A stretch of DNA of 64,000 nt, taken from assembly GCA_015069575.1 (NCBI GenBank), contig SVIH01000003.1, positions 1-64,000 of the forward strand, written 5' to 3'. Of the stretch, positions 1-64,000 are shown piece by piece. The DNA is from Clostridiales bacterium (GTDB lineage: Bacteria; Bacillota; Clostridia; Christensenellales; QALW01). A program made the translations under genes and the position numbers. Position 1 is the stretch's first letter. Each line of letters opens with the position of its first letter. The notes beneath the pieces are model-generated. The model was not told where the DNA came from. It saw nothing but the letters and a program-made list of their open reading frames with translations, and did no database searches.

Positions 1-687
1 TACCTTAGGGTCGTATTCACTGCCATCATCAGAAAGCACTAAAAACTGATAGATATTGCCGTCTAAAAAGTTACGGGGGTCAAGATAATAGGCAATAACT
101 TCTTCGCAAGCCTGACGCCAGTTTCCGATATCAAAGGAATACCAGTATTTATCGGTAAAATTATAAGCACCGTCTTCAAAGGACATCCAGGCTTCAGGGC
201 TTTGCAAAAGATTTCTGCCGATAACACATTCGTTATTCATTAAGGTTTCCCATGTTAAATTGGTAACTAATGGGGTAAATTTCCAGGATGGATAAATGGC
301 GTGTAACGTTCTTAATTTATCCTTATAACTATCAGGAAAATTCTTAATAGAAAGTTCAAAGGCTTCGTCAGGGGTTTGGGGAACGTCAACAAGTGTAATA
401 TATTTTTTCATTACAAAGCCAATGATACCGTTACCGCTGATTTTATACCATTCTTCTTTTTCCGCATTGGTAGTTGTGCCCGTAATATCAATAATCGTTC
501 CTTTTGCAAGGGAGCCGACTTTTTCATATTCTGTGCCGGGACCTTTGTGCACGTTAAGATTATCACTATGCATTACGACAAATCCTTTTTTGTCAAATTT
601 TTCAACCTCATAGGCATAAGCGATCATACAATTAAATATTCCAACTACTATTGCTACCGCAATAATTAAAGATAACAGTTTTTTCAC
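1..687 (-). CDS. Secreted SH3-domain / glucosaminidase-like cell-wall protein (partial, C-terminus outside window)
   Basis: The first 229 codons of a longer reverse-strand gene whose 3' end lies left of the window. The start is GTG at 687 with GAGAGGG upstream. A hydrophobic signal segment (LLSLIIAVAIVVGIF, about residues 4-18) is followed by a bacterial SH3 domain (NVHKGPGTEYEKVG, about 44-57, then WYKISG and GFVMKKYI). Next comes the conserved N-terminal part of clostridial beta-N-acetylglucosaminidases (LHAIYPSWKF, WMSFEDGAYN, YYLDPRNFL). The likely role is hydrolysis of peptidoglycan glycan strands outside the cell, with SH3 binding to the wall. The catalytic part is not in view, so the activity is inferred from this conserved arrangement. 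Confidence 0.75.
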   Translation of the reverse strand, partial: MKKLLSLIIAVAIVVGIFNCMIAYAYEVEKFDKKGFVVMHSDNLNVHKGPGTEYEKVGSLAKGTIIDITGTTTNAEKEEWYKISGNGIIGFVMKKYITLVDVPQTPDEAFELSIKNFPDSYKDKLRTLHAIYPSWKFTPLVTNLTWETLMNNECVIGRNLLQSPEAWMSFEDGAYNFTDKYWYSFDIGNWRQACEEVIAYYLDPRNFLDGNIYQFLVLSDDGSEYDPKV

Positions 688-703
688 AATATTTTCCCTC
701 TCA

Positions 704-737
704 AAAATAAAAAAAGTGCGCCTCAACAGAAGCGCAC
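704..737 (-). terminator. Rho-independent terminator of the 6S-like RNA
   Basis: A 9-bp GC-rich stem (716-724 with 729-737, core GTGCGC/GCGCAC) is followed on the reverse strand by a long T run. It sits just after the rod-shaped RNA at 763-934. Confidence 0.7.
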
Positions 738-762
738 AAAAAAATATGCAAACTCCCGTTGT

Positions 763-934
763 TGCTACACAAACTTGGAAAGAAACGGATATTACTCACA
801 TATACCATCCAGCTGGAATTTGCATTTTTTTATCAAATTCATCTGGATGATATTATTTGTAAACAAAACCAAGGCTATTCCTTGATTGCAGAAATATCCC
901 TGAGTTTCTTTCCTTATTTAGTTTGTGTAGCATT
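763..934 (-). ncRNA. ssrS: 6S-like RNA (ssrS type)
   Basis: A non-coding stretch that folds into one long rod. The closing stem pairs 763-775 with 920-932 (13 bp, perfect), continues 777-786 with 904-913 (10 bp, perfect) and 788-794 with about 893-899. It then opens into a central bubble whose one side holds a small CAAGG/CCTTG hairpin, and ends in an apical stem (806-812 with 843-849; 816-822 with 834-840). A closing stem, open central bubble and apical stem is the layout of 6S RNA, which binds the sigma-A RNA polymerase holoenzyme. A good promoter lies directly upstream and a terminator directly downstream, both on the reverse strand. Identity is inferred from structure and length; no covariance model was run. 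Confidence 0.6.
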
Positions 935-937
935 TTA

Positions 938-968
938 AGTATAGCATATTATTTTTGTTTTTACAAAT
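938..968 (-). promoter_or_regulatory. Sigma-A promoter of the 6S-like RNA
   Basis: On the reverse strand TTGTAA, a 17-bp spacer and TATACT precede the 13-bp closing stem of the RNA by about 5-7 bases, placing the transcript start near 934. Confidence 0.6.
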
Positions 969-974
969 ATTTTT

Positions 975-1007
975 GCAAAAAAAGAGTGTTTCAAATTGAA
1001 ACACTCT
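975..1007 (-). terminator. Terminator of the GNAT/radical SAM/ABC operon
   Basis: Nine-bp stem GAGTGTTTC/GAAACACTC (984-992 with 998-1006) flanked by A and T runs, directly after the stop codon of the last ABC gene. The T run serves the reverse strand. Confidence 0.8.
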
Positions 1008-1014
1008 TTTTTCA

Positions 1015-2745
1015 TTATTCAATATCGAACTGGGAATTATAAAGTTCCTTATAAAATCCGCCTTTATTAATAAGTTCATTATGGGTGCCTTGTTCAATGA
1101 CGTTGCCATCCTTCATAACAAGGATTAAATCGGCTGTTTTTATAGTTGAAAGCCTGTGGGCAACGATAAAACTTGTTCTGCCTTTAAGTAGTTTTGAGAA
1201 GGCATCCTGAATCTTTTGTTCTGTACGGGTATCAATTGAAGACGTTGCTTCATCTAAAATAAGCATTGGCGGAGATTTTAGCATAAGCCTTGCAATACAC
1301 AAAAGCTGTTTTTGACCTTGTGAAAGGCTTCCGCCATCTTCACCGATTACCGTCTGATAGCCCTTTGGCAAGCGCTTAATAAAGCTATGGGCGTGGGCGG
1401 CTTTTGCGGCGGCAATTATTTCTTCTTCGGTTGCATCGTCCTTACCGAACTTAATATTTTCTTCAATTGTACCTGAATAAAGCCAGGTTTCCTGCAACAC
1501 CATGCCAAAGCTTTCCCTTAAAGAAGAACGGGTGATTTCATAAATTGATTTGTTGTCAATCAAAATATCGCCTTCGTTTACATCGTAAAAGCGCATTAAA
1601 AGGTTAATTAAGGTAGTTTTTCCGCAACCTGTAGGACCAACTATTGCTACGCGCATACCTTTTTTTATATCAAGTGAAAGGTTTTGTATCAGTGGCTTTT
1701 TAGAGTCATAACAGAATGATGCGTTTTTAATCTTTATATCCCCTGAAACGTTTTCTAAATTAACGGGGGTTTCATGTTTTTGGGGTTCTTCTTCAATTAA
1801 ATCAAACACCCTTTGTGCGCAGGCAAGTGCATTTTGCATTTCGGCAACAACGCCTGAAATTTCGTTAAAAGGCTTTGTGTACTGATTGGCATAACTTAAA
1901 AAAATTGTAAGACCGCCTACTGTTAAAGAGCCAGGCACTAAAAGCGAACCTAAAAATGCAACGAATGCGTAAACAACGCTATTTACAAAGCGTGTTGTTG
2001 GGTTTGTTAATGATGAAAAGAAGATTGCTTTTAAGGAATGTTTTTCTAAACGGTCATTTATCGCAGAAAATTCGCTTACTGCCCTATCGTTATAGGAAAA
2101 GGCTTTAACAACTTTTAAGCCGCCAATGATTTCATCAATATATGCCGTTTGTTCGCCCCTTGTTTCTGACTGTTTTTTAAACATACCATAGGTTCTTTTG
2201 GCAATAAAGTTTGCAATAACAAGTGAAAGCGGTGTTAAAACAACAACAGCAAGGGCAACCTGCCAGTTAAGATAAATCATAAATACTAAGGTTGCGATAA
2301 TGGTTACGATTCCTGTAAAGAACTGTGTAAAACCCATTAAAAGACCATCGGCAAACTGATCGGTATCGGCAATAATTCTGCTTACGGTTTCACCTGTTGG
2401 GTGTGTATCAAGATATTTTAAGGGTAGATCCTGAATTTTATTAAATGCAGTTTCCCTTATATCCTTTACTACACCGTAAGTTACGCGGTTATTTATCATT
2501 CCAAAAATCCACTGAAGAAGCGCGCCGATTCCTGTAATAATTAATGCCTGAACGATATAGAAACTTACTTTTGAAAAATTTACATTGTTTTCGCCAACAA
2601 TATAATCAATGGCTTGTCCGATTAAAATAGGAACATAAAGGGATAAAAGCACGCTTGCAAAGGATAAAATAATAGAGATTAAAATAAAACCTTTATATTT
2701 ACCAATATATTTTATGGTTTTTTTGATGGTTTCTTTATTCAACAT
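1015..2745 (-). CDS. Heterodimeric ABC exporter, subunit with catalytic Walker B glutamate
   Basis: A half-transporter of about 576 residues: an N-terminal six-helix exporter membrane domain (to about residue 310) and a C-terminal ATPase. Visible motifs are Walker A GPTGCGKTT, Q-loop VLQETW, Walker B with catalytic glutamate (LILDEATSS) and the switch histidine (VAHRLST). Its signature is LSQGQ rather than LSGGQ. The next gene upstream encodes a partner with the opposite defects, so the two form one canonical and one degenerate ATP site, as in TM287/288, LmrCD or YheHI. I chose ATG 2745 because AGGGGG lies 5 bases upstream; GTG 2751 sits directly against that site. It overlaps the partner gene by 11 bases. 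The substrate is unknown; multidrug or a product of the upstream enzymes is possible. Confidence 0.9.
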   Translation of the reverse strand: MLNKETIKKTIKYIGKYKGFILISIILSFASVLLSLYVPILIGQAIDYIVGENNVNFSKVSFYIVQALIITGIGALLQWIFGMINNRVTYGVVKDIRETAFNKIQDLPLKYLDTHPTGETVSRIIADTDQFADGLLMGFTQFFTGIVTIIATLVFMIYLNWQVALAVVVLTPLSLVIANFIAKRTYGMFKKQSETRGEQTAYIDEIIGGLKVVKAFSYNDRAVSEFSAINDRLEKHSLKAIFFSSLTNPTTRFVNSVVYAFVAFLGSLLVPGSLTVGGLTIFLSYANQYTKPFNEISGVVAEMQNALACAQRVFDLIEEEPQKHETPVNLENVSGDIKIKNASFCYDSKKPLIQNLSLDIKKGMRVAIVGPTGCGKTTLINLLMRFYDVNEGDILIDNKSIYEITRSSLRESFGMVLQETWLYSGTIEENIKFGKDDATEEEIIAAAKAAHAHSFIKRLPKGYQTVIGEDGGSLSQGQKQLLCIARLMLKSPPMLILDEATSSIDTRTEQKIQDAFSKLLKGRTSFIVAHRLSTIKTADLILVMKDGNVIEQGTHNELINKGGFYKELYNSQFDIE

Positions 2746-4459
2746 CTTCACCCCCTACCTGCTGATAGTGGATTTCCCTGTAAAGAGGTGAATATTCAAG
2801 AAGCTCGCTATGTGTGCCTATTGCCTGAATCTTACCATCATCCATTAAAACGATTTTATCGGCGTGGCGTATTGATGAAGTACGCTGTGAAACGATAAAT
2901 ACTGTTTTATCCTCCATTTCTTTAATTGCTTTCATCAAAAGCGAATCGGTTTTATAATCAAGCGCCGATGCGCTATCATCTAAAATAAGAATCTGGGAAT
3001 CTTTTAAAAGCGCCCTTGCAATTGTCAAGCGTTGCTTTTGTCCGCCTGAAAAATTTCTGCCGTACTGTTCAACAGGAGCATCAAGACCTAATTCCTTACT
3101 TTTAACAATATCAAGTGCCTGTGCTTTATTTAAGGCGTCCATTATCTGTTCGTCAGTTGCGTTTTCATTACCCCAAAGAATATTTTCACGAATTGTACCT
3201 TTAAAAAGTTCTGCCTTTTGTGGAACAATAGATATAACGGAACGAAGAAATTCTGTATCGTAGTTTTTAACATCTTCACCATAAACCTTGCAACTGCCCA
3301 TAAAGGTATCGTAAAATCTTGGGATAAGGTTAATTAAACTTGTTTTACCTGAACCTGTACCGCCAATAATACCGATGGTTTCGCCCTTATTTACTGAAAA
3401 AGTTATATTTTCAATAGATGGTTCAACATTATCACCATAAATTAACGAAGCATTATCAAATTCAACAATTGGTTTAGTAAAATCAAATTCTTTTTTAGTT
3501 CCGTTTTGCTGTGAAGGTGTCAAATCAAGTACCGATTGAATACGGTTACCGCAAGCAAAAGCCCTGGTGATGCTGATAATCAGATTTGCAAGTTTTATAA
3601 GTTCAACAAGTATCTGTGACATATAGTTATAAAGCGCAACTAACGCGCCTTGTGAAATTATACCTATTTCAACTTTAATTGCGCCTTTATAAATTAAAAA
3701 TACAATAGCAAGGTTAATCACAACATAAGTAAGTGGGTTCATCAGTTGCGAAATTCTGCCCACCAGCACTTGCATTTTAACTAAACTGGTGTTTTCTTCC
3801 TTAAAACGCTGTTCTTCATCTTTTTCTTTTACAAAAGCACGGATAACGCGGGTGCCTGATAAGTTCTGCCTTGTGGAAGAAAGCACTTTATCAAGTTTTT
3901 GCTGAACCTTTTTATAAAGCGGAATGGAAACAAGCATTATTGAAAAAACAATAACAGCTAAAACGGGAATTACCACCACAAAGATAATAGCAAGTTCTTT
4001 ATTTACAAAGAACGCCATTATCATTGCGCCAAACACAACAAATGGTGACCTTAACAAAAGCCTTAAACCTAAATTTATACCGTTTTGTACCTGATTAACA
4101 TCGCTTGTAAGCCTTGTTATCATTGTTGCTTTGCCAAGTTTATCTATTTCAGGGTAACCAAGTTTATTGATATGATCAAAAAGTTTTAAACGAACATGCT
4201 TTACAACGCCTGTTGCCGCTTTTGCTGCAAAAAACTGGGCGCACACACTGAAAAGTAAGCCTAAAAATGCAAACAAAACAAGAATAAGGCTCATTTTAAG
4301 TATATGTGGCATACCAAGTCCGCCCTTTATACCCTTATCAATCAAAGATGCAACAACCAAGGGCACAAAAAGTTCAAACAATGCTTCAGCCATTTTTAAT
4401 AAGGGCCCTAAAACTGTTTCTTTTTTGTATTTTCCTAATAATTTAAGTAACTTTATCAT
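2735..4459 (-). CDS. Heterodimeric ABC exporter, subunit with degenerate ATPase site
   Basis: A 574-residue half-transporter with an N-terminal exporter membrane domain and a C-terminal ATPase. Walker A (GGTGSGKTS) and the signature (FSGGQKQR) are normal. The catalytic glutamate after Walker B is aspartate (LILDDSASAL) and the switch histidine is glutamine (VSQRTSS). This is the pattern of the non-hydrolysing member of heterodimeric exporters, whose intact signature completes the active site of the partner downstream. The start ATG overlaps the radical SAM stop as ATGA, indicating translational coupling. It acts in the cytoplasmic membrane; its substrate cannot be read from sequence. Confidence 0.9.
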   Translation of the reverse strand: MIKLLKLLGKYKKETVLGPLLKMAEALFELFVPLVVASLIDKGIKGGLGMPHILKMSLILVLFAFLGLLFSVCAQFFAAKAATGVVKHVRLKLFDHINKLGYPEIDKLGKATMITRLTSDVNQVQNGINLGLRLLLRSPFVVFGAMIMAFFVNKELAIIFVVVIPVLAVIVFSIMLVSIPLYKKVQQKLDKVLSSTRQNLSGTRVIRAFVKEKDEEQRFKEENTSLVKMQVLVGRISQLMNPLTYVVINLAIVFLIYKGAIKVEIGIISQGALVALYNYMSQILVELIKLANLIISITRAFACGNRIQSVLDLTPSQQNGTKKEFDFTKPIVEFDNASLIYGDNVEPSIENITFSVNKGETIGIIGGTGSGKTSLINLIPRFYDTFMGSCKVYGEDVKNYDTEFLRSVISIVPQKAELFKGTIRENILWGNENATDEQIMDALNKAQALDIVKSKELGLDAPVEQYGRNFSGGQKQRLTIARALLKDSQILILDDSASALDYKTDSLLMKAIKEMEDKTVFIVSQRTSSIRHADKIVLMDDGKIQAIGTHSELLEYSPLYREIHYQQVGGEDVE

Positions 4460-5526
4460 TTATTTTTTTCCTTGCTGAAATAACATTCATTTTCAATGGA
4501 GCATCCACCGCATTTTGTGCAACCTTCTTGTAAAAATGGCGAAAGTTTATATTTTACAAGCATAGCACCTAATTTATTGCTCATTTTAATTAAATCGTCC
4601 GGATCACAAGATTTTAAAAAATTATAATCGCAGTTATCCATTGGTCTGAATGGCATAATAGTTGGAAAAACGCCCATTTTAGTTAATTTTTCACACTCTG
4701 CAATTATATGTTCTGTCGGCTGAATACCGCCAATTAAAACGCTTGAAACCTGACCCCATCCAAAGAGTTCAACCGCTTTTTTTAAGGCGTTATGATAATG
4801 CTCATAAGTAATACTTGATTTGCCCGGACAAATCTTTTTTCTTAAAGTACTATCGGCAATTTCAAGATTCATAATTACCGCATTTGCACCTGCTTCTTTT
4901 AATTCTTTTAACTTGTTAAGATTGCTTGGGGGTGCAAACTCAATGGCTATGGGGCATGAAGAAAACTCCCTTACTCCTTTAACAACACTAATCCAATAAT
5001 CAACCATATTGTCCGGACTAAGATATGTTCCGCCTGAAAAATTAAGTGTGCTTTCTTTATAAACTGAAAAAAGTTTTTTTATCGCACTGCACAGTTCTTC
5101 AACAGGAATGGGCGTGTTATTAGAACACTCCAAAGAACAGAATTTGCACTTTTTTTCGGGCGTATCATAACAACAGCTTGTGCTTGGCCATATATTAATA
5201 CAAGAATCAGCATGCAACCTTGCAAGATCATCAAGAACTGTATTTGTTGCAGGTAAAGATTCAAAAAATTCAAGCTTGAATTTTTCATTATCTTTAAAAA
5301 CAAAATATCCTTGTTCTGTTTTTTTAAGAACATACGGTGATCGAGTTGAATAGTTTTCTGCAATGCTTACGCAAATATTTGAATTATTTATTTTTAAATT
5401 AACAGCATCAATAAACCCTTTATAAAAAAAGTGGGGATATTCTTTTTGTAAAACTTCCTTAGTTTCAGGATGCACTGACATACCTAAACAAAGAAGTTCT
5501 GCTTTTAACCTTATAATATCTATCAA
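4456..5526 (-). CDS. Radical SAM protein with atypical cysteine spacing
   Basis: A 356-residue protein. Around residues 118-130 the sequence CCYDTPEKKCKFC gives C-x7/8-C-x2-C rather than the usual C-x3-C-x2-C. The following NFSGGTYLSPDN resembles the glycine-rich SAM-binding segment of radical SAM barrels. A C-terminal cysteine cluster (CTKCGGCSIENEC) could hold a second iron-sulfur cluster. The TTG start at 5526 is supported by AAGGGG, located in the last codons of the GNAT gene. It lies 3 bases after that gene and overlaps the ABC gene by 4, so all four are one transcript. The reaction is unknown; the context suggests it makes or modifies something that the exporter moves. Confidence 0.75.
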   Translation of the reverse strand: MIDIIRLKAELLCLGMSVHPETKEVLQKEYPHFFYKGFIDAVNLKINNSNICVSIAENYSTRSPYVLKKTEQGYFVFKDNEKFKLEFFESLPATNTVLDDLARLHADSCINIWPSTSCCYDTPEKKCKFCSLECSNNTPIPVEELCSAIKKLFSVYKESTLNFSGGTYLSPDNMVDYWISVVKGVREFSSCPIAIEFAPPSNLNKLKELKEAGANAVIMNLEIADSTLRKKICPGKSSITYEHYHNALKKAVELFGWGQVSSVLIGGIQPTEHIIAECEKLTKMGVFPTIMPFRPMDNCDYNFLKSCDPDDLIKMSNKLGAMLVKYKLSPFLQEGCTKCGGCSIENECYFSKEKNK

Positions 5527-5529
5527 TTT

Positions 5530-5934
5530 TTAACCCCTTTTCATAATACGCGGAAAACAATTTTTATTAAACTGCGGACAATATAAACATTCTTTAATTA
5601 AATCACTATCTTCTGTTTCAATAAATCCCTGACTTTTAAAAAAGCCTTGATTTTTTGCACATATGTAAACTTCGTTTTCGTTTTTAAGTATTTGTTCTAA
5701 AAGTTCTTTACCAAGACCTTTGCCCCTTAAAGACTTATCAACACCTATATAATCAAGAATAGTTTTATTAAATCGTTTGGAAATTGTTGCTGCACAGATG
5801 ATTTTACCGTTTTCTATGCACCCGATACTTCTGATAGGATTCATTAACTTTACCCAATCATCTTCTATTTCCATTTTGCAGTTTTTATAAAAATCAGTTA
5901 AAATTTTATTATCTGTTACTTCTATAAAATTCAT
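5530..5934 (-). CDS. GNAT-family N-acetyltransferase with C-terminal cysteine tail
   Basis: A 134-residue GNAT-fold protein. The acetyl-CoA loop motif is clear: LDYIGVDKSLRGKGLGKELL, with RGKGLG as the pyrophosphate-binding turn, then KNQGFFKSQGF as the usual C-terminal strand-helix. An unusual tail holds three cysteines (CLYCPQFNKNC), which could bind metal. It is the first gene of the operon with the radical SAM protein and ABC exporter; its own upstream promoter is visible. The acceptor substrate is unknown. Confidence 0.75.
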   Translation of the reverse strand: MNFIEVTDNKILTDFYKNCKMEIEDDWVKLMNPIRSIGCIENGKIICAATISKRFNKTILDYIGVDKSLRGKGLGKELLEQILKNENEVYICAKNQGFFKSQGFIETEDSDLIKECLYCPQFNKNCFPRIMKRG

Positions 5935-5952
5935 TATATCACCTATCTATAT

Positions 5953-5981
5953 AGTTTAACATAAATTTCGCTTAATGTAAA
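5953..5981 (-). promoter_or_regulatory. Promoter of the GNAT/radical SAM/ABC operon
   Basis: On the reverse strand TTTACA, 17-bp spacer, TAAACT, ending about 20 bases before the GNAT start codon. Confidence 0.5.
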
Positions 5982-6003
5982 ACCTCTTTTTTTAAAAAAA
6001 CGC

Positions 6004-6032
6004 TTTAAAATATATAAGTTTTTTGGTATAAT
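6004..6032 (+). promoter_or_regulatory. Promoter of the Dabb/pyridoxal kinase genes
   Basis: TTTAAA, 17-bp spacer and a consensus TATAAT, followed by AAGGAG before the ATG at 6066. Confidence 0.5.
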
Positions 6033-6065
6033 ATACTATATTATTTTTTAAGGAGCATAATAAAA

Positions 6066-6368
6066 ATGGTAAAACACATTATTCTTTGGCAGTTAAAAGA
6101 TGATTTTTCTGAAACTGAACGAAATGAAATTTTAAAAAATGCAAAAATTAATTTGGAAGGTTTATTAGGTAAAATTGAAGGTTTAACCGAAATTAAACTT
6201 CAAACAGAAAAACTGGATTCTTCTAACGCTGATATGATGCTTTATAGTGAATTTGTTTCCGATAATGCTTTAAAATGTTATCAAACACACCCTGACCACG
6301 TTTTTGTTGCTGATAACTTTATCCGTCCCTTTACAAAGGCAAGGTTATGCCTTGATTTTGAAGAATAA
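6066..6368 (+). CDS. Dabb-family (stress-responsive alpha/beta barrel) protein
   Basis: A 100-residue protein beginning MVKHIILWQLKDD and containing HPDHVFVADNF near the end, the hallmarks of the dimeric alpha-beta barrel family (Dabb). Such proteins are small cytoplasmic dimers, and most bacterial members have no proven reaction. AAGGAG lies 10 bases upstream. Its stop overlaps the next start by one base (TAATG), so it is translationally coupled to the pyridoxal kinase gene. Confidence 0.75.
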   Translation: MVKHIILWQLKDDFSETERNEILKNAKINLEGLLGKIEGLTEIKLQTEKLDSSNADMMLYSEFVSDNALKCYQTHPDHVFVADNFIRPFTKARLCLDFEE

Positions 6369-7207
6369 TGAAAAGAATTATAACACTGCAGGATATTACC
6401 TGTGTTGGCAAATGCGCATTAACCGTTGCTTTGCCTGTAATTTCATCTTTTGGTATCGAGGCTTGCCCCTTACCTACAGCGCTTTTATCAACCCATACCG
6501 CATTTAAAAGCTTTAAGATTTTTGATCTTCATAATAATATGCAAGAAATAATCCCTGAATTAAAAAATCAAGGGTTTAGTTTTGACGGAATTTATTCTGC
6601 ATATTTAGGTTCAAAAGAACAGATACAAACAGTATGTGATTTTATTGATGATTTTAAAACTGACAACACTCTTGTGCTTGTTGATCCCGTTATGGGCGAT
6701 AACGGCAAGTTATATTCAGGCTTTGATATAGAATTTCCTAAAGAGATGCAAAAACTTTGTAAAAAAGCCGATATTATCGTGCCTAATGTAACTGAAGCAA
6801 GTTTTTTACTTAATAAAGGCGGCAAACTGTTTTACTCAAATCTTGATGGGCTTATGTTGCAGATGCAAAGGCTTTGCGATCTTGGGCCAAAGATATGTGT
6901 GCTTACAGGCGTTGAATTGAACAAAAAAGTAGGCAGTGCAATTTACGATAAAACTACAGGCGAGTTTTACTGTTATTTAAAAGAAAAAATTGACCGCACC
7001 TTTCATGGCACAGGCGATTTGTTTGCTTCGGTTTTATTTTCAGCCTTAATAAAAGGTTTTTCGAACAAAAAAGCGTTACAGATTGCTGTTGAATTTACAT
7101 ACAGGGCTATGAAAGCAACTGTTGAAAATAAAGATGCTTCATGGTACGGTGTTGATTTTGAAACTGTTTTGCCACAGCTTATTTCTTTAAGTACGGAAAT
7201 CACTTGA
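6368..7207 (+). CDS. pdxY: Pyridoxal/pyridoxamine kinase (ribokinase fold)
   Basis: A 279-residue kinase of the PfkB/ribokinase superfamily. The N-terminal ITLQDITCVGKCALTVALP and PTALLSTHT are typical of pyridoxal kinases, as are VDPVMGDNGKLY and VPNVTEASFLL. The C-terminal anion hole and catalytic aspartate lie in FHGTGDLFAS. It phosphorylates vitamin B6 vitamers to make pyridoxal phosphate in the cytoplasm. pdxY-type rather than pdxK-type is a guess from the overall look; a symbol with a general kinase meaning would be as fair. It is coupled to the Dabb gene upstream. Confidence 0.85.
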   Translation: MKRIITLQDITCVGKCALTVALPVISSFGIEACPLPTALLSTHTAFKSFKIFDLHNNMQEIIPELKNQGFSFDGIYSAYLGSKEQIQTVCDFIDDFKTDNTLVLVDPVMGDNGKLYSGFDIEFPKEMQKLCKKADIIVPNVTEASFLLNKGGKLFYSNLDGLMLQMQRLCDLGPKICVLTGVELNKKVGSAIYDKTTGEFYCYLKEKIDRTFHGTGDLFASVLFSALIKGFSNKKALQIAVEFTYRAMKATVENKDASWYGVDFETVLPQLISLSTEIT

Positions 7208-7267
7208 AAGATTTGCCATTTTATGATATGATACTATATATTGAGTTTTTTGTTAAGGAGGTTAACT

Positions 7268-8581
7268 ATGCGCCACAAAATAATCGGTGTTGATGAAAAT
7301 TCTATTTGTGCTGAACTTGGTATAAAGCCCGGCGATATTCTTGTTGCCATAAATGACCAGCCTGTACGAGACTTAATTGATTATCAGTATTATGATGCAA
7401 TGGATGAACTTACCATTACCATTATTGAAAAGGATACTGACGAGGCAGTTTTATACGAAATAGAAAAATACGATTATGAACATCTTGGATTAAAGTTTGA
7501 AAATGACCTTTTAACCATGCGTTCATGCGCTAATAAATGTATTTTCTGCTTTGTTGACCAACTTCCTCCAAATATGCGCAAAACTCTTTATGTTAAAGAT
7601 GATGACTGGCGAATGTCTGTTTTGTTTGGCAACTATGTTACTTTAACAAACGTTTCCGAAAGAGAAATACAAAGAATAATTGATCAGCATATTTCCCCTC
7701 TTTATATTTCAGTTCATGCAACAGATGTTGAATTAAGGCGCCATATGCTTGGTAATCCTAAAGCGCAGGATATTATGGCTATATTAAGGCGCTTTGCTGA
7801 AGCAGAAATTTATTTTCACACACAGATAGTTTTATGCCCTGAAATTAACGATGGCTTTTATTTAAGGCAGACTTTTGAAGACCTTTTTACGCTTTATCCA
7901 TACTGTCAGTCTTTAGCAGTTGTTCCTGTTGGCCTTACTTATCACAGAAAAAAACTGCACAAATTAAAAAAATTCAATTCTTCTGATGCAAAGCATATTG
8001 TTGAAGAAATTACCAAATGGCAGGAAAGTTGCCTTGAATTTAAAGGTTCACGCTTTATTTATCCTTCTGATGAATTCTATGTTCAGGCAAAATTACCAAT
8101 TCCCAATGCAAGCGAATACGAGGATTTTATGCAAATAGAAAACGGCGTTGGTATGCTTGCAAAGTTCAAGCAAGAAGTTCTTGATTATATCCCTAACATG
8201 CCCCCTTGGATACCTGACCGAAAAGTTTCCATTGCTACAGGCGTTTCAAGTGCAGACTTTATGAAGGAAATGGTTGATATTTTAAATGAACATTTTCCTA
8301 ATCTTACTGTAAACATTTTCCCTATCACAAACTTTTTCTTTGGTGAATCTGTTACTGTTACGGGGCTTTTAACAGGCAGGGATATTGCTGTTCAACTTGA
8401 CGGCAAAGATGTTGGAAGTGAGATTTTCATCTGCAACACAATGTTAAGGGGCGAAAACGGAAAATTCCTTGACGATTTAAGTGTTAACGATGTTGAAAAT
8501 TGGATTAATAAAAAAATTACGCCCATTGATAACTTAGGCTCTGCCTTTGTTCAGGCGCTATTAGGTATTAAGGAGAATTAA
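7268..8581 (+). CDS. DUF512 radical SAM protein with N-terminal PDZ domain
   Basis: A protein of 437 residues. The N-terminal 60 residues form a PDZ-like domain (GIKPGDILVAINDQPV). A canonical radical SAM motif follows (CANKCIFC, C-x3-C-x2-C), then the DUF512 C-terminal region with VATGVSSADFM-like and GLLTGRDI segments. Members occur in most clostridia next to der, as here, but have no established reaction. I place the start at ATG 7268, with AAGGAGG 6 bases upstream; the in-frame TTG at 7241 lies upstream of that site and lacks one. It ends 3 bases before der. Confidence 0.85.
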   Translation: MRHKIIGVDENSICAELGIKPGDILVAINDQPVRDLIDYQYYDAMDELTITIIEKDTDEAVLYEIEKYDYEHLGLKFENDLLTMRSCANKCIFCFVDQLPPNMRKTLYVKDDDWRMSVLFGNYVTLTNVSEREIQRIIDQHISPLYISVHATDVELRRHMLGNPKAQDIMAILRRFAEAEIYFHTQIVLCPEINDGFYLRQTFEDLFTLYPYCQSLAVVPVGLTYHRKKLHKLKKFNSSDAKHIVEEITKWQESCLEFKGSRFIYPSDEFYVQAKLPIPNASEYEDFMQIENGVGMLAKFKQEVLDYIPNMPPWIPDRKVSIATGVSSADFMKEMVDILNEHFPNLTVNIFPITNFFFGESVTVTGLLTGRDIAVQLDGKDVGSEIFICNTMLRGENGKFLDDLSVNDVENWINKKITPIDNLGSAFVQALLGIKEN

Positions 8582-8584
8582 AAC

Positions 8585-9904
8585 ATGAAACCCCTTGTTG
8601 CCATAGTTGGCAGACCAAACGTTGGTAAATCTACTTTTTTTAATAAACTTTCAGGAAAGCGGCTTTCAATAGTTGAAGATACCCCTGGCGTTACAAGAGA
8701 CAGGCTTTATACTGATGTTACCTGGCTTGATTATACTTTTACTCTTGTTGATACCGGTGGTATCGAATTAAAAAGTGATGATGTTTTTTATAACGAAATG
8801 CTTAAACAGGCTGAAGTTGCTGTTGAAACTGCAGATGTTATCTTGTTTTTTACAGATGCACGCCAGGGTATGCTTTCTGCCGATCAGGACGTTGCCGATT
8901 ATTTAAGAAAAAAACACAATAATATTATTTTAGTTGTAAACAAGGTTGATGGACCCACTCAAGAAGACAGTGTTTATGATTTTTATTCACTTGGATTAGG
9001 TGAGCCCGAAAGTATTTCTGCCCTTAATATGATGGGCTTTGGTGACCTTTTGGACAGAATTGTTGAAAACTTTCCACACAATGCAGATGATGAAGAAGAT
9101 GACGACACTATAAAAATTGCCGTTGTAGGAAAACCAAACGCGGGAAAATCTTCCCTTGTTAATAAACTTTTAGGTGAGCAAAGGTCAATAGTTAGTAATA
9201 TTCCCGGTACTACCCGCGATGCTATTGACACACCTTTTGAACAGGACGGACAAAAGTTTGTTTTAATTGACACTGCAGGTATCCGCCGTAAAAAATCTAT
9301 TGATGATGGCACTGTTGAAAGATACAGCGTCATCCGTTCGCTTGATGCTATAAGGCGCTCGGATGTTGCGTTAATAGTTTTAGATGCTTCACAGGGTATG
9401 ACTGAACAAGACGTTAAGATTGCAGGATATGTTAAAGAACAAGGTAAAGCTGCGCTGGTTGTTGTTAATAAATGGGATCTTATTGAAAAAGATACCAACA
9501 CAAGTGAAAAATTCAAGAAAAAAATGCGTGCTGACTTAGCATTTATGGATTATGTTGATTATATATTTATATCAGCTATGACAGGACAGCGCACACATAA
9601 GATATTATCAATGGTAAAAGAGATTTATGATTCTGCCTGCAAAAGAATTTCAACAGGTATCTTAAATGACACTTTATCTGATGCTATGCAACTTAATGAG
9701 CCACCTACAAAGAACGGTAAACGCTTAAAGATTAAGTATGCTGCACAGGTTGCCGTTAAGCCTCCTACATTTATTTTGTTTGTTAATGATCAAAAGCTTA
9801 TGCATTTTTCATATAAGCGTTATTTAGAAAATAGTTTTCGAGAAGCCTTTGGATTTAGAGGCACACCGATTAACCTTATTCTTAGAGAGAAGGAGAAAGA
9901 ATAG
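8585..9904 (+). CDS. der: Ribosome assembly GTPase Der (EngA)
   Basis: A 439-residue protein with two tandem GTPase domains, the defining feature of Der. The first has GRPNVGKST, DTGG and NKVD; the second has GKPNAGKSS, DTAG and NKWD. A C-terminal KH-like domain follows (from about residue 350). It acts in late maturation of the 50S subunit. It overlaps plsY by one base (TAGTG) and follows the DUF512 gene, an arrangement seen in many Firmicutes. Confidence 0.97.
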   Translation: MKPLVAIVGRPNVGKSTFFNKLSGKRLSIVEDTPGVTRDRLYTDVTWLDYTFTLVDTGGIELKSDDVFYNEMLKQAEVAVETADVILFFTDARQGMLSADQDVADYLRKKHNNIILVVNKVDGPTQEDSVYDFYSLGLGEPESISALNMMGFGDLLDRIVENFPHNADDEEDDDTIKIAVVGKPNAGKSSLVNKLLGEQRSIVSNIPGTTRDAIDTPFEQDGQKFVLIDTAGIRRKKSIDDGTVERYSVIRSLDAIRRSDVALIVLDASQGMTEQDVKIAGYVKEQGKAALVVVNKWDLIEKDTNTSEKFKKKMRADLAFMDYVDYIFISAMTGQRTHKILSMVKEIYDSACKRISTGILNDTLSDAMQLNEPPTKNGKRLKIKYAAQVAVKPPTFILFVNDQKLMHFSYKRYLENSFREAFGFRGTPINLILREKEKE

Positions 9905-10545
9905 TGTTAGTTATAAAAATAATAATTGCAGTTATATTAGGATATTTACTTGGCAACATTTCTTGTGCAAGCATTTTATCAAAAGTATTTTTCAAAAAAG
10001 ATATCCGCACTTTAGGTAGTGGCAATGCAGGTGCAACAAATGTTTTAAGAAATTTTGGTTTAAAATACGCTGTTCCCGTTTTTTTCGGAGATGCAATAAA
10101 ATGCGCAGGTGCAGGGCTATTAGGCTGTTTAATTATTGGTAAAGGCTTTGAAAACTTTACTTTTTGGTACGGTTTTGACCAGCCATACATTTTTATTGGT
10201 GGATTAAGTGCAATTTTAGGACACAATTTCCCCATATTTATGGGCTTTAAAGGTGGAAAAGGCGTTGCCTGTTCATTAGGGCTTTTATTCCTTATGAATC
10301 CTGTTTTAGGCGCTATATTTATTTTTCTTGCGGCAATAGCAAATATTCATATCAGGCTTTATTCCCTTGTATCAATGTTAACAATGTTGCTTTCTGCAAT
10401 TATTTTTACAATCTTTGATGCAAAAGGCGAAATTTTTGAAATTCTTACACTTTGGTTTATGTTTGCATTAATGGTGTTTATGCACCGCGAAAACGTTAAA
10501 AGACTTTTTAAAGGTGAAGAAAAGAAAGTTGATATTTTCAAGTAA
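9904..10545 (+). CDS. plsY: Acyl-phosphate:glycerol-3-phosphate acyltransferase PlsY
   Basis: A 213-residue integral membrane enzyme that transfers an acyl group from acyl phosphate to glycerol 3-phosphate, the first acylation in phospholipid synthesis. The three conserved loops are visible: GSGNAGATNVLR, GHNFPIFMGFKGGKGVA and NIHIRLYSLVS. Several hydrophobic helices separate them. Start is GTG sharing its first base with the der stop. The C-terminus is charged and cytoplasmic. Confidence 0.95.
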   Translation: MLVIKIIIAVILGYLLGNISCASILSKVFFKKDIRTLGSGNAGATNVLRNFGLKYAVPVFFGDAIKCAGAGLLGCLIIGKGFENFTFWYGFDQPYIFIGGLSAILGHNFPIFMGFKGGKGVACSLGLLFLMNPVLGAIFIFLAAIANIHIRLYSLVSMLTMLLSAIIFTIFDAKGEIFEILTLWFMFALMVFMHRENVKRLFKGEEKKVDIFK

Positions 10546-10560
10546 TTTGGGGGTTCTGTA

Positions 10561-12522
10561 ATGGCTTATAATGCAAAAGATATAAAAATTCTTGAAGGTC
10601 TTGATGCAGTTCGTATGCGTCCGGGTATGTATATTGGTACAACCGGACCTGACGGTATGCATCATCTTTTATGGGAAATAGTTGATAATGCCATTGACGA
10701 GGCTGCTAATGGTTATGCTGATGAGGTTACTATTACACTTTCTGATGATAACGTTGCTTCAGTTGAAGATAACGGACGCGGTATGCCTGTTGATATACAC
10801 CCGCAGAAACAAGTTTCAGGTGTTGAAGTTATTTTTACCCAACTTCATGCAGGGGGAAAATTTGATAACAACCAATATGAATTCAGTGGCGGATTGCACG
10901 GCGTTGGCGCAAGCGTAGTTAATGCGCTTTCAGAATGGACCACTGTTGAGGTATATAAAGATTATAAAGTTTATCGCGCAGAATTTGAAAGGCAGTACAC
11001 CGAAGATAAAAAAAGCGTTATTTCCGGCGCAACAAAGATGCATTTAACAAAAACAGGTACAACAGAAAAGCACGGATCTTGCGTTTCATTCAAACCGGAC
11101 AAACTTGTTTTTGGCACTGTTACATTTAATTTTGATACTATTGCACACAGGCTTAAAGAACTTGCTTTTTTAAATGCCGGCTTAAAAATAAATCTTATTG
11201 ATACCCGTGTTGGTAAAGAAAAAGAAAAGCATTACTGCTTCCAGGGTGGTCTTAAAGATTTCGTTAAATATTCAAACGAAGGCAAGACTCCTGTCTTTGA
11301 TGAGCCTATGCTTTTTAAAGGCGAATATAACGGTATCCGCGCAGAAGCGGCTATTCAATATACAGATTCATATAACGAAAGCACTGTTTCATTTGTAAAT
11401 AATATTCCCACAAAAGAAGGTGGAACTCATGAAACAGGTTTCAGAACTGCTTTGACTAAAGTTTTAAACGATTACGCACGCAGAACTGAAGTTTTAAAGG
11501 AAAAAGATTCTAACTTTAACGGTGAAGATTTCAGAGAAGGTATGACTGCGGTTATCTCCATAAAAATGCAGAATATACAGTTTGAAGGACAGACAAAATC
11601 CAAACTTGGTTCAGTTGAAGCACGCCCTGCAGTTGAAGCGATTATTTCCGAGCAACTTGAAAAGTTCCTTGATGACCCTAAAAATCAGGCTATCGGCGCT
11701 TTGATTTTACAAAAGGCAGTTGCCGCCGCAAAGGTTCGTGAAGCAGCAAAAAAAGCTAAGGATATTGCAAGAAAGAAAAACAGCCTTGATGTTACTGCAT
11801 TAGTTGGTAAACTTGCTTCCTGTACAGGCAAAAAACCCGAACAAAACGAACTTATTATCGTTGAGGGTGATTCTGCAGGCGGTAGCGCAAAACAGGGACG
11901 CGACAGGAGATTTCAGGCTATTTTACCTTTAAGGGGTAAGCCTGCAAACAGTGAAAAAAGAAGAATTGAACAGATACTTTCAAACGAAGAATATTGTTCA
12001 CTTATTACTGCCCTTGGCACAGGTATTGACGATGATTTTGATATTTCGCTTTTAAAATATCACAAAATTATTATTTTAGCCGATGCTGACCAGGACGGCG
12101 GGCACATTCGTTCACTTTTGCTTACTTTCTTCTACAGATATATGAAGCCATTAATTACAGAAGGGCATGTGTATATCGGTACTCCGCCTCTTTACAGATT
12201 AGAAAAGAAATCAACAAAGGAACTTTTTTACTGTTATTCTGATGAAGAACGCATCGAAACTGCTCAAAAATTAGGCAGAGGTTATGAGATTCAGCGTTAC
12301 AAAGGTTTAGGTGAAATGGACCCTGAACAACTTTGGGAAACCACTATGAACCCTGAGCATCGCACATTAGTTCGCGTTACAATTGAGGATGCTTTTGAAG
12401 CTGAGCGTCTTGTTACTGTTTTAATGGGCGATAAAGTAGATGTGCGCAGGCAGTATATTATTGATAATGCCAACTTTAATAAAGTTGACGAATTTGCAAA
12501 AGATATGGGGGTGTTAAAATAA
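10561..12522 (+). CDS. parE: Type IIA topoisomerase ATPase subunit (ParE type)
   Basis: A 653-residue GHKL ATPase subunit of a type II topoisomerase. Visible motifs: EIVDNAIDEA, DNGRGMPV, GGLHGVGASVVNALS and the QTKSKLG loop lysine in the transducer domain. The TOPRIM domain follows with EGDSAGGSAKQGRDR and DADQDGGHIRSLLLT, and the C-terminal RYKGLGEMDPEQLWETTM. It lies directly upstream of the A subunit. I favour ParE because the partner lacks the GyrA box, and gyrA/gyrB usually sit by dnaA in clostridia. Gyrase cannot be fully excluded without comparing with the other pair in the genome. Confidence 0.85.
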   Translation: MAYNAKDIKILEGLDAVRMRPGMYIGTTGPDGMHHLLWEIVDNAIDEAANGYADEVTITLSDDNVASVEDNGRGMPVDIHPQKQVSGVEVIFTQLHAGGKFDNNQYEFSGGLHGVGASVVNALSEWTTVEVYKDYKVYRAEFERQYTEDKKSVISGATKMHLTKTGTTEKHGSCVSFKPDKLVFGTVTFNFDTIAHRLKELAFLNAGLKINLIDTRVGKEKEKHYCFQGGLKDFVKYSNEGKTPVFDEPMLFKGEYNGIRAEAAIQYTDSYNESTVSFVNNIPTKEGGTHETGFRTALTKVLNDYARRTEVLKEKDSNFNGEDFREGMTAVISIKMQNIQFEGQTKSKLGSVEARPAVEAIISEQLEKFLDDPKNQAIGALILQKAVAAAKVREAAKKAKDIARKKNSLDVTALVGKLASCTGKKPEQNELIIVEGDSAGGSAKQGRDRRFQAILPLRGKPANSEKRRIEQILSNEEYCSLITALGTGIDDDFDISLLKYHKIIILADADQDGGHIRSLLLTFFYRYMKPLITEGHVYIGTPPLYRLEKKSTKELFYCYSDEERIETAQKLGRGYEIQRYKGLGEMDPEQLWETTMNPEHRTLVRVTIEDAFEAERLVTVLMGDKVDVRRQYIIDNANFNKVDEFAKDMGVLK

Positions 12523-14964
12523 ATGGCAAAGAAGAATGACCAGATAATTGATAACAGCATAATTCTTTCTCAAACTATGGAAAGCGTTATGCATAATTCA
12601 ATGATTCCCTATTCTGAACACGTTATTTTAGAGCGTGCTCTCCCCCGTGTTGAAGACGGTTTAAAGCCTGTTCAAAGAAGAATTCTTTATGTTATGTACG
12701 AACAGGGTTTAACACCTGATAAGCCTTTTAAAAAGAGCGCCAACATTGTTGGTGAAACTATGGCTAAATACCATCCACATGGTGACTCATCAATATACGG
12801 CGCAATGGTTAACCTTGCACAAGATTTTGCTATGCGTGCACCTTTAGTTGACGGGCACGGTAACTTTGGTTCTATTGATGGTGACTCTGCCGCAGCTTTC
12901 CGTTATACAGAAGCAAGAATGGCACCCCTTACTTTAGAGCTTTTAAGAGATATTGAAAAAGATACTATTAAATGGACCCTTAACTTTGACGACACAAGAA
13001 AAGAACCCGAAATTTTGCCAGGTCGTTTTCCTAACCTTTTAGTAAACGGCTCAATGGGTATTGCGGTAGGACTTGCAACAAATATTCCGCCCCATAACTT
13101 AGGCGAAGTTATTGACGGTATTATTGCCCAAATTGATAATCCACGCATTACTTTAGACGAAATGATGAAGTATATCAAAGGTCCTGATTTTCCAACAGGC
13201 GCACAGATTATCAATGGCGAAGCAATAAAAGATGCTTATTTAACAGGTCGCGGCAAGTTAATAATGCGCGCAAAAACCACCATCGAAAATGCGCCTAACG
13301 GCAAAAAACTTATTGTTATAAACGAAGTTCCTTATCAGACCAATAAGGCTGAAATGCTTGTTGAAATTATGAAAATGGTCAACGAGAAAAAGGGACCCCT
13401 TTCAATGATTAGTGATATTCGCGATGAATCTGACCGCGAAGGTTTAAGAGCTGTTATTGAGGTAAGAAAAGATGGCGATATTGATAAAATTCTTCCTTAC
13501 CTTTATAAGTATTCAAATATGCAAAAGACTTTTGGTGTTAATATGGTTGCCATTGCTGATGGCAAGCCTATGCAATTAGGCTTATTGCAGATGACAAAAT
13601 ACTATATTGAATATCAAAAGGAAGTTGAAAGAAAGCGTGTTCGCCACGATCTTGAAGCTGCAAGGCAAAGAGAAGAAATTTTATCGGGCTTAATGATAGC
13701 CATTAAGAATATTGATAAAGTTATTAAGATAATACGTTCTTCCCCTAACGTTCGCACTGCAAAAGAACGTTTAAAAGAGACTTTTGCACTAACTGAAAGA
13801 CAGGCAACCGCAATTTTAGAAATGCGCTTACAGCGTTTAACAGGCCTTGAAATTGAAAATCTTGAAAAAGAATTAAAAGAAATTCGCGAACTTATTAAGG
13901 AACTTGAAAGCATACTTCAAAGCAAAACAAAACTTAACGCAGTTATTAAGAAAAATCTTCAGGATATTAAACGCAAATATAAAAACCCAAGACGCACAGA
14001 CATTATATACGGTCACACCGAAGAAACTGTTACAAAGGAAACCTTTAAAACTGTTGAAGATGCTGTTGTTTCCATTGACCGTGCAGGCTTTATCCGCAGA
14101 GTTCAGGTTAAAAATTACAATCTTTCTAACAAGGACATTCCATCATCACCTAATGATGCTCTTATATCAGTTCATCAGGTGCAAACGGATATGAACTTAT
14201 TGTTGTTCAGCAATTTAGGATTTGCTTATAATGTAAAAGTTGAAGATATTCCTGAATACAAGTGGCGCGATAAGGGTTGCGCACCGGGAAGACTTTGTGC
14301 AGGCTTTAATGATAACGAAAAAATCTTGCTTGCTATCCCCTATAAAAATGTACTACCTACCGGTAATGTAACATTTATGACCAAGGGAGGTATGATAAAG
14401 GTTTCAGCCTTAGAAGAATACGCAGTTAAGAAAAATAAATTTAATTCCATTACCCTTAAAAATGATGATGTTTTAGTGAATGTTGAATTACAACAAAAAG
14501 ATGCAACTGTTCTTTATATTACAAAGAATGGTATGAGCTTGAATATGGATACATCTGAAATCAGCGTTACAGGGCGTGTTACCGCAGGTGTTAAGGGAAT
14601 TAACTTAGACGACGGCGACTCAGTTATTTTTGCAAAGCAGATAACTGACGAGGGCGAGGTTGTTTTATTTACCGAAAAGGGTTACGCAAAGCGTGTATTT
14701 GCCTTTGATTTTGAAATCGGTTTGCGTGCAAGAAAAGGCAATAAAACTTTTGAATGGCGTAAAAACGGTTCGAACGGAACGAGTGTTTCAGGCGCAGTTT
14801 ATGTTAAGGAACCTGTTGACATACTTGCCTTGCACAAAAACGGTGATATTGAAACCTTTAACAGTGAAGATATCTTTATTGAAGCAAGGCTTTCAGCCGG
14901 TAAACCCTACGCATTAGCAGTTATGGGCGATGAAATTGAAGATATTGCACAATTTATAATGTAG
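12523..14964 (+). CDS. parC: Type IIA topoisomerase breakage-reunion subunit (ParC type)
   Basis: An 813-residue A subunit. The catalytic tyrosine is in AFRYTEARM (about residue 129), and the quinolone-pocket region reads HPHGDSSIYGAMV. The winged-helix domain, coiled coil (residues about 360-480) and a C-terminal beta-pinwheel follow. No GyrA box (QRRGGKG type) is present; the matching stretch is only GLRARKGNK. That favours ParC, a decatenase, over gyrase. The start follows the parE stop without a gap; GGGGGTG within the parE end serves as ribosome binding site. Confidence 0.85.
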   Translation: MAKKNDQIIDNSIILSQTMESVMHNSMIPYSEHVILERALPRVEDGLKPVQRRILYVMYEQGLTPDKPFKKSANIVGETMAKYHPHGDSSIYGAMVNLAQDFAMRAPLVDGHGNFGSIDGDSAAAFRYTEARMAPLTLELLRDIEKDTIKWTLNFDDTRKEPEILPGRFPNLLVNGSMGIAVGLATNIPPHNLGEVIDGIIAQIDNPRITLDEMMKYIKGPDFPTGAQIINGEAIKDAYLTGRGKLIMRAKTTIENAPNGKKLIVINEVPYQTNKAEMLVEIMKMVNEKKGPLSMISDIRDESDREGLRAVIEVRKDGDIDKILPYLYKYSNMQKTFGVNMVAIADGKPMQLGLLQMTKYYIEYQKEVERKRVRHDLEAARQREEILSGLMIAIKNIDKVIKIIRSSPNVRTAKERLKETFALTERQATAILEMRLQRLTGLEIENLEKELKEIRELIKELESILQSKTKLNAVIKKNLQDIKRKYKNPRRTDIIYGHTEETVTKETFKTVEDAVVSIDRAGFIRRVQVKNYNLSNKDIPSSPNDALISVHQVQTDMNLLLFSNLGFAYNVKVEDIPEYKWRDKGCAPGRLCAGFNDNEKILLAIPYKNVLPTGNVTFMTKGGMIKVSALEEYAVKKNKFNSITLKNDDVLVNVELQQKDATVLYITKNGMSLNMDTSEISVTGRVTAGVKGINLDDGDSVIFAKQITDEGEVVLFTEKGYAKRVFAFDFEIGLRARKGNKTFEWRKNGSNGTSVSGAVYVKEPVDILALHKNGDIETFNSEDIFIEARLSAGKPYALAVMGDEIEDIAQFIM

Positions 14965-14974
14965 TAAAAAAGAG

Positions 14975-15004
14975 AAAAAGCAGTTCGTTTGAACTGCTTT
15001 TTTT
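14975..15004. terminator. Bidirectional terminator between parC and ysxC
   Basis: Ten-bp stem AAAGCAGTTC/GAACTGCTTT with a GTTT loop, A run to the left and T run to the right, between two convergent genes. Confidence 0.85.
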
Positions 15005-15005
15005 A

Positions 15006-15596
15006 TTAATTTTCAATTTGCAACATTTCTTCAATGCGGGCTAAGATTTCTTCTTTGCCTATGCGTTTTTCAGAAGAAACAGAAATTATCTGATTAACGA
15101 TAACACCTGTTTTAACAGAGATATTTTTTAATGCTTTATGAATTTGTGAGGTGCCTATTTTATCTGCTTTTGTTGCGCCAACAATAAAAGGAATATGATA
15201 GTAGCTAAGCCATTTTATCATCTGAATATCCTGTGCGGTTGGGTCGTGTCGGATATCAAGCAAAAGAACCACGCATTTTAACTGCTTGGAAGTACTTAAA
15301 TAGCCTTCCATCAGACTTGCCCAGCGTTCCTTTTCCTTATCGCTTACTTTTGCAAAGCCGTATCCCGGAAAATCCATTAAATAAAAGCTATCATTAATTT
15401 TAAATGCGTTTATTAAAATAGTTTTGCCCGGTTTTTGACCAACGCGGGAAAGCTTATTATTATTGCAGAGCATATTGATAAAGCTTGATTTACCTACATT
15501 TGATTTGCCTGCAACAGCAATTTCGGGCAAATTTTTATCAACATATTGGTTTGCAAGGGCAAATCCATAATCATACACTGCTTTTTTAATTATCAT
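15006..15596 (-). CDS. ysxC: Ribosome biogenesis GTPase YsxC/EngB
   Basis: A 196-residue single-domain GTPase. G1 is GKSNVGKSSFIN, G3 is DFPGYGFAKV, G4 is TKAD. DFPGYG is characteristic of the EngB/YsxC family, which acts in 50S assembly. It lies 3 bases after lon on the same strand; lon-ysxC is a widespread Firmicute pair. AAGGAAAA at the lon end provides its ribosome binding site. Confidence 0.95.
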   Translation of the reverse strand: MIIKKAVYDYGFALANQYVDKNLPEIAVAGKSNVGKSSFINMLCNNNKLSRVGQKPGKTILINAFKINDSFYLMDFPGYGFAKVSDKEKERWASLMEGYLSTSKQLKCVVLLLDIRHDPTAQDIQMIKWLSYYHIPFIVGATKADKIGTSQIHKALKNISVKTGVIVNQIISVSSEKRIGKEEILARIEEMLQIEN

Positions 15597-15599
15597 TTG

Positions 15600-17909
15600 T
15601 TAATTTTCCTTTTTGAGAATATTATCCAAAACTTCGTCTACATTATCAACCGCGATATATTCAATGTTCTGCCTTACTTCCTCAGGAACATCTTCAATAT
15701 CCCTTAAATTATCTTTAGGGATTATAATGCGCCTTATTCCGCCCCTGTATGCTGCCAAAGATTTTTCTTTTAAGCCACCGATAGCAAGAACCCTTCCGCG
15801 TAATGTTATTTCGCCCGTCATGGCAGTATCACCACGAACGGCAATACCTGTTACTGCAGAAACCATAGATGTAAATAAAGTTACGCCTGCTGATGGACCG
15901 TCTTTGGGGGTTGCGCCTTCAGGAATATGAATATGAAAATCTTTTTCTTTAAAGAATTCAGGAGTAATATTCCATCTGTCAGCACGGGAACGGATAAGAG
16001 AAAATGCTGTGCGGGCAGATTCTTTCATTACATCGCCAAGTTGACCTGTTAACAGTAATTCACCGCCGCCTGAATACACAGTAACATCAATTTCCAATGT
16101 TTCACCGCCAATGCTTGTCCATGCTAAGCCTGTTGCTGAACCAACTTTGTTTTCAAGCATTATATCGTCTCTATGATATTTAGGCTTACCGATAAGTTCT
16201 TCAAGATCATTAAGCCCAACAGAAATTGCGTTCCTGCCATTTTTGACAAACTTGCACGCACATTTCCTTAAAAGTTGCCCTATCTGCCTTTCCAGAGACC
16301 TTACGCCTGCTTCACGGGTATAATTGTTTATAATATAAAGCATTGCTTCATCGCTAACTGTTACATCGCCCTTTGCCATACCGTTTTCCTTAAGTTGCTT
16401 TAACATTAAGTGGCGCTGTGCGATATGCAATTTTTCAACATCTGTATAACTTGAAAGTTCAATAATTTCCATTCTATCCCTTAATGGACCGGGGATACCT
16501 TCTAAAGAGTTGGCAGTTGTTATAAACATTACGTTGCTTAAATCGTAAGGAACTTCTAAAAAATTATCCCTGAAAGAATTGTTTTGTTCAGGGTCAAGAA
16601 CTTCAAGCATTGCAGAAGCGGGATCACCCTTATAATCTGATGCCATTTTATCAATTTCATCAAACAAAAACACAGGATTAACTGTGCCTGCCTGCTTCAT
16701 TAAAGAAATAATTCTGCCGGGCATTGCGCCAACATAGGTACGCCTGTGGCCACGGATTTCGGCTTCATCCCTTAAACCGCCAAGGCTCATACGAACAAAC
16801 TTACGGTTTACTGCTTCGGCAATAGACTTTGCAATAGAGGTTTTACCAACACCGGGAGGACCCACAAAACATATTACAGGGCCACGCATTGAGTTTGAAA
16901 GTGCGCGCACTGCAAGATATTCAATGATTCTTTCCTTAACCTTATGCATTCCATAATGGTCGCGGTCAAGAATTTCCTTTGCATTATCAAGATCAAGATT
17001 ATCTTCACTTTGTTTTTTCCAAGGCAAATCAACCAATGTTTCAATGTATGCCCTTAAGATTGAACTTTCAGGCATTGCCGGTGGCATCTTTGACATTCTT
17101 AAAAGTTCTTTTTCTGCCTTTTTGCGAACTTCTGCAGGCATTTTACTGGCTTTTATTCTTTTAGAAAGTTCATCATTAAGTGATTCATCTGTATCACCTA
17201 ACTCATGATGAATAGCCTTTATCTGTTCGTGCAGATAATAATCCCTTTGGGCTTTATCCATCTGCGTTTTAACCCTGCCACGAACGCGTTGTTCAATAGA
17301 AAGAATCTGATTTTCGTTATTTAAAAATGAGAAAAGTTTTTCTAAACGGTCAATAGGATCAAGGGCTTCAAGAAGTTCTTGCCTTTTAATCATATCATCT
17401 ACAACCGCTGCTGCAACAGTATCTGCTACAAGCCCAGGTGCACGCATTTTTCTAACTGCATTTATAACATCAACGGGTATTTTTTTGCCGTTTTTTGCAA
17501 ACATTTCAAGTTCACCAAGAACCATACGAATATGTGCTTCTGCTTCGATAAGTTCAAATTCAGAAAATTCTTCAACTTCACTTACTTCACCACAGAAATT
17601 TTCTTTATCTTCATAAAATGTTTCTACCCTGCCACGCGTTATACCCTGCGCAACTATTCTGATTCCTTCACCGGGTAAACGAAGCATTTGTTTGATTTTT
17701 GCAATTGTTCCTACTGTGAATATATCTTCACCTGTAGGATCTTTAACATTAGGATCTTTTTGGCTTACAAGCATAACAAGCGAATCTGTTGCCATTGCTT
17801 CTTCAACTGCAGAAACCGCTTTTTTGCGAACTGCTTCTACATTAACGGTCATATTTGGAAATACCACTACACCTCTAAGTGGTAATATCATCATTTTTTT
17901 AGTTGCCAT
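15600..17909 (-). CDS. lon: ATP-dependent protease Lon
   Basis: A 769-residue LonA protease. Domains in order: N-terminal substrate-binding LAN domain (residues 1-200), coiled coil, AAA+ ATPase (GPPGVGKTS around residue 350, Walker B VFLFDEIDK) and S16 protease domain. The catalytic serine is in PKDGPSAGVTLF, with the catalytic lysine further on in the GLKEKSLAAYRGG stretch. It degrades misfolded and regulatory proteins in the cytoplasm. Start ATG 17909 has AAGGAG 6 bases upstream. It forms a likely operon with the membrane protein upstream and ysxC downstream. Confidence 0.97.
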   Translation of the reverse strand: MATKKMMILPLRGVVVFPNMTVNVEAVRKKAVSAVEEAMATDSLVMLVSQKDPNVKDPTGEDIFTVGTIAKIKQMLRLPGEGIRIVAQGITRGRVETFYEDKENFCGEVSEVEEFSEFELIEAEAHIRMVLGELEMFAKNGKKIPVDVINAVRKMRAPGLVADTVAAAVVDDMIKRQELLEALDPIDRLEKLFSFLNNENQILSIEQRVRGRVKTQMDKAQRDYYLHEQIKAIHHELGDTDESLNDELSKRIKASKMPAEVRKKAEKELLRMSKMPPAMPESSILRAYIETLVDLPWKKQSEDNLDLDNAKEILDRDHYGMHKVKERIIEYLAVRALSNSMRGPVICFVGPPGVGKTSIAKSIAEAVNRKFVRMSLGGLRDEAEIRGHRRTYVGAMPGRIISLMKQAGTVNPVFLFDEIDKMASDYKGDPASAMLEVLDPEQNNSFRDNFLEVPYDLSNVMFITTANSLEGIPGPLRDRMEIIELSSYTDVEKLHIAQRHLMLKQLKENGMAKGDVTVSDEAMLYIINNYTREAGVRSLERQIGQLLRKCACKFVKNGRNAISVGLNDLEELIGKPKYHRDDIMLENKVGSATGLAWTSIGGETLEIDVTVYSGGGELLLTGQLGDVMKESARTAFSLIRSRADRWNITPEFFKEKDFHIHIPEGATPKDGPSAGVTLFTSMVSAVTGIAVRGDTAMTGEITLRGRVLAIGGLKEKSLAAYRGGIRRIIIPKDNLRDIEDVPEEVRQNIEYIAVDNVDEVLDNILKKEN

Positions 17910-17911
17910 AA

Positions 17912-18931
17912 TTACTCCTTTGGTTCAATATCGTCAGTATTATTATTGTCATTTTTATGTTGATTATTATCTTTACCGTTCATATTCATTGCTTTATTGA
18001 TCATTTCGCGTATTTTTTGTTTAATGCCTGATTGCAATTCAAGGGTAAAAAATTCAGGTATGGTATGCATCCACATATGTGCAAAAACCACAATTTCTAA
18101 AAGCGCACTGATAGCGATTAAAACAAACATCACATAAACATCTTTTGAAAGGGCTACTGCTATTGCCTGAAGTGAAACGGGCAAAATAAATCCTAATATA
18201 ATAAAAGGCGAAATATGTAACATCTGACGCCAAACATTACCTTTTAAAACTGCTTTTGTATAACCTAATGCAAACAACAATCTACATCTATTAGAAGCAA
18301 CAGCTATTGCCATATAGTGTATATACATTAAAAACCAGCATGAAAGCAGTATTACTAAAATCATAAATATTGCAAGCATTAAAATTGATGTGTATATTGC
18401 CACAGGGTTGGCTATATAAAACGATGCAAAGGCAACAAATATTCCTGAATAAATTATTGATTCTACTTCATAAATTACCCACGATGAAAAAATACTTAAA
18501 ATTAAAACTGATGGTACTTTTTTTATGGCTTGCTTAAAATATATCTCTGTTTTTTCTTTTTTATCCTGTATAAGTGACGAGCCTAAAATTATTATAAAAG
18601 CATCGAGAAAGACAATAAGCAAAATATCAATGAATTCCAGTGCGTAATCAGAAAAAGTGTGTTTTATTGCCGGTTGCGGAAACATTTTTGAAATTCCTTG
18701 CACAAACGCATCGATTGCTTCTGCATTTCCTTTTAATGCACTGTTGAAATCCACATTATCAAGCAGTGAATAATCAAGGCCTGCGCCACCATAAGCCATA
18801 TAAAAACTATAGCAATTTATAATTAAAACAGGAATGAGCACCAATAAAAGAGCCTTTTGGAAAAGACCGCCTGAATGCCTTATAAGTTCATCCATATTCT
18901 TAAATGCTTGCTTTACTGTTGTTTTGCTCAA
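17912..18931 (-). CDS. Integral membrane protein of unknown function upstream of lon
   Basis: A 339-residue protein with about six to seven hydrophobic segments: near residues 24-46, 96-125, 145-170, 185-215, 240-262 and 266-290. The soluble loop between the first two segments probably lies outside the cell. The last 30 residues are a polar, asparagine-rich tail with no hydrophobic content. I recognise no enzyme motif. The start is TTG with AGGAGG 7 bases upstream, and its stop is 2 bases from the lon start, so the two are cotranscribed. A role in membrane protein quality control is only a guess from that linkage. Confidence 0.7.
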   Translation of the reverse strand: MSKTTVKQAFKNMDELIRHSGGLFQKALLLVLIPVLIINCYSFYMAYGGAGLDYSLLDNVDFNSALKGNAEAIDAFVQGISKMFPQPAIKHTFSDYALEFIDILLIVFLDAFIIILGSSLIQDKKEKTEIYFKQAIKKVPSVLILSIFSSWVIYEVESIIYSGIFVAFASFYIANPVAIYTSILMLAIFMILVILLSCWFLMYIHYMAIAVASNRCRLLFALGYTKAVLKGNVWRQMLHISPFIILGFILPVSLQAIAVALSKDVYVMFVLIAISALLEIVVFAHMWMHTIPEFFTLELQSGIKQKIREMINKAMNMNGKDNNQHKNDNNNTDDIEPKE

Positions 18932-18980
18932 AATATTTCCTCCTGCATTTTTATGTAAAGTTTACCATTTTATTTAATAT

Positions 18981-19009
18981 ATAATACTAAAAATTTTTGA
19001 TTCTGTAAA
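18981..19009 (-). promoter_or_regulatory. Promoter of the membrane protein-lon-ysxC operon
   Basis: Reverse-strand TTTACA, 17-bp spacer, TATTAT, about 50 bases before the TTG start. Confidence 0.55.
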
Positions 19010-19060
19010 GCGTCGGGGAAACTTTCTTATTAAAATTTCACAAACATTTCTAAATATTAA

Positions 19061-19089
19061 TTGCAATGGTATACAAAATAATGTATAAT
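19061..19089 (+). promoter_or_regulatory. Sigma-A promoter of the lipoprotein gene
   Basis: TTGCAA, 17-bp spacer, consensus TATAAT, 29 bases before the ATG at 19119. Confidence 0.7.
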
Positions 19090-19118
19090 ATTATAAAAAT
19101 TATGGTTATGAGGTATTT

Positions 19119-19646
19119 ATGAAGCGAGTTTTATGCTTTTTATTATTTATTATTATGCTTTTTACCGGCTGTAGTGAAAGTGTTGAACCTATCGATGTTT
19201 CACATAGCATTATGGATGATAAGCAAATAACTGTTCCTGACAACATAAGCAACCTTGCAAAAGCAATATTTGTGGCAACTGATTATGTTATGAATACAGT
19301 TATAAATAAAAATATTAAAAAACAGCCTGAATTTATTTCTTTTGAATTTTCTACAGATGTTCTTTTAAGCCAAAGTGAAAAAGATGCTTTAAAAGAGGCT
19401 TTTGAGTGTTACGGTATTGAAATAACTGACGGGTTACGTAAGGACCTTGACGAAATTGAAAGAGGTATTACTATTGGTTATGATTCAATAAAGAATACTA
19501 CTCTTGAAGACTGTGACTTAACTATTCCTGTAAAAATTTATTACGGTAATGATTATTACACATATTGTTGTGATTTTAAAATGGTTAAAAATGAATATAT
19601 TTTATTCAGAAGTGAATTTTTATATAGAACGCGATATATTTATTGA
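19119..19646 (+). CDS. Small lipoprotein of unknown function
   Basis: A 175-residue protein. Residues 1-18 form a lipoprotein signal ending in the lipobox FTGC, so the mature protein should be lipid-anchored to the outer face of the membrane at the cysteine. The mature part is acidic and without recognisable domain; it ends in an aromatic strand-rich segment (KIYYGNDYYTYCCDFKM). It has its own strong vegetative promoter and a terminator-like hairpin before spoIIID, so it is probably not part of the sporulation unit. Confidence 0.7.
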   Translation: MKRVLCFLLFIIMLFTGCSESVEPIDVSHSIMDDKQITVPDNISNLAKAIFVATDYVMNTVINKNIKKQPEFISFEFSTDVLLSQSEKDALKEAFECYGIEITDGLRKDLDEIERGITIGYDSIKNTTLEDCDLTIPVKIYYGNDYYTYCCDFKMVKNEYILFRSEFLYRTRYIY

Positions 19647-19660
19647 TTAATTGTTCTATT

Positions 19661-19714
19661 AACCTCTCTTTAGGAATATTTTTTAGTAAAATAATCCTTT
19701 AGGGAGGTTTTTTT
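19661..19714 (+). terminator. Terminator hairpin that contains the spoIIID ribosome binding site
   Basis: Inverted repeat AACCTCTCTTTAGGA (19661-19675) with TCCTTTAGGGAGGTT (19695-19709), 12 Watson-Crick pairs plus one G-T pair out of 15, followed by seven T. It fits a terminator for the lipoprotein gene. Its 3' arm holds GGGAGG (19702-19707), which is exactly 7 bases before the spoIIID ATG. Confidence 0.7.
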
Positions 19715-19978
19715 ATGTTCAATGATTGGGTTTGTGAACGCACTATTGAACTTGCCCAATATATCTTAGAAACACACGATACTGTTCGTGGTGCAGCAAA
19801 AAAATTTGGCATAAGCAAAAGCACCGTTCATAAAGATATTACGCAACGCCTTGAAACAATTAATACTCCCCTTTATTTAAAAATTAAAGAAATTATGGAA
19901 ATACACAAAGATGAACGGCATATCAGGGGCGGTATCGCCACAAAAGAAAAATATTTAAAACTAAAAAAGGACTGCTGA
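19715..19978 (+). CDS. spoIIID: Sporulation transcription factor SpoIIID
   Basis: An 87-residue DNA-binding protein that controls mother-cell genes after sigma-E activation. ERTIELAQYILET, the helix-turn-helix KKFGISKSTVHKDIT (residues about 29-43) and the C-terminal RHIRGGIATKEKYLK match the SpoIIID family over its full length. The basic C-terminal helix is the second DNA contact known for the family. The GGGAGG ribosome binding site is buried in the upstream hairpin. I could not find a clear sigma-E promoter upstream, so its mode of expression is open. Confidence 0.95.
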   Translation: MFNDWVCERTIELAQYILETHDTVRGAAKKFGISKSTVHKDITQRLETINTPLYLKIKEIMEIHKDERHIRGGIATKEKYLKLKKDC

Positions 19979-19990
19979 ACAGTCCTTTTA
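19965..19990. terminator. Bidirectional terminator overlapping the stop codons of spoIIID and hflX
   Basis: Perfect 10-bp stem AAAAGGACTG/CAGTCCTTTT with a 5-base loop. The spoIIID stop (19976-19978) is in the loop and the hflX stop (19988-19990) is at the edge of the stem. Confidence 0.75.
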
Positions 19991-21712
19991 TTTTAATTTT
20001 GAAATTATTCGGTTAATTTCTTCATTAGGTGCGCAAAACACTACTTTTGTACCGTTTTCGCCGTATTCTTCTGATATTATCTTGCATTTAGAGTGAATGT
20101 AAGCAAGAATATCTCCCCTTGCATAAGGTACAGTTACTGTTGCTTCCTGGCGCATCTTTTTAATTTCTTCCAAAATTGCTTTTTTAAGGTTTTCTAACCC
20201 TAATCCTTCTTTTGCAGAAACATATACGCCATCCTTTACAGGCTGTTCTTCACCATCTATTGCATCTACTTTATTTACTACGCAGATAGTTGGAATATTT
20301 GATGCACCAATCTGATTCAACACACCTTCAACTGCAGCCATTTGCTGATACAGTTCATCACTTGAACCATCGCAAACATGTAACAGTATATCAGCAAAAA
20401 CTGTTTCTTCTAAAGTAGATCTGAATGCCTCAACAAGTTGGTGCGGTAATTTTTTGATAAAACCTACCGTATCTGTTATTAAAACTTCAACACCTTTATC
20501 AAGTTCGCATCTTCTTGTTAGTGGATCAAGTGTTGCAAAAAGTTTATCTTCACAAAAAACCTCACTACCTGAAAGGGCTTTTAATAATGTGCTTTTTCCT
20601 GCATTTGTATATCCAACAAGCGCTATCTGGGGTAAATCCTGTTTTTTTCGTTGTTTTCGCATAAGCCCTCGCCTTTGGCTAAGGGCTGATAATTGAGATT
20701 TTAATTCGTAGATTCTTCTGTTAATGTGGCGGCGGTCTGTTTCAAGTTTTTCTTCGCCCGGACCACGAGTGCCTATTCCACCGCCCTGACGGGAAAGTGC
20801 TAAACCTTCACCTTTAAGGCGCGTTAATTTATATTGAAGTTGCGCAAGTTCTACTTGCATCTTACCTTCTTTTGTTGCAGCACGCATTGCAAATATATCA
20901 AGAATCAACTGTGTTCTATCAATAATGGGAACACCTAATTCCTTTTCAAGCATATTTGCTTCAGACGCCGTTAATTCATCATCATATATTGCAATATCAA
21001 CATTTTTAGACTGTACAACCAGCGCAAGTTCATTTATCTTGCCCTTTCCTATAAGCCCTTTTGCGCTTTTTTGTACTGCCTTAAATACAGTTTCACCACC
21101 TGCTGTATCGGTAAGGCGTTCAAGTTCATCAAGAGAATCTTTATCGTTTCCGATAAGCAATGCTCTTTCTTTTTCAGTATCCTGTTCTAAAATAGTTTCA
21201 TGCTTGATAATTTTATCGGCTTCATAAATTACATTCATCCAAGCATCCTGAGGCACTTTTTGAATGTTTAACGAACTGTAATATTCATACCCTTGTTCGT
21301 TATCACTTAATACTGCCATAGAAATATTGGTTGGACCAAATTCGTTTACACCGATAGCGCACATCGCATCAAACCTTAATTTTTTAAGGCTTTCAATATC
21401 AACCTGTGAAAGATGCCCGTTTCCGCCGGGGTGGGTATGGATACATCTTAAACCTGAAAGACGGCTATTACTTCTTCTTAAACTGATATTTATTAATGAC
21501 GCCCTGTCTTCTTCGCCTAAATTAATATACAATATCTCACCACTGCGGGAAAGATACACGCACAATTCTTTGTTTAAATAATTTGTGATTTCTGCAAGTT
21601 CTTGTGCAAGTTCTTCATCAACAAACTTAAAAGAATCAAATTTCTTTCCATCAAGTTCTTCAATGCGCTTTTTTATAAAATCTTTTATTCCTTTTAAATT
21701 TCCGTTTATCAT
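19988..21712 (-). CDS. hflX: GTPase HflX with N-terminal JAMM-like domain
   Basis: A 574-residue protein, about 150-190 residues longer than the classic HflX. The C-terminal part is a normal HflX: glycine-rich GGGIGTRGPGE linker followed by a coiled-coil stretch, then the GTPase domain (G1 GYTNAGKST, DTVGF, NKVD). HflX splits stalled or hibernating ribosomes. The N-terminal 170 residues contain H92-T-H94-x7-S102-x2-D105, the complete JAMM/MPN+ zinc metalloprotease signature, within IHTHPGGNGHLSQVD. Its stop-start overlap with the YycJ-like gene (ATGA) shows coupling. Whether the JAMM part is active is not known. Confidence 0.92.
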   Translation of the reverse strand: MINGNLKGIKDFIKKRIEELDGKKFDSFKFVDEELAQELAEITNYLNKELCVYLSRSGEILYINLGEEDRASLINISLRRSNSRLSGLRCIHTHPGGNGHLSQVDIESLKKLRFDAMCAIGVNEFGPTNISMAVLSDNEQGYEYYSSLNIQKVPQDAWMNVIYEADKIIKHETILEQDTEKERALLIGNDKDSLDELERLTDTAGGETVFKAVQKSAKGLIGKGKINELALVVQSKNVDIAIYDDELTASEANMLEKELGVPIIDRTQLILDIFAMRAATKEGKMQVELAQLQYKLTRLKGEGLALSRQGGGIGTRGPGEEKLETDRRHINRRIYELKSQLSALSQRRGLMRKQRKKQDLPQIALVGYTNAGKSTLLKALSGSEVFCEDKLFATLDPLTRRCELDKGVEVLITDTVGFIKKLPHQLVEAFRSTLEETVFADILLHVCDGSSDELYQQMAAVEGVLNQIGASNIPTICVVNKVDAIDGEEQPVKDGVYVSAKEGLGLENLKKAILEEIKKMRQEATVTVPYARGDILAYIHSKCKIISEEYGENGTKVVFCAPNEEINRIISKLK

Positions 21713-22506
21713 ATTATTCTATAACATTTTCCCCTCTGATATTGTTGGGCAACATCTATAAAAACATCCTTATTTTCTTGTGCACCACGCTGCTGTAGAT
21801 GCTTTATAACGGTATTATATGCAATTTCCGGTGTATTATTTTCTTCAGATAAATGGGCAAGTATAACTTGTTTTAATCCAAAATCAAGAAGTTTTGCAAG
21901 AGTTTGACCGCAAATTTCATTACAAAGATGGCCTTTAGGTCCTTGCACCCTTTGTTTTAAAAATGCCGAATACGGACCTTTTATAAGCATTTCAAGATCA
22001 TGGTTTGCCTCAAGCACTAAAATATCACTATTTTTTAAGTTTTCCATAACACTTGAATTTATATGCCCTAAATCTGTTGCAACGGTAACTTTATTTACAC
22101 CTGAATATATTGAAAAGCCACAGGAACAAACACTATCATGGGGTGTTTTAAATGGCGCAATATCAAGCGAACCAATATAAAAACTTTCGCCATTATTAAA
22201 TATACGAAGATTTTTACTTTCTATATCAGGAATTTTTCGAATTATCGCAGAGGCAGTTTTTTCGTTTGCGTAAACAGGCACACCATATTTTTTAGAAAAT
22301 ACACGAATTCCGCCAATATGGTCCATATGCTCATGTGTAACAACAATACCGTTTATTTCATCAGGATTTATGCCTAAACACATAAGATTATCAACAATAC
22401 ATTTGGTTGATAATCCTGCATCAACAAGTATTTTGTTTTTATCGTTACCAACAAGATAACTGTTGCCTTTGCTTCCGCTGCCTAACGCACAAAAAATAAC
22501 TGACAC
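21709..22506 (-). CDS. Metallo-beta-lactamase-fold hydrolase, YycJ/WalJ-like
   Basis: A 265-residue MBL-fold protein. The metal-binding motif is VTHEHMDHIGG, with further ligands in TDLGH and HLSEENN. The beginning (FCALGSGSKGNSYLV) and HDSVCSCGF are typical of YycJ/WalJ, a group linked to DNA or cell-wall upkeep in Firmicutes; here it is not beside walRK. Single start ATG 22506. It is the first gene of a pair with hflX, overlapping by 4 bases. Confidence 0.8.
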   Translation of the reverse strand: MSVIFCALGSGSKGNSYLVGNDKNKILVDAGLSTKCIVDNLMCLGINPDEINGIVVTHEHMDHIGGIRVFSKKYGVPVYANEKTASAIIRKIPDIESKNLRIFNNGESFYIGSLDIAPFKTPHDSVCSCGFSIYSGVNKVTVATDLGHINSSVMENLKNSDILVLEANHDLEMLIKGPYSAFLKQRVQGPKGHLCNEICGQTLAKLLDFGLKQVILAHLSEENNTPEIAYNTVIKHLQQRGAQENKDVFIDVAQQYQRGKCYRII

Positions 22507-22611
22507 TTTTCTATTCCTTATTACAAAAAATTCAGTAAAATTATATCATTATTAAACCTTTTTTGCAAGCGGAAAAGAATTGAAAAATTCTTAATAAATA
22601 CTCATATCTGC

Positions 22612-22640
22612 TTTACATTTCTTTTTTTTTATGCTAAAAT
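22612..22640 (+). promoter_or_regulatory. Promoter of the asd-dapA-dapB operon
   Basis: TTTACA, 17-bp spacer and TAAAAT, with an extended -10 TGC just before it. It lies 38 bases before the asd ATG, leaving no room for a lysine riboswitch downstream of it. Confidence 0.6.
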
Positions 22641-22677
22641 TACTATGATTCTATATATTTTAGTGAGGATATTAATT

Positions 22678-23760
22678 ATGAAAAAGTTAAATGTTGGTAT
22701 TATCGGTGCAACCGGTATGGTTGGACAGCGTTTTATAACTCTGCTTGCTGACCATCCTTGGTTTAATATTGTTACCTTGGCAGCTTCTGCTCGTTCAGCA
22801 AACAAAACTTATAAAGAGGCAGTTGGTGACCGTTGGGTTATGGATATGCCCGTGCCCCAGTTTATAAATGATATGATGGTGCTTGATGCTACAGGCGATG
22901 CAGAAAAAATTGCTTCAATGGTTGATATGGTTTTTTGCGCAGTTGATATGCCAAAAGATGAAATCCGTGCATTAGAAGAAAAATATGCTAAACTTGAAGT
23001 TGCAGTTATTTCAAACAACTCTGCACACCGTGGTACTGCTGATGTGCCAATGATTATCCCTGAACTTAACGCTGATCATTCTGAAGTTATTACTGCACAA
23101 AAAATGCGCCTTGGCACAAAGAAAGGCTTTATTGCAGTTAAATCAAACTGTTCACTTCAAAGTTATGTGCCTGCACTTTTCCCTCTTTCAAAGTTTGGTA
23201 TTACCAAAGCTCTTGCTTGCACATATCAGGCAATTTCGGGTGCAGGTAAAACTTTTGAGCGTTGGCCTGAAATGGTAGATAACCTTATTCCATTTATTGG
23301 CGGCGAAGAAGAAAAAAGCGAAAAAGAACCTTTGAAAATCTGGGGTAAAGTTGAAAACGGTGTAATCGTGCCAAGTGAAACACCCCACATTACAACACAG
23401 TGCTTCCGTGTTCCTGTTTCAAACGGACACACCGCTGCAGTTTTTGTTAGTTTTGAAAACAAGCCTTCAAAGGAAGAAATCCTTGAAATATGGAAAAACT
23501 TTAAAGGTGATCCGCAGATTTTTAATCTTCCCTCAGCACCAAAGCAGTTCCTTAACTACTTTACAGAAGATAATCAACCACAGATTAAAAATTGCCGTGA
23601 ATTAGAAGGCGGTATGGCTGTTTCCATTGGTAGATTAAGAGAAGATACACAGTATGATTACAAGTTTGTTTGTATGTCACACAACACATTACGCGGTGCA
23701 GCAGGCGGTGCAGTTTTAATGGCTGAACTTCTTGTAGCACAGGGTTTTATTGAGAAGTGA
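22678..23760 (+). CDS. asd: Aspartate-semialdehyde dehydrogenase (archaeal/fungal-type)
   Basis: A 360-residue NADP-dependent enzyme that reduces aspartyl phosphate to aspartate semialdehyde. The Rossmann motif is GIIGATGMVGQRF; the catalytic cysteine is in KSNCSLQ (about residue 154) and the active-site histidine in PVSNGHTAAV. SNCSLQ and the overall spacing match the archaeal/fungal class rather than the classic bacterial SNCST class. I choose ATG 22678 with GTGAGGA upstream over the earlier in-frame ATG at 22645. It is the first gene of a lysine/diaminopimelate operon. Confidence 0.93.
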   Translation: MKKLNVGIIGATGMVGQRFITLLADHPWFNIVTLAASARSANKTYKEAVGDRWVMDMPVPQFINDMMVLDATGDAEKIASMVDMVFCAVDMPKDEIRALEEKYAKLEVAVISNNSAHRGTADVPMIIPELNADHSEVITAQKMRLGTKKGFIAVKSNCSLQSYVPALFPLSKFGITKALACTYQAISGAGKTFERWPEMVDNLIPFIGGEEEKSEKEPLKIWGKVENGVIVPSETPHITTQCFRVPVSNGHTAAVFVSFENKPSKEEILEIWKNFKGDPQIFNLPSAPKQFLNYFTEDNQPQIKNCRELEGGMAVSIGRLREDTQYDYKFVCMSHNTLRGAAGGAVLMAELLVAQGFIEK

Positions 23761-23765
23761 GAATT

Positions 23766-24656
23766 ATGAGAAAAAGTACTATTTTTACAGGCAGTGCCAC
23801 TGCTTTAATTACACCTTTTACAAAAGACGGTGTTGATTTCGAAGCTTTTAAGCGTTTAATTGATTTTCAGATTGAAAACGGAACCGATGCTCTTGTTGTT
23901 TGCGGAACCACCGGTGAACCTGCAACAATGACTTATGAAGAAAGAGCCAGTGTTGTTAAGTTTGCTATTGATTATATTAACAAACGCGTTCCTGTTATAG
24001 TTGGAACAGGATCAAATGCAACACATATTGCAGTAAGCAATTCAAAGGTTGCTTACGAAGCAGGCGCAGATGCTCTTTTAGTTGTTACACCCTATTATAA
24101 TAAATGCACACAGGAAGGTTTATTCCGCCATTTTGAAGCAGTTTGCTCTGCTACCCCTTTGCCTGTTATTTGTTATAGTGTTCCTGGCAGAACAGGTGTT
24201 AACATCACTCCTGAAACATTAGAAAGGCTTGCTACACTTGAAACTATGACTGCTATTAAAGAAGCAAGCGGAAGCATGGATCAGATTACTGATATATGCG
24301 CACGCGTTAAGGATAAATTAGATGTTTATTCAGGTGATGACGGTTTAATTTTACCTATTCTTTCTGTTGGCGGAAAAGGCGTTATAAGTGTTGCATCAAA
24401 CATTGTACCAAACGAAGTACATAATCTTTGCCAGAACTTTTTTGATGGCAAAATAAACGATGCAACTGATATGCAATTAAAACTTTATCCCCTTGTTAAA
24501 GCACTTTTTTGTGAGGTTAATCCTATCCCTGTAAAAACTGCTGCTTCATTAATGGGATTTGGCGAATGTAATTTAAGGCTTCCCCTTTGTAATATGAGTG
24601 ATAAAAACCTTGAATATCTTAAAAATGAAATAAAAAAGTTCGGTATTCAATTTTAA
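23766..24656 (+). CDS. dapA: 4-Hydroxy-tetrahydrodipicolinate synthase
   Basis: A 296-residue TIM-barrel lyase that condenses pyruvate with aspartate semialdehyde. GTTGEPATM is the substrate loop, the catalytic tyrosine lies in CYSVPGRTGVN (Y about 136), and the Schiff-base lysine is in TAIKEASG. ATG 23766 is preferred, with GTGAG 5 bases upstream; a GTG at 23757 would also be in frame and would overlap asd. It lies 5 bases after asd. Confidence 0.95.
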   Translation: MRKSTIFTGSATALITPFTKDGVDFEAFKRLIDFQIENGTDALVVCGTTGEPATMTYEERASVVKFAIDYINKRVPVIVGTGSNATHIAVSNSKVAYEAGADALLVVTPYYNKCTQEGLFRHFEAVCSATPLPVICYSVPGRTGVNITPETLERLATLETMTAIKEASGSMDQITDICARVKDKLDVYSGDDGLILPILSVGGKGVISVASNIVPNEVHNLCQNFFDGKINDATDMQLKLYPLVKALFCEVNPIPVKTAASLMGFGECNLRLPLCNMSDKNLEYLKNEIKKFGIQF

Positions 24657-24674
24657 TTTTACGGGAGGACAGTT

Positions 24675-25883
24675 ATGTTAAGAGTTATTCTTTCCGGTTG
24701 TATGGGTAAAATGGGTAGGGTTATTATCTCTGAAACCCAAAAAAATGATGATTTTTTAGTTGTTGCCGGTGTTGATAAAATGGCACAAAATGCATCTGGA
24801 TTTGATTTTCCTGTTTACAGTGATATTTCAAAGTGTAAAGAGAAAGCTGATGTTATTATTGACTTTTCTCGCCCTGAAGCATTACCTCAACTTTTACGCT
24901 ATGCCCAAAAAAATCATTTACCTATGGTTCTTGCTTCAACAGGATATAATGCCAATGATATAAGCGCCATTGAATTTGCTTCTGAAAATGTTGCAATTAT
25001 GCGTTCATCAAATATGTCCGTTGGTATCAACTTATTAATGGAACTTTCAAAATCAGCAACAAACATTTTACATAGCAATTTTGATATTGAAATTGAAGAA
25101 AGGCACCATAATCAAAAGGTTGATGCACCTTCAGGCACAGCAATTATGCTTGCAGATGCTATTAATCAGGCCGCAGGTGGTGATCTTGAATATGTTTATG
25201 ACCGTCACGAATCAAGAACTGCACGAACAAAGCGTGAAATTGGTATGCATGCTTTAAGGGGCGGTACTATTACAGGTGAACATTCTGTTGTTTTTGCAGG
25301 AAGTGATGAAGTTATCGAACTTACTCACAAAGCTTATTCAAGAAACATTTTTGCATTAGGCGCATTAAGGGCAGCAAAGTTTATTGTTAATATTCCTTGC
25401 GGTCTTTATAATATGGGCAGCCTTTTAACTCAGCAAAATATTGTTACAAATGCATATTCCTCAGAATCTGATGCAATAATATCAATAAGCAATATTAAAA
25501 ATCCTTCGCTTATAAGTGCAATATTCAGGCTTTTGAAAGAAAACGAAATTATGGTTGATATTATCAGCCAGACTGTTCCTGTTAACAGCATCTATACCCT
25601 TTCATTTTCAGTATCAAAGCCCCTTGCACACAAGGCTTTTGAGTTAATTAAGACACTTTTGAATGACGAAATTATCGATATACTTGAGCATATTGCAAAA
25701 GTTACCATTGAAGGTAGCGGTATGGCTCACCATGCCGGTGTTTCAGGTGATATTTTTGATTCGCTTCAACAAAAAAATATTCCTGTTTTACTTATTACAA
25801 CAAGTGAAACGAAGATTACCTGCTGTATTCCTGTTGAATATAAGGATGCGGCATTAGAAGCCCTTAAAGAGTGCTTTACATGA
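24675..25883 (+). CDS. dapB: 4-Hydroxy-tetrahydrodipicolinate reductase fused to two ACT domains
   Basis: A 402-residue protein, against about 250-270 for ordinary DapB. Residues 1-252 are a complete DapB: SGCMGKMGR NADPH loop, ASTGY, catalytic H134-H135 and K138 in ERHHNQKVDAPSG, and GEHSVVFAG. Residues about 265-402 read as the tandem ACT module of aspartokinase: ISNIKNPSLISAIFRLLKEN and IAKVTIEGSGMA, then GVSGDIFDSLQQKNIPV, ITTSETKITCCIPVEY and ALKECF. In aspartokinase that module binds lysine or threonine. The simplest inference is that DapB here is feedback-regulated by an amino acid. No stop, frameshift or gap separates the parts. GGGAGGAC lies 6 bases before ATG. Confidence 0.93.
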   Translation: MLRVILSGCMGKMGRVIISETQKNDDFLVVAGVDKMAQNASGFDFPVYSDISKCKEKADVIIDFSRPEALPQLLRYAQKNHLPMVLASTGYNANDISAIEFASENVAIMRSSNMSVGINLLMELSKSATNILHSNFDIEIEERHHNQKVDAPSGTAIMLADAINQAAGGDLEYVYDRHESRTARTKREIGMHALRGGTITGEHSVVFAGSDEVIELTHKAYSRNIFALGALRAAKFIVNIPCGLYNMGSLLTQQNIVTNAYSSESDAIISISNIKNPSLISAIFRLLKENEIMVDIISQTVPVNSIYTLSFSVSKPLAHKAFELIKTLLNDEIIDILEHIAKVTIEGSGMAHHAGVSGDIFDSLQQKNIPVLLITTSETKITCCIPVEYKDAALEALKECFT

Positions 25884-25884
25884 T

Positions 25885-26164
25885 ATTAACAAAACCATTA
25901 TAACTTAAATCAGTTGTAAAATGTAAAATTTATGTTTTAACTGTGTTAAAGCCCTTGATAATATTGACCATATTATCTGCGGGCTTTTCCTTGTTATAAC
26001 AAGAATTTTATCATTTTTCAATCTGCGACCTTAAACTGCTCAATTTGGGTGAGATTTGGGTGCGAAGGACGCGTTAAGGCAGGTCGCCTTAAAAGGACGC
26101 CAAACCCAAATATGCCTAAATTCAGCAGTTTAAGGTTGGTTCAAGTTATAATGGTTTGGTTAAC
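25885..26164. repeat. 280-bp nested inverted-repeat element (MITE-like)
   Basis: The 332-base gap after dapB is almost filled by this element. Its ends are 22-bp inverted repeats with 20 matches (25885-25906 and 26143-26164; shared core AAACCATTATAACTT). Inside are further palindromes: the hairpin at 25947-25988, a perfect 14-bp CTTGTTATAACAAG (25990-26003), a perfect 13-bp arm pair ACCTTAAACTGCT (26028-26040) with 26124-26136, ATTTGGGT (26054-26061) with 26104-26111, and TTAAGGC/GCCTTAA (26074-26092). It has no ORF worth calling. It begins one base after the dapB stop. It could be a miniature transposable element or a large folded RNA; no target duplication is clear. Confidence 0.55.
25947..25988 (+). 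terminator. Probable terminator of the asd-dapA-dapB operon
   Basis: AAAGCCC (25948-25954) pairs with GGGCTTT (25981-25987), and inside it GATAATAT with ATATTATC. Only four T follow the stem, so it may be weak. It lies within the inverted-repeat element. Confidence 0.5.
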
Positions 26165-26215
26165 ATAAGGGCGAACGAAAGTTCACCCATAAATTTATAA
26201 ACAGGAGAGAAGACA

Positions 26216-27331
26216 ATGGTTGATGAAAGAATAAAAATATTAGCAGACAAACTTGTTAACTATTCATGCCACATAAAAAAAGGTGAAAACTGCCTTATCG
26301 AACTTATTGGCGCTGATGAGGCTTTTGGTGAAGAACTTATTAAAGCAGTTAATAAAGCCGGTGGTAATCCTTATTTATGGGTGCGTTCTAACAAACTTAA
26401 TCGTGCGCTTTTAATGAAAGCAAGCGAAGAACAATTAAAACTGCGCGCTGAATACGATGCTTATTTAATGAGCAAAATGGACGCTTATATCGGTGTTCGC
26501 GCAGGCGACAACAGTTTTGAATTAAGCGATGTTCCACAGGAAAATATGGAAGCATATTCTAAAATATATTGGGAACCCGTTCACGGCGCTTTAAGGGTTG
26601 CAAAAACTAAATGGGTTATTTTAAGATATCCAAACGGCAGTATGAGTCAACTTGCAAAAATGTCTACTGAAAAATTCGAGAATTTTTATTTTGATGTATG
26701 CAATCTTGATTATGAAAAAATGTCCAAAGCAATGGATCCTTTAGTTGAACTTATGAACAAAACTGATAAGGTCCGCATTGTTGCAAAGGATACGGACATT
26801 AGTTTTTCAATTAAAGATATTCCTGCAATTAAGTGTGACGGTTTCTGTAATATTCCTGACGGAGAAATCTATACTGCACCTGTTAAAAACAGCGTAAATG
26901 GTGTTATCACATACAACACGCCAAGTGTTGAAGACGGTTTTACCTATGAAAAAATCCGATTTGAATTTAAAGATGGTAAAATCATTAATGCTACTGCAAA
27001 TGATACCGAAAGAATTAACAAACTTCTTAATACCGATGAGGGTGCAAGATACGTTGGCGAATTTGCTATTGGTGTAAACCCATATATTAATGTACCAATG
27101 CTTGACACTTTATTTGATGAAAAAATTGCAGGCAGTATTCACTTTACCCCAGGTTCCTGTTATGACGATGCACCTAACGGAAATCATTCTGCTGTACATT
27201 GGGATCTTGTTTTGATTCAGACAGAAGAATACGGTGGCGGTGAAATTTGGTTTGACGATGTATTAATTCGCAAAAACGGCATTTTCGTGCTTGACAAATT
27301 AAAGTGCCTTAACCCTGAAAATCTTAAATAA
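26216..27331 (+). CDS. M29-family aminopeptidase (AmpS/thermophilic aminopeptidase type)
   Basis: A 371-residue cytoplasmic metallopeptidase that removes N-terminal residues from peptides. The family's metal ligands are visible in order: glutamate in FCNIPDGEIYTAPV, glutamate in YVGEFAIGVNP, histidine in GSIHFTPGS and the histidine/aspartate of HSAVHWDLVL. Length is close to the family norm (about 370-410). AGGAGAG lies 8 bases before the ATG. It stands alone between the inverted-repeat element and a separate promoter. Confidence 0.9.
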   Translation: MVDERIKILADKLVNYSCHIKKGENCLIELIGADEAFGEELIKAVNKAGGNPYLWVRSNKLNRALLMKASEEQLKLRAEYDAYLMSKMDAYIGVRAGDNSFELSDVPQENMEAYSKIYWEPVHGALRVAKTKWVILRYPNGSMSQLAKMSTEKFENFYFDVCNLDYEKMSKAMDPLVELMNKTDKVRIVAKDTDISFSIKDIPAIKCDGFCNIPDGEIYTAPVKNSVNGVITYNTPSVEDGFTYEKIRFEFKDGKIINATANDTERINKLLNTDEGARYVGEFAIGVNPYINVPMLDTLFDEKIAGSIHFTPGSCYDDAPNGNHSAVHWDLVLIQTEEYGGGEIWFDDVLIRKNGIFVLDKLKCLNPENLK

Positions 27332-27380
27332 GAATATTTCATCTAATTAGTTTTTTAAAATTTTTTCTTTGTTTTTACTA

Positions 27381-27409
27381 TTGACTTTAAAATAAAAAAC
27401 ATTTATAAT
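27381..27409 (+). promoter_or_regulatory. Strong sigma-A promoter of the glycosidase-like gene
   Basis: TTGACT, 17-bp spacer, consensus TATAAT; the start codon follows about 35 bases later. Confidence 0.75.
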
Positions 27410-27444
27410 CAAGAAAAAATCCCCGTTTAGAAAGGATGATCATT

Positions 27445-29133
27445 TTGCAAGCTAAACTTGTTTTTGAAAACGGAAATACTGAATTTCGCAATGTTACTAT
27501 TAAAGAATCAGATGGCGTTACCATTGCCTCTCTTTCACCTGAAGAAATTGGTTCAGGTGTTTCATATGTTGATTTTTTATTTGACCACTTAACCGCTAAA
27601 GTTGGTGACCCAGGTTATTTTGTTACCGATGCAATTTTGAACGGTACAATTATTACTGAGTTCAAACCCCGTGAAGAAACAAAGGTTGCACCTACTACAT
27701 ATGCCTTTATTGGCTGTTATGGACAATGTTACGGAACAGATGGTATACTTGGTATTGTTACCGGTATGCGCTATGATTTTGGTTCTGTTGTTCAATATTA
27801 CAATGGTACATATTCTACTTATCCCCGTTTTTATCTGGATGGCGATTATCCATATGAAGATATTAAAGTAGAATTCTATCATCTTGAAGACGGTAGTTAT
27901 TCTTCAATGGCAAGAAAATACCGGGAATATCAACTTACCCGTGGTGGATGCGTTCCACTTGCAGAACGCGTTAAAAAAGACCCACGCCTTAAAAAAAGTG
28001 TTGATTCTATTGCAGTTCGTGTGCGTCAGGGTTGGAAGCCTGTTCCAAGTCCTGTAGAAAATCAGACCCCTGAAACTGAACCGCCTATGCATGTTGCATG
28101 CACATTCTCCCGTGTTGGTGATATTGCAGAAGAATTCCGTAAGGCAAACATTCCTGAAGCAGAATTCTGCCTTGTTGGTTGGAATTATGGCGGACATGAT
28201 GGCCGTTTCCCACAAATATTCCCGCCTGACCCACGCCTTGGCGGTGAAGAAGAAATGGTTAAACTTATTAAAAAGGTTAAAGATTTAGGCTATGGTATTG
28301 TTTGCCACGACGATGCCACCGCTGCATACACAATTGCCGATTGCTTTGATGAAGAATATCTTTTAAGAAATAAAGACGGTAATCTTCATCTGAGACCTAC
28401 CTTATGGTCAGGCGGCAGACCTCACAAAATATGCCCCCAAAGAGAATATGAAAGATTCGAAGTTGAAAATCAGGAAAAACTTGCACAGTTAGGTTTTGAA
28501 GGTATTCACTATATTGATGTTATTACAATTTTACCGTTGCTTAAGTGTTACGATCCCCGTCATCCACTTTCAAGGCAAGACTCTGCATATTGGTATCGCA
28601 AGATAATGAAATTGAGCAGAGAAAAATTCGGTGGTTTTTCTTCAGAATCAAGTTTTGATTTTGCTGCTTCTGATCTTGATTATGTACTTTATGCAACATT
28701 CAGTGAAGGCAAACCTGCGCAACATCCATTCTCTGACAGGGTTGTTCCCTTCTTTGAATTAGTTTACCACGGAATTATGCTTTATAACCCCTGTACATTT
28801 ACTTTAAATTACTGTGCTAAAGGCGTAGATAACCGTTTAAAGTATATTGAATACGGTGGAAGACCCCTTGCATGCTATTATGCTAACTTTGCACAGCACG
28901 ATCATTGGATGGGATTAGAAGATCTTTTATGTGATAATGATGAACAACTTGCTGACAGCGTAAAACGCGTAAAACAAATGGCTGATGACTATGCTCTTTT
29001 TGAAAGTGTTCGTTATGAGTTTATGGATTCCCACGAAAAGATTGCTGACGGTGTATTCCGTACAGTTTATTCAAATGGCATGACCGTTACTGTTGATTAC
29101 AATAAAGGCACATTTGATATTACAAATAAATAA
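27445..29133 (+). CDS. Cytoplasmic glycoside hydrolase-like protein (DUF5696-like)
   Basis: About 562 residues without signal peptide or membrane segment. The N-terminal 180 residues are beta-rich (GIVTGMRYDFGSV), followed by a TIM-barrel-like region with VGWNYGGHDGRFPQIFPPDP, IVCHDDATAAY, IHYIDVITILPLLKCYDP and FGGFSSESSFDFA; acidic residues at strand ends suggest a retaining or inverting glycosidase. It resembles the uncharacterised DUF5696 group, but I cannot name the sugar. I prefer TTG 27445 because AAAGGAT lies 8 bases upstream; the ATG at 27436 directly abuts that site. It has its own strong promoter. Confidence 0.7.
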   Translation: MQAKLVFENGNTEFRNVTIKESDGVTIASLSPEEIGSGVSYVDFLFDHLTAKVGDPGYFVTDAILNGTIITEFKPREETKVAPTTYAFIGCYGQCYGTDGILGIVTGMRYDFGSVVQYYNGTYSTYPRFYLDGDYPYEDIKVEFYHLEDGSYSSMARKYREYQLTRGGCVPLAERVKKDPRLKKSVDSIAVRVRQGWKPVPSPVENQTPETEPPMHVACTFSRVGDIAEEFRKANIPEAEFCLVGWNYGGHDGRFPQIFPPDPRLGGEEEMVKLIKKVKDLGYGIVCHDDATAAYTIADCFDEEYLLRNKDGNLHLRPTLWSGGRPHKICPQREYERFEVENQEKLAQLGFEGIHYIDVITILPLLKCYDPRHPLSRQDSAYWYRKIMKLSREKFGGFSSESSFDFAASDLDYVLYATFSEGKPAQHPFSDRVVPFFELVYHGIMLYNPCTFTLNYCAKGVDNRLKYIEYGGRPLACYYANFAQHDHWMGLEDLLCDNDEQLADSVKRVKQMADDYALFESVRYEFMDSHEKIADGVFRTVYSNGMTVTVDYNKGTFDITNK

Positions 29134-29145
29134 TACTATTAAAAT

Positions 29146-29177
29146 AGAAAAAGCCCTTTTAAAAAGGGCTTTTTATT
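29146..29177. terminator. Bidirectional terminator between the glycosidase-like gene and pgm
   Basis: AAAAAGCCCTTTT pairs with AAAAGGGCTTTTT around a 1-3 base loop, between convergent genes. Confidence 0.85.
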
Positions 29178-30872
29178 TTATTGAATTAAAGTTTTTATAG
29201 AAGAATACATCTCTTCTACCCTACTTTTTGCTTTTTGTTGGCTTTCGCCTTTAACAAACATATAAATTTTTAACTTAGGTTCAGTTCCTGATGGGCGCAC
29301 AACGAATGAGCAACCATCACTTAACTTATAGGCTAGGACATTAGATTTTGGTAATAAAATCGGTGTTTCGCCATGCTTGTTTTTAGTTATTGAAAGTTTG
29401 TAATCACTTGTTTCAATAATATCTGCACCTGCAACTGACTTTGGCGGTGCCTGACGAAGTTGTTCCATTATTGAAGCCATCTTCTTTAAACCTGATGCGC
29501 CTTCAAAGGCAAAAGTAACGGTTTTGTTTTCATAATATCCAAACTCTTTAAACATATCTTCAAGCACATCTACAAGCGTTTTGCCTTTAGATTTATAATA
29601 CGCCGTCATATCAGCAATAAGCATTACTGCACTTATTGCATCTTTATCACGAACATATTCACCTAAAAACAGATAACCGTAACTTTCTTCAAATCCTAAA
29701 AGATAATCATCTAACCTGTTGTTTTCTTCAAGTTCGGCAATAACGCCACCGATAAATTTAAAACCTGTTAATACGCTTTCAAGTTTAACACCGTATTTTT
29801 GTGTAACCGCATCAACCATTGCAGTTGTAACAATAGTTTTAACTGCAACAGGATTTTTGGGCATTGTTCCGTTTAATGTTTTTGCACGGCATATATAATC
29901 AAGCATTAAAACACCCATTTCGTTGCCTGTTATAAGCCTGAAATCACCATTATGTTTTACAGCAACACCTACACGGTCAGCATCAGGATCTGTGGCAATT
30001 AATATATCTCCGTTTGTTTTTTCTAAAAGCTCAAGACCTTTTTCAAGGGCTTCACGGATTTCAGGGTTAGGATATGAACAGGTTGGGAAATTACCGTCAG
30101 GCATTTCTTGTTCTTTAACAACTGATATATTCTTTACGCCCATTTTTTTCATAACTAAATCAACAGGTCTTCTTCCTGTTCCGTTAAGAGGGGTGTAAAC
30201 AATATTAAGATTTTTTACTGCATCCTTAGCTTCATAAACACGCTTTTTAAGTATTGCATCAACAAATCCTTCTACAACACTATCGGGAATAATATTGATA
30301 TTTTTATCATTCTTATCTGCAAGTTCAACTTTGAACATATCTGTTTTGTTGATATATGTTAAAATTGCATCTGCCATTTCAGGCCCTGCCTGACAACCAT
30401 CAGGACCATAAACTTTATATCCATTATACTTTGCCGGATTATGACTTGCTGTAATAACAATACCGCCATCGCACTTATAATGCCTTAAAGCATAAGAAAG
30501 CATGGGAGTTGGCATAAGTTCACTATAAATATATACTTTAATACCGTTTTTAGCCATAATGCGTGCACTAACCCAGGCAAACAGTTCAGAATTTATTCTT
30601 GAATCATAGGCTATGGCAATTGAAGGCGATTTAAAATTTTCCTTTAAATATTTAGCAAATCCTTCACTTGCCTTACCAACAGTATAAATATTCATTCTAT
30701 TGGTACCTGCACCTAAAATACCCCTTAACCCTGCAGTGCCAAATTCAAGATCTTTATAAAAACTTTCAAAAATCTCGTTTTCATTGCCTTCCATTAATTT
30801 AAGTTGATTTAAAACCTCTTGGTCAATATTTTCTTGTTCAAGCCAGTAATTATATTTTTCTTGTTCCGTCAT
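29178..30872 (-). CDS. pgcA: Alpha-phosphoglucomutase / phosphomannomutase
   Basis: A 564-residue enzyme interconverting glucose 1- and 6-phosphate. The phosphoserine loop is TASHNPAKYNGYK (about residue 141), the metal loop DPDADRVG, the sugar loop GFEESYGYL and the phosphate loop VRPSGTEPKLKIY. Length and motif spacing match the Firmicute PgcA group rather than the shorter GlmM (about 450). GGAGGAAG lies 6 bases before the ATG. It would feed glucose 1-phosphate into sugar nucleotides, which the glucan synthase in this window needs. Confidence 0.93.
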   Translation of the reverse strand: MTEQEKYNYWLEQENIDQEVLNQLKLMEGNENEIFESFYKDLEFGTAGLRGILGAGTNRMNIYTVGKASEGFAKYLKENFKSPSIAIAYDSRINSELFAWVSARIMAKNGIKVYIYSELMPTPMLSYALRHYKCDGGIVITASHNPAKYNGYKVYGPDGCQAGPEMADAILTYINKTDMFKVELADKNDKNINIIPDSVVEGFVDAILKKRVYEAKDAVKNLNIVYTPLNGTGRRPVDLVMKKMGVKNISVVKEQEMPDGNFPTCSYPNPEIREALEKGLELLEKTNGDILIATDPDADRVGVAVKHNGDFRLITGNEMGVLMLDYICRAKTLNGTMPKNPVAVKTIVTTAMVDAVTQKYGVKLESVLTGFKFIGGVIAELEENNRLDDYLLGFEESYGYLFLGEYVRDKDAISAVMLIADMTAYYKSKGKTLVDVLEDMFKEFGYYENKTVTFAFEGASGLKKMASIMEQLRQAPPKSVAGADIIETSDYKLSITKNKHGETPILLPKSNVLAYKLSDGCSFVVRPSGTEPKLKIYMFVKGESQQKAKSRVEEMYSSIKTLIQ

Positions 30873-30975
30873 CTTTCTTCCTCCGTTTTATAAAATAATT
30901 TGCTGTGTACATGCTGTAAAAAGTAAAATTTTTGCGGATTAAAAACTATTAATTTCATTAAATTTAACTAGTAGT

Positions 30976-31004
30976 ATTATACTATAATTATACAAAAATT
31001 ACAA
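30976..31004 (-). promoter_or_regulatory. Promoter of phosphoglucomutase
   Basis: Reverse-strand TTGTAA, 17-bp spacer, consensus TATAAT, about 100 bases before the ATG at 30872; the leader between them holds nothing I recognise. Confidence 0.6.
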
Positions 31005-31011
31005 TACAAAA

Positions 31012-31869
31012 TTAGTTAAATACTTGTGAAAAAGCCTGTGCTACAAGTTCGGCACTTGCTTGCACCTGCTGTAAATTATTTTTTTCGTTACCCATTTCGA
31101 TTAACAAGCAGGCATCAGAAACATGTTGATTAAACCTTTTATCTTTAAATATAATTTTTTTAGCTACGCCCGGACACAGTTCATTTAATTTATCTGTTAA
31201 GAGTTTTGCTATTTTATAATTTTCTTGCCAATTGGGTTTATATGTATAATTTTCGCCGTTTGCCACAACAAAGGCAATGTATGCATATTCTTTACCGTTA
31301 TTTTCAATAAAATTAGGTTCTTTACCGCCATATGCATCTCTGTGCATATCTACATAAATATCGACTTTACCAAAATAATTTTTTATTGTATTATAACTTG
31401 TATCATATGCATTATAAAAACCGTTCTCGACATTATCTGTTTTATCATGAACAACATTAAAACCAAAATTTTGTAAGTCAGTTTTTAATTTATCCCCTAC
31501 TTTTACAATGCTGTAATCCTGATCTTTTGTTCTGCCAACACTTGTTTCAACATAATCCTGATCGCCTTTTAAAAATGCTTCATCAGTGTGGGTATGATAA
31601 ATTAATACAGTGTTTATCTTTTTTACCTTAAAATCCTCTTTTAATATAGAAACATTTATATTATCAATTTCTATCTGCATATTTTGCGGTATTTCTTCAG
31701 GCACGAGATCAATATATATTTCTTTACTTGCTTTGCGCGAATCGATTCCTAAAAAAAACGAAACCGCTTTTGAAATAATATCATCTTTAAAACTACTTTC
31801 AGATGTAGGTGATAATGCCGAAATTGTTAATAAAATAAATGATAAAATACTGCAAGTCCATTTTTTCAT
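31012..31869 (-). CDS. spoIIP: Stage II sporulation protein P (SpoIIP)
   Basis: A 285-residue peptidoglycan amidase/endopeptidase that thins the septal wall and drives engulfment together with SpoIID and SpoIIM. A hydrophobic N-terminal segment (residues 5-20) anchors or exports it. The SpoIIP domain is clear: VLIYHTHTDEAF, VDIYVDMHRDAYGG and NQHVSDACLLIEMGNEKNN, holding the zinc ligands and glutamate. It is shorter than the B. subtilis protein (about 400) because the linker before the domain is short. It follows gpr as in B. subtilis. The GGGAGTG ribosome binding site lies in a hairpin. Confidence 0.92.
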   Translation of the reverse strand: MKKWTCSILSFILLTISALSPTSESSFKDDIISKAVSFFLGIDSRKASKEIYIDLVPEEIPQNMQIEIDNINVSILKEDFKVKKINTVLIYHTHTDEAFLKGDQDYVETSVGRTKDQDYSIVKVGDKLKTDLQNFGFNVVHDKTDNVENGFYNAYDTSYNTIKNYFGKVDIYVDMHRDAYGGKEPNFIENNGKEYAYIAFVVANGENYTYKPNWQENYKIAKLLTDKLNELCPGVAKKIIFKDKRFNQHVSDACLLIEMGNEKNNLQQVQASAELVAQAFSQVFN

Positions 31870-31874
31870 TAAAA

Positions 31875-31909
31875 ATCACTCCCATCAATAAATGATATTA
31901 GTGATGGGA
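31875..31909 (-). promoter_or_regulatory. Hairpin masking the spoIIP ribosome binding site
   Basis: In the gpr-spoIIP gap, TCCCATCA (31880-31887) pairs with TGATGGGA (31902-31909); ATCACT (31875-31880) can instead pair with AGTGAT (31900-31905). On the reverse strand both alternatives bury the GGGAGTG that precedes the spoIIP ATG. Confidence 0.5.
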
Positions 31910-31914
31910 TTTTT

Positions 31915-32829
31915 TTAGAACATATAACTTTGTATTTCATTTAACGAAATATTATTGTGTAGCGCAAGATTTATTCCGTCAGCAATAATTTTTGCGCTGT
32001 CTTTTGCAATAATATCTATTTCTTTAGGTGTTACCACCATATCTTCCATTGAAAATGACGCCATTTTTCTTGCAGCATCTTCAACTTTTTGTTCGCTTTG
32101 CCCTGTTATATCACTTAAAAGATCTACTGCAGCATCATAAACAAGACTGGAAGCATATATCACCGTTGGTACACCCATTGCTATAACAGGAACGCCGATG
32201 GTCTCTTTTGTTAATGCAATGCGCTTGTTACCAACCCCTGCACCTGGCTCTATCCCTGTATCTGTTAATTGAAAAGTAGAAAACATTCTTTCACTTCTTC
32301 TTGCGGCAAGAGCATCTATTACTATGATTGCACAAACTTGCGTTTTTGATATAATACCTTTGATAACATCAGCACTTTCAAGCCCCGTTACGCCTAAAAC
32401 ACCGGGTGCTATAGCACAAACAGAATTCATTCGCTCATCTGCTTCATTAGGAAGATACTCCAGTATATGCCTTGTTACAAAAATATTTTTAACAACCATA
32501 GGTCCGATTGAATCAGGCGTCATGCTCTCATTTCCAAGCCCCACAACTAAAACCGTCTTGTCTTTTTCAGCAGGGACAAGTTTTTTAATTTCATCTGCTA
32601 TTGCTTTACTGATTTTTATATATTCTTCTGTATCCCTTGAAAGCAATGCATCTGTTTCAAAAGAAATATATTTTCCTTGCCTTTTGCCTATTCTTTCTTC
32701 AGCTTCTTTATTTAACACTTCTACTTGAGTGCCTTTAATTCCGTATTTTTTGATTTTTTCACTTTTTATGCCTGTTAGTGAACTATCAACTTCTGCCGCT
32801 TCGGTAATTAAGTCGGTTCTGAATATCAT
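31915..32829 (-). CDS. gpr: Germination protease Gpr
   Basis: A 304-residue member of the A25 family, which degrades small acid-soluble DNA-binding proteins when spores germinate. Family blocks include RTDLITEAAE near the start, VVGLGNESMTPDSIGP, IAPGVLGVTGLESADVI, IVIDALAARR and IEPGAGVGNKR. The N-terminal residues before DLITEA include the propeptide that is removed during activation. Order gpr-spoIIP and divergence from rpsT match the classic Bacillus arrangement. I could not find a convincing sigma-G promoter upstream. Confidence 0.95.
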   Translation of the reverse strand: MIFRTDLITEAAEVDSSLTGIKSEKIKKYGIKGTQVEVLNKEAEERIGKRQGKYISFETDALLSRDTEEYIKISKAIADEIKKLVPAEKDKTVLVVGLGNESMTPDSIGPMVVKNIFVTRHILEYLPNEADERMNSVCAIAPGVLGVTGLESADVIKGIISKTQVCAIIVIDALAARRSERMFSTFQLTDTGIEPGAGVGNKRIALTKETIGVPVIAMGVPTVIYASSLVYDAAVDLLSDITGQSEQKVEDAARKMASFSMEDMVVTPKEIDIIAKDSAKIIADGINLALHNNISLNEIQSYMF

Positions 32830-32916
32830 ACATACCTCTTTAAAAAAGTTTTTTCTATAAAGACAGTATGTTCTTAAAAAATTTTTTTATTCATTGTGTT
32901 TATTTTAAAAAAATCC

Positions 32917-32945
32917 TTGCCAAAAAATGCAGTTCGTGTTAGAAT
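32917..32945 (+). promoter_or_regulatory. Sigma-A promoter of rpsT
   Basis: TTGCCA, 17-bp spacer, TAGAAT, about 40 bases before the rpsT ATG; GGGAGGG provides the ribosome binding site. Confidence 0.7.
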
Positions 32946-32986
32946 ATGTCCGTTAATATGTATTATGTTGTTGGGAGGGAAAGTCC

Positions 32987-33250
32987 ATGGCTAATATAAA
33001 ATCAGCAAAAAAGAGAATTAAGGTTACTGCAAAAAAGGCTTTGCGCAACCGCAGCGTTAAATCCGCTATGAAGACAAATCTTAAAAAATTCTATGCTGTT
33101 GTTGAATCCGGTGATAAAGCTGCTGCTGCTGCAATGTTACCTGCAATTACAGCTGTTGTTGATAAAGCTGCTGCAAAAGGTATTCTTCATAAGAATGCTG
33201 CTGCACACAAAAAATCACAGCTTGCAACTGCCGTTAACAAAATGGCTTAA
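32987..33250 (+). CDS. rpsT: 30S ribosomal protein S20
   Basis: An 87-residue, lysine- and alanine-rich helical protein that binds 16S rRNA early in 30S assembly. MANIKSAKKRIKVT at the start and GILHKNAAAHKKSQLA near the end are diagnostic. It is monocistronic with its own promoter and terminator, and diverges from gpr. Confidence 0.98.
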   Translation: MANIKSAKKRIKVTAKKALRNRSVKSAMKTNLKKFYAVVESGDKAAAAAMLPAITAVVDKAAAKGILHKNAAAHKKSQLATAVNKMA

Positions 33251-33267
33251 TATTGCATATAAAATTA

Positions 33268-33293
33268 AGGCATCTTTCAGATGTCTTTTTTTT
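33268..33293 (+). terminator. Terminator of rpsT
   Basis: GGCATCT (33269-33275) pairs with AGATGTC (33279-33285), one G-T pair included, followed by eight T. Confidence 0.75.
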
Positions 33294-33323
33294 ACATTTT
33301 TTTACTGTAAAATAAATAAACTA

Positions 33324-33352
33324 TTGACATAAATTGTATAATGTAGTAAAAT
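33324..33352 (+). promoter_or_regulatory. Sigma-A promoter of the AbrB-like gene
   Basis: Consensus TTGACA, 17-bp spacer, TAAAAT; followed by a GGGGGGGAG ribosome binding site. A second TATAAT lies inside the spacer but is too close to the -35 box. Confidence 0.7.
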
Positions 33353-33379
33353 AATGTAAAAATATGGGGGGGAGATTTT

Positions 33380-33637
33380 ATGAAGGCTACTGGTACAGTT
33401 AGACCCGTTGATAGTTTAGGGCGCGTTGTTTTACCAATGGAACTTAGAAAAACCTTAGATATTGATGTTAGAGATACGGTTGAAATCTATGTAAGTGATA
33501 ATCAAGAAATTATCCTTAAAAAACATGAACCTGCATGTATTTTTTGCAATGAAACATCTGATGTTATTCATTTTGAAGGCAAAAAAATCTGCAAAAAATG
33601 TATTGATAAATTAAAGTTAGCAGCAGATAGTATTTAA
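33380..33637 (+). CDS. abrB: AbrB-family transition-state regulator with C-terminal zinc finger
   Basis: An 85-residue protein. Residues 1-50 are an AbrB/SpoVT swapped-hairpin DNA-binding domain (GTVRPVDSLGRVVLPMELRK, then IYVSDNQEIIL). Residues 54-78 carry CIFCNETSD...KKICKKC, a four-cysteine ribbon typical of clostridial AbrB-like proteins and absent from the Bacillus one. Dimers or tetramers would repress stationary-phase and sporulation genes; direct targets are not visible. Own promoter and terminator. Confidence 0.88.
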   Translation: MKATGTVRPVDSLGRVVLPMELRKTLDIDVRDTVEIYVSDNQEIILKKHEPACIFCNETSDVIHFEGKKICKKCIDKLKLAADSI

Positions 33638-33641
33638 TTTT

Positions 33642-33679
33642 TAAGAATTACTTATTTTTTAAGTAATTCTTTTTTTATT
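33642..33679 (+). terminator. Terminator of the AbrB-like gene
   Basis: Perfect 11-bp stem AAGAATTACTT/AAGTAATTCTT (33643-33653 with 33661-33671), followed by a T run. Confidence 0.85.
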
Positions 33680-33703
33680 TTTTATATTTTTTTGCAAAAT
33701 TTG

Positions 33704-33732
33704 TTGTGTTTTTAAAGGAAATAGTATATAAT
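33704..33732 (+). promoter_or_regulatory. Promoter of the CofE-like gene
   Basis: TTGTGT, 17-bp spacer, consensus TATAAT, about 70 bases before the ATG at 33804. Confidence 0.6.
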
Positions 33733-33803
33733 ATCTCTGTTATTTTTGTTTAGTTTTAATTAAACTAATTTTAAACTTTTTTAATGAAAGAAGGCAACAA
33801 AAA

Positions 33804-35003
33804 ATGAGCAAAAACGAAAGAAGAGTAGGTACTGTTTCAAGGGGTATCCGTTGCCCTATTATTCGCCAAGGTGACGATCTTGCGAAAATCGTTGCTGACA
33901 GCGTTTTGGAGGCTGCTGAAATTGAAGGCTTTTCAATTAATGACAGAGATGTTATTTCTATAACTGAATCTATCGTTGCAAGAGCCCAGGGCAATTACGC
34001 TTCTGTTAATGATATTGCTTCTGATGTAAAAACAAAATTTGGTGGTGGCACTGTTGGTGTTATCTTCCCTATTCTTTCAAGAAACAGATTTGCTATCTGC
34101 TTAAAGGGTATTGCAATGGGTGCAAAAAAGATTGTACTTATGCTTAGTTATCCTTCAGATGAAGTAGGAAACGAACTTGTTAGCCTTGATAAAATTGATG
34201 AGGCAGGAATTAATCCTTATTCTGATGTACTTTCAGAAGCAAAATACCGCGAGCTTTTTGGCGAAAACAAGCACGAATTCACAGGCGTTGATTACGTTGA
34301 ATATTATAAGGGCATTATTGAAGATGCAGGTGCTGAGGCTGAAATAGTTTTTGCTAATCAGGCGAAGGCAATTCTTGACTATACCGATTGCGTGCTTAAC
34401 TGCGATATTCACACCCGTGCACGCACAAAGCGTATATTAAAGGCTGCAGGCGCTAAAATTGTTTTAGGTCTTGATGAAATTCTTAATGCACCTGTTAACA
34501 ACAGCGGTTGTAATGAAATGTACGGTTTGTTAGGCTCAAACAAATCAACGGAAGATACTATCAAACTTTTCCCAAGAGAATGCAAAAACCTTGTTTTAGA
34601 TATTCAAAAGCGCATTTTTGATGCATGCAATAAGCATGTTGAAGTTATGGTTTATGGTGACGGTGCATTTAAAGATCCTAAAGGCAAAATTTGGGAGCTT
34701 GCTGATCCGGTAGTTTCACCTGCGTTTACAGATGGGCTTGTTGGCACACCAAACGAACTTAAACTTAAATATCTTGCAGATAATGATTTTAAGAATCTTT
34801 CAGGCGAGGCTTTAAAAGACGCTATTTCAAAGAGTATCCGTGAAAAACAGGATAATCTTGTTGGCAATATGGCTTCACAAGGCACAACACCACGCCAGCT
34901 TACAGATCTTATTGGTTCACTTTGTGACCTTACAAGTGGTTCAGGTGATAAAGGAACTCCTGTTGTTTTAGTTCAAGGCTATTTTGATAACTATACCAAT
35001 TAA
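33804..35003 (+). CDS. CofE-like protein (coenzyme F420-0:glutamate ligase family)
   Basis: A 399-residue protein with the CofE fold: GDDLAKIVADSV, DVISITESIVARAQG, FPILSRNRF and PVSPAFTDGLVGTPNELK. CofE adds glutamates to F420-0 in methanogens and actinobacteria. Clostridial members are longer than archaeal CofE (about 250) and occur where no F420 pathway is known; no other F420 gene is in this window. It may add glutamate or another amino acid to a different acid. It is monocistronic with its own promoter and shares a terminator with the next gene. Family assignment is good; substrate unknown. Confidence 0.75.
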   Translation: MSKNERRVGTVSRGIRCPIIRQGDDLAKIVADSVLEAAEIEGFSINDRDVISITESIVARAQGNYASVNDIASDVKTKFGGGTVGVIFPILSRNRFAICLKGIAMGAKKIVLMLSYPSDEVGNELVSLDKIDEAGINPYSDVLSEAKYRELFGENKHEFTGVDYVEYYKGIIEDAGAEAEIVFANQAKAILDYTDCVLNCDIHTRARTKRILKAAGAKIVLGLDEILNAPVNNSGCNEMYGLLGSNKSTEDTIKLFPRECKNLVLDIQKRIFDACNKHVEVMVYGDGAFKDPKGKIWELADPVVSPAFTDGLVGTPNELKLKYLADNDFKNLSGEALKDAISKSIREKQDNLVGNMASQGTTPRQLTDLIGSLCDLTSGSGDKGTPVVLVQGYFDNYTN

Positions 35004-35007
35004 ATAA

Positions 35008-35043
35008 AAATTAAAAGCACTCAAATTTGAGTGCTTTATTTTT
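35008..35043. terminator. Bidirectional terminator between the CofE-like and 2-hydroxyacid dehydrogenase genes
   Basis: AAAGCACTCAAA/TTTGAGTGCTTT perfect 12-bp palindrome with T run on the right and A run on the left, between convergent genes. Confidence 0.85.
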
Positions 35044-35991
35044 TTATCCAACAGTATTTTGTGCTTTACCATCAATAAACGCCTGTATGTTTTCTATTAC
35101 AAGTTTTAAAAGGCGTGTACGTGTTTCAACACCTGCCCATGCAATATGCGGTGTAATATAACAATTAGGCACATTAAATAACGGGCAATCTTTATCCATG
35201 GGTTCTTTTTTAAGAACATCTAACCCTGCGCCAAGTAATTTTTTACTTTCAAGAGCATTTCTTAGTGCATATTCATCAACCATACCGCCACGGGCAGTGT
35301 TAACAAAAACTGCTCCATCCTTCATTTTACTAAAAGCATCTTCATTCATTATGTTTTCGGAATCCTTGTTTAAAGGACAATGAAGCGTTACAATATCTGA
35401 ATTTTTTAAAAGTTCATCAAAAGAAACCTGCGTAACCGTTTCATCCTGAACTTTACTGCGATTATTAACAAGAATTCGCATATTAAAGGCTTTTGCAATT
35501 TCCCCTACCTGTTTGCCTATTGAGCCATACCCAACAATACCGATGGTTTTTTGCGAAAGTTCTGAAAGGGGCAATGGAAAATATGAAAATGTTCTGCTTT
35601 TAATCCAGTCGCCCTGTTTGACAGTTTCATTATATTCCCCTACTCTGTTTAAAATAGAAAGAATAAAAGCAAAGGTATGCTGCGCTACTGCTTCAGTTGA
35701 ATAGCCCGGTGCATTACAAACAGTAATACCTTTTTCGTTGGTATATTCAAGGTCAATATTATTATATCCCGTTGCAAACAAGCCAATATACTTAAGATTA
35801 TTTGCATCTTTAAGATTATGGCGGTTTAAAACAGTTTTATTTACTATAACTGCATCTGCATCTTTAATTCTTTGTGCAACCTGATCAGGTTCTGTAACAT
35901 CATAGATTGCAACTTCGCCGAACTGTTCAAAAACCTTTAATGATATATCTCCATTTGTTACCGTTGAAGCATCAGTTATTACTATTTTCAT
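35044..35991 (-). CDS. NAD-dependent D-2-hydroxyacid dehydrogenase
   Basis: A 315-residue enzyme reducing 2-keto acids to D-2-hydroxy acids or the reverse. The NAD loop is GIVGYGSIGKQ (about residues 151-161). The catalytic arginine lies in VNTARGGMVDE, the glutamate in LDVLKKEPM and the histidine in YITPHIAWAG. It looks nearest to hydroxypyruvate/glycerate dehydrogenases. AAGGAG lies 6 bases upstream; it overlaps the end of the MFS gene by 20 bases, so it is the last gene of the HD-M20-MFS operon. Substrate unproven. Confidence 0.88.
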   Translation of the reverse strand: MKIVITDASTVTNGDISLKVFEQFGEVAIYDVTEPDQVAQRIKDADAVIVNKTVLNRHNLKDANNLKYIGLFATGYNNIDLEYTNEKGITVCNAPGYSTEAVAQHTFAFILSILNRVGEYNETVKQGDWIKSRTFSYFPLPLSELSQKTIGIVGYGSIGKQVGEIAKAFNMRILVNNRSKVQDETVTQVSFDELLKNSDIVTLHCPLNKDSENIMNEDAFSKMKDGAVFVNTARGGMVDEYALRNALESKKLLGAGLDVLKKEPMDKDCPLFNVPNCYITPHIAWAGVETRTRLLKLVIENIQAFIDGKAQNTVG

Positions 35992-37267
35992 TGTTTTTCT
36001 CCTTAAAACTTAAATAAAATGGTAAAACAAGCAGAACTACTATTAATGCTGCTAAAAAGATATTTTCGTTTGGCACAAATGAAAATGTACCATCGTTGTT
36101 TTGAATCATTGTTGCATTTTCTAAAACTTTTTTACCAATAAATGGGCCAACAATACCGGGAACAAGAACTTGTGAAAAGATTCTAACCCCCTGCAATCTG
36201 CCTGATTTTCCTTTTGGGGTGTTATCTCTTATTGCCGCGCCAAACACCGCCATTGATGAAAGATATCCCGACATCATTAAAAGTGAGCCTATAAATACAA
36301 GCGCGGTATTTTTAAACATATACAAAAGAATATATCCCAAAATCAAAGCAATCAATGCTATTATCGAGGAAAACATAAAGCCTTTTTTATCATAAACCTT
36401 GCCCCATAAAGCAGTAACAAGTGATGCAATAATAATAGCAGGCGCCATTATTAAAACATAATCTTTCATACCTAATGAAACTTCGTAATAAAGAATCAGA
36501 TAAGGCATAAACACCTGAATAGAAATATTAAAAATAATAAAGGCAAGCAAGTAAAGGTAAAGTTTATAGTTTTCCTTAATTGTTTTTAAGCGGAAGCCGT
36601 AAATAATTCCGCCTAAATAGGAATCCTTATTAGGTTGAACGTCAGGCTCTTTTATAATAAAGAAGCCTAAAATACCAACTATAGTTACTACAATACCGAT
36701 AATAGTAAAGATAAGGCTCCAGCTTTCTGCCTTATTTAAATCAAAGAACATAAATCCGCCAAATACCACCAATATACTTACAAGGGGCATCATGGCATTG
36801 ATGCCTTCGGCGGCTCCGCGATTAGTTGAATCTGTTGAATCGGTAAGCCACGCATTAAACGCAGCATCGTTTGCGCTTGAGCCAAAGAAGGTCATAACAC
36901 AATCCAATATAATAGTAAGGCTTACGCCTAATGTTGCCGCTGAAACACCTAAACCAAATGTTTTTGATAAAATGTCCTTACGGATAAACACAAAGCTAAA
37001 AATTGATATGCCCCACAGAATATACCCAAGGGAAATAAACAATTTTCTTTTACCGATTTTATCTGAAAGTGCACCGATAAATATAGTTGTTAGCGTTGCG
37101 GTTATTGCTGAAAGCGCAACCATATTGGAAATGTCTTGCGCACTTGCATTAAACATTTTATAGATAAAAACGTTAAAATACATATTTTCAACTACCCAGG
37201 CAACCTGTCCCATAAGGCTGAAAATAGTGATGGCAATCCAAAATCTTGGTCCTAATTTTGTTTTCAT
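35972..37267 (-). CDS. Major facilitator superfamily transporter (sugar/cation symporter-like)
   Basis: A 431-residue membrane protein with about 12 hydrophobic helices. The loop 2-3 signature reads GALSDKIGKRKLFI (about residues 62-75), and AAEGINAMMP and DKKGFMFSS mark later loops. The sequence resembles the GPH/MelB-like or BtlA-like branch. The start ATG shares one base with the M20 stop. Its place between a peptidase-type hydrolase and a dehydrogenase suggests uptake or export of an amide or acid, not proven. Confidence 0.85.
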   Translation of the reverse strand: MKTKLGPRFWIAITIFSLMGQVAWVVENMYFNVFIYKMFNASAQDISNMVALSAITATLTTIFIGALSDKIGKRKLFISLGYILWGISIFSFVFIRKDILSKTFGLGVSAATLGVSLTIILDCVMTFFGSSANDAAFNAWLTDSTDSTNRGAAEGINAMMPLVSILVVFGGFMFFDLNKAESWSLIFTIIGIVVTIVGILGFFIIKEPDVQPNKDSYLGGIIYGFRLKTIKENYKLYLYLLAFIIFNISIQVFMPYLILYYEVSLGMKDYVLIMAPAIIIASLVTALWGKVYDKKGFMFSSIIALIALILGYILLYMFKNTALVFIGSLLMMSGYLSSMAVFGAAIRDNTPKGKSGRLQGVRIFSQVLVPGIVGPFIGKKVLENATMIQNNDGTFSFVPNENIFLAALIVVLLVLPFYLSFKEKNNENSNN

Positions 37268-38544
37268 TATTCGTTATAAAGCTCCTTTATATAACTTGTT
37301 TTTCTTGCTTTATCCAAAAGGGCGCGATATTTCATTTTTCTAGAGCCTTGTAATTCGGATTTTAAATATTCCGTGGCGTAAATAATATGCATTAAAGTGC
37401 CGTTTATTAAAACACTTTCATCAATATCAAACTGATAATTGTGATGCGGTGCACCTGTTCCCTTTTTATCATTTTTAATGCCAACTAACGCAAACACGCC
37501 CGGCCACTGATAAGTATAATTTGAAAAAGACTCTGTTGCCATCCACGGCGCACCTGTTGAAACAAAATCTTCGCCTAACTGTTTATTTATAGTTTCCCTT
37601 GCCCAAACGGCAAATTTACTATCATTGATTAAAGGAAGATTTGATATAACAGGCATATTGTATTCTGCATAACATCCGTGTTCTTTTGTTGTATTTTGGA
37701 GCATTTGTATGAATTCATCAAAAAACTTTTCACCTGCGTTATCCATATCAAAGGTTCGCATTGTACCTGAAAAGGAAAGAGTTTGCGGAATAATGTTTTT
37801 TGCGCTTCCTGCATTAACCTGACCTACCGAATAGGTGCAATTTTTAAAGCGTTCATCCTTACCAAATGATAAAAGGTTCTTATGAACATCAGCAAAACAA
37901 TCGATTGGATTTATGGCTTCCTGAGGGCAGGAGCCATGACCGCCTTTGCCAATTATTGTAACTTCAAAAGTAATATTGCCCGCCATAACAGAAGAATCGT
38001 TTATTATTATTTTGCCTGATTCAAGCCCTGAATACAGATGCATACCAAACACGGTATCTATCTTTATATCATTATCTTCTATATATTTTAAAATATACCT
38101 TGCATAGCCAATTAGCTCTTCCCCACATTCAAAGCAAAGATAAATCGTACCGTTGATTTCGTGTTTCATCTGGCTTAAAACCTTTGCAGCGCCTAAAAGC
38201 ATTGCCGTATGACCATCGTGTCCGCAAGCGTGCATTACACCTTTATTTTTAGAAATACATGTGCGCATATCTTTTTTAAGATTATCTTCATTTTCTTCAA
38301 TTGCCAATGCATCAACATCTGCCCGTAAAAGTACTGCTTTATCTGATTCAACATTACCTGTGATTTTTGCAAGAATTCCGCCTTTATCGATATTTACATA
38401 TTCTATTCCCATACTATGAAGTTCGGCACATATTTTATTAACGGTGTTTGTTTCCTTGCCGGAAAGTTCAGGGTTTTCATGAAAATACCGACGCATTGAA
38501 ATGATATAATCTTCGTATTCTTTTTTTAGTTCAATATAGTTCAA
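37267..38544 (-). CDS. M20-family amidohydrolase (peptidase/N-acyl amino acid hydrolase)
   Basis: About 425 residues, M20D type. Metal ligands and catalytic residues: HACGHDGHTAMLLG (about residues 97-110), ECGEE with the catalytic glutamate and metal ligand, and the late GAPHHNYQFDID histidine. LRADVDALAIEE is the family start block. It would hydrolyse N-acyl amino acids, hippurate-like amides or dipeptides. I choose TTG 38544, which has AGAAGG 8 bases upstream; TTG 38550 lies only 2 bases from that site. It ends by sharing a base with the MFS gene. Confidence 0.88.
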   Translation of the reverse strand: MNYIELKKEYEDYIISMRRYFHENPELSGKETNTVNKICAELHSMGIEYVNIDKGGILAKITGNVESDKAVLLRADVDALAIEENEDNLKKDMRTCISKNKGVMHACGHDGHTAMLLGAAKVLSQMKHEINGTIYLCFECGEELIGYARYILKYIEDNDIKIDTVFGMHLYSGLESGKIIINDSSVMAGNITFEVTIIGKGGHGSCPQEAINPIDCFADVHKNLLSFGKDERFKNCTYSVGQVNAGSAKNIIPQTLSFSGTMRTFDMDNAGEKFFDEFIQMLQNTTKEHGCYAEYNMPVISNLPLINDSKFAVWARETINKQLGEDFVSTGAPWMATESFSNYTYQWPGVFALVGIKNDKKGTGAPHHNYQFDIDESVLINGTLMHIIYATEYLKSELQGSRKMKYRALLDKARKTSYIKELYNE

Positions 38545-38574
38545 AAACAATACCTTCTTTTTTATAATAGATAA

Positions 38575-39003
38575 TTAATTATTTAAAAATTCAATAGCCT
38601 GAAGGTATTTTTCCCTTCGCTTTAAGGCTTTTTCATCAACAGTATTTAGTCTTGTGATATCAGAATTATGCTTTAAATCTGCAAGCTTTACTTTGGTTGC
38701 AATAGGATTTTCTTTTATCTTTTTAACATAATCCATATAGTCAACGCCTTTTTGATGGTTTAATAATGAAAGCGCATCAAGCACATCATCGCTAAAGCCT
38801 AATTTTTTTATATGGTTTAAAGTGTAACGGGTATCTTCAACAACATCATGTAATAATGCAACGATGGTGGTTGTTTCATCTTCCATATGTTCTGCTAATA
38901 AAAAAGGATGAAACACATATGGCATCCCGCTTTTATCTTTTTGTCGTTTATGTGCTTTAAAGCAAAAAGACAGTGCTTTTTTTGTGTTTTCAGTATAAAT
39001 CAA
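38575..39003 (-). CDS. Small HD-domain phosphohydrolase (RelA/SpoT-hydrolase-like)
   Basis: A 142-residue single-domain protein. Metal ligands of the HD fold are visible: histidine in PYVFHPFLLAEH, HD in ALLHDVVEDT and aspartate in LADLKHNSD. It matches the hydrolase half of RelA/SpoT, as in small alarmone hydrolases such as MESH1. It has no synthetase part. The start TTG 39003 has AGAGG 8 bases upstream; the GTG at 39012 falls inside that site. First gene of the run leading into the M20 gene (30 bases away). Substrate ppGpp or another nucleotide is inference. Confidence 0.8.
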   Translation of the reverse strand: MIYTENTKKALSFCFKAHKRQKDKSGMPYVFHPFLLAEHMEDETTTIVALLHDVVEDTRYTLNHIKKLGFSDDVLDALSLLNHQKGVDYMDYVKKIKENPIATKVKLADLKHNSDITRLNTVDEKALKRREKYLQAIEFLNN

Positions 39004-39065
39004 GATAATCACCTCTTTAATTTATTATACCATTAAAAATCGCCTTTTGCAAGGGTGTTTACGTC

Positions 39066-39094
39066 TTGACTTTACATATTTAAGATGTTAAAAT
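39066..39094 (+). promoter_or_regulatory. Promoter of the CotH lipoprotein gene
   Basis: TTGACT, 17-bp spacer, TAAAAT; start codon about 30 bases later. Confidence 0.7.
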
Positions 39095-39125
39095 ATTTAA
39101 AATTCAATATGTTTTTGGAGATATG

Positions 39126-40502
39126 ATGAAAAGAATTTTAGCAATTTTTTTGTGTTTTTGCATATTTTTCTGTTTTACCGCCTGTGATAATGCGCCAACA
39201 GAATCTATTATAGAAAACACGCCTATACCAACACCTACTACTACACCGCATGTTCATTCGTTTGAACCTGCTACCTGTTTAAATGCTGAAACCTGTGCTA
39301 CCTGCGGATTGACGCAAGGTGAAAAATCAGCGCACAACTTCGTTTTTGGTGAATGTTCCGTTTGTAAAGATTATAATCCCACATATTGCCCAAAGTTATA
39401 TTTTAGTGGCGATTTAACGCAGATGACTTCTAAAAAAGACGTTAGAAATATTACCTTTGAATACAAAAGCAAGGATCAGATTGTTTCAGGCGCAGCAAAA
39501 GTTAAAGTGCAAGGTTCATCAAGTTTAGGATATGATAAGAAAAACTATACTATAAATTTTTATAAGGATTCAGCCTATACTGAAAAACTTGGTTTAGATG
39601 TTGGTTGGGGTAAACAAAATAGCTACTGCCTTAAAGCAAACTGGATTGATAAAACACATTCAAGAAATATTGTTAGCGCAAAACTTGCAGGGCAAATACA
39701 AAAGAAATACGGTTTGCTTGAAACTGCACCCAATAATGGCGCTATTGATGGATTTCCTGTTGAGGTTTACATTAACGGTAGTTTTCACGGCCTTTACACT
39801 ATGAACATACCCAAAGATGCCTGGATGTTTAATATGGACAAAAATAATCCCAATCACATTGTTGTTTGCGGAGAAGATTGGTTCGCACCTGTGCTTTTCA
39901 GGGAAGTTCCTAATGATTTAGGCAGTTGGACTGTTGAGGTTGGCCCTGAAAACAGTGAAACGCTTAAAAAGATTCAGCGTCTTGTTTCATTTGTTTTAAA
40001 CAGTTCTGACGAAGAATTTAAAGAGAATTTCAACGAGTATCTTAACCTTGATTCAACGATTAACTATTATATTATGATAAACTACGGTTGGATGCCCGAT
40101 AACACAGGAAAAAATATGCTTCTTGCAACCTATGACGGAAAAGTATGGTACCCTTCCCTATATGATCTTGACACCACCTGGGGTGCAAACTACAAGGGCA
40201 CAGGCTTATACAGTTACAAAAATAATAATTTAAGTTTAAATAACAGTTTATTATGGGAGCGTTTGGAAAAATTATTTAAAAAGGAAATTGCCAACAGGTA
40301 TTTTGAACTGCGCCAAACTATTCTTGACCCTAAAAACGTTATGGCAGAATTTAATGCTTTTTATAATTCTATTCCTGCTGAAATAATAGCCCGCGAAGAA
40401 GCAAAATGGAAAAACATTCCCGGTTATCCGTTAACGCAGATAGAAAGTTATTTAAACGCAACGGTACCTAAACTTGATAATAAATACGGTGCCTGGAAAT
40501 AA
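39126..40502 (+). CDS. CotH-family kinase-like lipoprotein
   Basis: A 458-residue protein. A lipoprotein signal ends in FTAC (cysteine about residue 20); a proline/threonine linker follows. Next come two His/Cys clusters (HSFEPATC, ETCATCGLTQG, HNFVFGECSVC) that look like metal-binding knuckles. The rest is a CotH domain: VQGSSSLGYDKKNYTINF, GFPVEVYINGSFHGLY and the DxDxxxG-type YDLDTTWG. CotH of Bacillus phosphorylates spore coat proteins; this lipid-anchored form probably acts on surface proteins or polysaccharide. ATG 39126 sits 5 bases after GGAG; ATG 39123 is too close. Confidence 0.85.
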   Translation: MKRILAIFLCFCIFFCFTACDNAPTESIIENTPIPTPTTTPHVHSFEPATCLNAETCATCGLTQGEKSAHNFVFGECSVCKDYNPTYCPKLYFSGDLTQMTSKKDVRNITFEYKSKDQIVSGAAKVKVQGSSSLGYDKKNYTINFYKDSAYTEKLGLDVGWGKQNSYCLKANWIDKTHSRNIVSAKLAGQIQKKYGLLETAPNNGAIDGFPVEVYINGSFHGLYTMNIPKDAWMFNMDKNNPNHIVVCGEDWFAPVLFREVPNDLGSWTVEVGPENSETLKKIQRLVSFVLNSSDEEFKENFNEYLNLDSTINYYIMINYGWMPDNTGKNMLLATYDGKVWYPSLYDLDTTWGANYKGTGLYSYKNNNLSLNNSLLWERLEKLFKKEIANRYFELRQTILDPKNVMAEFNAFYNSIPAEIIAREEAKWKNIPGYPLTQIESYLNATVPKLDNKYGAWK

Positions 40503-40518
40503 AAAAGGAAGTATGATT

Positions 40519-42099
40519 ATGGAAAACAACTTTCACAAGCTTGGGGTTATGATTGACTGTTCAAGAAATGCAGTTATGAATATTGATTCTATAAAAAAAT
40601 TTATAAGTATTATAAAGAAAATGGGCTATAACCAGGTTCATTTATATATGGAAGATACTTATGAAATCAAAATTGATAAGCATTTTGGATATTTAAGAGG
40701 CAGATATACTAAAGAAGAATTAAAAGAACTTGATGATTTTGCTTTTAATCTTGGCGTTGAGCTTGTGCCTAATATTCAGACCCTTGCACATATGACTGCT
40801 TATACACGTTGGTGCAAGGATATAATCGATGCTGACGATATTCTGCTTGTTGGAAACGATAAGGTTTACGATTTAATTAAGGATATGTTTACCTGTTTAC
40901 GCCAATGTTTTCGCACAGAAAATATTCATATTGGTATGGACGAAGCACATATGCTTGGTAGAGGCAAGTATTTTGACCTTTTTGGTGCAAAAGACCGTTT
41001 TGAGATATTACTCAGCCACTTAAACATAGTTTGCGATATTGCAAAAAGTACAGGCTTTAAGCCAATGATGTGGAGTGATATGTTTTACCGTATTGCAAAC
41101 GGCGGTGAGTATTATGAAGCTTCATCAAAGTTTGATGTATCTATTAAAAATCAGATTCCTGCTGATTTAACACTTGTTTATTGGGATTATTATCATACTG
41201 ATTTTAACACTTATGACAGAATGTTAAAGGAGCACAATCAATTATGCAATAACGTTATTTTTGCAGGTGGCGCGTGGAAATGGTCAGGTTTTGCACCTAA
41301 TAATTATTTTTCACTTTCAACTTTAAAGCCTGCAATAAAAGCCTGTAATAAAAACGGGGTTAAAGATATTTTTATTACCTTGTGGGGTGATAACGGCGCG
41401 GAATGTTCATCGTTTAGCGTTTTGCCAAGCCTTTGCTATGCCGCCTGTTTAGTTCAAGGCGTTACAAAAGCATCTGATATTAAGCAGAAATTTAAAGAAT
41501 GGATTGGCGTTTCCTTTGACGATTTTATGTTGCTTGATTTACCTAATAAAATTGAAAATGTTAAAACAGCCGTAAATCCATCAAAGTACTTTTTGTATGG
41601 CGACTGCTTTATGTCAATATTCCAAAGCCAAGAAAAGCCTGAATTTAAAGATAAATATGTTAGTTTTGCAAGGAAACTCAAATACGCGAAAAATCGCACA
41701 GGCGAATACTCTTATTTATTTGATACCTTATCAAAACTTTGCAATGTTTTAGCAATAAAACAGGATATTTGTTCACGCACCCGTCAGGCTTATAAAAATT
41801 GCGAGCTTTTAGACGATGTTATATCTGATTACAAGAAAATGATAAAGCGCACAGAAGAATTTTATTTAGCATTCCGTAATCAATGGTATAAGGAGAATAA
41901 ACCCTTTGGTTTTGAAATTCAAGACGCCCGCCTTGGCGGACTTATCCAAAGAATGAAATCCTGTTTAAACAGACTTATTGATTTTAAAGAAGGCAAGATT
42001 GCAAATATCCCTGAATTAGAAGAAAATATTTTACCAATAGATGACGAGCTTTTCCCGTACAACGAATGGACAGGCTTAATATCAACAAGCGTTATGTAA
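40519..42099 (+). CDS. GH20-family beta-N-acetylhexosaminidase (GcnA-like)
   Basis: A 526-residue protein without signal peptide, so cytoplasmic. The catalytic aspartate-glutamate pair of GH20 is in NIHIGMDEAHMLGRGKY (about residues 147-163). The TIM barrel begins with MIDCSRNAVMN and GYNQVHLYMED; ITLWGDNGAECSSF and WDYY supply other pocket residues. It resembles GcnA-type exo-hexosaminidases that cleave N-acetylglucosamine from internalised glycans. ATG 40519 has AAAGGAAG 7 bases upstream and follows the CotH gene by 16 bases, so they are likely cotranscribed. Confidence 0.85.
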   Translation: MENNFHKLGVMIDCSRNAVMNIDSIKKFISIIKKMGYNQVHLYMEDTYEIKIDKHFGYLRGRYTKEELKELDDFAFNLGVELVPNIQTLAHMTAYTRWCKDIIDADDILLVGNDKVYDLIKDMFTCLRQCFRTENIHIGMDEAHMLGRGKYFDLFGAKDRFEILLSHLNIVCDIAKSTGFKPMMWSDMFYRIANGGEYYEASSKFDVSIKNQIPADLTLVYWDYYHTDFNTYDRMLKEHNQLCNNVIFAGGAWKWSGFAPNNYFSLSTLKPAIKACNKNGVKDIFITLWGDNGAECSSFSVLPSLCYAACLVQGVTKASDIKQKFKEWIGVSFDDFMLLDLPNKIENVKTAVNPSKYFLYGDCFMSIFQSQEKPEFKDKYVSFARKLKYAKNRTGEYSYLFDTLSKLCNVLAIKQDICSRTRQAYKNCELLDDVISDYKKMIKRTEEFYLAFRNQWYKENKPFGFEIQDARLGGLIQRMKSCLNRLIDFKEGKIANIPELEENILPIDDELFPYNEWTGLISTSVM

Positions 42100-42104
42100 A
42101 AAAA

Positions 42105-42128
42105 CCCACCTAAAAAGGTGGGATTTTT
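42105..42128. terminator. Bidirectional terminator between the GH20 and SOR-like genes
   Basis: CCCACC/GGTGGG stem with a six-base loop, A run to the left and T run to the right; it also contains the SOR-like gene stop. Confidence 0.8.
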
Positions 42129-42501
42129 ATATTTTAATCTTCATTAAACCGTCAATATTACAATAAATATACAAGTTTCCCTTGCCTCGAAGATTGAATC
42201 GGGCTTCGGCGTTGCCTTCGGGATATAATTTTATAAACTGCACTTTATCAAAAGTTACATACGCCATAAACGAAATAAAATGCTCTTTTGTCATAGGGTG
42301 ATTAACTGTGATAAAATGCTCATCTTCAACTTTTTCTATGGTTATGTTGTAATGTTCATCAATTTCTTTTGCGATAAGTGGTTTTAGACTGTTTCCACAA
42401 CAGGAAATTTCAGCTTCGTTTAAAGAGTGAATTATATTATTACACGTTGGGCAAACATAAAATTTTGAACGCATAATGTTTAAAGAAAAATTTTTATCCA
42501 T
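42127..42501 (-). CDS. Desulfoferrodoxin/superoxide reductase-like protein with altered iron site
   Basis: A 124-residue protein. N-terminal zinc-ribbon or desulforedoxin-like CPTC...SCCG (about residues 17-36). The C-terminal part follows the superoxide reductase order: EHYNITIEKV, NHPMTKEHFISFMAY and YCNIDGLMKI. The active iron of SOR uses four histidines and a cysteine; here the cysteine and the two histidines of NHPM/KEHF remain, but the last histidine (normally CNxHG) is aspartate. It may bind metal differently or have another role. ATG 42501 has GGGGAG 7 bases upstream. Confidence 0.75.
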   Translation of the reverse strand: MDKNFSLNIMRSKFYVCPTCNNIIHSLNEAEISCCGNSLKPLIAKEIDEHYNITIEKVEDEHFITVNHPMTKEHFISFMAYVTFDKVQFIKLYPEGNAEARFNLRGKGNLYIYCNIDGLMKIKI

Positions 42502-42515
42502 GGTCTTCTCCCCTA

Positions 42516-42790
42516 TCAATAATTCGTAATAACTAATAACAACATTAAAAAAATAAAGATTATTAAAATTACAGTTGTAATTATATTTATTATTTTATTT
42601 ATCTTTTGCTTGTTTTTAAATATTTTTACTAAAAACACATACAGGAACACCCCTAAAATTACGCCAAGAGTGTTCGTAATTAAATCTGAAACATCAACTG
42701 CACCTATTGAAAATATAAGCTGGCATAATTCAAATGTTAAACTGCGAATACAGCCAAACAGAATAATAATAACAAAATAATTATATCACC
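42516..42790 (-). pseudogene. VanZ-like C-terminal remnant
   Basis: Most of the 429-base stretch between 42502 and 42930 holds this decayed gene. Reading the reverse strand gives GCIRSLTFELCQLIFSIG, VSDLITNTLGVILGVF and two further hydrophobic helices before a TGA at 42516-42518, the layout of the C-terminal half of VanZ-family membrane proteins. Upstream of about 42775 the frame hits a stop (TGA) and the N-terminal half is missing, with no start codon or ribosome binding site. It is cut off near the terminator at 42816, where the accessory units begin. Confidence 0.6.
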
Positions 42791-42815
42791 AATTCCTTAA
42801 AATTGCAATAGATGT

Positions 42816-42846
42816 AAAAATCACCCTGCCGTATTCGGCAGGGTGA
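42816..42846 (-). terminator. Terminator of the 42931-43356 lipoprotein gene
   Basis: Perfect 11-bp stem TCACCCTGCCG/CGGCAGGGTGA (42821-42831 with 42836-42846) and a five-base T run on the reverse strand. Confidence 0.85.
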
Positions 42847-42869
42847 TAAATTTACTTTATAAATCTAAA

Positions 42870-42920
42870 TTACTTAGATTTTTTGATAGCAGCCTGAGTG
42901 GCATACTGCAAAGGGGGAAA
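42870..42920 (-). repeat. Second, more diverged copy of the ppdK 3' end
   Basis: On the reverse strand this reads (F)PPLQYATQAAIKKSK followed by a stop, against RLAAAQAAIKDNK-stop at the true ppdK end. It also aligns base by base with the copy at 43467-43517. It starts 10 bases after the stop of the lipoprotein gene and is followed by a GC-rich terminator, just as in the other copy. Confidence 0.55.
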
Positions 42921-42930
42921 CTGTAATTTG

Positions 42931-43356
42931 TTAATTCAAACCAGTTTTAGATATGATATCCTCAAAACAACTGGGATACGGCTCTTTTTCTAAAAGATAT
43001 CTGATACCGTCAATAACAATTATATCTAATCCCTCTTTTATTACGGTTCCGTCTGAATATTCAATTTTGACATAATAAGTATTTGTGCCTGGTAAAACAT
43101 CTTCATCAGTTGCTTCTCTGTTAATAGTAAAAGAATCTAACCAATTTATGATTTCGTCCATATGCTCCTCTGGAACTTTGCTTCCTTTACCATTACCATA
43201 ATAGGCATAAAAAGTGATGCTTGTAATATTTTCTGTAACAAAAACCGAGGGATATTCGTCAAACAACGTGTCGTAGGTTTTGGCGGTGTTTTCATTGCAT
43301 GCCGTAAAGCAAAGTAACATTATTACGCTTAAAAGCAAACTTAATAATTTTTTCAT
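42931..43356 (-). CDS. Small lipoprotein of unknown function (accessory unit 2)
   Basis: A 141-residue protein with a lipoprotein signal ending in CFTAC (cysteine about residue 20). The mature part is acidic with a central ITSITFYAYYGNGKGSKVPEE and strand-rich YYVKIEYSDG; no family recognised. It has its own TTGCAA-17-TATAAT promoter and ribosome binding site (AAAGGGGGG region), then a decayed ppdK end and terminator, so it forms a self-contained expression unit. Surface-anchored by inference. Confidence 0.7.
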   Translation of the reverse strand: MKKLLSLLLSVIMLLCFTACNENTAKTYDTLFDEYPSVFVTENITSITFYAYYGNGKGSKVPEEHMDEIINWLDSFTINREATDEDVLPGTNTYYVKIEYSDGTVIKEGLDIIVIDGIRYLLEKEPYPSCFEDIISKTGLN

Positions 43357-43381
43357 TTATCCCAGCCCCCCTTTATAATTG

Positions 43382-43410
43382 ATTATAATATAAAAGTAGT
43401 TTTTTTGCAA
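43382..43410 (-). promoter_or_regulatory. Promoter of the small lipoprotein gene
   Basis: Reverse-strand TTGCAA, 17-bp spacer, consensus TATAAT, about 25 bases before the ATG at 43356. Confidence 0.7.
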
Positions 43411-43417
43411 TAAGTAT

Positions 43418-43445
43418 AAAAAATCCGCCCGATTTCTCGGGCGGA
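43418..43445 (-). terminator. Terminator of the 43519-43983 gene, near-copy of the ppdK terminator
   Basis: Stem TCCGCCCGA/TCGGGCGGA (43424-43432 with 43437-43445) with a T run on the reverse strand. The stem sequence is nearly the same as that at 44051-44074 after ppdK. Confidence 0.85.
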
Positions 43446-43466
43446 TAAACCGTTTATGAAACTTAA

Positions 43467-43517
43467 TTATTTCATATCCTTAATTGCAGCCTGTGCTGCT
43501 ATCAGCAAAAGTGGGAA
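43467..43517 (-). repeat. Decayed copy of the ppdK 3' end
   Basis: On the reverse strand this reads FPLLLIAAQAAIKDMK then stop, against RLAAAQAAIKDNK-stop of ppdK. The 20 bases GCACAGGCTGCAATTAAGGA are identical in both, and the terminator 22 bases further on is also shared. It begins right after the stop of the 43519-43983 gene. It has no start codon of its own and is not part of an intact gene. Confidence 0.7.
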
Positions 43518-43518
43518 A

Positions 43519-43983
43519 TTAAGCAAAGGATTTTAGAAAATTAAGCGCATACTTTGCTGTATGTCCTTCTTTAATCATTTTCTCCCATATATCCTTGTAT
43601 TCTGCCCATTCAGTTTCTAGTATTTTAGTATTTTCGCGATTACTTTTTCTTAAAATAGCATCTACCAAATTAGCTTCTATTATTTCACCTTCAATCTGTA
43701 GTTGATAAGGGTTGTCAACTGCACTATCTGTTGCTTCTTCTACTACCAATTGCAACTGTTTGAGATATTCTATAACCTTTATTTTATATATTAATTTGGA
43801 AACAAGCGGTTCCCAAATTTCCTTAAAATCGCCCCATTCCGTTTCTAAAATTTCAGTATGTTCTTTGTCTAATCGTATAATACATTCATTTAAAAATTTT
43901 TCTTCGGCCTTTTCGGCTCTTTCTTCGACAGCAATCATCCAATCTGTAATTTCTTTGAGCTTTTGTGCGTTTGTTTTATCCAT
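43519..43983 (-). CDS. Uncharacterised helical protein with two internal repeats (accessory unit 1)
   Basis: A 154-residue protein rich in charged residues, predicted all-helical, without signal peptide. It contains two copies of a short unit: TEILETEWGDFKEIWEPL (about residues 45-62) and TKILETEWAEYKDIWEKM (about 121-138), suggesting an internal duplication of a helix pair. No family recognised. ATG 43983 has GAGGTGAGG upstream; the GTG at 43992 lies inside that site. Own extended -10 promoter; followed by a copy of the ppdK 3' end and terminator. Confidence 0.7.
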   Translation of the reverse strand: MDKTNAQKLKEITDWMIAVEERAEKAEEKFLNECIIRLDKEHTEILETEWGDFKEIWEPLVSKLIYKIKVIEYLKQLQLVVEEATDSAVDNPYQLQIEGEIIEANLVDAILRKSNRENTKILETEWAEYKDIWEKMIKEGHTAKYALNFLKSFA

Positions 43984-44003
43984 CGTCCTCACCTCATAGA
44001 TAC

Positions 44004-44032
44004 ATTATAGCACACTATCTGTCCAATAAAAA
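44004..44032 (-). promoter_or_regulatory. Extended -10 promoter of the repeat-containing helical protein
   Basis: Reverse-strand TGCTATAAT (extended -10 plus consensus box) about 20 bases before the start codon; the -35 region (CTTTTA) is weak. Confidence 0.5.
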
Positions 44033-44045
44033 GGACTTTGCAAAG

Positions 44046-44074
44046 AAAAATCCGCCCGAATTTCTTCGGGCGGA
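44046..44074 (-). terminator. Terminator of ppdK
   Basis: Stem TCCGCCCGAA/TTCGGGCGGA (44051-44060 with 44065-44074) followed by a T run on the reverse strand, 27 bases after the ppdK stop. Confidence 0.85.
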
Positions 44075-44100
44075 TTGGTTTCTTTTATTAAAGTCAACAA

Positions 44101-46731
44101 TTACTTGTTGTCCTTAATTGCAGCCTGTGCGGCAGCAAGGCGAGCGATCGGAACGCGGAAAGGTGAGCAGGATACATAGTCAAGGCCGATCTTGTGGCAG
44201 AACTCAACTGATACGGGGTCACCGCCGTGTTCACCGCAGATACCGCAGTGAAGTGCGCTATTTACGGGTTTACCAAGTTTAAGTGACATATCCATAAGCT
44301 TACCTACGCCGTTCTGGTCAAGCTTAGCAAAGGGATCGTTTTCATAGATCTTCTTATCGTAGTATGCTGAAAGGAACTTACCAGCATCGTCACGTGAGAA
44401 GCCAAATGTCATCTGAGTAAGGTCGTTAGTACCGAAGCAGAAGAAATCAGCTTCCTTAGCGATTTCGTCAGCAGTAAGACAAGCTCTGGGGATTTCGATC
44501 ATAGTACCAACTTCATATTCAAGTTTAATGCCTGCAGCAGCGATTTCCTTATCTGCAACTTCAACAACGATATCCTTAACGAACTTGAATTCTTTAAGTT
44601 CGCCTGTAAGAGGAATCATAATTTCGGGCTTAACATTCCAAGCGGGATTAGCCTTCTGTACATTGATAGCAGCGCGGATAACTGCCTTTGTCTGCATTGC
44701 AGCAATTTCAGGATAAGTAACTGCAAGACGGCATCCACGGTGACCCATCATTGGGTTGAACTCGTGAAGTGAAGCAATGATTGCTTTGATATCTTCAACA
44801 GTTTTGCCCTGTGCTTCTGCAAGAGCCTTGATGTCAGCTTCTTCTGTGGGAACGAACTCATGAAGCGGAGGATCAAGGAAACGGATTGTTACGGGGTTGC
44901 CTTCAAGAGCTGTGTAAAGCTGTTCAAAGTCGCCCTGCTGATAAGGAAGAATCTTTTCGAGTGCTGTTTCACGTTCTTCAACTGTATCAGCACAGATCAT
45001 TTCGCGGAATGCTGCGATACGGTCTGCTTCAAAGAACATATGCTCTGTACGGCAAAGACCGATACCTTCTGCGCCAAGTTCAACTGCTTTCTTAGCATCA
45101 GCAGGTGTATCAGCGTTTGTACGAACCTTAAGTGTTCTGAATTCATCAGCCCAGTTCATAATTGTTTCAAATTCGCCAACGATAGTAGCATCAACTGTGG
45201 GGATAATGCCATCATAGATGTTACCTGTTGAACCATCAATAGAGATATAGTCACCTTCGTGATAAGTTTTGCCTGCAAGAGTGAACTTTTTGTTTTCTTC
45301 ATCCATATTGATTTCGCCACAACCCGAAACGCAGCAAGTACCCATACCACGAGCAACAACAGCTGCGTGTGATGTCATACCACCACGAACGGTTAAAATA
45401 CCCTGTGAAGCCTTCATACCTGTAATATCTTCAGGAGAGGTTTCAAGACGAACAAGGATAACCTTTTCGCCACGGTTGTTCCAAGCTTCTGCATCTTCAG
45501 CAGTAAATACTACTTTACCGCAAGCAGCACCGGGTGATGCGCCAAGACCTTTACCTGCAGGATTTGCTTCTTTAAGAGCCTTTGCATCAAACTGGGGATG
45601 AAGAAGTGTATCAAGGTTTCTGGGATCGATCATAGCAACTGCCTGCTTCTTATCGATCATACCTTCTTCTACTAAATCACAAGCGATTTTAAGAGCAGCT
45701 TTAGCTGTTCTCTTACCGTTACGGGTCTGAAGCATATAAAGTTTGCCATCTTCAACAGTGAATTCCATATCCTGCATATCACGATAGTGGTCTTCAAGAA
45801 TCTTGCAAACTTCTGTGAACTGCTTGAAAGCTTCAGGGAATTTCTGAGCCATTTCAGCGATAGGCATAGGAGTACGAACACCTGCAACAACGTCTTCACC
45901 CTGTGCATTTGTTAAGAATTCACCCATAAGGCCTTTTTCACCAGTAGCAGGGTCACGTGTGAAAGCAACACCGGTACCACAGTTATCACCCATATTACCG
46001 AAAGCCATCATCTGTACGTTAACTGCTGTACCCCATGAATAAGGAATATCGTTATCACGGCGATATACGTTTGCACGGGGGTTGTCCCATGAACGGAAAA
46101 CTGCTTCAACAGCGCCCATAAGCTGTTCCTTGGGATCTGTTGGGAAATCTTTACCGATCTTGTTCTTGTATTCAGCCTTAAACTGACGTGCAAGTTCTTT
46201 AAGATCTTCAGCAGTAAGTTCAACGTCCTGAGTTACGCCTTTTTCTTCTTTCATTTTGTCGATAAGTTCTTCAAAATACTTCTTACCAACTTCCATAACT
46301 ACGTCAGAATACATCTGAATGAATCTTCTATAGCAGTCATATGCCCAACGAGCATTACCTGACTTTGCAGCCATTGTTTCAACAACTTCTTCGTTAAGGC
46401 CAAGGTTGAGGATTGTATCCATCATACCAGGCATTGATGCACGTGCGCCTGAACGAACTGAAACAAGAAGGGGATTTTCCTTGTCGCCAAACTTTTTGCC
46501 AACAATTCCTTCCATTTTGTCGATGTATTCCATAATCTGTGCCTGAATATCATCGTTGATCTTTCTACCATCTTCGTAGTACTGTGTGCAAGCTTCAGTT
46601 GTAACGGTGAAACCCTGTGGAACAGGAAGACCGATTTTGGTCATTTCTGCAAGGTTAGCGCCTTTACCACCAAGAAGCTCACGCATTGTTGCGTCACCTT
46701 CTGAGAAAAGGTATACAAACTTGTGACTCAT
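44101..46731 (-). CDS. ppdK: Pyruvate, phosphate dikinase
   Basis: An 876-residue enzyme interconverting PEP, AMP and pyrophosphate with pyruvate, ATP and phosphate. N-terminal ATP-grasp domain (GGKGANLAEMT, SVRSGARASMPGMMDT), swivelling phosphohistidine domain (GGMTSHAAVVARGMG with the catalytic histidine) and C-terminal PEP/pyruvate barrel (GLCRTEHMFF, MMGHRGCRL, and the catalytic cysteine in ALHCGICGEHGGDP). Start ATG 46731 has GGAGG 10 bases upstream; an ATG at 46827 would add a poor extension. Codon choice is noticeably richer in C-ending codons than neighbours, fitting high expression. Its 3' end is duplicated twice downstream. Confidence 0.97.
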   Translation of the reverse strand: MSHKFVYLFSEGDATMRELLGGKGANLAEMTKIGLPVPQGFTVTTEACTQYYEDGRKINDDIQAQIMEYIDKMEGIVGKKFGDKENPLLVSVRSGARASMPGMMDTILNLGLNEEVVETMAAKSGNARWAYDCYRRFIQMYSDVVMEVGKKYFEELIDKMKEEKGVTQDVELTAEDLKELARQFKAEYKNKIGKDFPTDPKEQLMGAVEAVFRSWDNPRANVYRRDNDIPYSWGTAVNVQMMAFGNMGDNCGTGVAFTRDPATGEKGLMGEFLTNAQGEDVVAGVRTPMPIAEMAQKFPEAFKQFTEVCKILEDHYRDMQDMEFTVEDGKLYMLQTRNGKRTAKAALKIACDLVEEGMIDKKQAVAMIDPRNLDTLLHPQFDAKALKEANPAGKGLGASPGAACGKVVFTAEDAEAWNNRGEKVILVRLETSPEDITGMKASQGILTVRGGMTSHAAVVARGMGTCCVSGCGEINMDEENKKFTLAGKTYHEGDYISIDGSTGNIYDGIIPTVDATIVGEFETIMNWADEFRTLKVRTNADTPADAKKAVELGAEGIGLCRTEHMFFEADRIAAFREMICADTVEERETALEKILPYQQGDFEQLYTALEGNPVTIRFLDPPLHEFVPTEEADIKALAEAQGKTVEDIKAIIASLHEFNPMMGHRGCRLAVTYPEIAAMQTKAVIRAAINVQKANPAWNVKPEIMIPLTGELKEFKFVKDIVVEVADKEIAAAGIKLEYEVGTMIEIPRACLTADEIAKEADFFCFGTNDLTQMTFGFSRDDAGKFLSAYYDKKIYENDPFAKLDQNGVGKLMDMSLKLGKPVNSALHCGICGEHGGDPVSVEFCHKIGLDYVSCSPFRVPIARLAAAQAAIKDNK

Positions 46732-46798
46732 ATCTCTATAACCTCCTAAAATTAATGGGCTTTTTGCCCTAAAATGTACAATTTTACATTCGTAGATT

Positions 46799-46827
46799 AT
46801 TATAATGCAATTATCAAATATTGGCAA
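46799..46827 (-). promoter_or_regulatory. Promoter of ppdK
   Basis: Reverse-strand TTGCCA, 17-bp spacer, consensus TATAAT, about 68 bases before the start codon. Confidence 0.7.
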
Positions 46828-46860
46828 CTGTTTTTTTGCACATATATTAAATACGAAAAG

Positions 46861-46887
46861 AAAAAAGCAGAAATTTTCTGCTTTTTG
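46861..46887. terminator. Terminator of the ygiQ-era-yqzL-recO operon
   Basis: AAAAGCAGAAA/TTTCTGCTTTT perfect stem immediately after the recO stop, with an A run to the left (T run on the reverse strand). Confidence 0.8.
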
Positions 46888-46888
46888 G

Positions 46889-47632
46889 TTAAACTATCTG
46901 ATATTTATTAATATATTCCATTATCTTTAGTTTTTCATCAAAAAAATATGCGGTGTAATAACAAGCAACTTTATAAAGTTCTTTTATTTGTTTATTTGTA
47001 GGATTATACAAAAACACATCTTCAAAGTTGTTTGAACATATTTTTTTTATATACAGCAAGCAACCGCCTGTTATTGCAAGATGTTGTGCATCATTACAAT
47101 TTTTACACAAAACGCCGCCTGTTTGGGCGCTAAAGAAAATCAGATCTTTATTATTAAAACATTTTGTGCATATTTCAAGTTCAGGCTGATAACCCATAAT
47201 TGAAGCATATTTGAACAAAAACACACTTGCAACAAAACCCGGATGCACTGAAGGCTCCCTTAACTTATGAAGGCTGTTTACTAAAAGAGAAAAAAGTTCA
47301 ATATTCTGTTCATCAGGCGCAATGGATTTTTCGCATATTTTTAAAAACAGAACGCCTAATGTTAATCTATCAAAATCATCACGGAGTTCAAAAAAAGAAT
47401 CTATTGAATCGTATCCCGTAACAGTATATCTGCCTTTTGATTCAGCCAATATGTAGGTGCCTAAAGCAAACACTTCACTTGAAGCACGAAGTTTGGAGTT
47501 TTGCTTTTTCACACCTTTGCACGATGCAGTTAATTTTCCTTTTTGAGCAGAAAAAAGAGTTAAAACGCGGTCGTTATCCTTAAAATCAACTTTATTAAGT
47601 ACTATCGCCTGTGTTTTTATCTGTTCCCCCAT
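46889..47632 (-). CDS. recO: DNA repair protein RecO
   Basis: A 247-residue protein that loads RecA with RecF and RecR. N-terminal OB fold (TQAIVLNKVDFKDNDRVLTLFSAQKGK), helical middle and a C4 zinc finger (CTKC...CKNC, about residues 150-174). AAAGGAG lies 5 bases before ATG 47632. It follows era and the small YqzL-like gene, the classic Firmicute order era-yqzL-recO. Confidence 0.95.
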   Translation of the reverse strand: MGEQIKTQAIVLNKVDFKDNDRVLTLFSAQKGKLTASCKGVKKQNSKLRASSEVFALGTYILAESKGRYTVTGYDSIDSFFELRDDFDRLTLGVLFLKICEKSIAPDEQNIELFSLLVNSLHKLREPSVHPGFVASVFLFKYASIMGYQPELEICTKCFNNKDLIFFSAQTGGVLCKNCNDAQHLAITGGCLLYIKKICSNNFEDVFLYNPTNKQIKELYKVACYYTAYFFDEKLKIMEYINKYQIV

Positions 47633-47732
47633 TTTTACTCCTTTCCCTGTATATCCCACGGGCTGTATAATACGCAGGATCACCTGTTTTTAAAAACATT
47701 CTCATTAGCGCGCGGTCAATTCTATCATCCAT
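47595..47732 (-). CDS. Small YqzL-like protein between era and recO
   Basis: A 45-residue ORF: MDDRIDRALMRMFLKTGD then PAYYTARGIYRERSKNGG. ATG 47732 has GGGGTG 7 bases upstream. It overlaps recO by 38 bases in another frame. The FLKTGDPAYY core and its place between era and recO match YqzL, a short Firmicute protein of unknown role. The match is by position and pattern only. Confidence 0.6.
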   Translation of the reverse strand: MDDRIDRALMRMFLKTGDPAYYTARGIYRERSKNGGTDKNTGDST

Positions 47733-47771
47733 TTTTTTCACCCCAATTTATTTTTTGCGGTGAATAAATTT

Positions 47772-48653
47772 TTATTCAGTATATCCTAAATCTTTTAACG
47801 CAGTATTTGAATTACGCCAATTATCACGAACTTTTACAAAGAGTTCAATATATACTTTGGTCTCTAAAAGCGCTTCTAACTCCTGCCTTGCAAGCGTGCC
47901 GATAGTTTTTATCATAGCACCTTTTTTACCGATAATAATGCCTTTGTGAGAATCTCTTTCACAAATAATATCTGCTGAAATTCTTATATTACCGTTTGCC
48001 TGTTCCTGCATCTGATTGATATTTACGCCAATGCCGTGGGGAATTTCTTCATTTAAGTTTAAAAGTGCTTTTTCCCTGATAACTTCAGCAGCCAAAAATC
48101 TTTCGGGAAAATCGCATACCATATCTTCGGGGAAATACTGTGGGCCTTCGGGAAGATGCTGTTTGATAACCGATAAAAGTTCCTCTGCCCCTTCCCCTGT
48201 TTGCGCAGAAACGGGAATAATCATACAATCGTATTTTGCAAGGCGAGTTAAGTAAGAAATTACTGTTTCTTTTTGCACCAGATCAATTTTATTTAAAACG
48301 ATTGCACAAGGAATATCAGAAGACGCGTATTCTTCAATAATATGTTCATCCGTTGAGCCGATAGGTTGGGTAATATCAAGCATAACGCAAGTAAAATCTG
48401 CGCCGATTGCCGCTTCCTTTTGTTCTTTAACCATAAATTCATTTAATTTGCATTTTGGCTTATGAATACCGGGGGTATCAAGGAAAACTATCTGATAATC
48501 GTCCCCTGTTAAAATACCGCGGATGCAGTTGCGGGTGGTTTGGGCTTTAGGTGAAACTATTGCAACCTTTTGACCAACAAAATGATTCATTAAAGTGCTT
48601 TTGCCGACGTTGGGACGTCCGCACAAAACACAAAAGCCTGATTTATATGCCAT
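47772..48653 (-). CDS. era: GTPase Era
   Basis: A 293-residue protein that chaperones 16S rRNA 3' end maturation. GTPase domain with GRPNVGKST, switch SPKAQTTRN, DTPG and NKID; C-terminal KH domain with HKGIIIGKKGAMIKTIG. It shares one base with the ygiQ stop, so it is translationally coupled to that gene. Confidence 0.97.
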   Translation of the reverse strand: MAYKSGFCVLCGRPNVGKSTLMNHFVGQKVAIVSPKAQTTRNCIRGILTGDDYQIVFLDTPGIHKPKCKLNEFMVKEQKEAAIGADFTCVMLDITQPIGSTDEHIIEEYASSDIPCAIVLNKIDLVQKETVISYLTRLAKYDCMIIPVSAQTGEGAEELLSVIKQHLPEGPQYFPEDMVCDFPERFLAAEVIREKALLNLNEEIPHGIGVNINQMQEQANGNIRISADIICERDSHKGIIIGKKGAMIKTIGTLARQELEALLETKVYIELFVKVRDNWRNSNTALKDLGYTE

Positions 48654-50500
48654 TATTTTTTTCTCCTTGGTTTACTTTGTTTTGAAAAATCGTTCTTTAT
48701 AACCCTTGGTTTTATTAAACAATTTGGTTTAAATCCGATTAAATCCTGCCTGTTTGCTTTAATTAGCGCCTTTTTTACGGTTTCGTAATTTTCAGGCTTT
48801 TTATACTGCAATAATGCCCTTTGCATTATTTTTTCTTTTATATCCTTTGCAACATACACCGGCTTCATTGTGCGAGGGTCCATTTCGGTATAAAACATAC
48901 AAGTTGAAAGTGTTCCGGGTGTTGCATAAAATTCCTGCACTTGTTCAGGATTAATGCGATGTTTATGAAGATATTCGGCTAATTTAATCGCTTCTTTTAA
49001 ATCACTGCCTGGATGCCCTGAGATTAAATACGGAACAAGATATTGTTCTTTGCCTAATCTTTCGTTGGTTTTTTTATATCTTTGGCAAAACTCGTTATAA
49101 ACGCTTTCCCCAGGCTTACCCATATATTTTAAAACATTATCGGAAATATGTTCAGGGGCAACCTTTAACTGCCCTGAAACATGATGGGTACAAAGTTCAT
49201 TCAAAAACTCGCCACCGTGCTTTTTATCTGCTAAAATACAATCAAACCTTAATCCAGAACGGATAAAAACCTTTTTAACTTTTGGCAATTCCCTTAACTT
49301 TTTTAAAAGCGAAAGATATTTTGAGTGATCAGGCTTAAAGGCAGGGCAAACAGAAGGATACAAGCATTGTTTATCTTTGCATGCCCCTGATTCCATCTGT
49401 TTTTGACAGCCTTGTTTATAAAAGTTTGCAGTTGGCCCGCCAACATCGTGAATATAGCCTTTAAAGTTTGGTAATGTTGTTAAGAGTTTGGCTTCTTCTA
49501 TAATAGATTGCTCACTACGCGACTGCAATATTCTGCCCTGATGGAAAGTAATTGCACAGAACGAGCAAGCGCCCACACAACCGCGGTTTGCAGTTATGGA
49601 AAATTCAATTTCTTTTATTGCAGGGATACCGCCTAAAGAATCGTACATCGGGTGTGGCTTGCGGGTATAAGGCAAGTTATAAACCGCATCCATTTCCCGT
49701 TCACTTAACGGTTCGCTTGGAGGATTAACAGTTAAAAAACTTTTGCCATGCTTTTGCACCAATGTTTTTCCGCTGTAACAGTTTTGTTCATTATACTGCG
49801 CCATAAATGCGCGGCAGTATGCTTTTTTATCGTTTTTAACATCTTCAAAACTTTCAATTACTTTGGCGTTATATACATTTTCGCAATTTTCTGTCAAATA
49901 AGCAGAACCTTTTATGTATGTAATATCCTTAATGTTTAAACCGCTGTTTAAGGCATCAGCAACTTCTACGATACTTTTTTCGCCCATACCGTAAAGAAGT
50001 AAATCTGCACCGCTATCAACCAAAATTGAAGCGCGGACTTTGTTATCCCAACAATCGTAGTGGGCAAATCGCCTTAAACTTGCTTCAACACCACCAATAA
50101 TAATGGTTGCATTTCTATATGCCTGGCGAATACAGTTACAGTATACGATATCTGCCCTATCAGGTCTTAAACCTATTTTACCCCCAGGTGAATAAGCATC
50201 GGTGCTTCTTCTTTTATGGGCGGCGGTATAGTGATTAACCATAGGGTCAATATTACCTGAACAGACTAAAAAGCCAAGACGGGGACGACCAAAGCGTTTA
50301 AAATCCTGAATATTCTTCCAATCAGGTTGGCTTAATATTGCAACTTTATATCCGTTACTTTGTAAAATGCGGGAAATTATAGCAGGACCAAAACTTGGGT
50401 GGTCAACATAGGCATCACCCAAAACATATACAAAATCAGGTCTTTCCCAACCTAATTTTTCACATTCTTCTTTTGTTACAGGTAAAAATTCATCACACAT
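48653..50500 (-). CDS. ygiQ: YgiQ-family radical SAM protein
   Basis: A 615-residue member of the UPF0313/YgiQ family. The N-terminal domain has VYVLGDAYVDHPSFGPA and GGVEASLRRFAHYD; the radical SAM motif is CVGACSFC (about residues 310-317), followed by DVGGPTANFY and EFYATPGTLSTCMFY. A basic tail (SKPRRKK) ends the protein. The reaction is not established. It is first in the run ygiQ-era-yqzL-recO. Confidence 0.9.
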   Translation of the reverse strand: MCDEFLPVTKEECEKLGWERPDFVYVLGDAYVDHPSFGPAIISRILQSNGYKVAILSQPDWKNIQDFKRFGRPRLGFLVCSGNIDPMVNHYTAAHKRRSTDAYSPGGKIGLRPDRADIVYCNCIRQAYRNATIIIGGVEASLRRFAHYDCWDNKVRASILVDSGADLLLYGMGEKSIVEVADALNSGLNIKDITYIKGSAYLTENCENVYNAKVIESFEDVKNDKKAYCRAFMAQYNEQNCYSGKTLVQKHGKSFLTVNPPSEPLSEREMDAVYNLPYTRKPHPMYDSLGGIPAIKEIEFSITANRGCVGACSFCAITFHQGRILQSRSEQSIIEEAKLLTTLPNFKGYIHDVGGPTANFYKQGCQKQMESGACKDKQCLYPSVCPAFKPDHSKYLSLLKKLRELPKVKKVFIRSGLRFDCILADKKHGGEFLNELCTHHVSGQLKVAPEHISDNVLKYMGKPGESVYNEFCQRYKKTNERLGKEQYLVPYLISGHPGSDLKEAIKLAEYLHKHRINPEQVQEFYATPGTLSTCMFYTEMDPRTMKPVYVAKDIKEKIMQRALLQYKKPENYETVKKALIKANRQDLIGFKPNCLIKPRVIKNDFSKQSKPRRKK

Positions 50501-50562
50501 AAGAAAATCCTTTAATATTTATATCTTAATTATACTTTTTATTTAATAAATAGTCAACAATG

Positions 50563-50589
50563 AAAAAAGCCGTCATTGACGGCTTTTTA
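50563..50589 (-). terminator. Terminator of the glucan synthase gene
   Basis: Ten-bp stem AAAAGCCGTC/GACGGCTTTT (50565-50574 with 50578-50587) with an A run on the left, giving a T run on the reverse strand after the glucan synthase stop. Confidence 0.85.
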
Positions 50590-53500
50590 TTACATTACAA
50601 CCCTTATTTCACATTTATCATCTTTTATTACTTCATTTATGCTTTCAACGGTATCTGTTTTATTTTCACTGTTAAGCACTTTAATATCATACTTGTTTGT
50701 TGCTGTTTCAATTTTTACGGAATATTCTTGCCATTGGCTTGGTATATGGGGTTCAATTTTTATTTTACCGTTTTCCATTTTTATACCAAGCATATCCGTT
50801 AAAACAGCATTGAAATAAAGAGCTGACGATGCGGTATACCAACTCCAACCACCGCGACCGTAGTTTTCAATATTAGAATAAATATCCGCCGCCACAGAAT
50901 ATGGTTCAAGTTTGTATTTATCAGTTAAATGCTTGTTTTTTGTATGATTTATAGGATTTATCATATCAAGAATATTATAGCCTTTTTCAGTTTCACCTAA
51001 CCTAAAAAACGCCTGAGCACTCCATATTGCGCCATGGGTATACTGACCGCCGTTTTCCCTTACACCCGGAATATATTCGCCAATATATCCTGCATTAAAT
51101 TCCTTAGTAAATGGCGGTGTAAGAAGTTTTAATATTCCGTGATCATAATCAATAAGATTTTTTTCAAGACTTTCCATTGCCTTTTGTGCCATATGATTTT
51201 TACCTGCACCTGAAAGCACTGACCACGCTTGCGATATAGCATCAATCTGGGCGCAAGAACTTGATTTGCTGCCTATTACCCTGTTATCATCATCAAAAGC
51301 ACGCACATACCACGAACCATCCCAGCAAACTGTGTTAAGAGCATTATAAAGTTTTTTGACATATGCCATTAATTCTTCATAAAACTTAGCATCTCTTTCC
51401 TTTATAAATGGCGAAAACTTACTTACCGTATCAAATAAAAACCAGCCAAGCCAAACGCTTTCACCTTTACCTTTTTTGCCTAATGCATTCATACCGTCAT
51501 TCCAGTCACCACACAAAATCAATGGTAAACCGTGCTGGCCTGTACGCTTTAAAACAAGTTTTATTGCCCGAACACAATGTTCATAAAGTGGTGCTTTTTC
51601 ATTACTTTGCCATGCATTTTCATAAAGATCTTTCCTATCACCTAAACTGTGCCCTTCAAGAAAAGGAACTTCAACATTTAAAATATCTTTATCACCTGTT
51701 ACAGAAATATAGATTGACGTAATATATGGCAAGAACAAAAGATCATCGCTTACAAGAGTGCGTACGCCCAAATATTCAGGATGCCACCAATGTTGAACAT
51801 CGCCTTCTTTAAACTGATGGCTTGCGCAATACAAAATATGCTTTTTAACAAATTCAGGCTCTGAAATCATTAATGCCTGACAATCCTGCAGTTGATCCCT
51901 GAAACCGTATGCTCCGCCTGCTTGATAAAAACCGCATTTCGCCTGAATGCGTGACGACATAGTTTGATAATACAACCAGTTATTAAACAGAATATTAAGT
52001 TTTTTATCAGGAGTTGAAATTTGTATGCTTCCTGCACGTTCTTCCCAATCTATTTTAACTTCTTCAAGCCATAAATCTGTTTTGGCGCCTTTAATAAGTT
52101 TACTTAATTCTTCAAGTTCTTCCAAACTTTCTGCAGCACCTAAAAAGATATTGAATTCATCTTTTGCTTGTACTTTTAATGATAAAAGTGGCTGATTATC
52201 ATTTGTTTTAATAAACTCGCCTTGTTTTACGCTATCAGGTTCTTTGAAATCATTGTTTCCAAAAAATCCTTGATAATTATCGCAATATTCCGCATTATCT
52301 GCATAAATGAACATATATTCATTATTTGATTCTGCACACAACATTCCATATTTTTCACTGATTTTTACATAACGATTTGCTTCAATGTGTTGACCCATCT
52401 GTACTTTTGCAAAATAAAATGCAGAAATATCGCGCTGGGTGATATTATCAAGTGTAACATTTATAACTTTTATACTTTTATTCTTATGAACAAACACTGT
52501 TTGCTTCTGATTAATACCGTATCCGTTATATCTGAATATACCATAACCTTTTCCGTAAATTGTATCGTGCTGATCAGAAGCATCAACGGGATCCCTTGTA
52601 ATTGACCAGAATCTTGAAATTTTATTATCCCTTAAATAAAGCGCCTCCCCTAAAGGATCGGATACAGCATCATTATACCAAGGTGTTAGTTTATTTAAGC
52701 ACGAATTTTTATAATAAGTGTATCCGCCACCGCTTTCTGTAATAAGCGTACCAAAGATTTTATTTGATATAATGTTTGACCAGGGCATTGGTGTACGGGC
52801 ATAGATATAATATTCTTTTCCGCCATTAATAAACCTACCGTAACCCGAATCAAACTCCCCTTGAATGAAATCGTTTTTGCTTACAGGATATTTATTTTGT
52901 AAAGGAACAATATTTTCAACTTCAACATAAGATTCAGCCTTACCGATGCTTTCAAAAATATCATTTTCTAAAGAAATATAAAGAAAACTTGCTGTTTTTA
53001 TCTGATTAAGATGTTCACTTTTTATAATTCCTTTTTTAATGTGATGAACATTGGATAAGTTATACTGACTTATTATTTCGCCCGTTGAATTAAACAAGTT
53101 ATCAAGGTAATCTTCAACAGAATCCTCAATAATTGCTATTTGCATATCAAAGCCCTTATCCATTAATAACTTTGTACTTTTTAACAGAGTTTTTAGTTTT
53201 GCCTTTACATATTCTTTAGGCAATATTACAGTCATTAAAGGAATTTTATCATTAATTGAATACTGCCATAATATTTCTTTTGATGTTTTATCGTTGCCTG
53301 CCCTTGCCTGACTTTCCTTAAGCGCCGCAATTTTCAACGATAAAAGCCATTCTTCTTTTGAAATATCAAATGCATTTATATCCCCCATATTGAAAATACA
53401 TGCATTTTCTTTCTTTAAATTTACCGTTGCTTTGTTTCTAATTATTGGTTCATCAAAAGATAAAACTATATTAATTTCCTTTTTATCACCGGGATTTATT

Positions 53501-56500
53501 AAAACTTCAGTTTTAGAGGCAATAACAGGTGTTATAGGATATTTTTTTATGCTATCATTAAAATGAAGCACCGGTTTATTAAAGCCGTTACCCCTGCCGA
53601 TAATATTAAGTTTATCTGTTTCAAAAGCAGTTTCTTCTTCGCTTACAACTGATAAAACACATTTTCTGTCAGTTTTTTTGTTTTTTAATTTTAAGGTATT
53701 GTTTTTTTCTGTTACTTCCATAGACAAACCAAAAAAATACGGATGCGCCATATAATTTTCAATATTTGTTAATGCCGGTTCAAGCACAAACACTATATTT
53801 TCTTGTATTGGTTGTTGAGATTTATTTGTTATTTCCACAGAAAACAACGCTTCAACAGTATCTTCCACAGCGTAGATACTGTTTTGAATATTTTGGCGTT
53901 TATCTTTTGAAACATAAGTTACGCACTGAGGTTTAAACACAGTCTGATACTCTTTTGTTCTGTCTTTTACAGGTTCAAAAGATATACTGCTTGTTTTCTC
54001 ATCCTGAACATAAATATAAGCTTCGCCAATATAAGCGCTGCCATTATATATTTTTACTTTTCCTCTAGAGGTGGCTTCAATCCTTAATTCTCCCCCTGAA
54101 AGCACAAGCATTTCACTGCTTTGCTTCTGGGGATAAATAAATCTGCGGATATAATCTTCCTGTTTAGTTAATTTAGGTTCTTCGTGAATATCAGTTTTTT
54201 TCCTTGGCATAACACCTATTGGCATTTTTTCATCAAGCAAAACTGCATTGGCACTTATAAATTTTGATTTAAGAAATGATTTTCTTAAAAATCCATTATA
54301 AAAATAGTTTGTTAAAGCACAAAGGCTCATACCCGAATGATGCGCCATGTGCGAATAAACTATACCGCCATTTTCACCTTTAAGGCGTTTAAAATCAATG
54401 GCTTCATAAAATCCATAAATACCCATTACACCGTTTTCTACAAGGCGGATAATATTATCCATACATTCCCTTGGTGCATATTCTATTGCAAGCAACGTTG
54501 AATACGGTGAATATACTTTTTCATTTTTAAATGTGCTTATTGCTGTTAAAGGAACACCAAATGCTTTGTAATTATATTCTCTTGATCTATCAAGACTGTT
54601 AAATGCAGATTCAGATATACCCCATATGCCGTTTTTATTTTTATATTCCATCTGCGCCTGAACCTGCATATATGATGAATTGTACAGCATTGAATTTGGT
54701 GAGGGCTGAATAAAAATATCAGGCATAAGGTATTCAAACATTGTACCGCTCCATGAAAGGCAAACAGGTTTATTATCTATTCTTGTATACTGCCTTGACA
54801 GCCTGAACCAATGTTCAACAGGCAATTTTCCTAAAGAAATTCCCACAAAACTTGTCAGGCGCGCTTCTGACATAAGCATATCGTAATAATTTTCGCTTTT
54901 TTTTCCATCTTGCGCATTTAAACCAATGGACAAAAGTTTTTTCTTTTCATCAAAAACACAGGCAAAATCAATTTCTTCAAGATATTTATCTATAAAATCT
55001 TCAATTTCAACAAGTCTTTGATTAATGCGGTAAGCATAAGCATATATTTTACGGAATTCGTTAAGCACATCTTTTAAAATCACGCTGTATTTTTCTTTTC
55101 CTAAATTCCATATAAGCCCGTCCACCTGTTTTTCAAAATCAGTTATTGCCAGCGTTTCTGCCACCGAATAAGGAAACTTTTGCAGATATTCTTTTAAAGG
55201 GCGCAGATTAATATCGTCAGCTTGATTTATCCTTTCAAAAATGTTTTTTGAAAAACTTAAACCATCATAATCTTCTAACCAGTTTTTAATTATCTTTTGG
55301 CAAAATTCTGCGCCCTGACACGATGAAATTATGCCTTCATTTAAAAAATCTTGTGCACGGTTTCTTGCTTTTAATCCATTTAACAAATAAAAATCGCTTG
55401 CATATTCTTCAAGGTGTACCGAAAAATCTTCCCCTACGCCGTCTAAACAAGATGATATTACATCACCTATACCATTACATTCACCGCGCCCTAATATTTT
55501 ACGGGTTCTAACTGCCTCGATACTACCTTTTAATGCTATCAGCGATGCACAGAAATTACCGCTGTCAACAGTTGAAATATACTGATTTAACGGTTTTTTT
55601 GTTTCAGTATTATACCAATTATACAAATGCCCTTTATATTGAGGTAATTTTTTTATCTGTTCTATTTGTTTTAAAACATTGTTTGAAAACAGTCCCGGTG
55701 AGTATGCCCCTGATTTCAATCCGCACACAGCACTTAAAAGAGCAAAACCTATATTTGTTGGTGATGTTCTTTTTGCATAGCCTTTATACGGTTTTAACTG
55801 AAGATTATCACAAACGATATATTCATTATCTTCAAGACATTCATAGAAAAATCTTAAAGTGCGCATTAAAAGCAACTTCAAACCGTGATCTTCATCAGGT
55901 AATAAACGAATTTGCTCTTTTTTTGTTTTTGAGCCTAAATAAAATGCAAACGCAAATGTTAATGACCAAACAGCAAACGCAACAAACGAAATTAAAATAC
56001 CAATACCTTTATAGATACAAACTGCCAAAAATATTCCTGATAACAATATTGAAGGTGCAAAAAATAAAAAGTGTTCTTTTTTTGAGTTTTTGTTTGAAGT
56101 TGATGAAAATGTGCTCCATTCAAGCACATTTTTATGGCTGATTAATCTTCGCCATAACGCTTTAATTATTGCTGTTAAACTGTTATAACATTCATATGGC
56201 AAAAATAGTTTGTTAATAAGTGACATTTTTACACTGTTTCTTCTGTTTGGTTTATTATCGTGAAAAACATGCTTATCCTTATCAAATCTCAAAGCATCCA
56301 TATATGCAAAAATCGTCGGCATAGAAAGTTCGATTAAACTTATACCCCAAATCATAAATGCCCACAAATCAAAAAACGGCGCTATAAGAATCTGCAAAAA
56401 CACACCTACGGGAAAAAGCGACTGCACAAGATTATAAAAAATTTTCCATTTGGAAATTGCTTTAAGATCCGAAAACAGCCAGGGCAAAAGTTGCCAATCG

Positions 56501-58251
56501 CCACGCACCCAACGTTCACGGCGCTTATAATAGGATATCGGTGTTTGAGGAAACTCATCTAAAAAAGTAACATCATTAGCGCCAAGAGTGTTTAGTAACT
56601 CGCCTTCAAGCAAATCGTGTGACAACACTGTGTTAGGCTGTATTTTGCCTTGCACAAGATTTTTATATGCATCAACGCTAAAAATACCTTTTCCGCAAAA
56701 TGACCCTGAAAGAAAGAAATCGTTATTTACTTCGCTTACAGGGTAATTATAGGCATCGATTCCCCCTAATGAAGCCATTATCTGCGAGTATGGTGTTTGA
56801 TTGGTTAATGTTGTTCCTATTTCAGCCTGTACAAGACCGTAACCTTTTGTGAAATTACTATTTATTTTATTCCTTGGATGTGTTATTACACCTAACATTC
56901 TGACTATACTTTCAGGCGGTGCAACAGTATCAGCATCAAGAGTGCAAATATATTTCGTGTTCTTTAAAATTTTACCGTTATTATTTAAAAGAAAAATATC
57001 TTCTTCATCAGTTATATATCGTACAAGTTGTTCTATGGCACCGCGCTTTCTTTCCCAACCTGAATATTTATTATCTCTTTTTCCCCTGAAACGCAAAAGC
57101 GCACTGAATTTATCGTTATATTTTTTATTCAATGCATCTACCCCGTCATTAAGGGCATTTATTATTTTTTCATCATTTTCAGTTGTTTCTGTTTTTGATT
57201 CGTTAAGGTCTGCTAAAATCAGATATACTCCGTTATCAAGATAATTTCCCGAAAAATATTCTTCAACAGTTTTAAGAGCCTTTTTTACTGCCTTTTCACT
57301 TTCAAGCATAATTGTTAATACTGTTGCCGTTTTATTTTGGGGTATATCCGCAAATTCTTTTTTTAAACGCATAGGCTTTTTAGGTGTAAGCCTAAACAAA
57401 ATACTACGATTAATTACATTTAAAAAAAATACTAAAAACGGACAAAAGGATATTACGCAATATAAAAATTTTAGTTTTGCAGAGGTTGGCAGAAACCATA
57501 TTAACCCTAAAAAAAAGCCTGTAACACCTACGGCGGATAAAATATATAATGCCAATTTGCAGTTTATTGAAGTATTATTTTCTTTTACGCCGATATTTAA
57601 TAAAAATAATTGTTTGTTCTGTCCAAACAAATTTTCTGTTACATCTCCAAGTGCAAAATCTTTTAATTTTGCACATATTTCTGTTTCACTTTTGGAACTT
57701 AACAAACTTAACTTGCTTATCTGTTTACGGTACTGCCCTTTTGTTGCTTCATCAGACATCTCATACACAGCATCACTAATCAAAATATTTTCCTGCTTTA
57801 GACATTTTTCACGCAAGGCACCAAAATCTATATGATTAAACAGAATAAGTGACCTGACAACAGAAGGTGCAATATTTTTATCTTGATTGTTTTCAAGAAT
57901 ATCTATTACCATATCTAATAAACTTATTTTAAAAAACAGCGGTAAAAAATCATATTCTTCAAAAGAAAGATCGAATTTTTTTGTAATAAGAACGGTTTCC
58001 TGATCAATTCCGCCTTGCGCCATAGCACATATTTCCCTTGCAAGTTCCAGTGCGCGTGGCTCTTTAAAACCTTTGGGCAGAATGCATTTAGGCGTTTTTT
58101 TACATAAATCCCCACTGATGAATACTATACGGTTTTTATTATCGTTAATCCATTTTAGCCTATTATCTTCTGAAAAAGGTTTCTCAAGCAAAATCTCAAG
58201 TTTTTTATATTGCCGATAAACATAGTTTTTCAGTTTTAATGTATAATTCAT
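50590..58251 (-). CDS. Cyclic beta-1,2-glucan synthase-type enzyme (GT84 + GH94)
   Basis: A 2553-residue multidomain membrane protein. Order: N-terminal soluble region; helices near 230-285; a glycosyltransferase domain with LDADTV (about residue 434) and RRERWVRGDWQ (about 580); further helices near 620-660 and 755-810; a glucoamylase-like domain (about 850-1350); then GH94 phosphorylase-type beta-sandwich and barrel with catalytic CGDWNDGMN (about 2247). This is the architecture of NdvB/ChvB/Cgs, which makes cyclic beta-1,2-glucan from UDP-glucose. The family is best known from proteobacteria; clostridial members exist. It stands alone with no separate transporter. ATG 58251 has GGAGG upstream. 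Confidence 0.9.
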   Translation of the reverse strand: MNYTLKLKNYVYRQYKKLEILLEKPFSEDNRLKWINDNKNRIVFISGDLCKKTPKCILPKGFKEPRALELAREICAMAQGGIDQETVLITKKFDLSFEEYDFLPLFFKISLLDMVIDILENNQDKNIAPSVVRSLILFNHIDFGALREKCLKQENILISDAVYEMSDEATKGQYRKQISKLSLLSSKSETEICAKLKDFALGDVTENLFGQNKQLFLLNIGVKENNTSINCKLALYILSAVGVTGFFLGLIWFLPTSAKLKFLYCVISFCPFLVFFLNVINRSILFRLTPKKPMRLKKEFADIPQNKTATVLTIMLESEKAVKKALKTVEEYFSGNYLDNGVYLILADLNESKTETTENDEKIINALNDGVDALNKKYNDKFSALLRFRGKRDNKYSGWERKRGAIEQLVRYITDEEDIFLLNNNGKILKNTKYICTLDADTVAPPESIVRMLGVITHPRNKINSNFTKGYGLVQAEIGTTLTNQTPYSQIMASLGGIDAYNYPVSEVNNDFFLSGSFCGKGIFSVDAYKNLVQGKIQPNTVLSHDLLEGELLNTLGANDVTFLDEFPQTPISYYKRRERWVRGDWQLLPWLFSDLKAISKWKIFYNLVQSLFPVGVFLQILIAPFFDLWAFMIWGISLIELSMPTIFAYMDALRFDKDKHVFHDNKPNRRNSVKMSLINKLFLPYECYNSLTAIIKALWRRLISHKNVLEWSTFSSTSNKNSKKEHFLFFAPSILLSGIFLAVCIYKGIGILISFVAFAVWSLTFAFAFYLGSKTKKEQIRLLPDEDHGLKLLLMRTLRFFYECLEDNEYIVCDNLQLKPYKGYAKRTSPTNIGFALLSAVCGLKSGAYSPGLFSNNVLKQIEQIKKLPQYKGHLYNWYNTETKKPLNQYISTVDSGNFCASLIALKGSIEAVRTRKILGRGECNGIGDVISSCLDGVGEDFSVHLEEYASDFYLLNGLKARNRAQDFLNEGIISSCQGAEFCQKIIKNWLEDYDGLSFSKNIFERINQADDINLRPLKEYLQKFPYSVAETLAITDFEKQVDGLIWNLGKEKYSVILKDVLNEFRKIYAYAYRINQRLVEIEDFIDKYLEEIDFACVFDEKKKLLSIGLNAQDGKKSENYYDMLMSEARLTSFVGISLGKLPVEHWFRLSRQYTRIDNKPVCLSWSGTMFEYLMPDIFIQPSPNSMLYNSSYMQVQAQMEYKNKNGIWGISESAFNSLDRSREYNYKAFGVPLTAISTFKNEKVYSPYSTLLAIEYAPRECMDNIIRLVENGVMGIYGFYEAIDFKRLKGENGGIVYSHMAHHSGMSLCALTNYFYNGFLRKSFLKSKFISANAVLLDEKMPIGVMPRKKTDIHEEPKLTKQEDYIRRFIYPQKQSSEMLVLSGGELRIEATSRGKVKIYNGSAYIGEAYIYVQDEKTSSISFEPVKDRTKEYQTVFKPQCVTYVSKDKRQNIQNSIYAVEDTVEALFSVEITNKSQQPIQENIVFVLEPALTNIENYMAHPYFFGLSMEVTEKNNTLKLKNKKTDRKCVLSVVSEEETAFETDKLNIIGRGNGFNKPVLHFNDSIKKYPITPVIASKTEVLINPGDKKEINIVLSFDEPIIRNKATVNLKKENACIFNMGDINAFDISKEEWLLSLKIAALKESQARAGNDKTSKEILWQYSINDKIPLMTVILPKEYVKAKLKTLLKSTKLLMDKGFDMQIAIIEDSVEDYLDNLFNSTGEIISQYNLSNVHHIKKGIIKSEHLNQIKTASFLYISLENDIFESIGKAESYVEVENIVPLQNKYPVSKNDFIQGEFDSGYGRFINGGKEYYIYARTPMPWSNIISNKIFGTLITESGGGYTYYKNSCLNKLTPWYNDAVSDPLGEALYLRDNKISRFWSITRDPVDASDQHDTIYGKGYGIFRYNGYGINQKQTVFVHKNKSIKVINVTLDNITQRDISAFYFAKVQMGQHIEANRYVKISEKYGMLCAESNNEYMFIYADNAEYCDNYQGFFGNNDFKEPDSVKQGEFIKTNDNQPLLSLKVQAKDEFNIFLGAAESLEELEELSKLIKGAKTDLWLEEVKIDWEERAGSIQISTPDKKLNILFNNWLYYQTMSSRIQAKCGFYQAGGAYGFRDQLQDCQALMISEPEFVKKHILYCASHQFKEGDVQHWWHPEYLGVRTLVSDDLLFLPYITSIYISVTGDKDILNVEVPFLEGHSLGDRKDLYENAWQSNEKAPLYEHCVRAIKLVLKRTGQHGLPLILCGDWNDGMNALGKKGKGESVWLGWFLFDTVSKFSPFIKERDAKFYEELMAYVKKLYNALNTVCWDGSWYVRAFDDDNRVIGSKSSSCAQIDAISQAWSVLSGAGKNHMAQKAMESLEKNLIDYDHGILKLLTPPFTKEFNAGYIGEYIPGVRENGGQYTHGAIWSAQAFFRLGETEKGYNILDMINPINHTKNKHLTDKYKLEPYSVAADIYSNIENYGRGGWSWYTASSALYFNAVLTDMLGIKMENGKIKIEPHIPSQWQEYSVKIETATNKYDIKVLNSENKTDTVESINEVIKDDKCEIRVVM

Positions 58252-58362
58252 AATTACCTCCGCCTGTAATTTTGCTTTTAGTATTTGCTAATCCTGTTTT
58301 AATATGCAAAATTAACCATTTTTATGATTTTTTCATATTTTGCTTATAGGTGGTGATTTTTA

Positions 58363-59127
58363 TTGAATTATTTAGTGCTTGCACTGTTTTCAGCAATAGG
58401 CACATGGTTTTTAACTGCTTTGGGCAGTAGCACTGTGTTCTTTTTTAAAAAATTAAACGATAAAATTTTAAATATGATGCTTGGTTTTTCTTCAGGCATT
58501 ATGATTGCTGCAAGTTTCTTTTCACTTTTGGCGCCCGCTATTGATTTGGCTCCACACTTACCCTGGCTTATTACTTCTTTAGGCTTTTTATCCGGTGGAA
58601 TTATTTTAATATTATGCGATATACTTTTAATAAAAGTTAATAAACATAGAGAATTTTCATCATCAAAAAAAAGATGCGCTATGCTTGTTTCCTCTATTAC
58701 ATTACACAACATTCCCGAGGGCCTTGTAGTTGGTGTTGCCTTTGGTGCATTAAAAGGGCAAGAGTTAACTTTTGATAATGTAATTATGCCTTTTTCTATT
58801 GCGCTTGCAATAGGATTGCAGAATTTCCCTGAAGGTGCAGCAGTTTCAATTCCTTTAAGGCGTGAAGGTTTTTCTATTTTAAAAAGCTTTTTTTACGGTC
58901 AGCTTTCAGGAATGGTTGAACCTGTAAGCGCATTTTTAGGTGCATTGCTTGTTGGATTTTTTTCACCCATTCTGCCTTTTGCATTATCCTTTGCCGCAGG
59001 TGCAATGATTTTTGTAGTTTTAAAAGAGCTTGTGCCTGAAAGTGAAAAAGACGGCGGATACTTTGCTTCGTTAGGCGCATTACTTGGCTTTACCTGTATG
59101 ATGATGCTTGATGTAGCGTTAGGGTAA
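58363..59127 (+). CDS. ZIP-family metal transporter (ZupT-like)
   Basis: A 254-residue membrane protein with eight hydrophobic helices. The two metal-site helices read LHNIPEGLVVGV and LQNFPEGAAVSI, the ZIP signature. It imports divalent metals, most likely zinc, into the cytoplasm. Start TTG 58363 has GGTGGTG upstream. It diverges from the glucan synthase and has no zinc repressor site that I recognise. Confidence 0.9.
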   Translation: MNYLVLALFSAIGTWFLTALGSSTVFFFKKLNDKILNMMLGFSSGIMIAASFFSLLAPAIDLAPHLPWLITSLGFLSGGIILILCDILLIKVNKHREFSSSKKRCAMLVSSITLHNIPEGLVVGVAFGALKGQELTFDNVIMPFSIALAIGLQNFPEGAAVSIPLRREGFSILKSFFYGQLSGMVEPVSAFLGALLVGFFSPILPFALSFAAGAMIFVVLKELVPESEKDGGYFASLGALLGFTCMMMLDVALG

Positions 59128-59165
59128 AAAAAGACTGTCTATTTTCTAGACAGTCTTTTTATTTT
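59128..59165. terminator. Bidirectional terminator between the ZIP and upp genes
   Basis: AAAGACTGTCTA/TAGACAGTCTTT perfect 12-bp stem with flanking A and T runs. Confidence 0.85.
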
Positions 59166-59174
59166 TATAAAAAA

Positions 59175-59804
59175 TTATTTTGTACCGAATAATCTATCCC
59201 CTGCATCGCCTAAGCCGGGCAAGATGTAACAATGGTCGTTTAATTTATCATCAAGGCTTGCTGTAAAAATATCAACGTCAGGATGGTCAGTTTGTACTTT
59301 TTTAACGCCTTCGGGTGCTGCAACAAGACACATAAGGCGAATGTTTTTTACGCCCTTTTCTTTAAGCATTGTAATAGCATCAGAAGCTGATCCGCCTGTA
59401 GCAAGCATTGGGTCAACAACAATTGTAATACGATCTTCAATATCAACAGGAAGTTTGCAATAGTAAACTACGGGAAGATGTGTTTCAGGATCGCGGTAAA
59501 GACCGATATGCCCTACCTTTGCAACGGGAATTAAAGAAAGCATACCATCAACCATACCTAAGCCTGCCCTTAAAATCGGCACAATAGCAACCTTTTTGCC
59601 ATCAATGGTTTTTCCTACCATTTTGCAAAGGGGTGTATCAATAGGTTTATCACAAAGTGGGAAATCCCTTGTAATTTCATAACCCATTAAAGTTGTAATT
59701 TCGTTTAAAAGCTCTCTGAATTCTTTGGCGCCTGTTTCAGTTTGGCGCATAATTGTTAATTTGTGCTGAATTAACGGATGATCTATAATGTGTAAATTAC
59801 TCAT
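59175..59804 (-). CDS. upp: Uracil phosphoribosyltransferase
   Basis: A 209-residue pyrimidine salvage enzyme making UMP from uracil and PRPP. The PRPP loop is [16 protein letters not shown], uracil is bound by [18 protein letters not shown] at the C-terminus. ATG 59804 has AAGGAG 7 bases upstream; the [16 protein letters not shown] start is typical. Monocistronic. Confidence 0.97.
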
Positions 59805-59835
59805 AATTTTTCTCCTTAAAATTCTTATTAACAAT

Positions 59836-59863
59836 ATTATACATTAAATTATATTTTTTTCAA
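59836..59863 (-). promoter_or_regulatory. Promoter of upp
   Basis: Reverse-strand TTGAAA, 16-bp spacer, consensus TATAAT. The short leader shows no PyrR-type attenuator. Confidence 0.6.
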
Positions 59864-59872
59864 GAGTGAATT

Positions 59873-59903
59873 TAAAAAAGCCACTAATTTAGTGGCTTTT
59901 ATT
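59873..59903 (-). terminator. Terminator of the rdgB-yfcE-esterase operon
   Basis: AAAAGCCACT/AGTGGCTTTT stem (59876-59885 with 59891-59900), A run to the left supplying the T run on the reverse strand. Confidence 0.8.
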
Positions 59904-59906
59904 ATT

Positions 59907-61328
59907 TTAGTGGATAAAATGCTTGTTTTCATCCTTATGAATTTCAAATGCAGCGCAAGGAAGGTTAGTTGATGAGCCTAAGTTTGCGTTTTCCCAAATT
60001 GCTTCGTGAGTATAAGCATAACGCAATGTTACAGGCTCTTTTACGCCCTTAAACACTATTGTGTCACCATTAATTTTACCGCGCACCTTTTTAAACTTAC
60101 CGGTTTCGTCTTTTGCTTCAAACCCAACAAGTTTTTCACCTGTTAAAAGTTTAAGACCATCGCCTACATTATCAAAATGAACGGTTACGCTATCTTCATC
60201 AAAACGCCAGCAACAAGGAATTGGGCAAAGGTTATATTCAGGATCGCCTATGCCGTATTCGTTAGACAAAACCGCCATGGCAAGACGCTCACCGATAGGT
60301 TTTTTATACGGTGGATGCGCCCAGTCAGGATTCTGCTCTTTGCCGCCAACATCCATCGAAACAATCATATAAGCATTATCTAAAACATCAAGAATATTTG
60401 TTTGTGAATAACGGATATGCGGTACTCTTTTCCATTGTTCAAGAGCAGGACCAACATGGCTTGAAATCTGCACAAAATAGAATGGGAAATCGTTTTCAAA
60501 ACGTTTTCTTAATTCTTCAACATACCACTTTAACTGATAGGGATATTTTACATTACCCCACTGCTCGCTTTCTCCCTGATAAAAGAGCATACCCTTAATT
60601 GTCATCTTCTGAACAGGCGCCATTAAGGCGTTATAAATCCCTGAATATGGAATTGCTCTTTCCTGTGTTGAGGTATACCCTAAAGGTAATTGAAGTTCAG
60701 GCATAATAAGTTCAGAAATAGGTGAACCGCCTGAAGCAGTCTGAACAATACCGATCGGAACACTTCCGTTTAAAGTTCTTGACATATATCGGGCAAAGAA
60801 GAATGCCATACAGGAAACATCAAGCCTGTTAGGTGCAGTTGCAAGATCACGCCATGAAGCTTCTTCAGGAACTGCTATATCAAACTGTGGTTTAAGCATA
60901 TTTTCAGGCTTATTATCCCGTGCGTGATTACGTTTTTGAATCATAACGCGGATATTATCTTCCGGTTTTATTGTATCAAGTTCATCATCATAAACGCCTG
61001 CGCCGTTTTTATTGCAGGCATCTAATGAAACCTCAGCATTGGACTGACCGTTGATAATCCATATATCACCGATTAAAACATCTTCTAAAACGATTCTGTC
61101 TTCACCATCTGAAACAACAAGAGTTTGCGGAACAGTGTTTGCAGGCATTGGCGGAAGATAAACTTCAAATTCCTTTTTATTATCTACAATACCGTAACTT
61201 TCATAAGGTCCGATAACGGCATAGATTACGTCCCCTTCTTTTTTACCTTTACCCCAAATGCGCACATCACTATCTCTTTGGAGCACCATATGGTCACTTA
61301 ATGCGCTTGCAAGCCTAAATTCTGACAT
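59907..61328 (-). CDS. Sialate O-acetylesterase-like SGNH hydrolase
   Basis: A 473-residue protein without signal peptide. N-terminal beta-rich region, then an SGNH/SASA esterase domain: catalytic serine in GDIWIINGQSNAEV (about residue 96), GIVQTASGGSPISEL as oxyanion block, and MLFYQGESEQWG. It would remove O-acetyl groups from sugars such as sialic acid or wall polysaccharide. AAGGAG lies 10 bases before ATG. Third gene after rdgB and yfcE. Confidence 0.85.
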   Translation of the reverse strand: MSEFRLASALSDHMVLQRDSDVRIWGKGKKEGDVIYAVIGPYESYGIVDNKKEFEVYLPPMPANTVPQTLVVSDGEDRIVLEDVLIGDIWIINGQSNAEVSLDACNKNGAGVYDDELDTIKPEDNIRVMIQKRNHARDNKPENMLKPQFDIAVPEEASWRDLATAPNRLDVSCMAFFFARYMSRTLNGSVPIGIVQTASGGSPISELIMPELQLPLGYTSTQERAIPYSGIYNALMAPVQKMTIKGMLFYQGESEQWGNVKYPYQLKWYVEELRKRFENDFPFYFVQISSHVGPALEQWKRVPHIRYSQTNILDVLDNAYMIVSMDVGGKEQNPDWAHPPYKKPIGERLAMAVLSNEYGIGDPEYNLCPIPCCWRFDEDSVTVHFDNVGDGLKLLTGEKLVGFEAKDETGKFKKVRGKINGDTIVFKGVKEPVTLRYAYTHEAIWENANLGSSTNLPCAAFEIHKDENKHFIH

Positions 61329-61341
61329 TTTTTCGTTCTCC

Positions 61342-61806
61342 TTAAAATTCCATAAGTTGTGGATATATCTTACCGCCTGTAAGCGTTAAAATGCAATAGG
61401 TTGGTTTTTTATCTTCCCTTGGCCTACATAAAGAACCCGGATTAATAAACCAGATATTATCCTGAAATGTTATATCAGGAATATGTGTGTGTCCGTATAA
61501 AACTATATTTGCACCTATACTTTTTGCTTTTTGCTTAAGACGGGAAATAGTATACTTTACATCATAGTTATGCCCGTGTGTAATAAAAATTTTGTTATTT
61601 TCAATTTCTATTGTTTGTTCATAGACGTTTGAATAATCGCAGTTGCCTGAAACGTAATAAAACGGACAGGCTAACACGCTTTTTAAATCTTCAACATCCC
61701 TTTTTCCATCACCTAAATGTATTACCATATCACCACTTTGTGCGATATGCAAAAAATCTGAAAACCAATACGAATTGTGGCTATCGCTTAAAATAATTAT
61801 TTTCAT
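61342..61806 (-). CDS. YfcE/MJ0936-type metallophosphoesterase
   Basis: A 154-residue calcineurin-fold phosphodiesterase. Metal ligands: DSHN (residues 8-11), HLGDGKRD, SGNCDY, ITHGHNYDV and YGHTHIPD. It overlaps rdgB by 4 bases (ATGA-type junction). In clostridia this pair with rdgB is common. Substrate unknown. Confidence 0.9.
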   Translation of the reverse strand: MKIIILSDSHNSYWFSDFLHIAQSGDMVIHLGDGKRDVEDLKSVLACPFYYVSGNCDYSNVYEQTIEIENNKIFITHGHNYDVKYTISRLKQKAKSIGANIVLYGHTHIPDITFQDNIWFINPGSLCRPREDKKPTYCILTLTGGKIYPQLMEF

Positions 61807-62384
61807 AAAAGTTTCTCAAGTTCCCTTAATGCTTTACCGCGATGGCTCATTGAATTTTTTTGTTCAGGGCTCATCTGGGCAGAAGTCATATTATATTCAG
61901 GCACAAAGAAAAGGTTATCGTAGCCAAAGCCGTTTTCACCTTTTTCGCAATAGCCTATTTCACCCCAGAATCTGCCTTCTGTTTCATAGCTTGTCCCATC
62001 AGGCATCGTTAATGCAATAGCGCAGGCAAAGTATGCGCGCCTATCGGTTATGCCTTCCATATTTTTAAGTAATAAATCGCGGTTTGCCTGATCAGAAGCG
62101 TTATTATCATCTACAGAAGCATATCTTGCAGACATAACGCCCGGTTCACCATTAAGGGCAAGCACGCAAAGACCACTATCATCAGCCAATGCAGGAAGCC
62201 CTGTGATTTCAGTAATTTCCCTTGCTTTTTTCAGGGCATTTTCTTTAAAGGTTAAACCATCTTCAACAGTTTCGTGGTTAATATTTGCTTCTTTTAAGGT
62301 AATCATTTCTTCAAAATAATTTCCTAAAATTTGCTTAAATTCCCTTACCTTATGCTCATTGTTTGTTGCTAGTATCAGTTTCAA
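61803..62384 (-). CDS. rdgB: XTP/dITP diphosphatase (RdgB/HAM1)
   Basis: A 193-residue nucleotide house-cleaning enzyme removing dITP, dXTP and ITP. LATNNEHKVREFKQIL, ADDSGLCVLALNGEPGVMSARYA and the C-terminal SHRGKALRELEKLL are diagnostic. The start is TTG 62384; both AAGG and a GGGGG run lie upstream. First gene of the operon. Confidence 0.95.
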   Translation of the reverse strand: MKLILATNNEHKVREFKQILGNYFEEMITLKEANINHETVEDGLTFKENALKKAREITEITGLPALADDSGLCVLALNGEPGVMSARYASVDDNNASDQANRDLLLKNMEGITDRRAYFACAIALTMPDGTSYETEGRFWGEIGYCEKGENGFGYDNLFFVPEYNMTSAQMSPEQKNSMSHRGKALRELEKLL

Positions 62385-62410
62385 TGCCTTATGCCCCCTG
62401 AAATTTTAAT

Positions 62411-62439
62411 TTTCACTTATGATATTATATGATATAATT
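62411..62439 (+). promoter_or_regulatory. Promoter of comF (overlapping the rdgB promoter)
   Basis: TTTTCA, 17-bp spacer, consensus TATAAT at 62434-62439. The rdgB promoter on the other strand occupies 62425-62453, so the two cannot be used at once. Confidence 0.45.
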
Positions 62440-62453
62440 GTTTTGATTTCAAT
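62425..62453 (-). promoter_or_regulatory. Promoter of the rdgB operon
   Basis: Reverse-strand TTGAAA, 17-bp spacer, consensus TATAAT, about 40 bases before the TTG start. Confidence 0.6.
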
Positions 62454-62484
62454 AGTTTTTTAATGAAAAAGGACGATTTTTACT

Positions 62485-63177
62485 GTGTTTAAATTATTAA
62501 AAGAAATTTTATTTCCAAATGATGTAAAATGCATAATATGTGACAATGAAATAACTGAAAAATATAGCATTTGTAATGAATGTTTGAATAAATTAAAACT
62601 TATTAACGGACAAAGGTGTCCCATTTGTTTAGACAAAGTTAAAACTGACGGTTATTGTGCTGATTGCCTTAAAAAGAAACCCTTTTATACCAAACTTTTT
62701 TGCGTATATGTTTATGATTCACCTATAAAAGAACTTATTCTTAAATTTAAATCGGGAAAAAATCAGTTTTTAAGAGAATATTTTGCACGAATTGCTGTTG
62801 ATACTGTTCCAAAGGAAATTTTTGAAAAATGCACTTTAATTACTTTTGTGCCTTGTTCAGATGAAAAAATAGCCATCAGAGGCTATGATCAGGCAGAGGC
62901 TATTGCAAAGGCTGTTTCTGAAAAAACAGGAATTCCTTATAAAAAAACCATTGTAAGATTAAACGGAAATAAAACTGCAAAACTTAATAAATCAAAACGC
63001 TTAGAAAGTGTTAAGGACAGATATATTTTTTGTGAAAATGTTTTTGGCGAAACAGTTTTGATTATTGATGATGTTTGCACCACTTCTGCTACTTTGCGTT
63101 ATTGCTCTGAGCAATTACAAATTGCAGGCGCTAAAGAAGTTTTTTGTTTTACCGTTGCACGAACAGATAAGCATTAA
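62485..63177 (+). CDS. comF: ComF-family phosphoribosyltransferase-like protein
   Basis: A 230-residue protein. N-terminal four-cysteine finger pairs (CIIC...CNEC and CPIC...CADC, residues 16-62) are followed by a phosphoribosyltransferase fold with VLIIDDVCTTSATL (about residues 191-204). ComF works in DNA uptake and in restart of stalled replication, depending on species. The start is GTG 62485, about 10 bases after AAGGACG. No other competence genes are nearby. Confidence 0.9.
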   Translation: MFKLLKEILFPNDVKCIICDNEITEKYSICNECLNKLKLINGQRCPICLDKVKTDGYCADCLKKKPFYTKLFCVYVYDSPIKELILKFKSGKNQFLREYFARIAVDTVPKEIFEKCTLITFVPCSDEKIAIRGYDQAEAIAKAVSEKTGIPYKKTIVRLNGNKTAKLNKSKRLESVKDRYIFCENVFGETVLIIDDVCTTSATLRYCSEQLQIAGAKEVFCFTVARTDKH

Positions 63178-63182
63178 TAACC

Positions 63183-63212
63183 TTGACACAATATATAAAT
63201 ACATAATATAAT
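63183..63212 (+). promoter_or_regulatory. Promoter of the B12-type radical SAM gene
   Basis: Consensus TTGACA, 18-bp spacer, consensus TATAAT, about 30 bases before ATG 63244. Confidence 0.75.
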
Positions 63213-63243
63213 ATATAATATTCAAATTTACAGAGGTATTGTA

Positions 63244-64000
63244 ATGACACTTGATGAAATTTTAATAAAAGTTGATAAGCCCGCCAGATATACAGGTGGC
63301 GAACTTAATATGTGTTTAAAGGAAAATGCAGAAGTTAATTTTGTGTTTTCTTATCCTGATACTTATGAAATGGGTATGTCACATTTAGGTGGAAAAATAA
63401 TTTATCATTTATTAAATGAGCGTGAAGATACTTTTTGCCAGAGATGTTACGCGCCTTGGGTTGATATGGAAGACCTTATGCGCAAAAATAACATTCCCCT
63501 TTTTACTTTAGAAACAAAAATGCCTGTAAAAAATGCTGATATATGGGGTTTTACTCTGCAGTATGAATTAAGTTATACAAATATTTTAAATATGCTTGAT
63601 TTAGGCGGTGTGCCGTTAAGGACAAGCCAAAGAAATGAAAGCGATCCATTAATTGTTGCAGGCGGACCTTGCGCTACCCATGCCCAGATGCTTGCTGATT
63701 TTGTTGATTGCTTTTTGCTTGGTGACGGTGAGGAATCACTTAACGAACTTATTGATATTTATAAATTATGGAAAAATTCAAAATCAAGCAAAAAGGAATT
63801 GTTAAAAATGCTGTCCCAAAACGAAGGTTTCTTTGTGCCTTCGTTATATCAGCATACAATAGACGAAAACGGAAAACTTACAATAACTCCTTTAGAAAAC
63901 GCCCCAAGCACTGTGAAAAGGCGTGTTGTTAAAGATTTTGAAAACACCTTTGCACCTACAAAACTTATCGTACCGTTAATTGAAGTTGTGCATGACCGAA
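63244..64000 (+). CDS. Radical SAM protein of the B12-binding fused family (partial, N-terminus)
   Basis: The first 252 codons; the gene runs off the right edge. MTLDEILIKVDKPARYTGGE, FSYPDTYEMGMSHLGGKI, RCYAPWVDMEDLMRKNNIPL and GFTLQYELSYTNILNMLDL match the N-terminal part of the TIGR03960-type family, in which a B12-binding-like domain precedes a radical SAM domain. The cysteine motif would lie beyond 64000. In clostridia it often precedes ribosomal protein L21 genes; the function is unsettled. Confidence 0.85.
   Translation, partial: MTLDEILIKVDKPARYTGGELNMCLKENAEVNFVFSYPDTYEMGMSHLGGKIIYHLLNEREDTFCQRCYAPWVDMEDLMRKNNIPLFTLETKMPVKNADIWGFTLQYELSYTNILNMLDLGGVPLRTSQRNESDPLIVAGGPCATHAQMLADFVDCFLLGDGEESLNELIDIYKLWKNSKSSKKELLKMLSQNEGFFVPSLYQHTIDENGKLTITPLENAPSTVKRRVVKDFENTFAPTKLIVPLIEVVHDR

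Follow-up and report, generated by a model that had tools for sequence, protein, structure and literature searches.

The asd-dapA-dapB locus and its fused gene

In the window, that is, the whole stretch of 64,000 nucleotides analysed here, asd, dapA and a dapB gene extended by a tandem ACT module lie consecutively on the forward strand. The features of this operon are the following:

22678..23760, forward strand: asd, aspartate-semialdehyde dehydrogenase, an open reading frame which served as the Asd seed for finding the syntenic genes in related loci
23757..24656, forward strand: dapA, an open reading frame with Arg, by alignment, at position 56 (E. coli numbering)
24664..24668, forward strand: GGAGG ribosome-binding site of the fused gene, read directly in the sequence
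24675..25427, forward strand: DapB catalytic part, residues 1-251 (TIGR00036, PF01113, PF05173, and an AlphaFold model matching DapB structures)
25434..25880, forward strand: tandem ACT module of the lysC-type aspartokinase, residues 254-402 (PF22468, PF13840, aspartokinase models, PDB aspartokinase chains, and the beta-alpha pattern of the AlphaFold model), with ACT1 at about residues 264-337 and ACT2 at about 338-402
25881..25883, forward strand: stop codon of the fused gene, read directly in the sequence

The first ATG listed for asd is at 22645, the likely start being 22678. Regarding control at the RNA level, such as a lysine riboswitch, no Rfam match was found in the window. Directly after the stop codon of the fused gene there is a MITE-like element of about 280 bp (25884-26166) with imperfect terminal inverted repeats, and elsewhere in the genome contigs C9 and C22 carry near-full copies of it with 85-93% identity.

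The fused gene is an uninterrupted open reading frame (24675-25883) encoding a single protein of 402 aa. Its DapB part is complete, since TIGR00036 scored 210 bits (cut-off 122) and residues 1-251 aligned to positions 1-269 of the 270 of the model. The cofactor (nucleotide) motif GCMGKMG, which fits GxxGxMG, and the active-site motif EERHHNQKVDAPSGTA, which fits HHxxKxDAPSGTA, are both present, and the key positions of these motifs are invariant in the alignment of the fused family. The protein is probably a working DapB.

The first-pass annotation had described this gene as a DapB fused to a tandem ACT module of aspartokinase type. The TIGR00036, Pfam and aspartokinase-model matches bear this out, as does the recurrence of the fusion in many genomes. 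Residues 338-401 were above the Pfam cut-offs for ACT_9 (75 versus 27 bits) and ACT_7 (41.6 versus 27 bits), and ACT1 alone gave no best stretch above a Pfam cut-off. The whole tail (about residues 253-401) aligned over its full length with the aspartokinase ACT pair (NF005155, E=7e-24, positions 249-401 of 407), well above what chance would give, so that the C-terminal tail indeed matches ACT profiles as that annotation supposed. It also matched the solved aspartokinase regulatory regions 3l76, 2dt9 and 2dtj. The kinase domain itself is missing: Pfam gave no AA_kinase match in the fused protein, and TIGR00657 aligned only at model positions 292-441, with 73.7 bits, below its cut-off of 208.7.

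In the AlphaFold model (mean pLDDT 87.8) the DapB fold is succeeded by two ACT units of beta-alpha pattern, the relative placement of the domains not being reliable (pTM 0.67). When this model was searched with Foldseek, DapB structures ranked first and the C. glutamicum aspartokinase next. No chain that the family profile matched in the PDB spans both DapB and ACT. An internal start yielding a free ACT product, as in lysC alpha/beta genes, was rejected for the fused genes: of the 60 inspected, none has a Shine-Dalgarno-like sequence upstream of the GLYxM methionine.

Distribution of the fusion

In the window's order we sampled 297 genomes, and the fused gene was present in at least 58 of them, from at least 17 families; the count takes those listed rows whose frame stays open up to residue 376 or further. 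This order is probably Christensenellales, since its genome G050 matches a named Christensenellaceae MAG with full identity over the compared stretch. A class-wide sample of Clostridia added 19 more genomes from seven further families. The fusion is genuine, and both old and widespread. Named carriers include Caldicoprobacter oshimai, C. algeriensis and a Mahella sp. MAG, together with many Clostridiales MAGs, and nearly all the loci read had the asd-dapA-dapB context. Two fused genes (L083 and L085), which group as sisters in the ACT tree, come from contigs assigned by binning to Spirochaetales and Desulfobulbaceae; either transfer or misbinning is possible.

The module is eroded in L054, L056, L018 and L188 and absent from some lineages, which means that its function is dispensable there. 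We also considered whether the long open frames of the DapB-only genomes could be other fusions. They turned out to be upstream read-through only, except in L188/L229 (genome G068, same order), where a strongly diverged DapB tail of about 135 residues, without an ACT profile match, looks like an eroded ACT pair.

Free ACT genes, operon lysC and the origin of the module

Three arrangements of the operon were found:

i) asd-dapA-dapB with a full lysC downstream, at a distance of about 20 bp to 2 kb, as in Acetobacterium, Lutispora and Alkalibacter.

ii) asd-dapA-dapB-ACT, where a free ACT-pair gene comes directly after dapB, as in Monoglobus, Ruminiclostridium papyrosolvens and many MAGs. The free ACT open frames have 156-179 codons, three of the four examples read have a ribosome-binding site, and in several genomes the ACT gene is in the same frame as dapB, one or two stops past it.

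iii) asd-dapA-[dapB-ACT], the fusion itself.

That the same two parts are two genes in one operon and one protein elsewhere points to a shared function.

We built a tree of 96 ACT pairs, 40 fused and 12 free among them, with SH-aLRT support. All 40 fused ACTs fell in a single clade (97) and all 12 free ACTs in another (95). Both joined a set of Clostridial lysC-type ACTs, many of which come from dap operons, in a clade (99) set apart from the other aspartokinases, including the window genome's own. In the DapB tree the DapBs accompanied by free ACTs grouped together (98); three rows labelled DapB-only inside this clade were reclassified as free-ACT. Fused and DapB-only genes were interleaved within the window's order, suggesting several losses of the module.

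Three amino-acid kinases are encoded in the assembly (1.59 Mb, 22 contigs, 96% complete); one of them is an aspartokinase, on contig C15. Thus, the earlier remark on the absence of aspartokinase holds for the operon, which has no lysC, but not for the genome. The suggestion that the aspartokinase might have lost its own ACT domains has to be abandoned, because this enzyme, of another subfamily (PRK09034), is full length (439 aa) and keeps its ACT pair. The module has therefore not simply moved, and to judge from the ACT tree the event looks like the recruitment of a different, lysC-type ACT pair and not a transfer from the present aspartokinase.

The genome also encodes lysA (diaminopimelate decarboxylase) and homoserine dehydrogenase, so a single aspartokinase supplies the lysine branch as well as the threonine/methionine branch, and a sensor placed on the lysine branch would make sense. 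DapB had been called a branch step, which needs correction: the branch-point step is DapA and DapB is the next one.

DapA next to fused genes

Position 56 of DapA has been related to feedback, His or Glu marking lysine-inhibited enzymes and Lys or Arg insensitive ones (PMC5109050). The DapA of the window, with Arg56, is accordingly predicted to be lysine-insensitive. Beside fused genes, position 56 was Lys or Arg in 50 of 62 DapAs and His in none of them. Beside free ACT genes (e.g. L038, L111) it was His in all 37 readable cases, and position 84 was mostly His too, unlike in the DapAs beside fused genes. The DapAs of DapB-only genomes were mixed across the class, and within the window's order 21 of 27 had Lys or Arg. 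Since this dominance extends to DapB-only genomes of the order, it is not specific to the fusion. Fused ACT and lysine-insensitive DapA thus do not strictly go together: the contrast is seen against the free-ACT genomes but fails against the DapB-only genomes of the order. The pattern would fit a move of control from DapA to DapB, but it is confounded with ancestry.

Interpretation

Several sensor residues of the ACT pair are kept. For the C. glutamicum aspartokinase, mutations at Q298, S381 and E382 are listed as changing its feedback by lysine (PMC10464499). Among the effector-site positions of that enzyme, the window protein keeps I272, D294, Q298, N372, S381 and E382; D274 is missing, A279 is Ile and T361 is Ser. 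In 71 fused genes, D294 was kept in 65, Q298 in 63, S381 in 70 and E382 in 60.

The best-supported reading is that this DapB would directly sense an aspartate-family product, given the conservation of the fusion, the retained sensor positions and the presence of the module beside dapB as a free gene in other Clostridia. We think it probable that a lysC-type ACT pair, having lost its kinase, was joined to DapB and regulates it by lysine or a relative of lysine. The three arrangements suggest that the kinase part of an aspartokinase would have been lost first, leaving a kinase-less ACT module, and that this remaining sensor would then have been joined in frame to dapB. A plentiful end product of the aspartate family would bind the ACT sites; lysine is the likeliest ligand because the closest models are lysC-type. 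Binding would change the packing of the ACT domains and so alter the activity of the DapB tetramer. The effect would most likely be feedback inhibition of the lysine/diaminopimelate branch, sparing threonine and methionine. A broader proposal, to which we give somewhat less than even chances, is that in the window's order and several other lineages of Clostridia the lysine branch is controlled by its end product at DapB and not at DapA, the sensor having been captured from an operon aspartokinase and the free ACT beside dapB being the same sensor acting in trans.

The alternative that survives best keeps an allosteric DapB and changes the effector to meso-diaminopimelate (DAP), threonine, or lysine and threonine jointly. 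We regard it as possible though clearly less likely. The aspartokinase ACT pairs bind Lys, Thr or both (according to the structure titles, both in C. glutamicum 3aaw and Thr in 3ab2), and the window protein departs from the C. glutamicum pattern at D274 and A279. Moreover, control by DAP at DapB would suit a cell whose wall requires DAP. However, the ACT tail fits the lysC-type PRK06635 models (E=7e-24) far better than PRK08210 (E=4e-13), which we take to be the DAP-sensitive DapG type.

It is unlikely that the module is a relic, or an addition that serves oligomerisation or stability without sensing a ligand. ACT domains can dimerise without ligand, and the degenerate or missing modules of some lineages would agree with such a role. 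Nevertheless, the ACT part compared with that of the congener G001 gave a dN of 0.29 and a dS of 1.17, which indicates purifying selection and not pseudogene drift, and the retention of the sensor positions D294, Q298 and S381 in most of the fused genes also speaks against it.

Slightly less probable still is that the module acts as the regulatory subunit of a separate aspartokinase or of DapA, with DapB as a scaffold. There is a precedent in the alpha2beta2 aspartokinases, where a free ACT-pair subunit joins the kinase (C. glutamicum structures), and free ACT genes do occur beside dapB. However, the aspartokinase of this genome, a member of another subfamily, already has an ACT pair, and the physical linkage that is conserved is with dapB and not with aspartokinase.

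Finally, a frameshift, a missing stop or an assembly error that joined two genes, as the related genomes with the same content split by stops could suggest, is refuted by the recurrence of the fusion, with a consistent junction, in dozens of independent genomes that include isolates (Caldicoprobacter) and single-contig genomes.

Relation to known systems

A DapB regulated through its fused ACT pair would matter mainly because lysine control is placed by textbooks on aspartokinase or DapA. If true, a DapB with an aspartokinase sensor, spread over a whole clade, would be a third control point, at a step not usually thought to be regulated. The series of operon lysC, free ACT gene, fused ACT and lost ACT would also be a clean natural one for studying how sensor domains move between enzymes of one pathway, and such a control point would bear on the supply of lysine and cell-wall precursors in common gut bacteria. 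The protein-naming models cover the DapB part only, so pathway models are likely to miss the ACT module.

We found no report of a DapB-ACT fusion in the open full-text literature or among the solved structures. The domain fusion is real and conserved, with a clear evolutionary series, and apparently unreported. As a kind, ACT-regulated enzymes of amino-acid synthesis are already known, and DapB-ACT adds a variant.

Four known systems are close to it. With DapB (TIGR00036; E. coli 1arz/1dih) it shares the complete catalytic and tetramerisation domains, the active-site and cofactor motifs and the dap operon context. However, DapBs that have been solved or curated stop at about residue 250-270, whereas the window protein runs on into the ACT pair. 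With the regulatory region of LysC-type aspartokinases, or their beta subunit (C. glutamicum 3aaw, 2dtj; T. thermophilus 2dt9; PRK06635), it shares the tandem ACT pair end to end, with D294, Q298, S381 and E382, but it has no kinase domain and carries the pair on DapB. The free 'ACT domain-containing protein' beside dapB (Monoglobus pectinilyticus WP_102365209.1; Ruminiclostridium papyrosolvens) has the same module and operon position and a neighbouring clade in the ACT tree. It differs in being a separate gene with its own ribosome-binding site, in which SETKI is mostly replaced by SEVDI or AETEI. Lastly, the lysine-inhibited DapA (E. coli DHDPS) would share the purpose, lysine control of the branch past aspartate semialdehyde, although it does so in another enzyme and at another site, and the DapA of the window, with its Arg56, is predicted to lack this inhibition.
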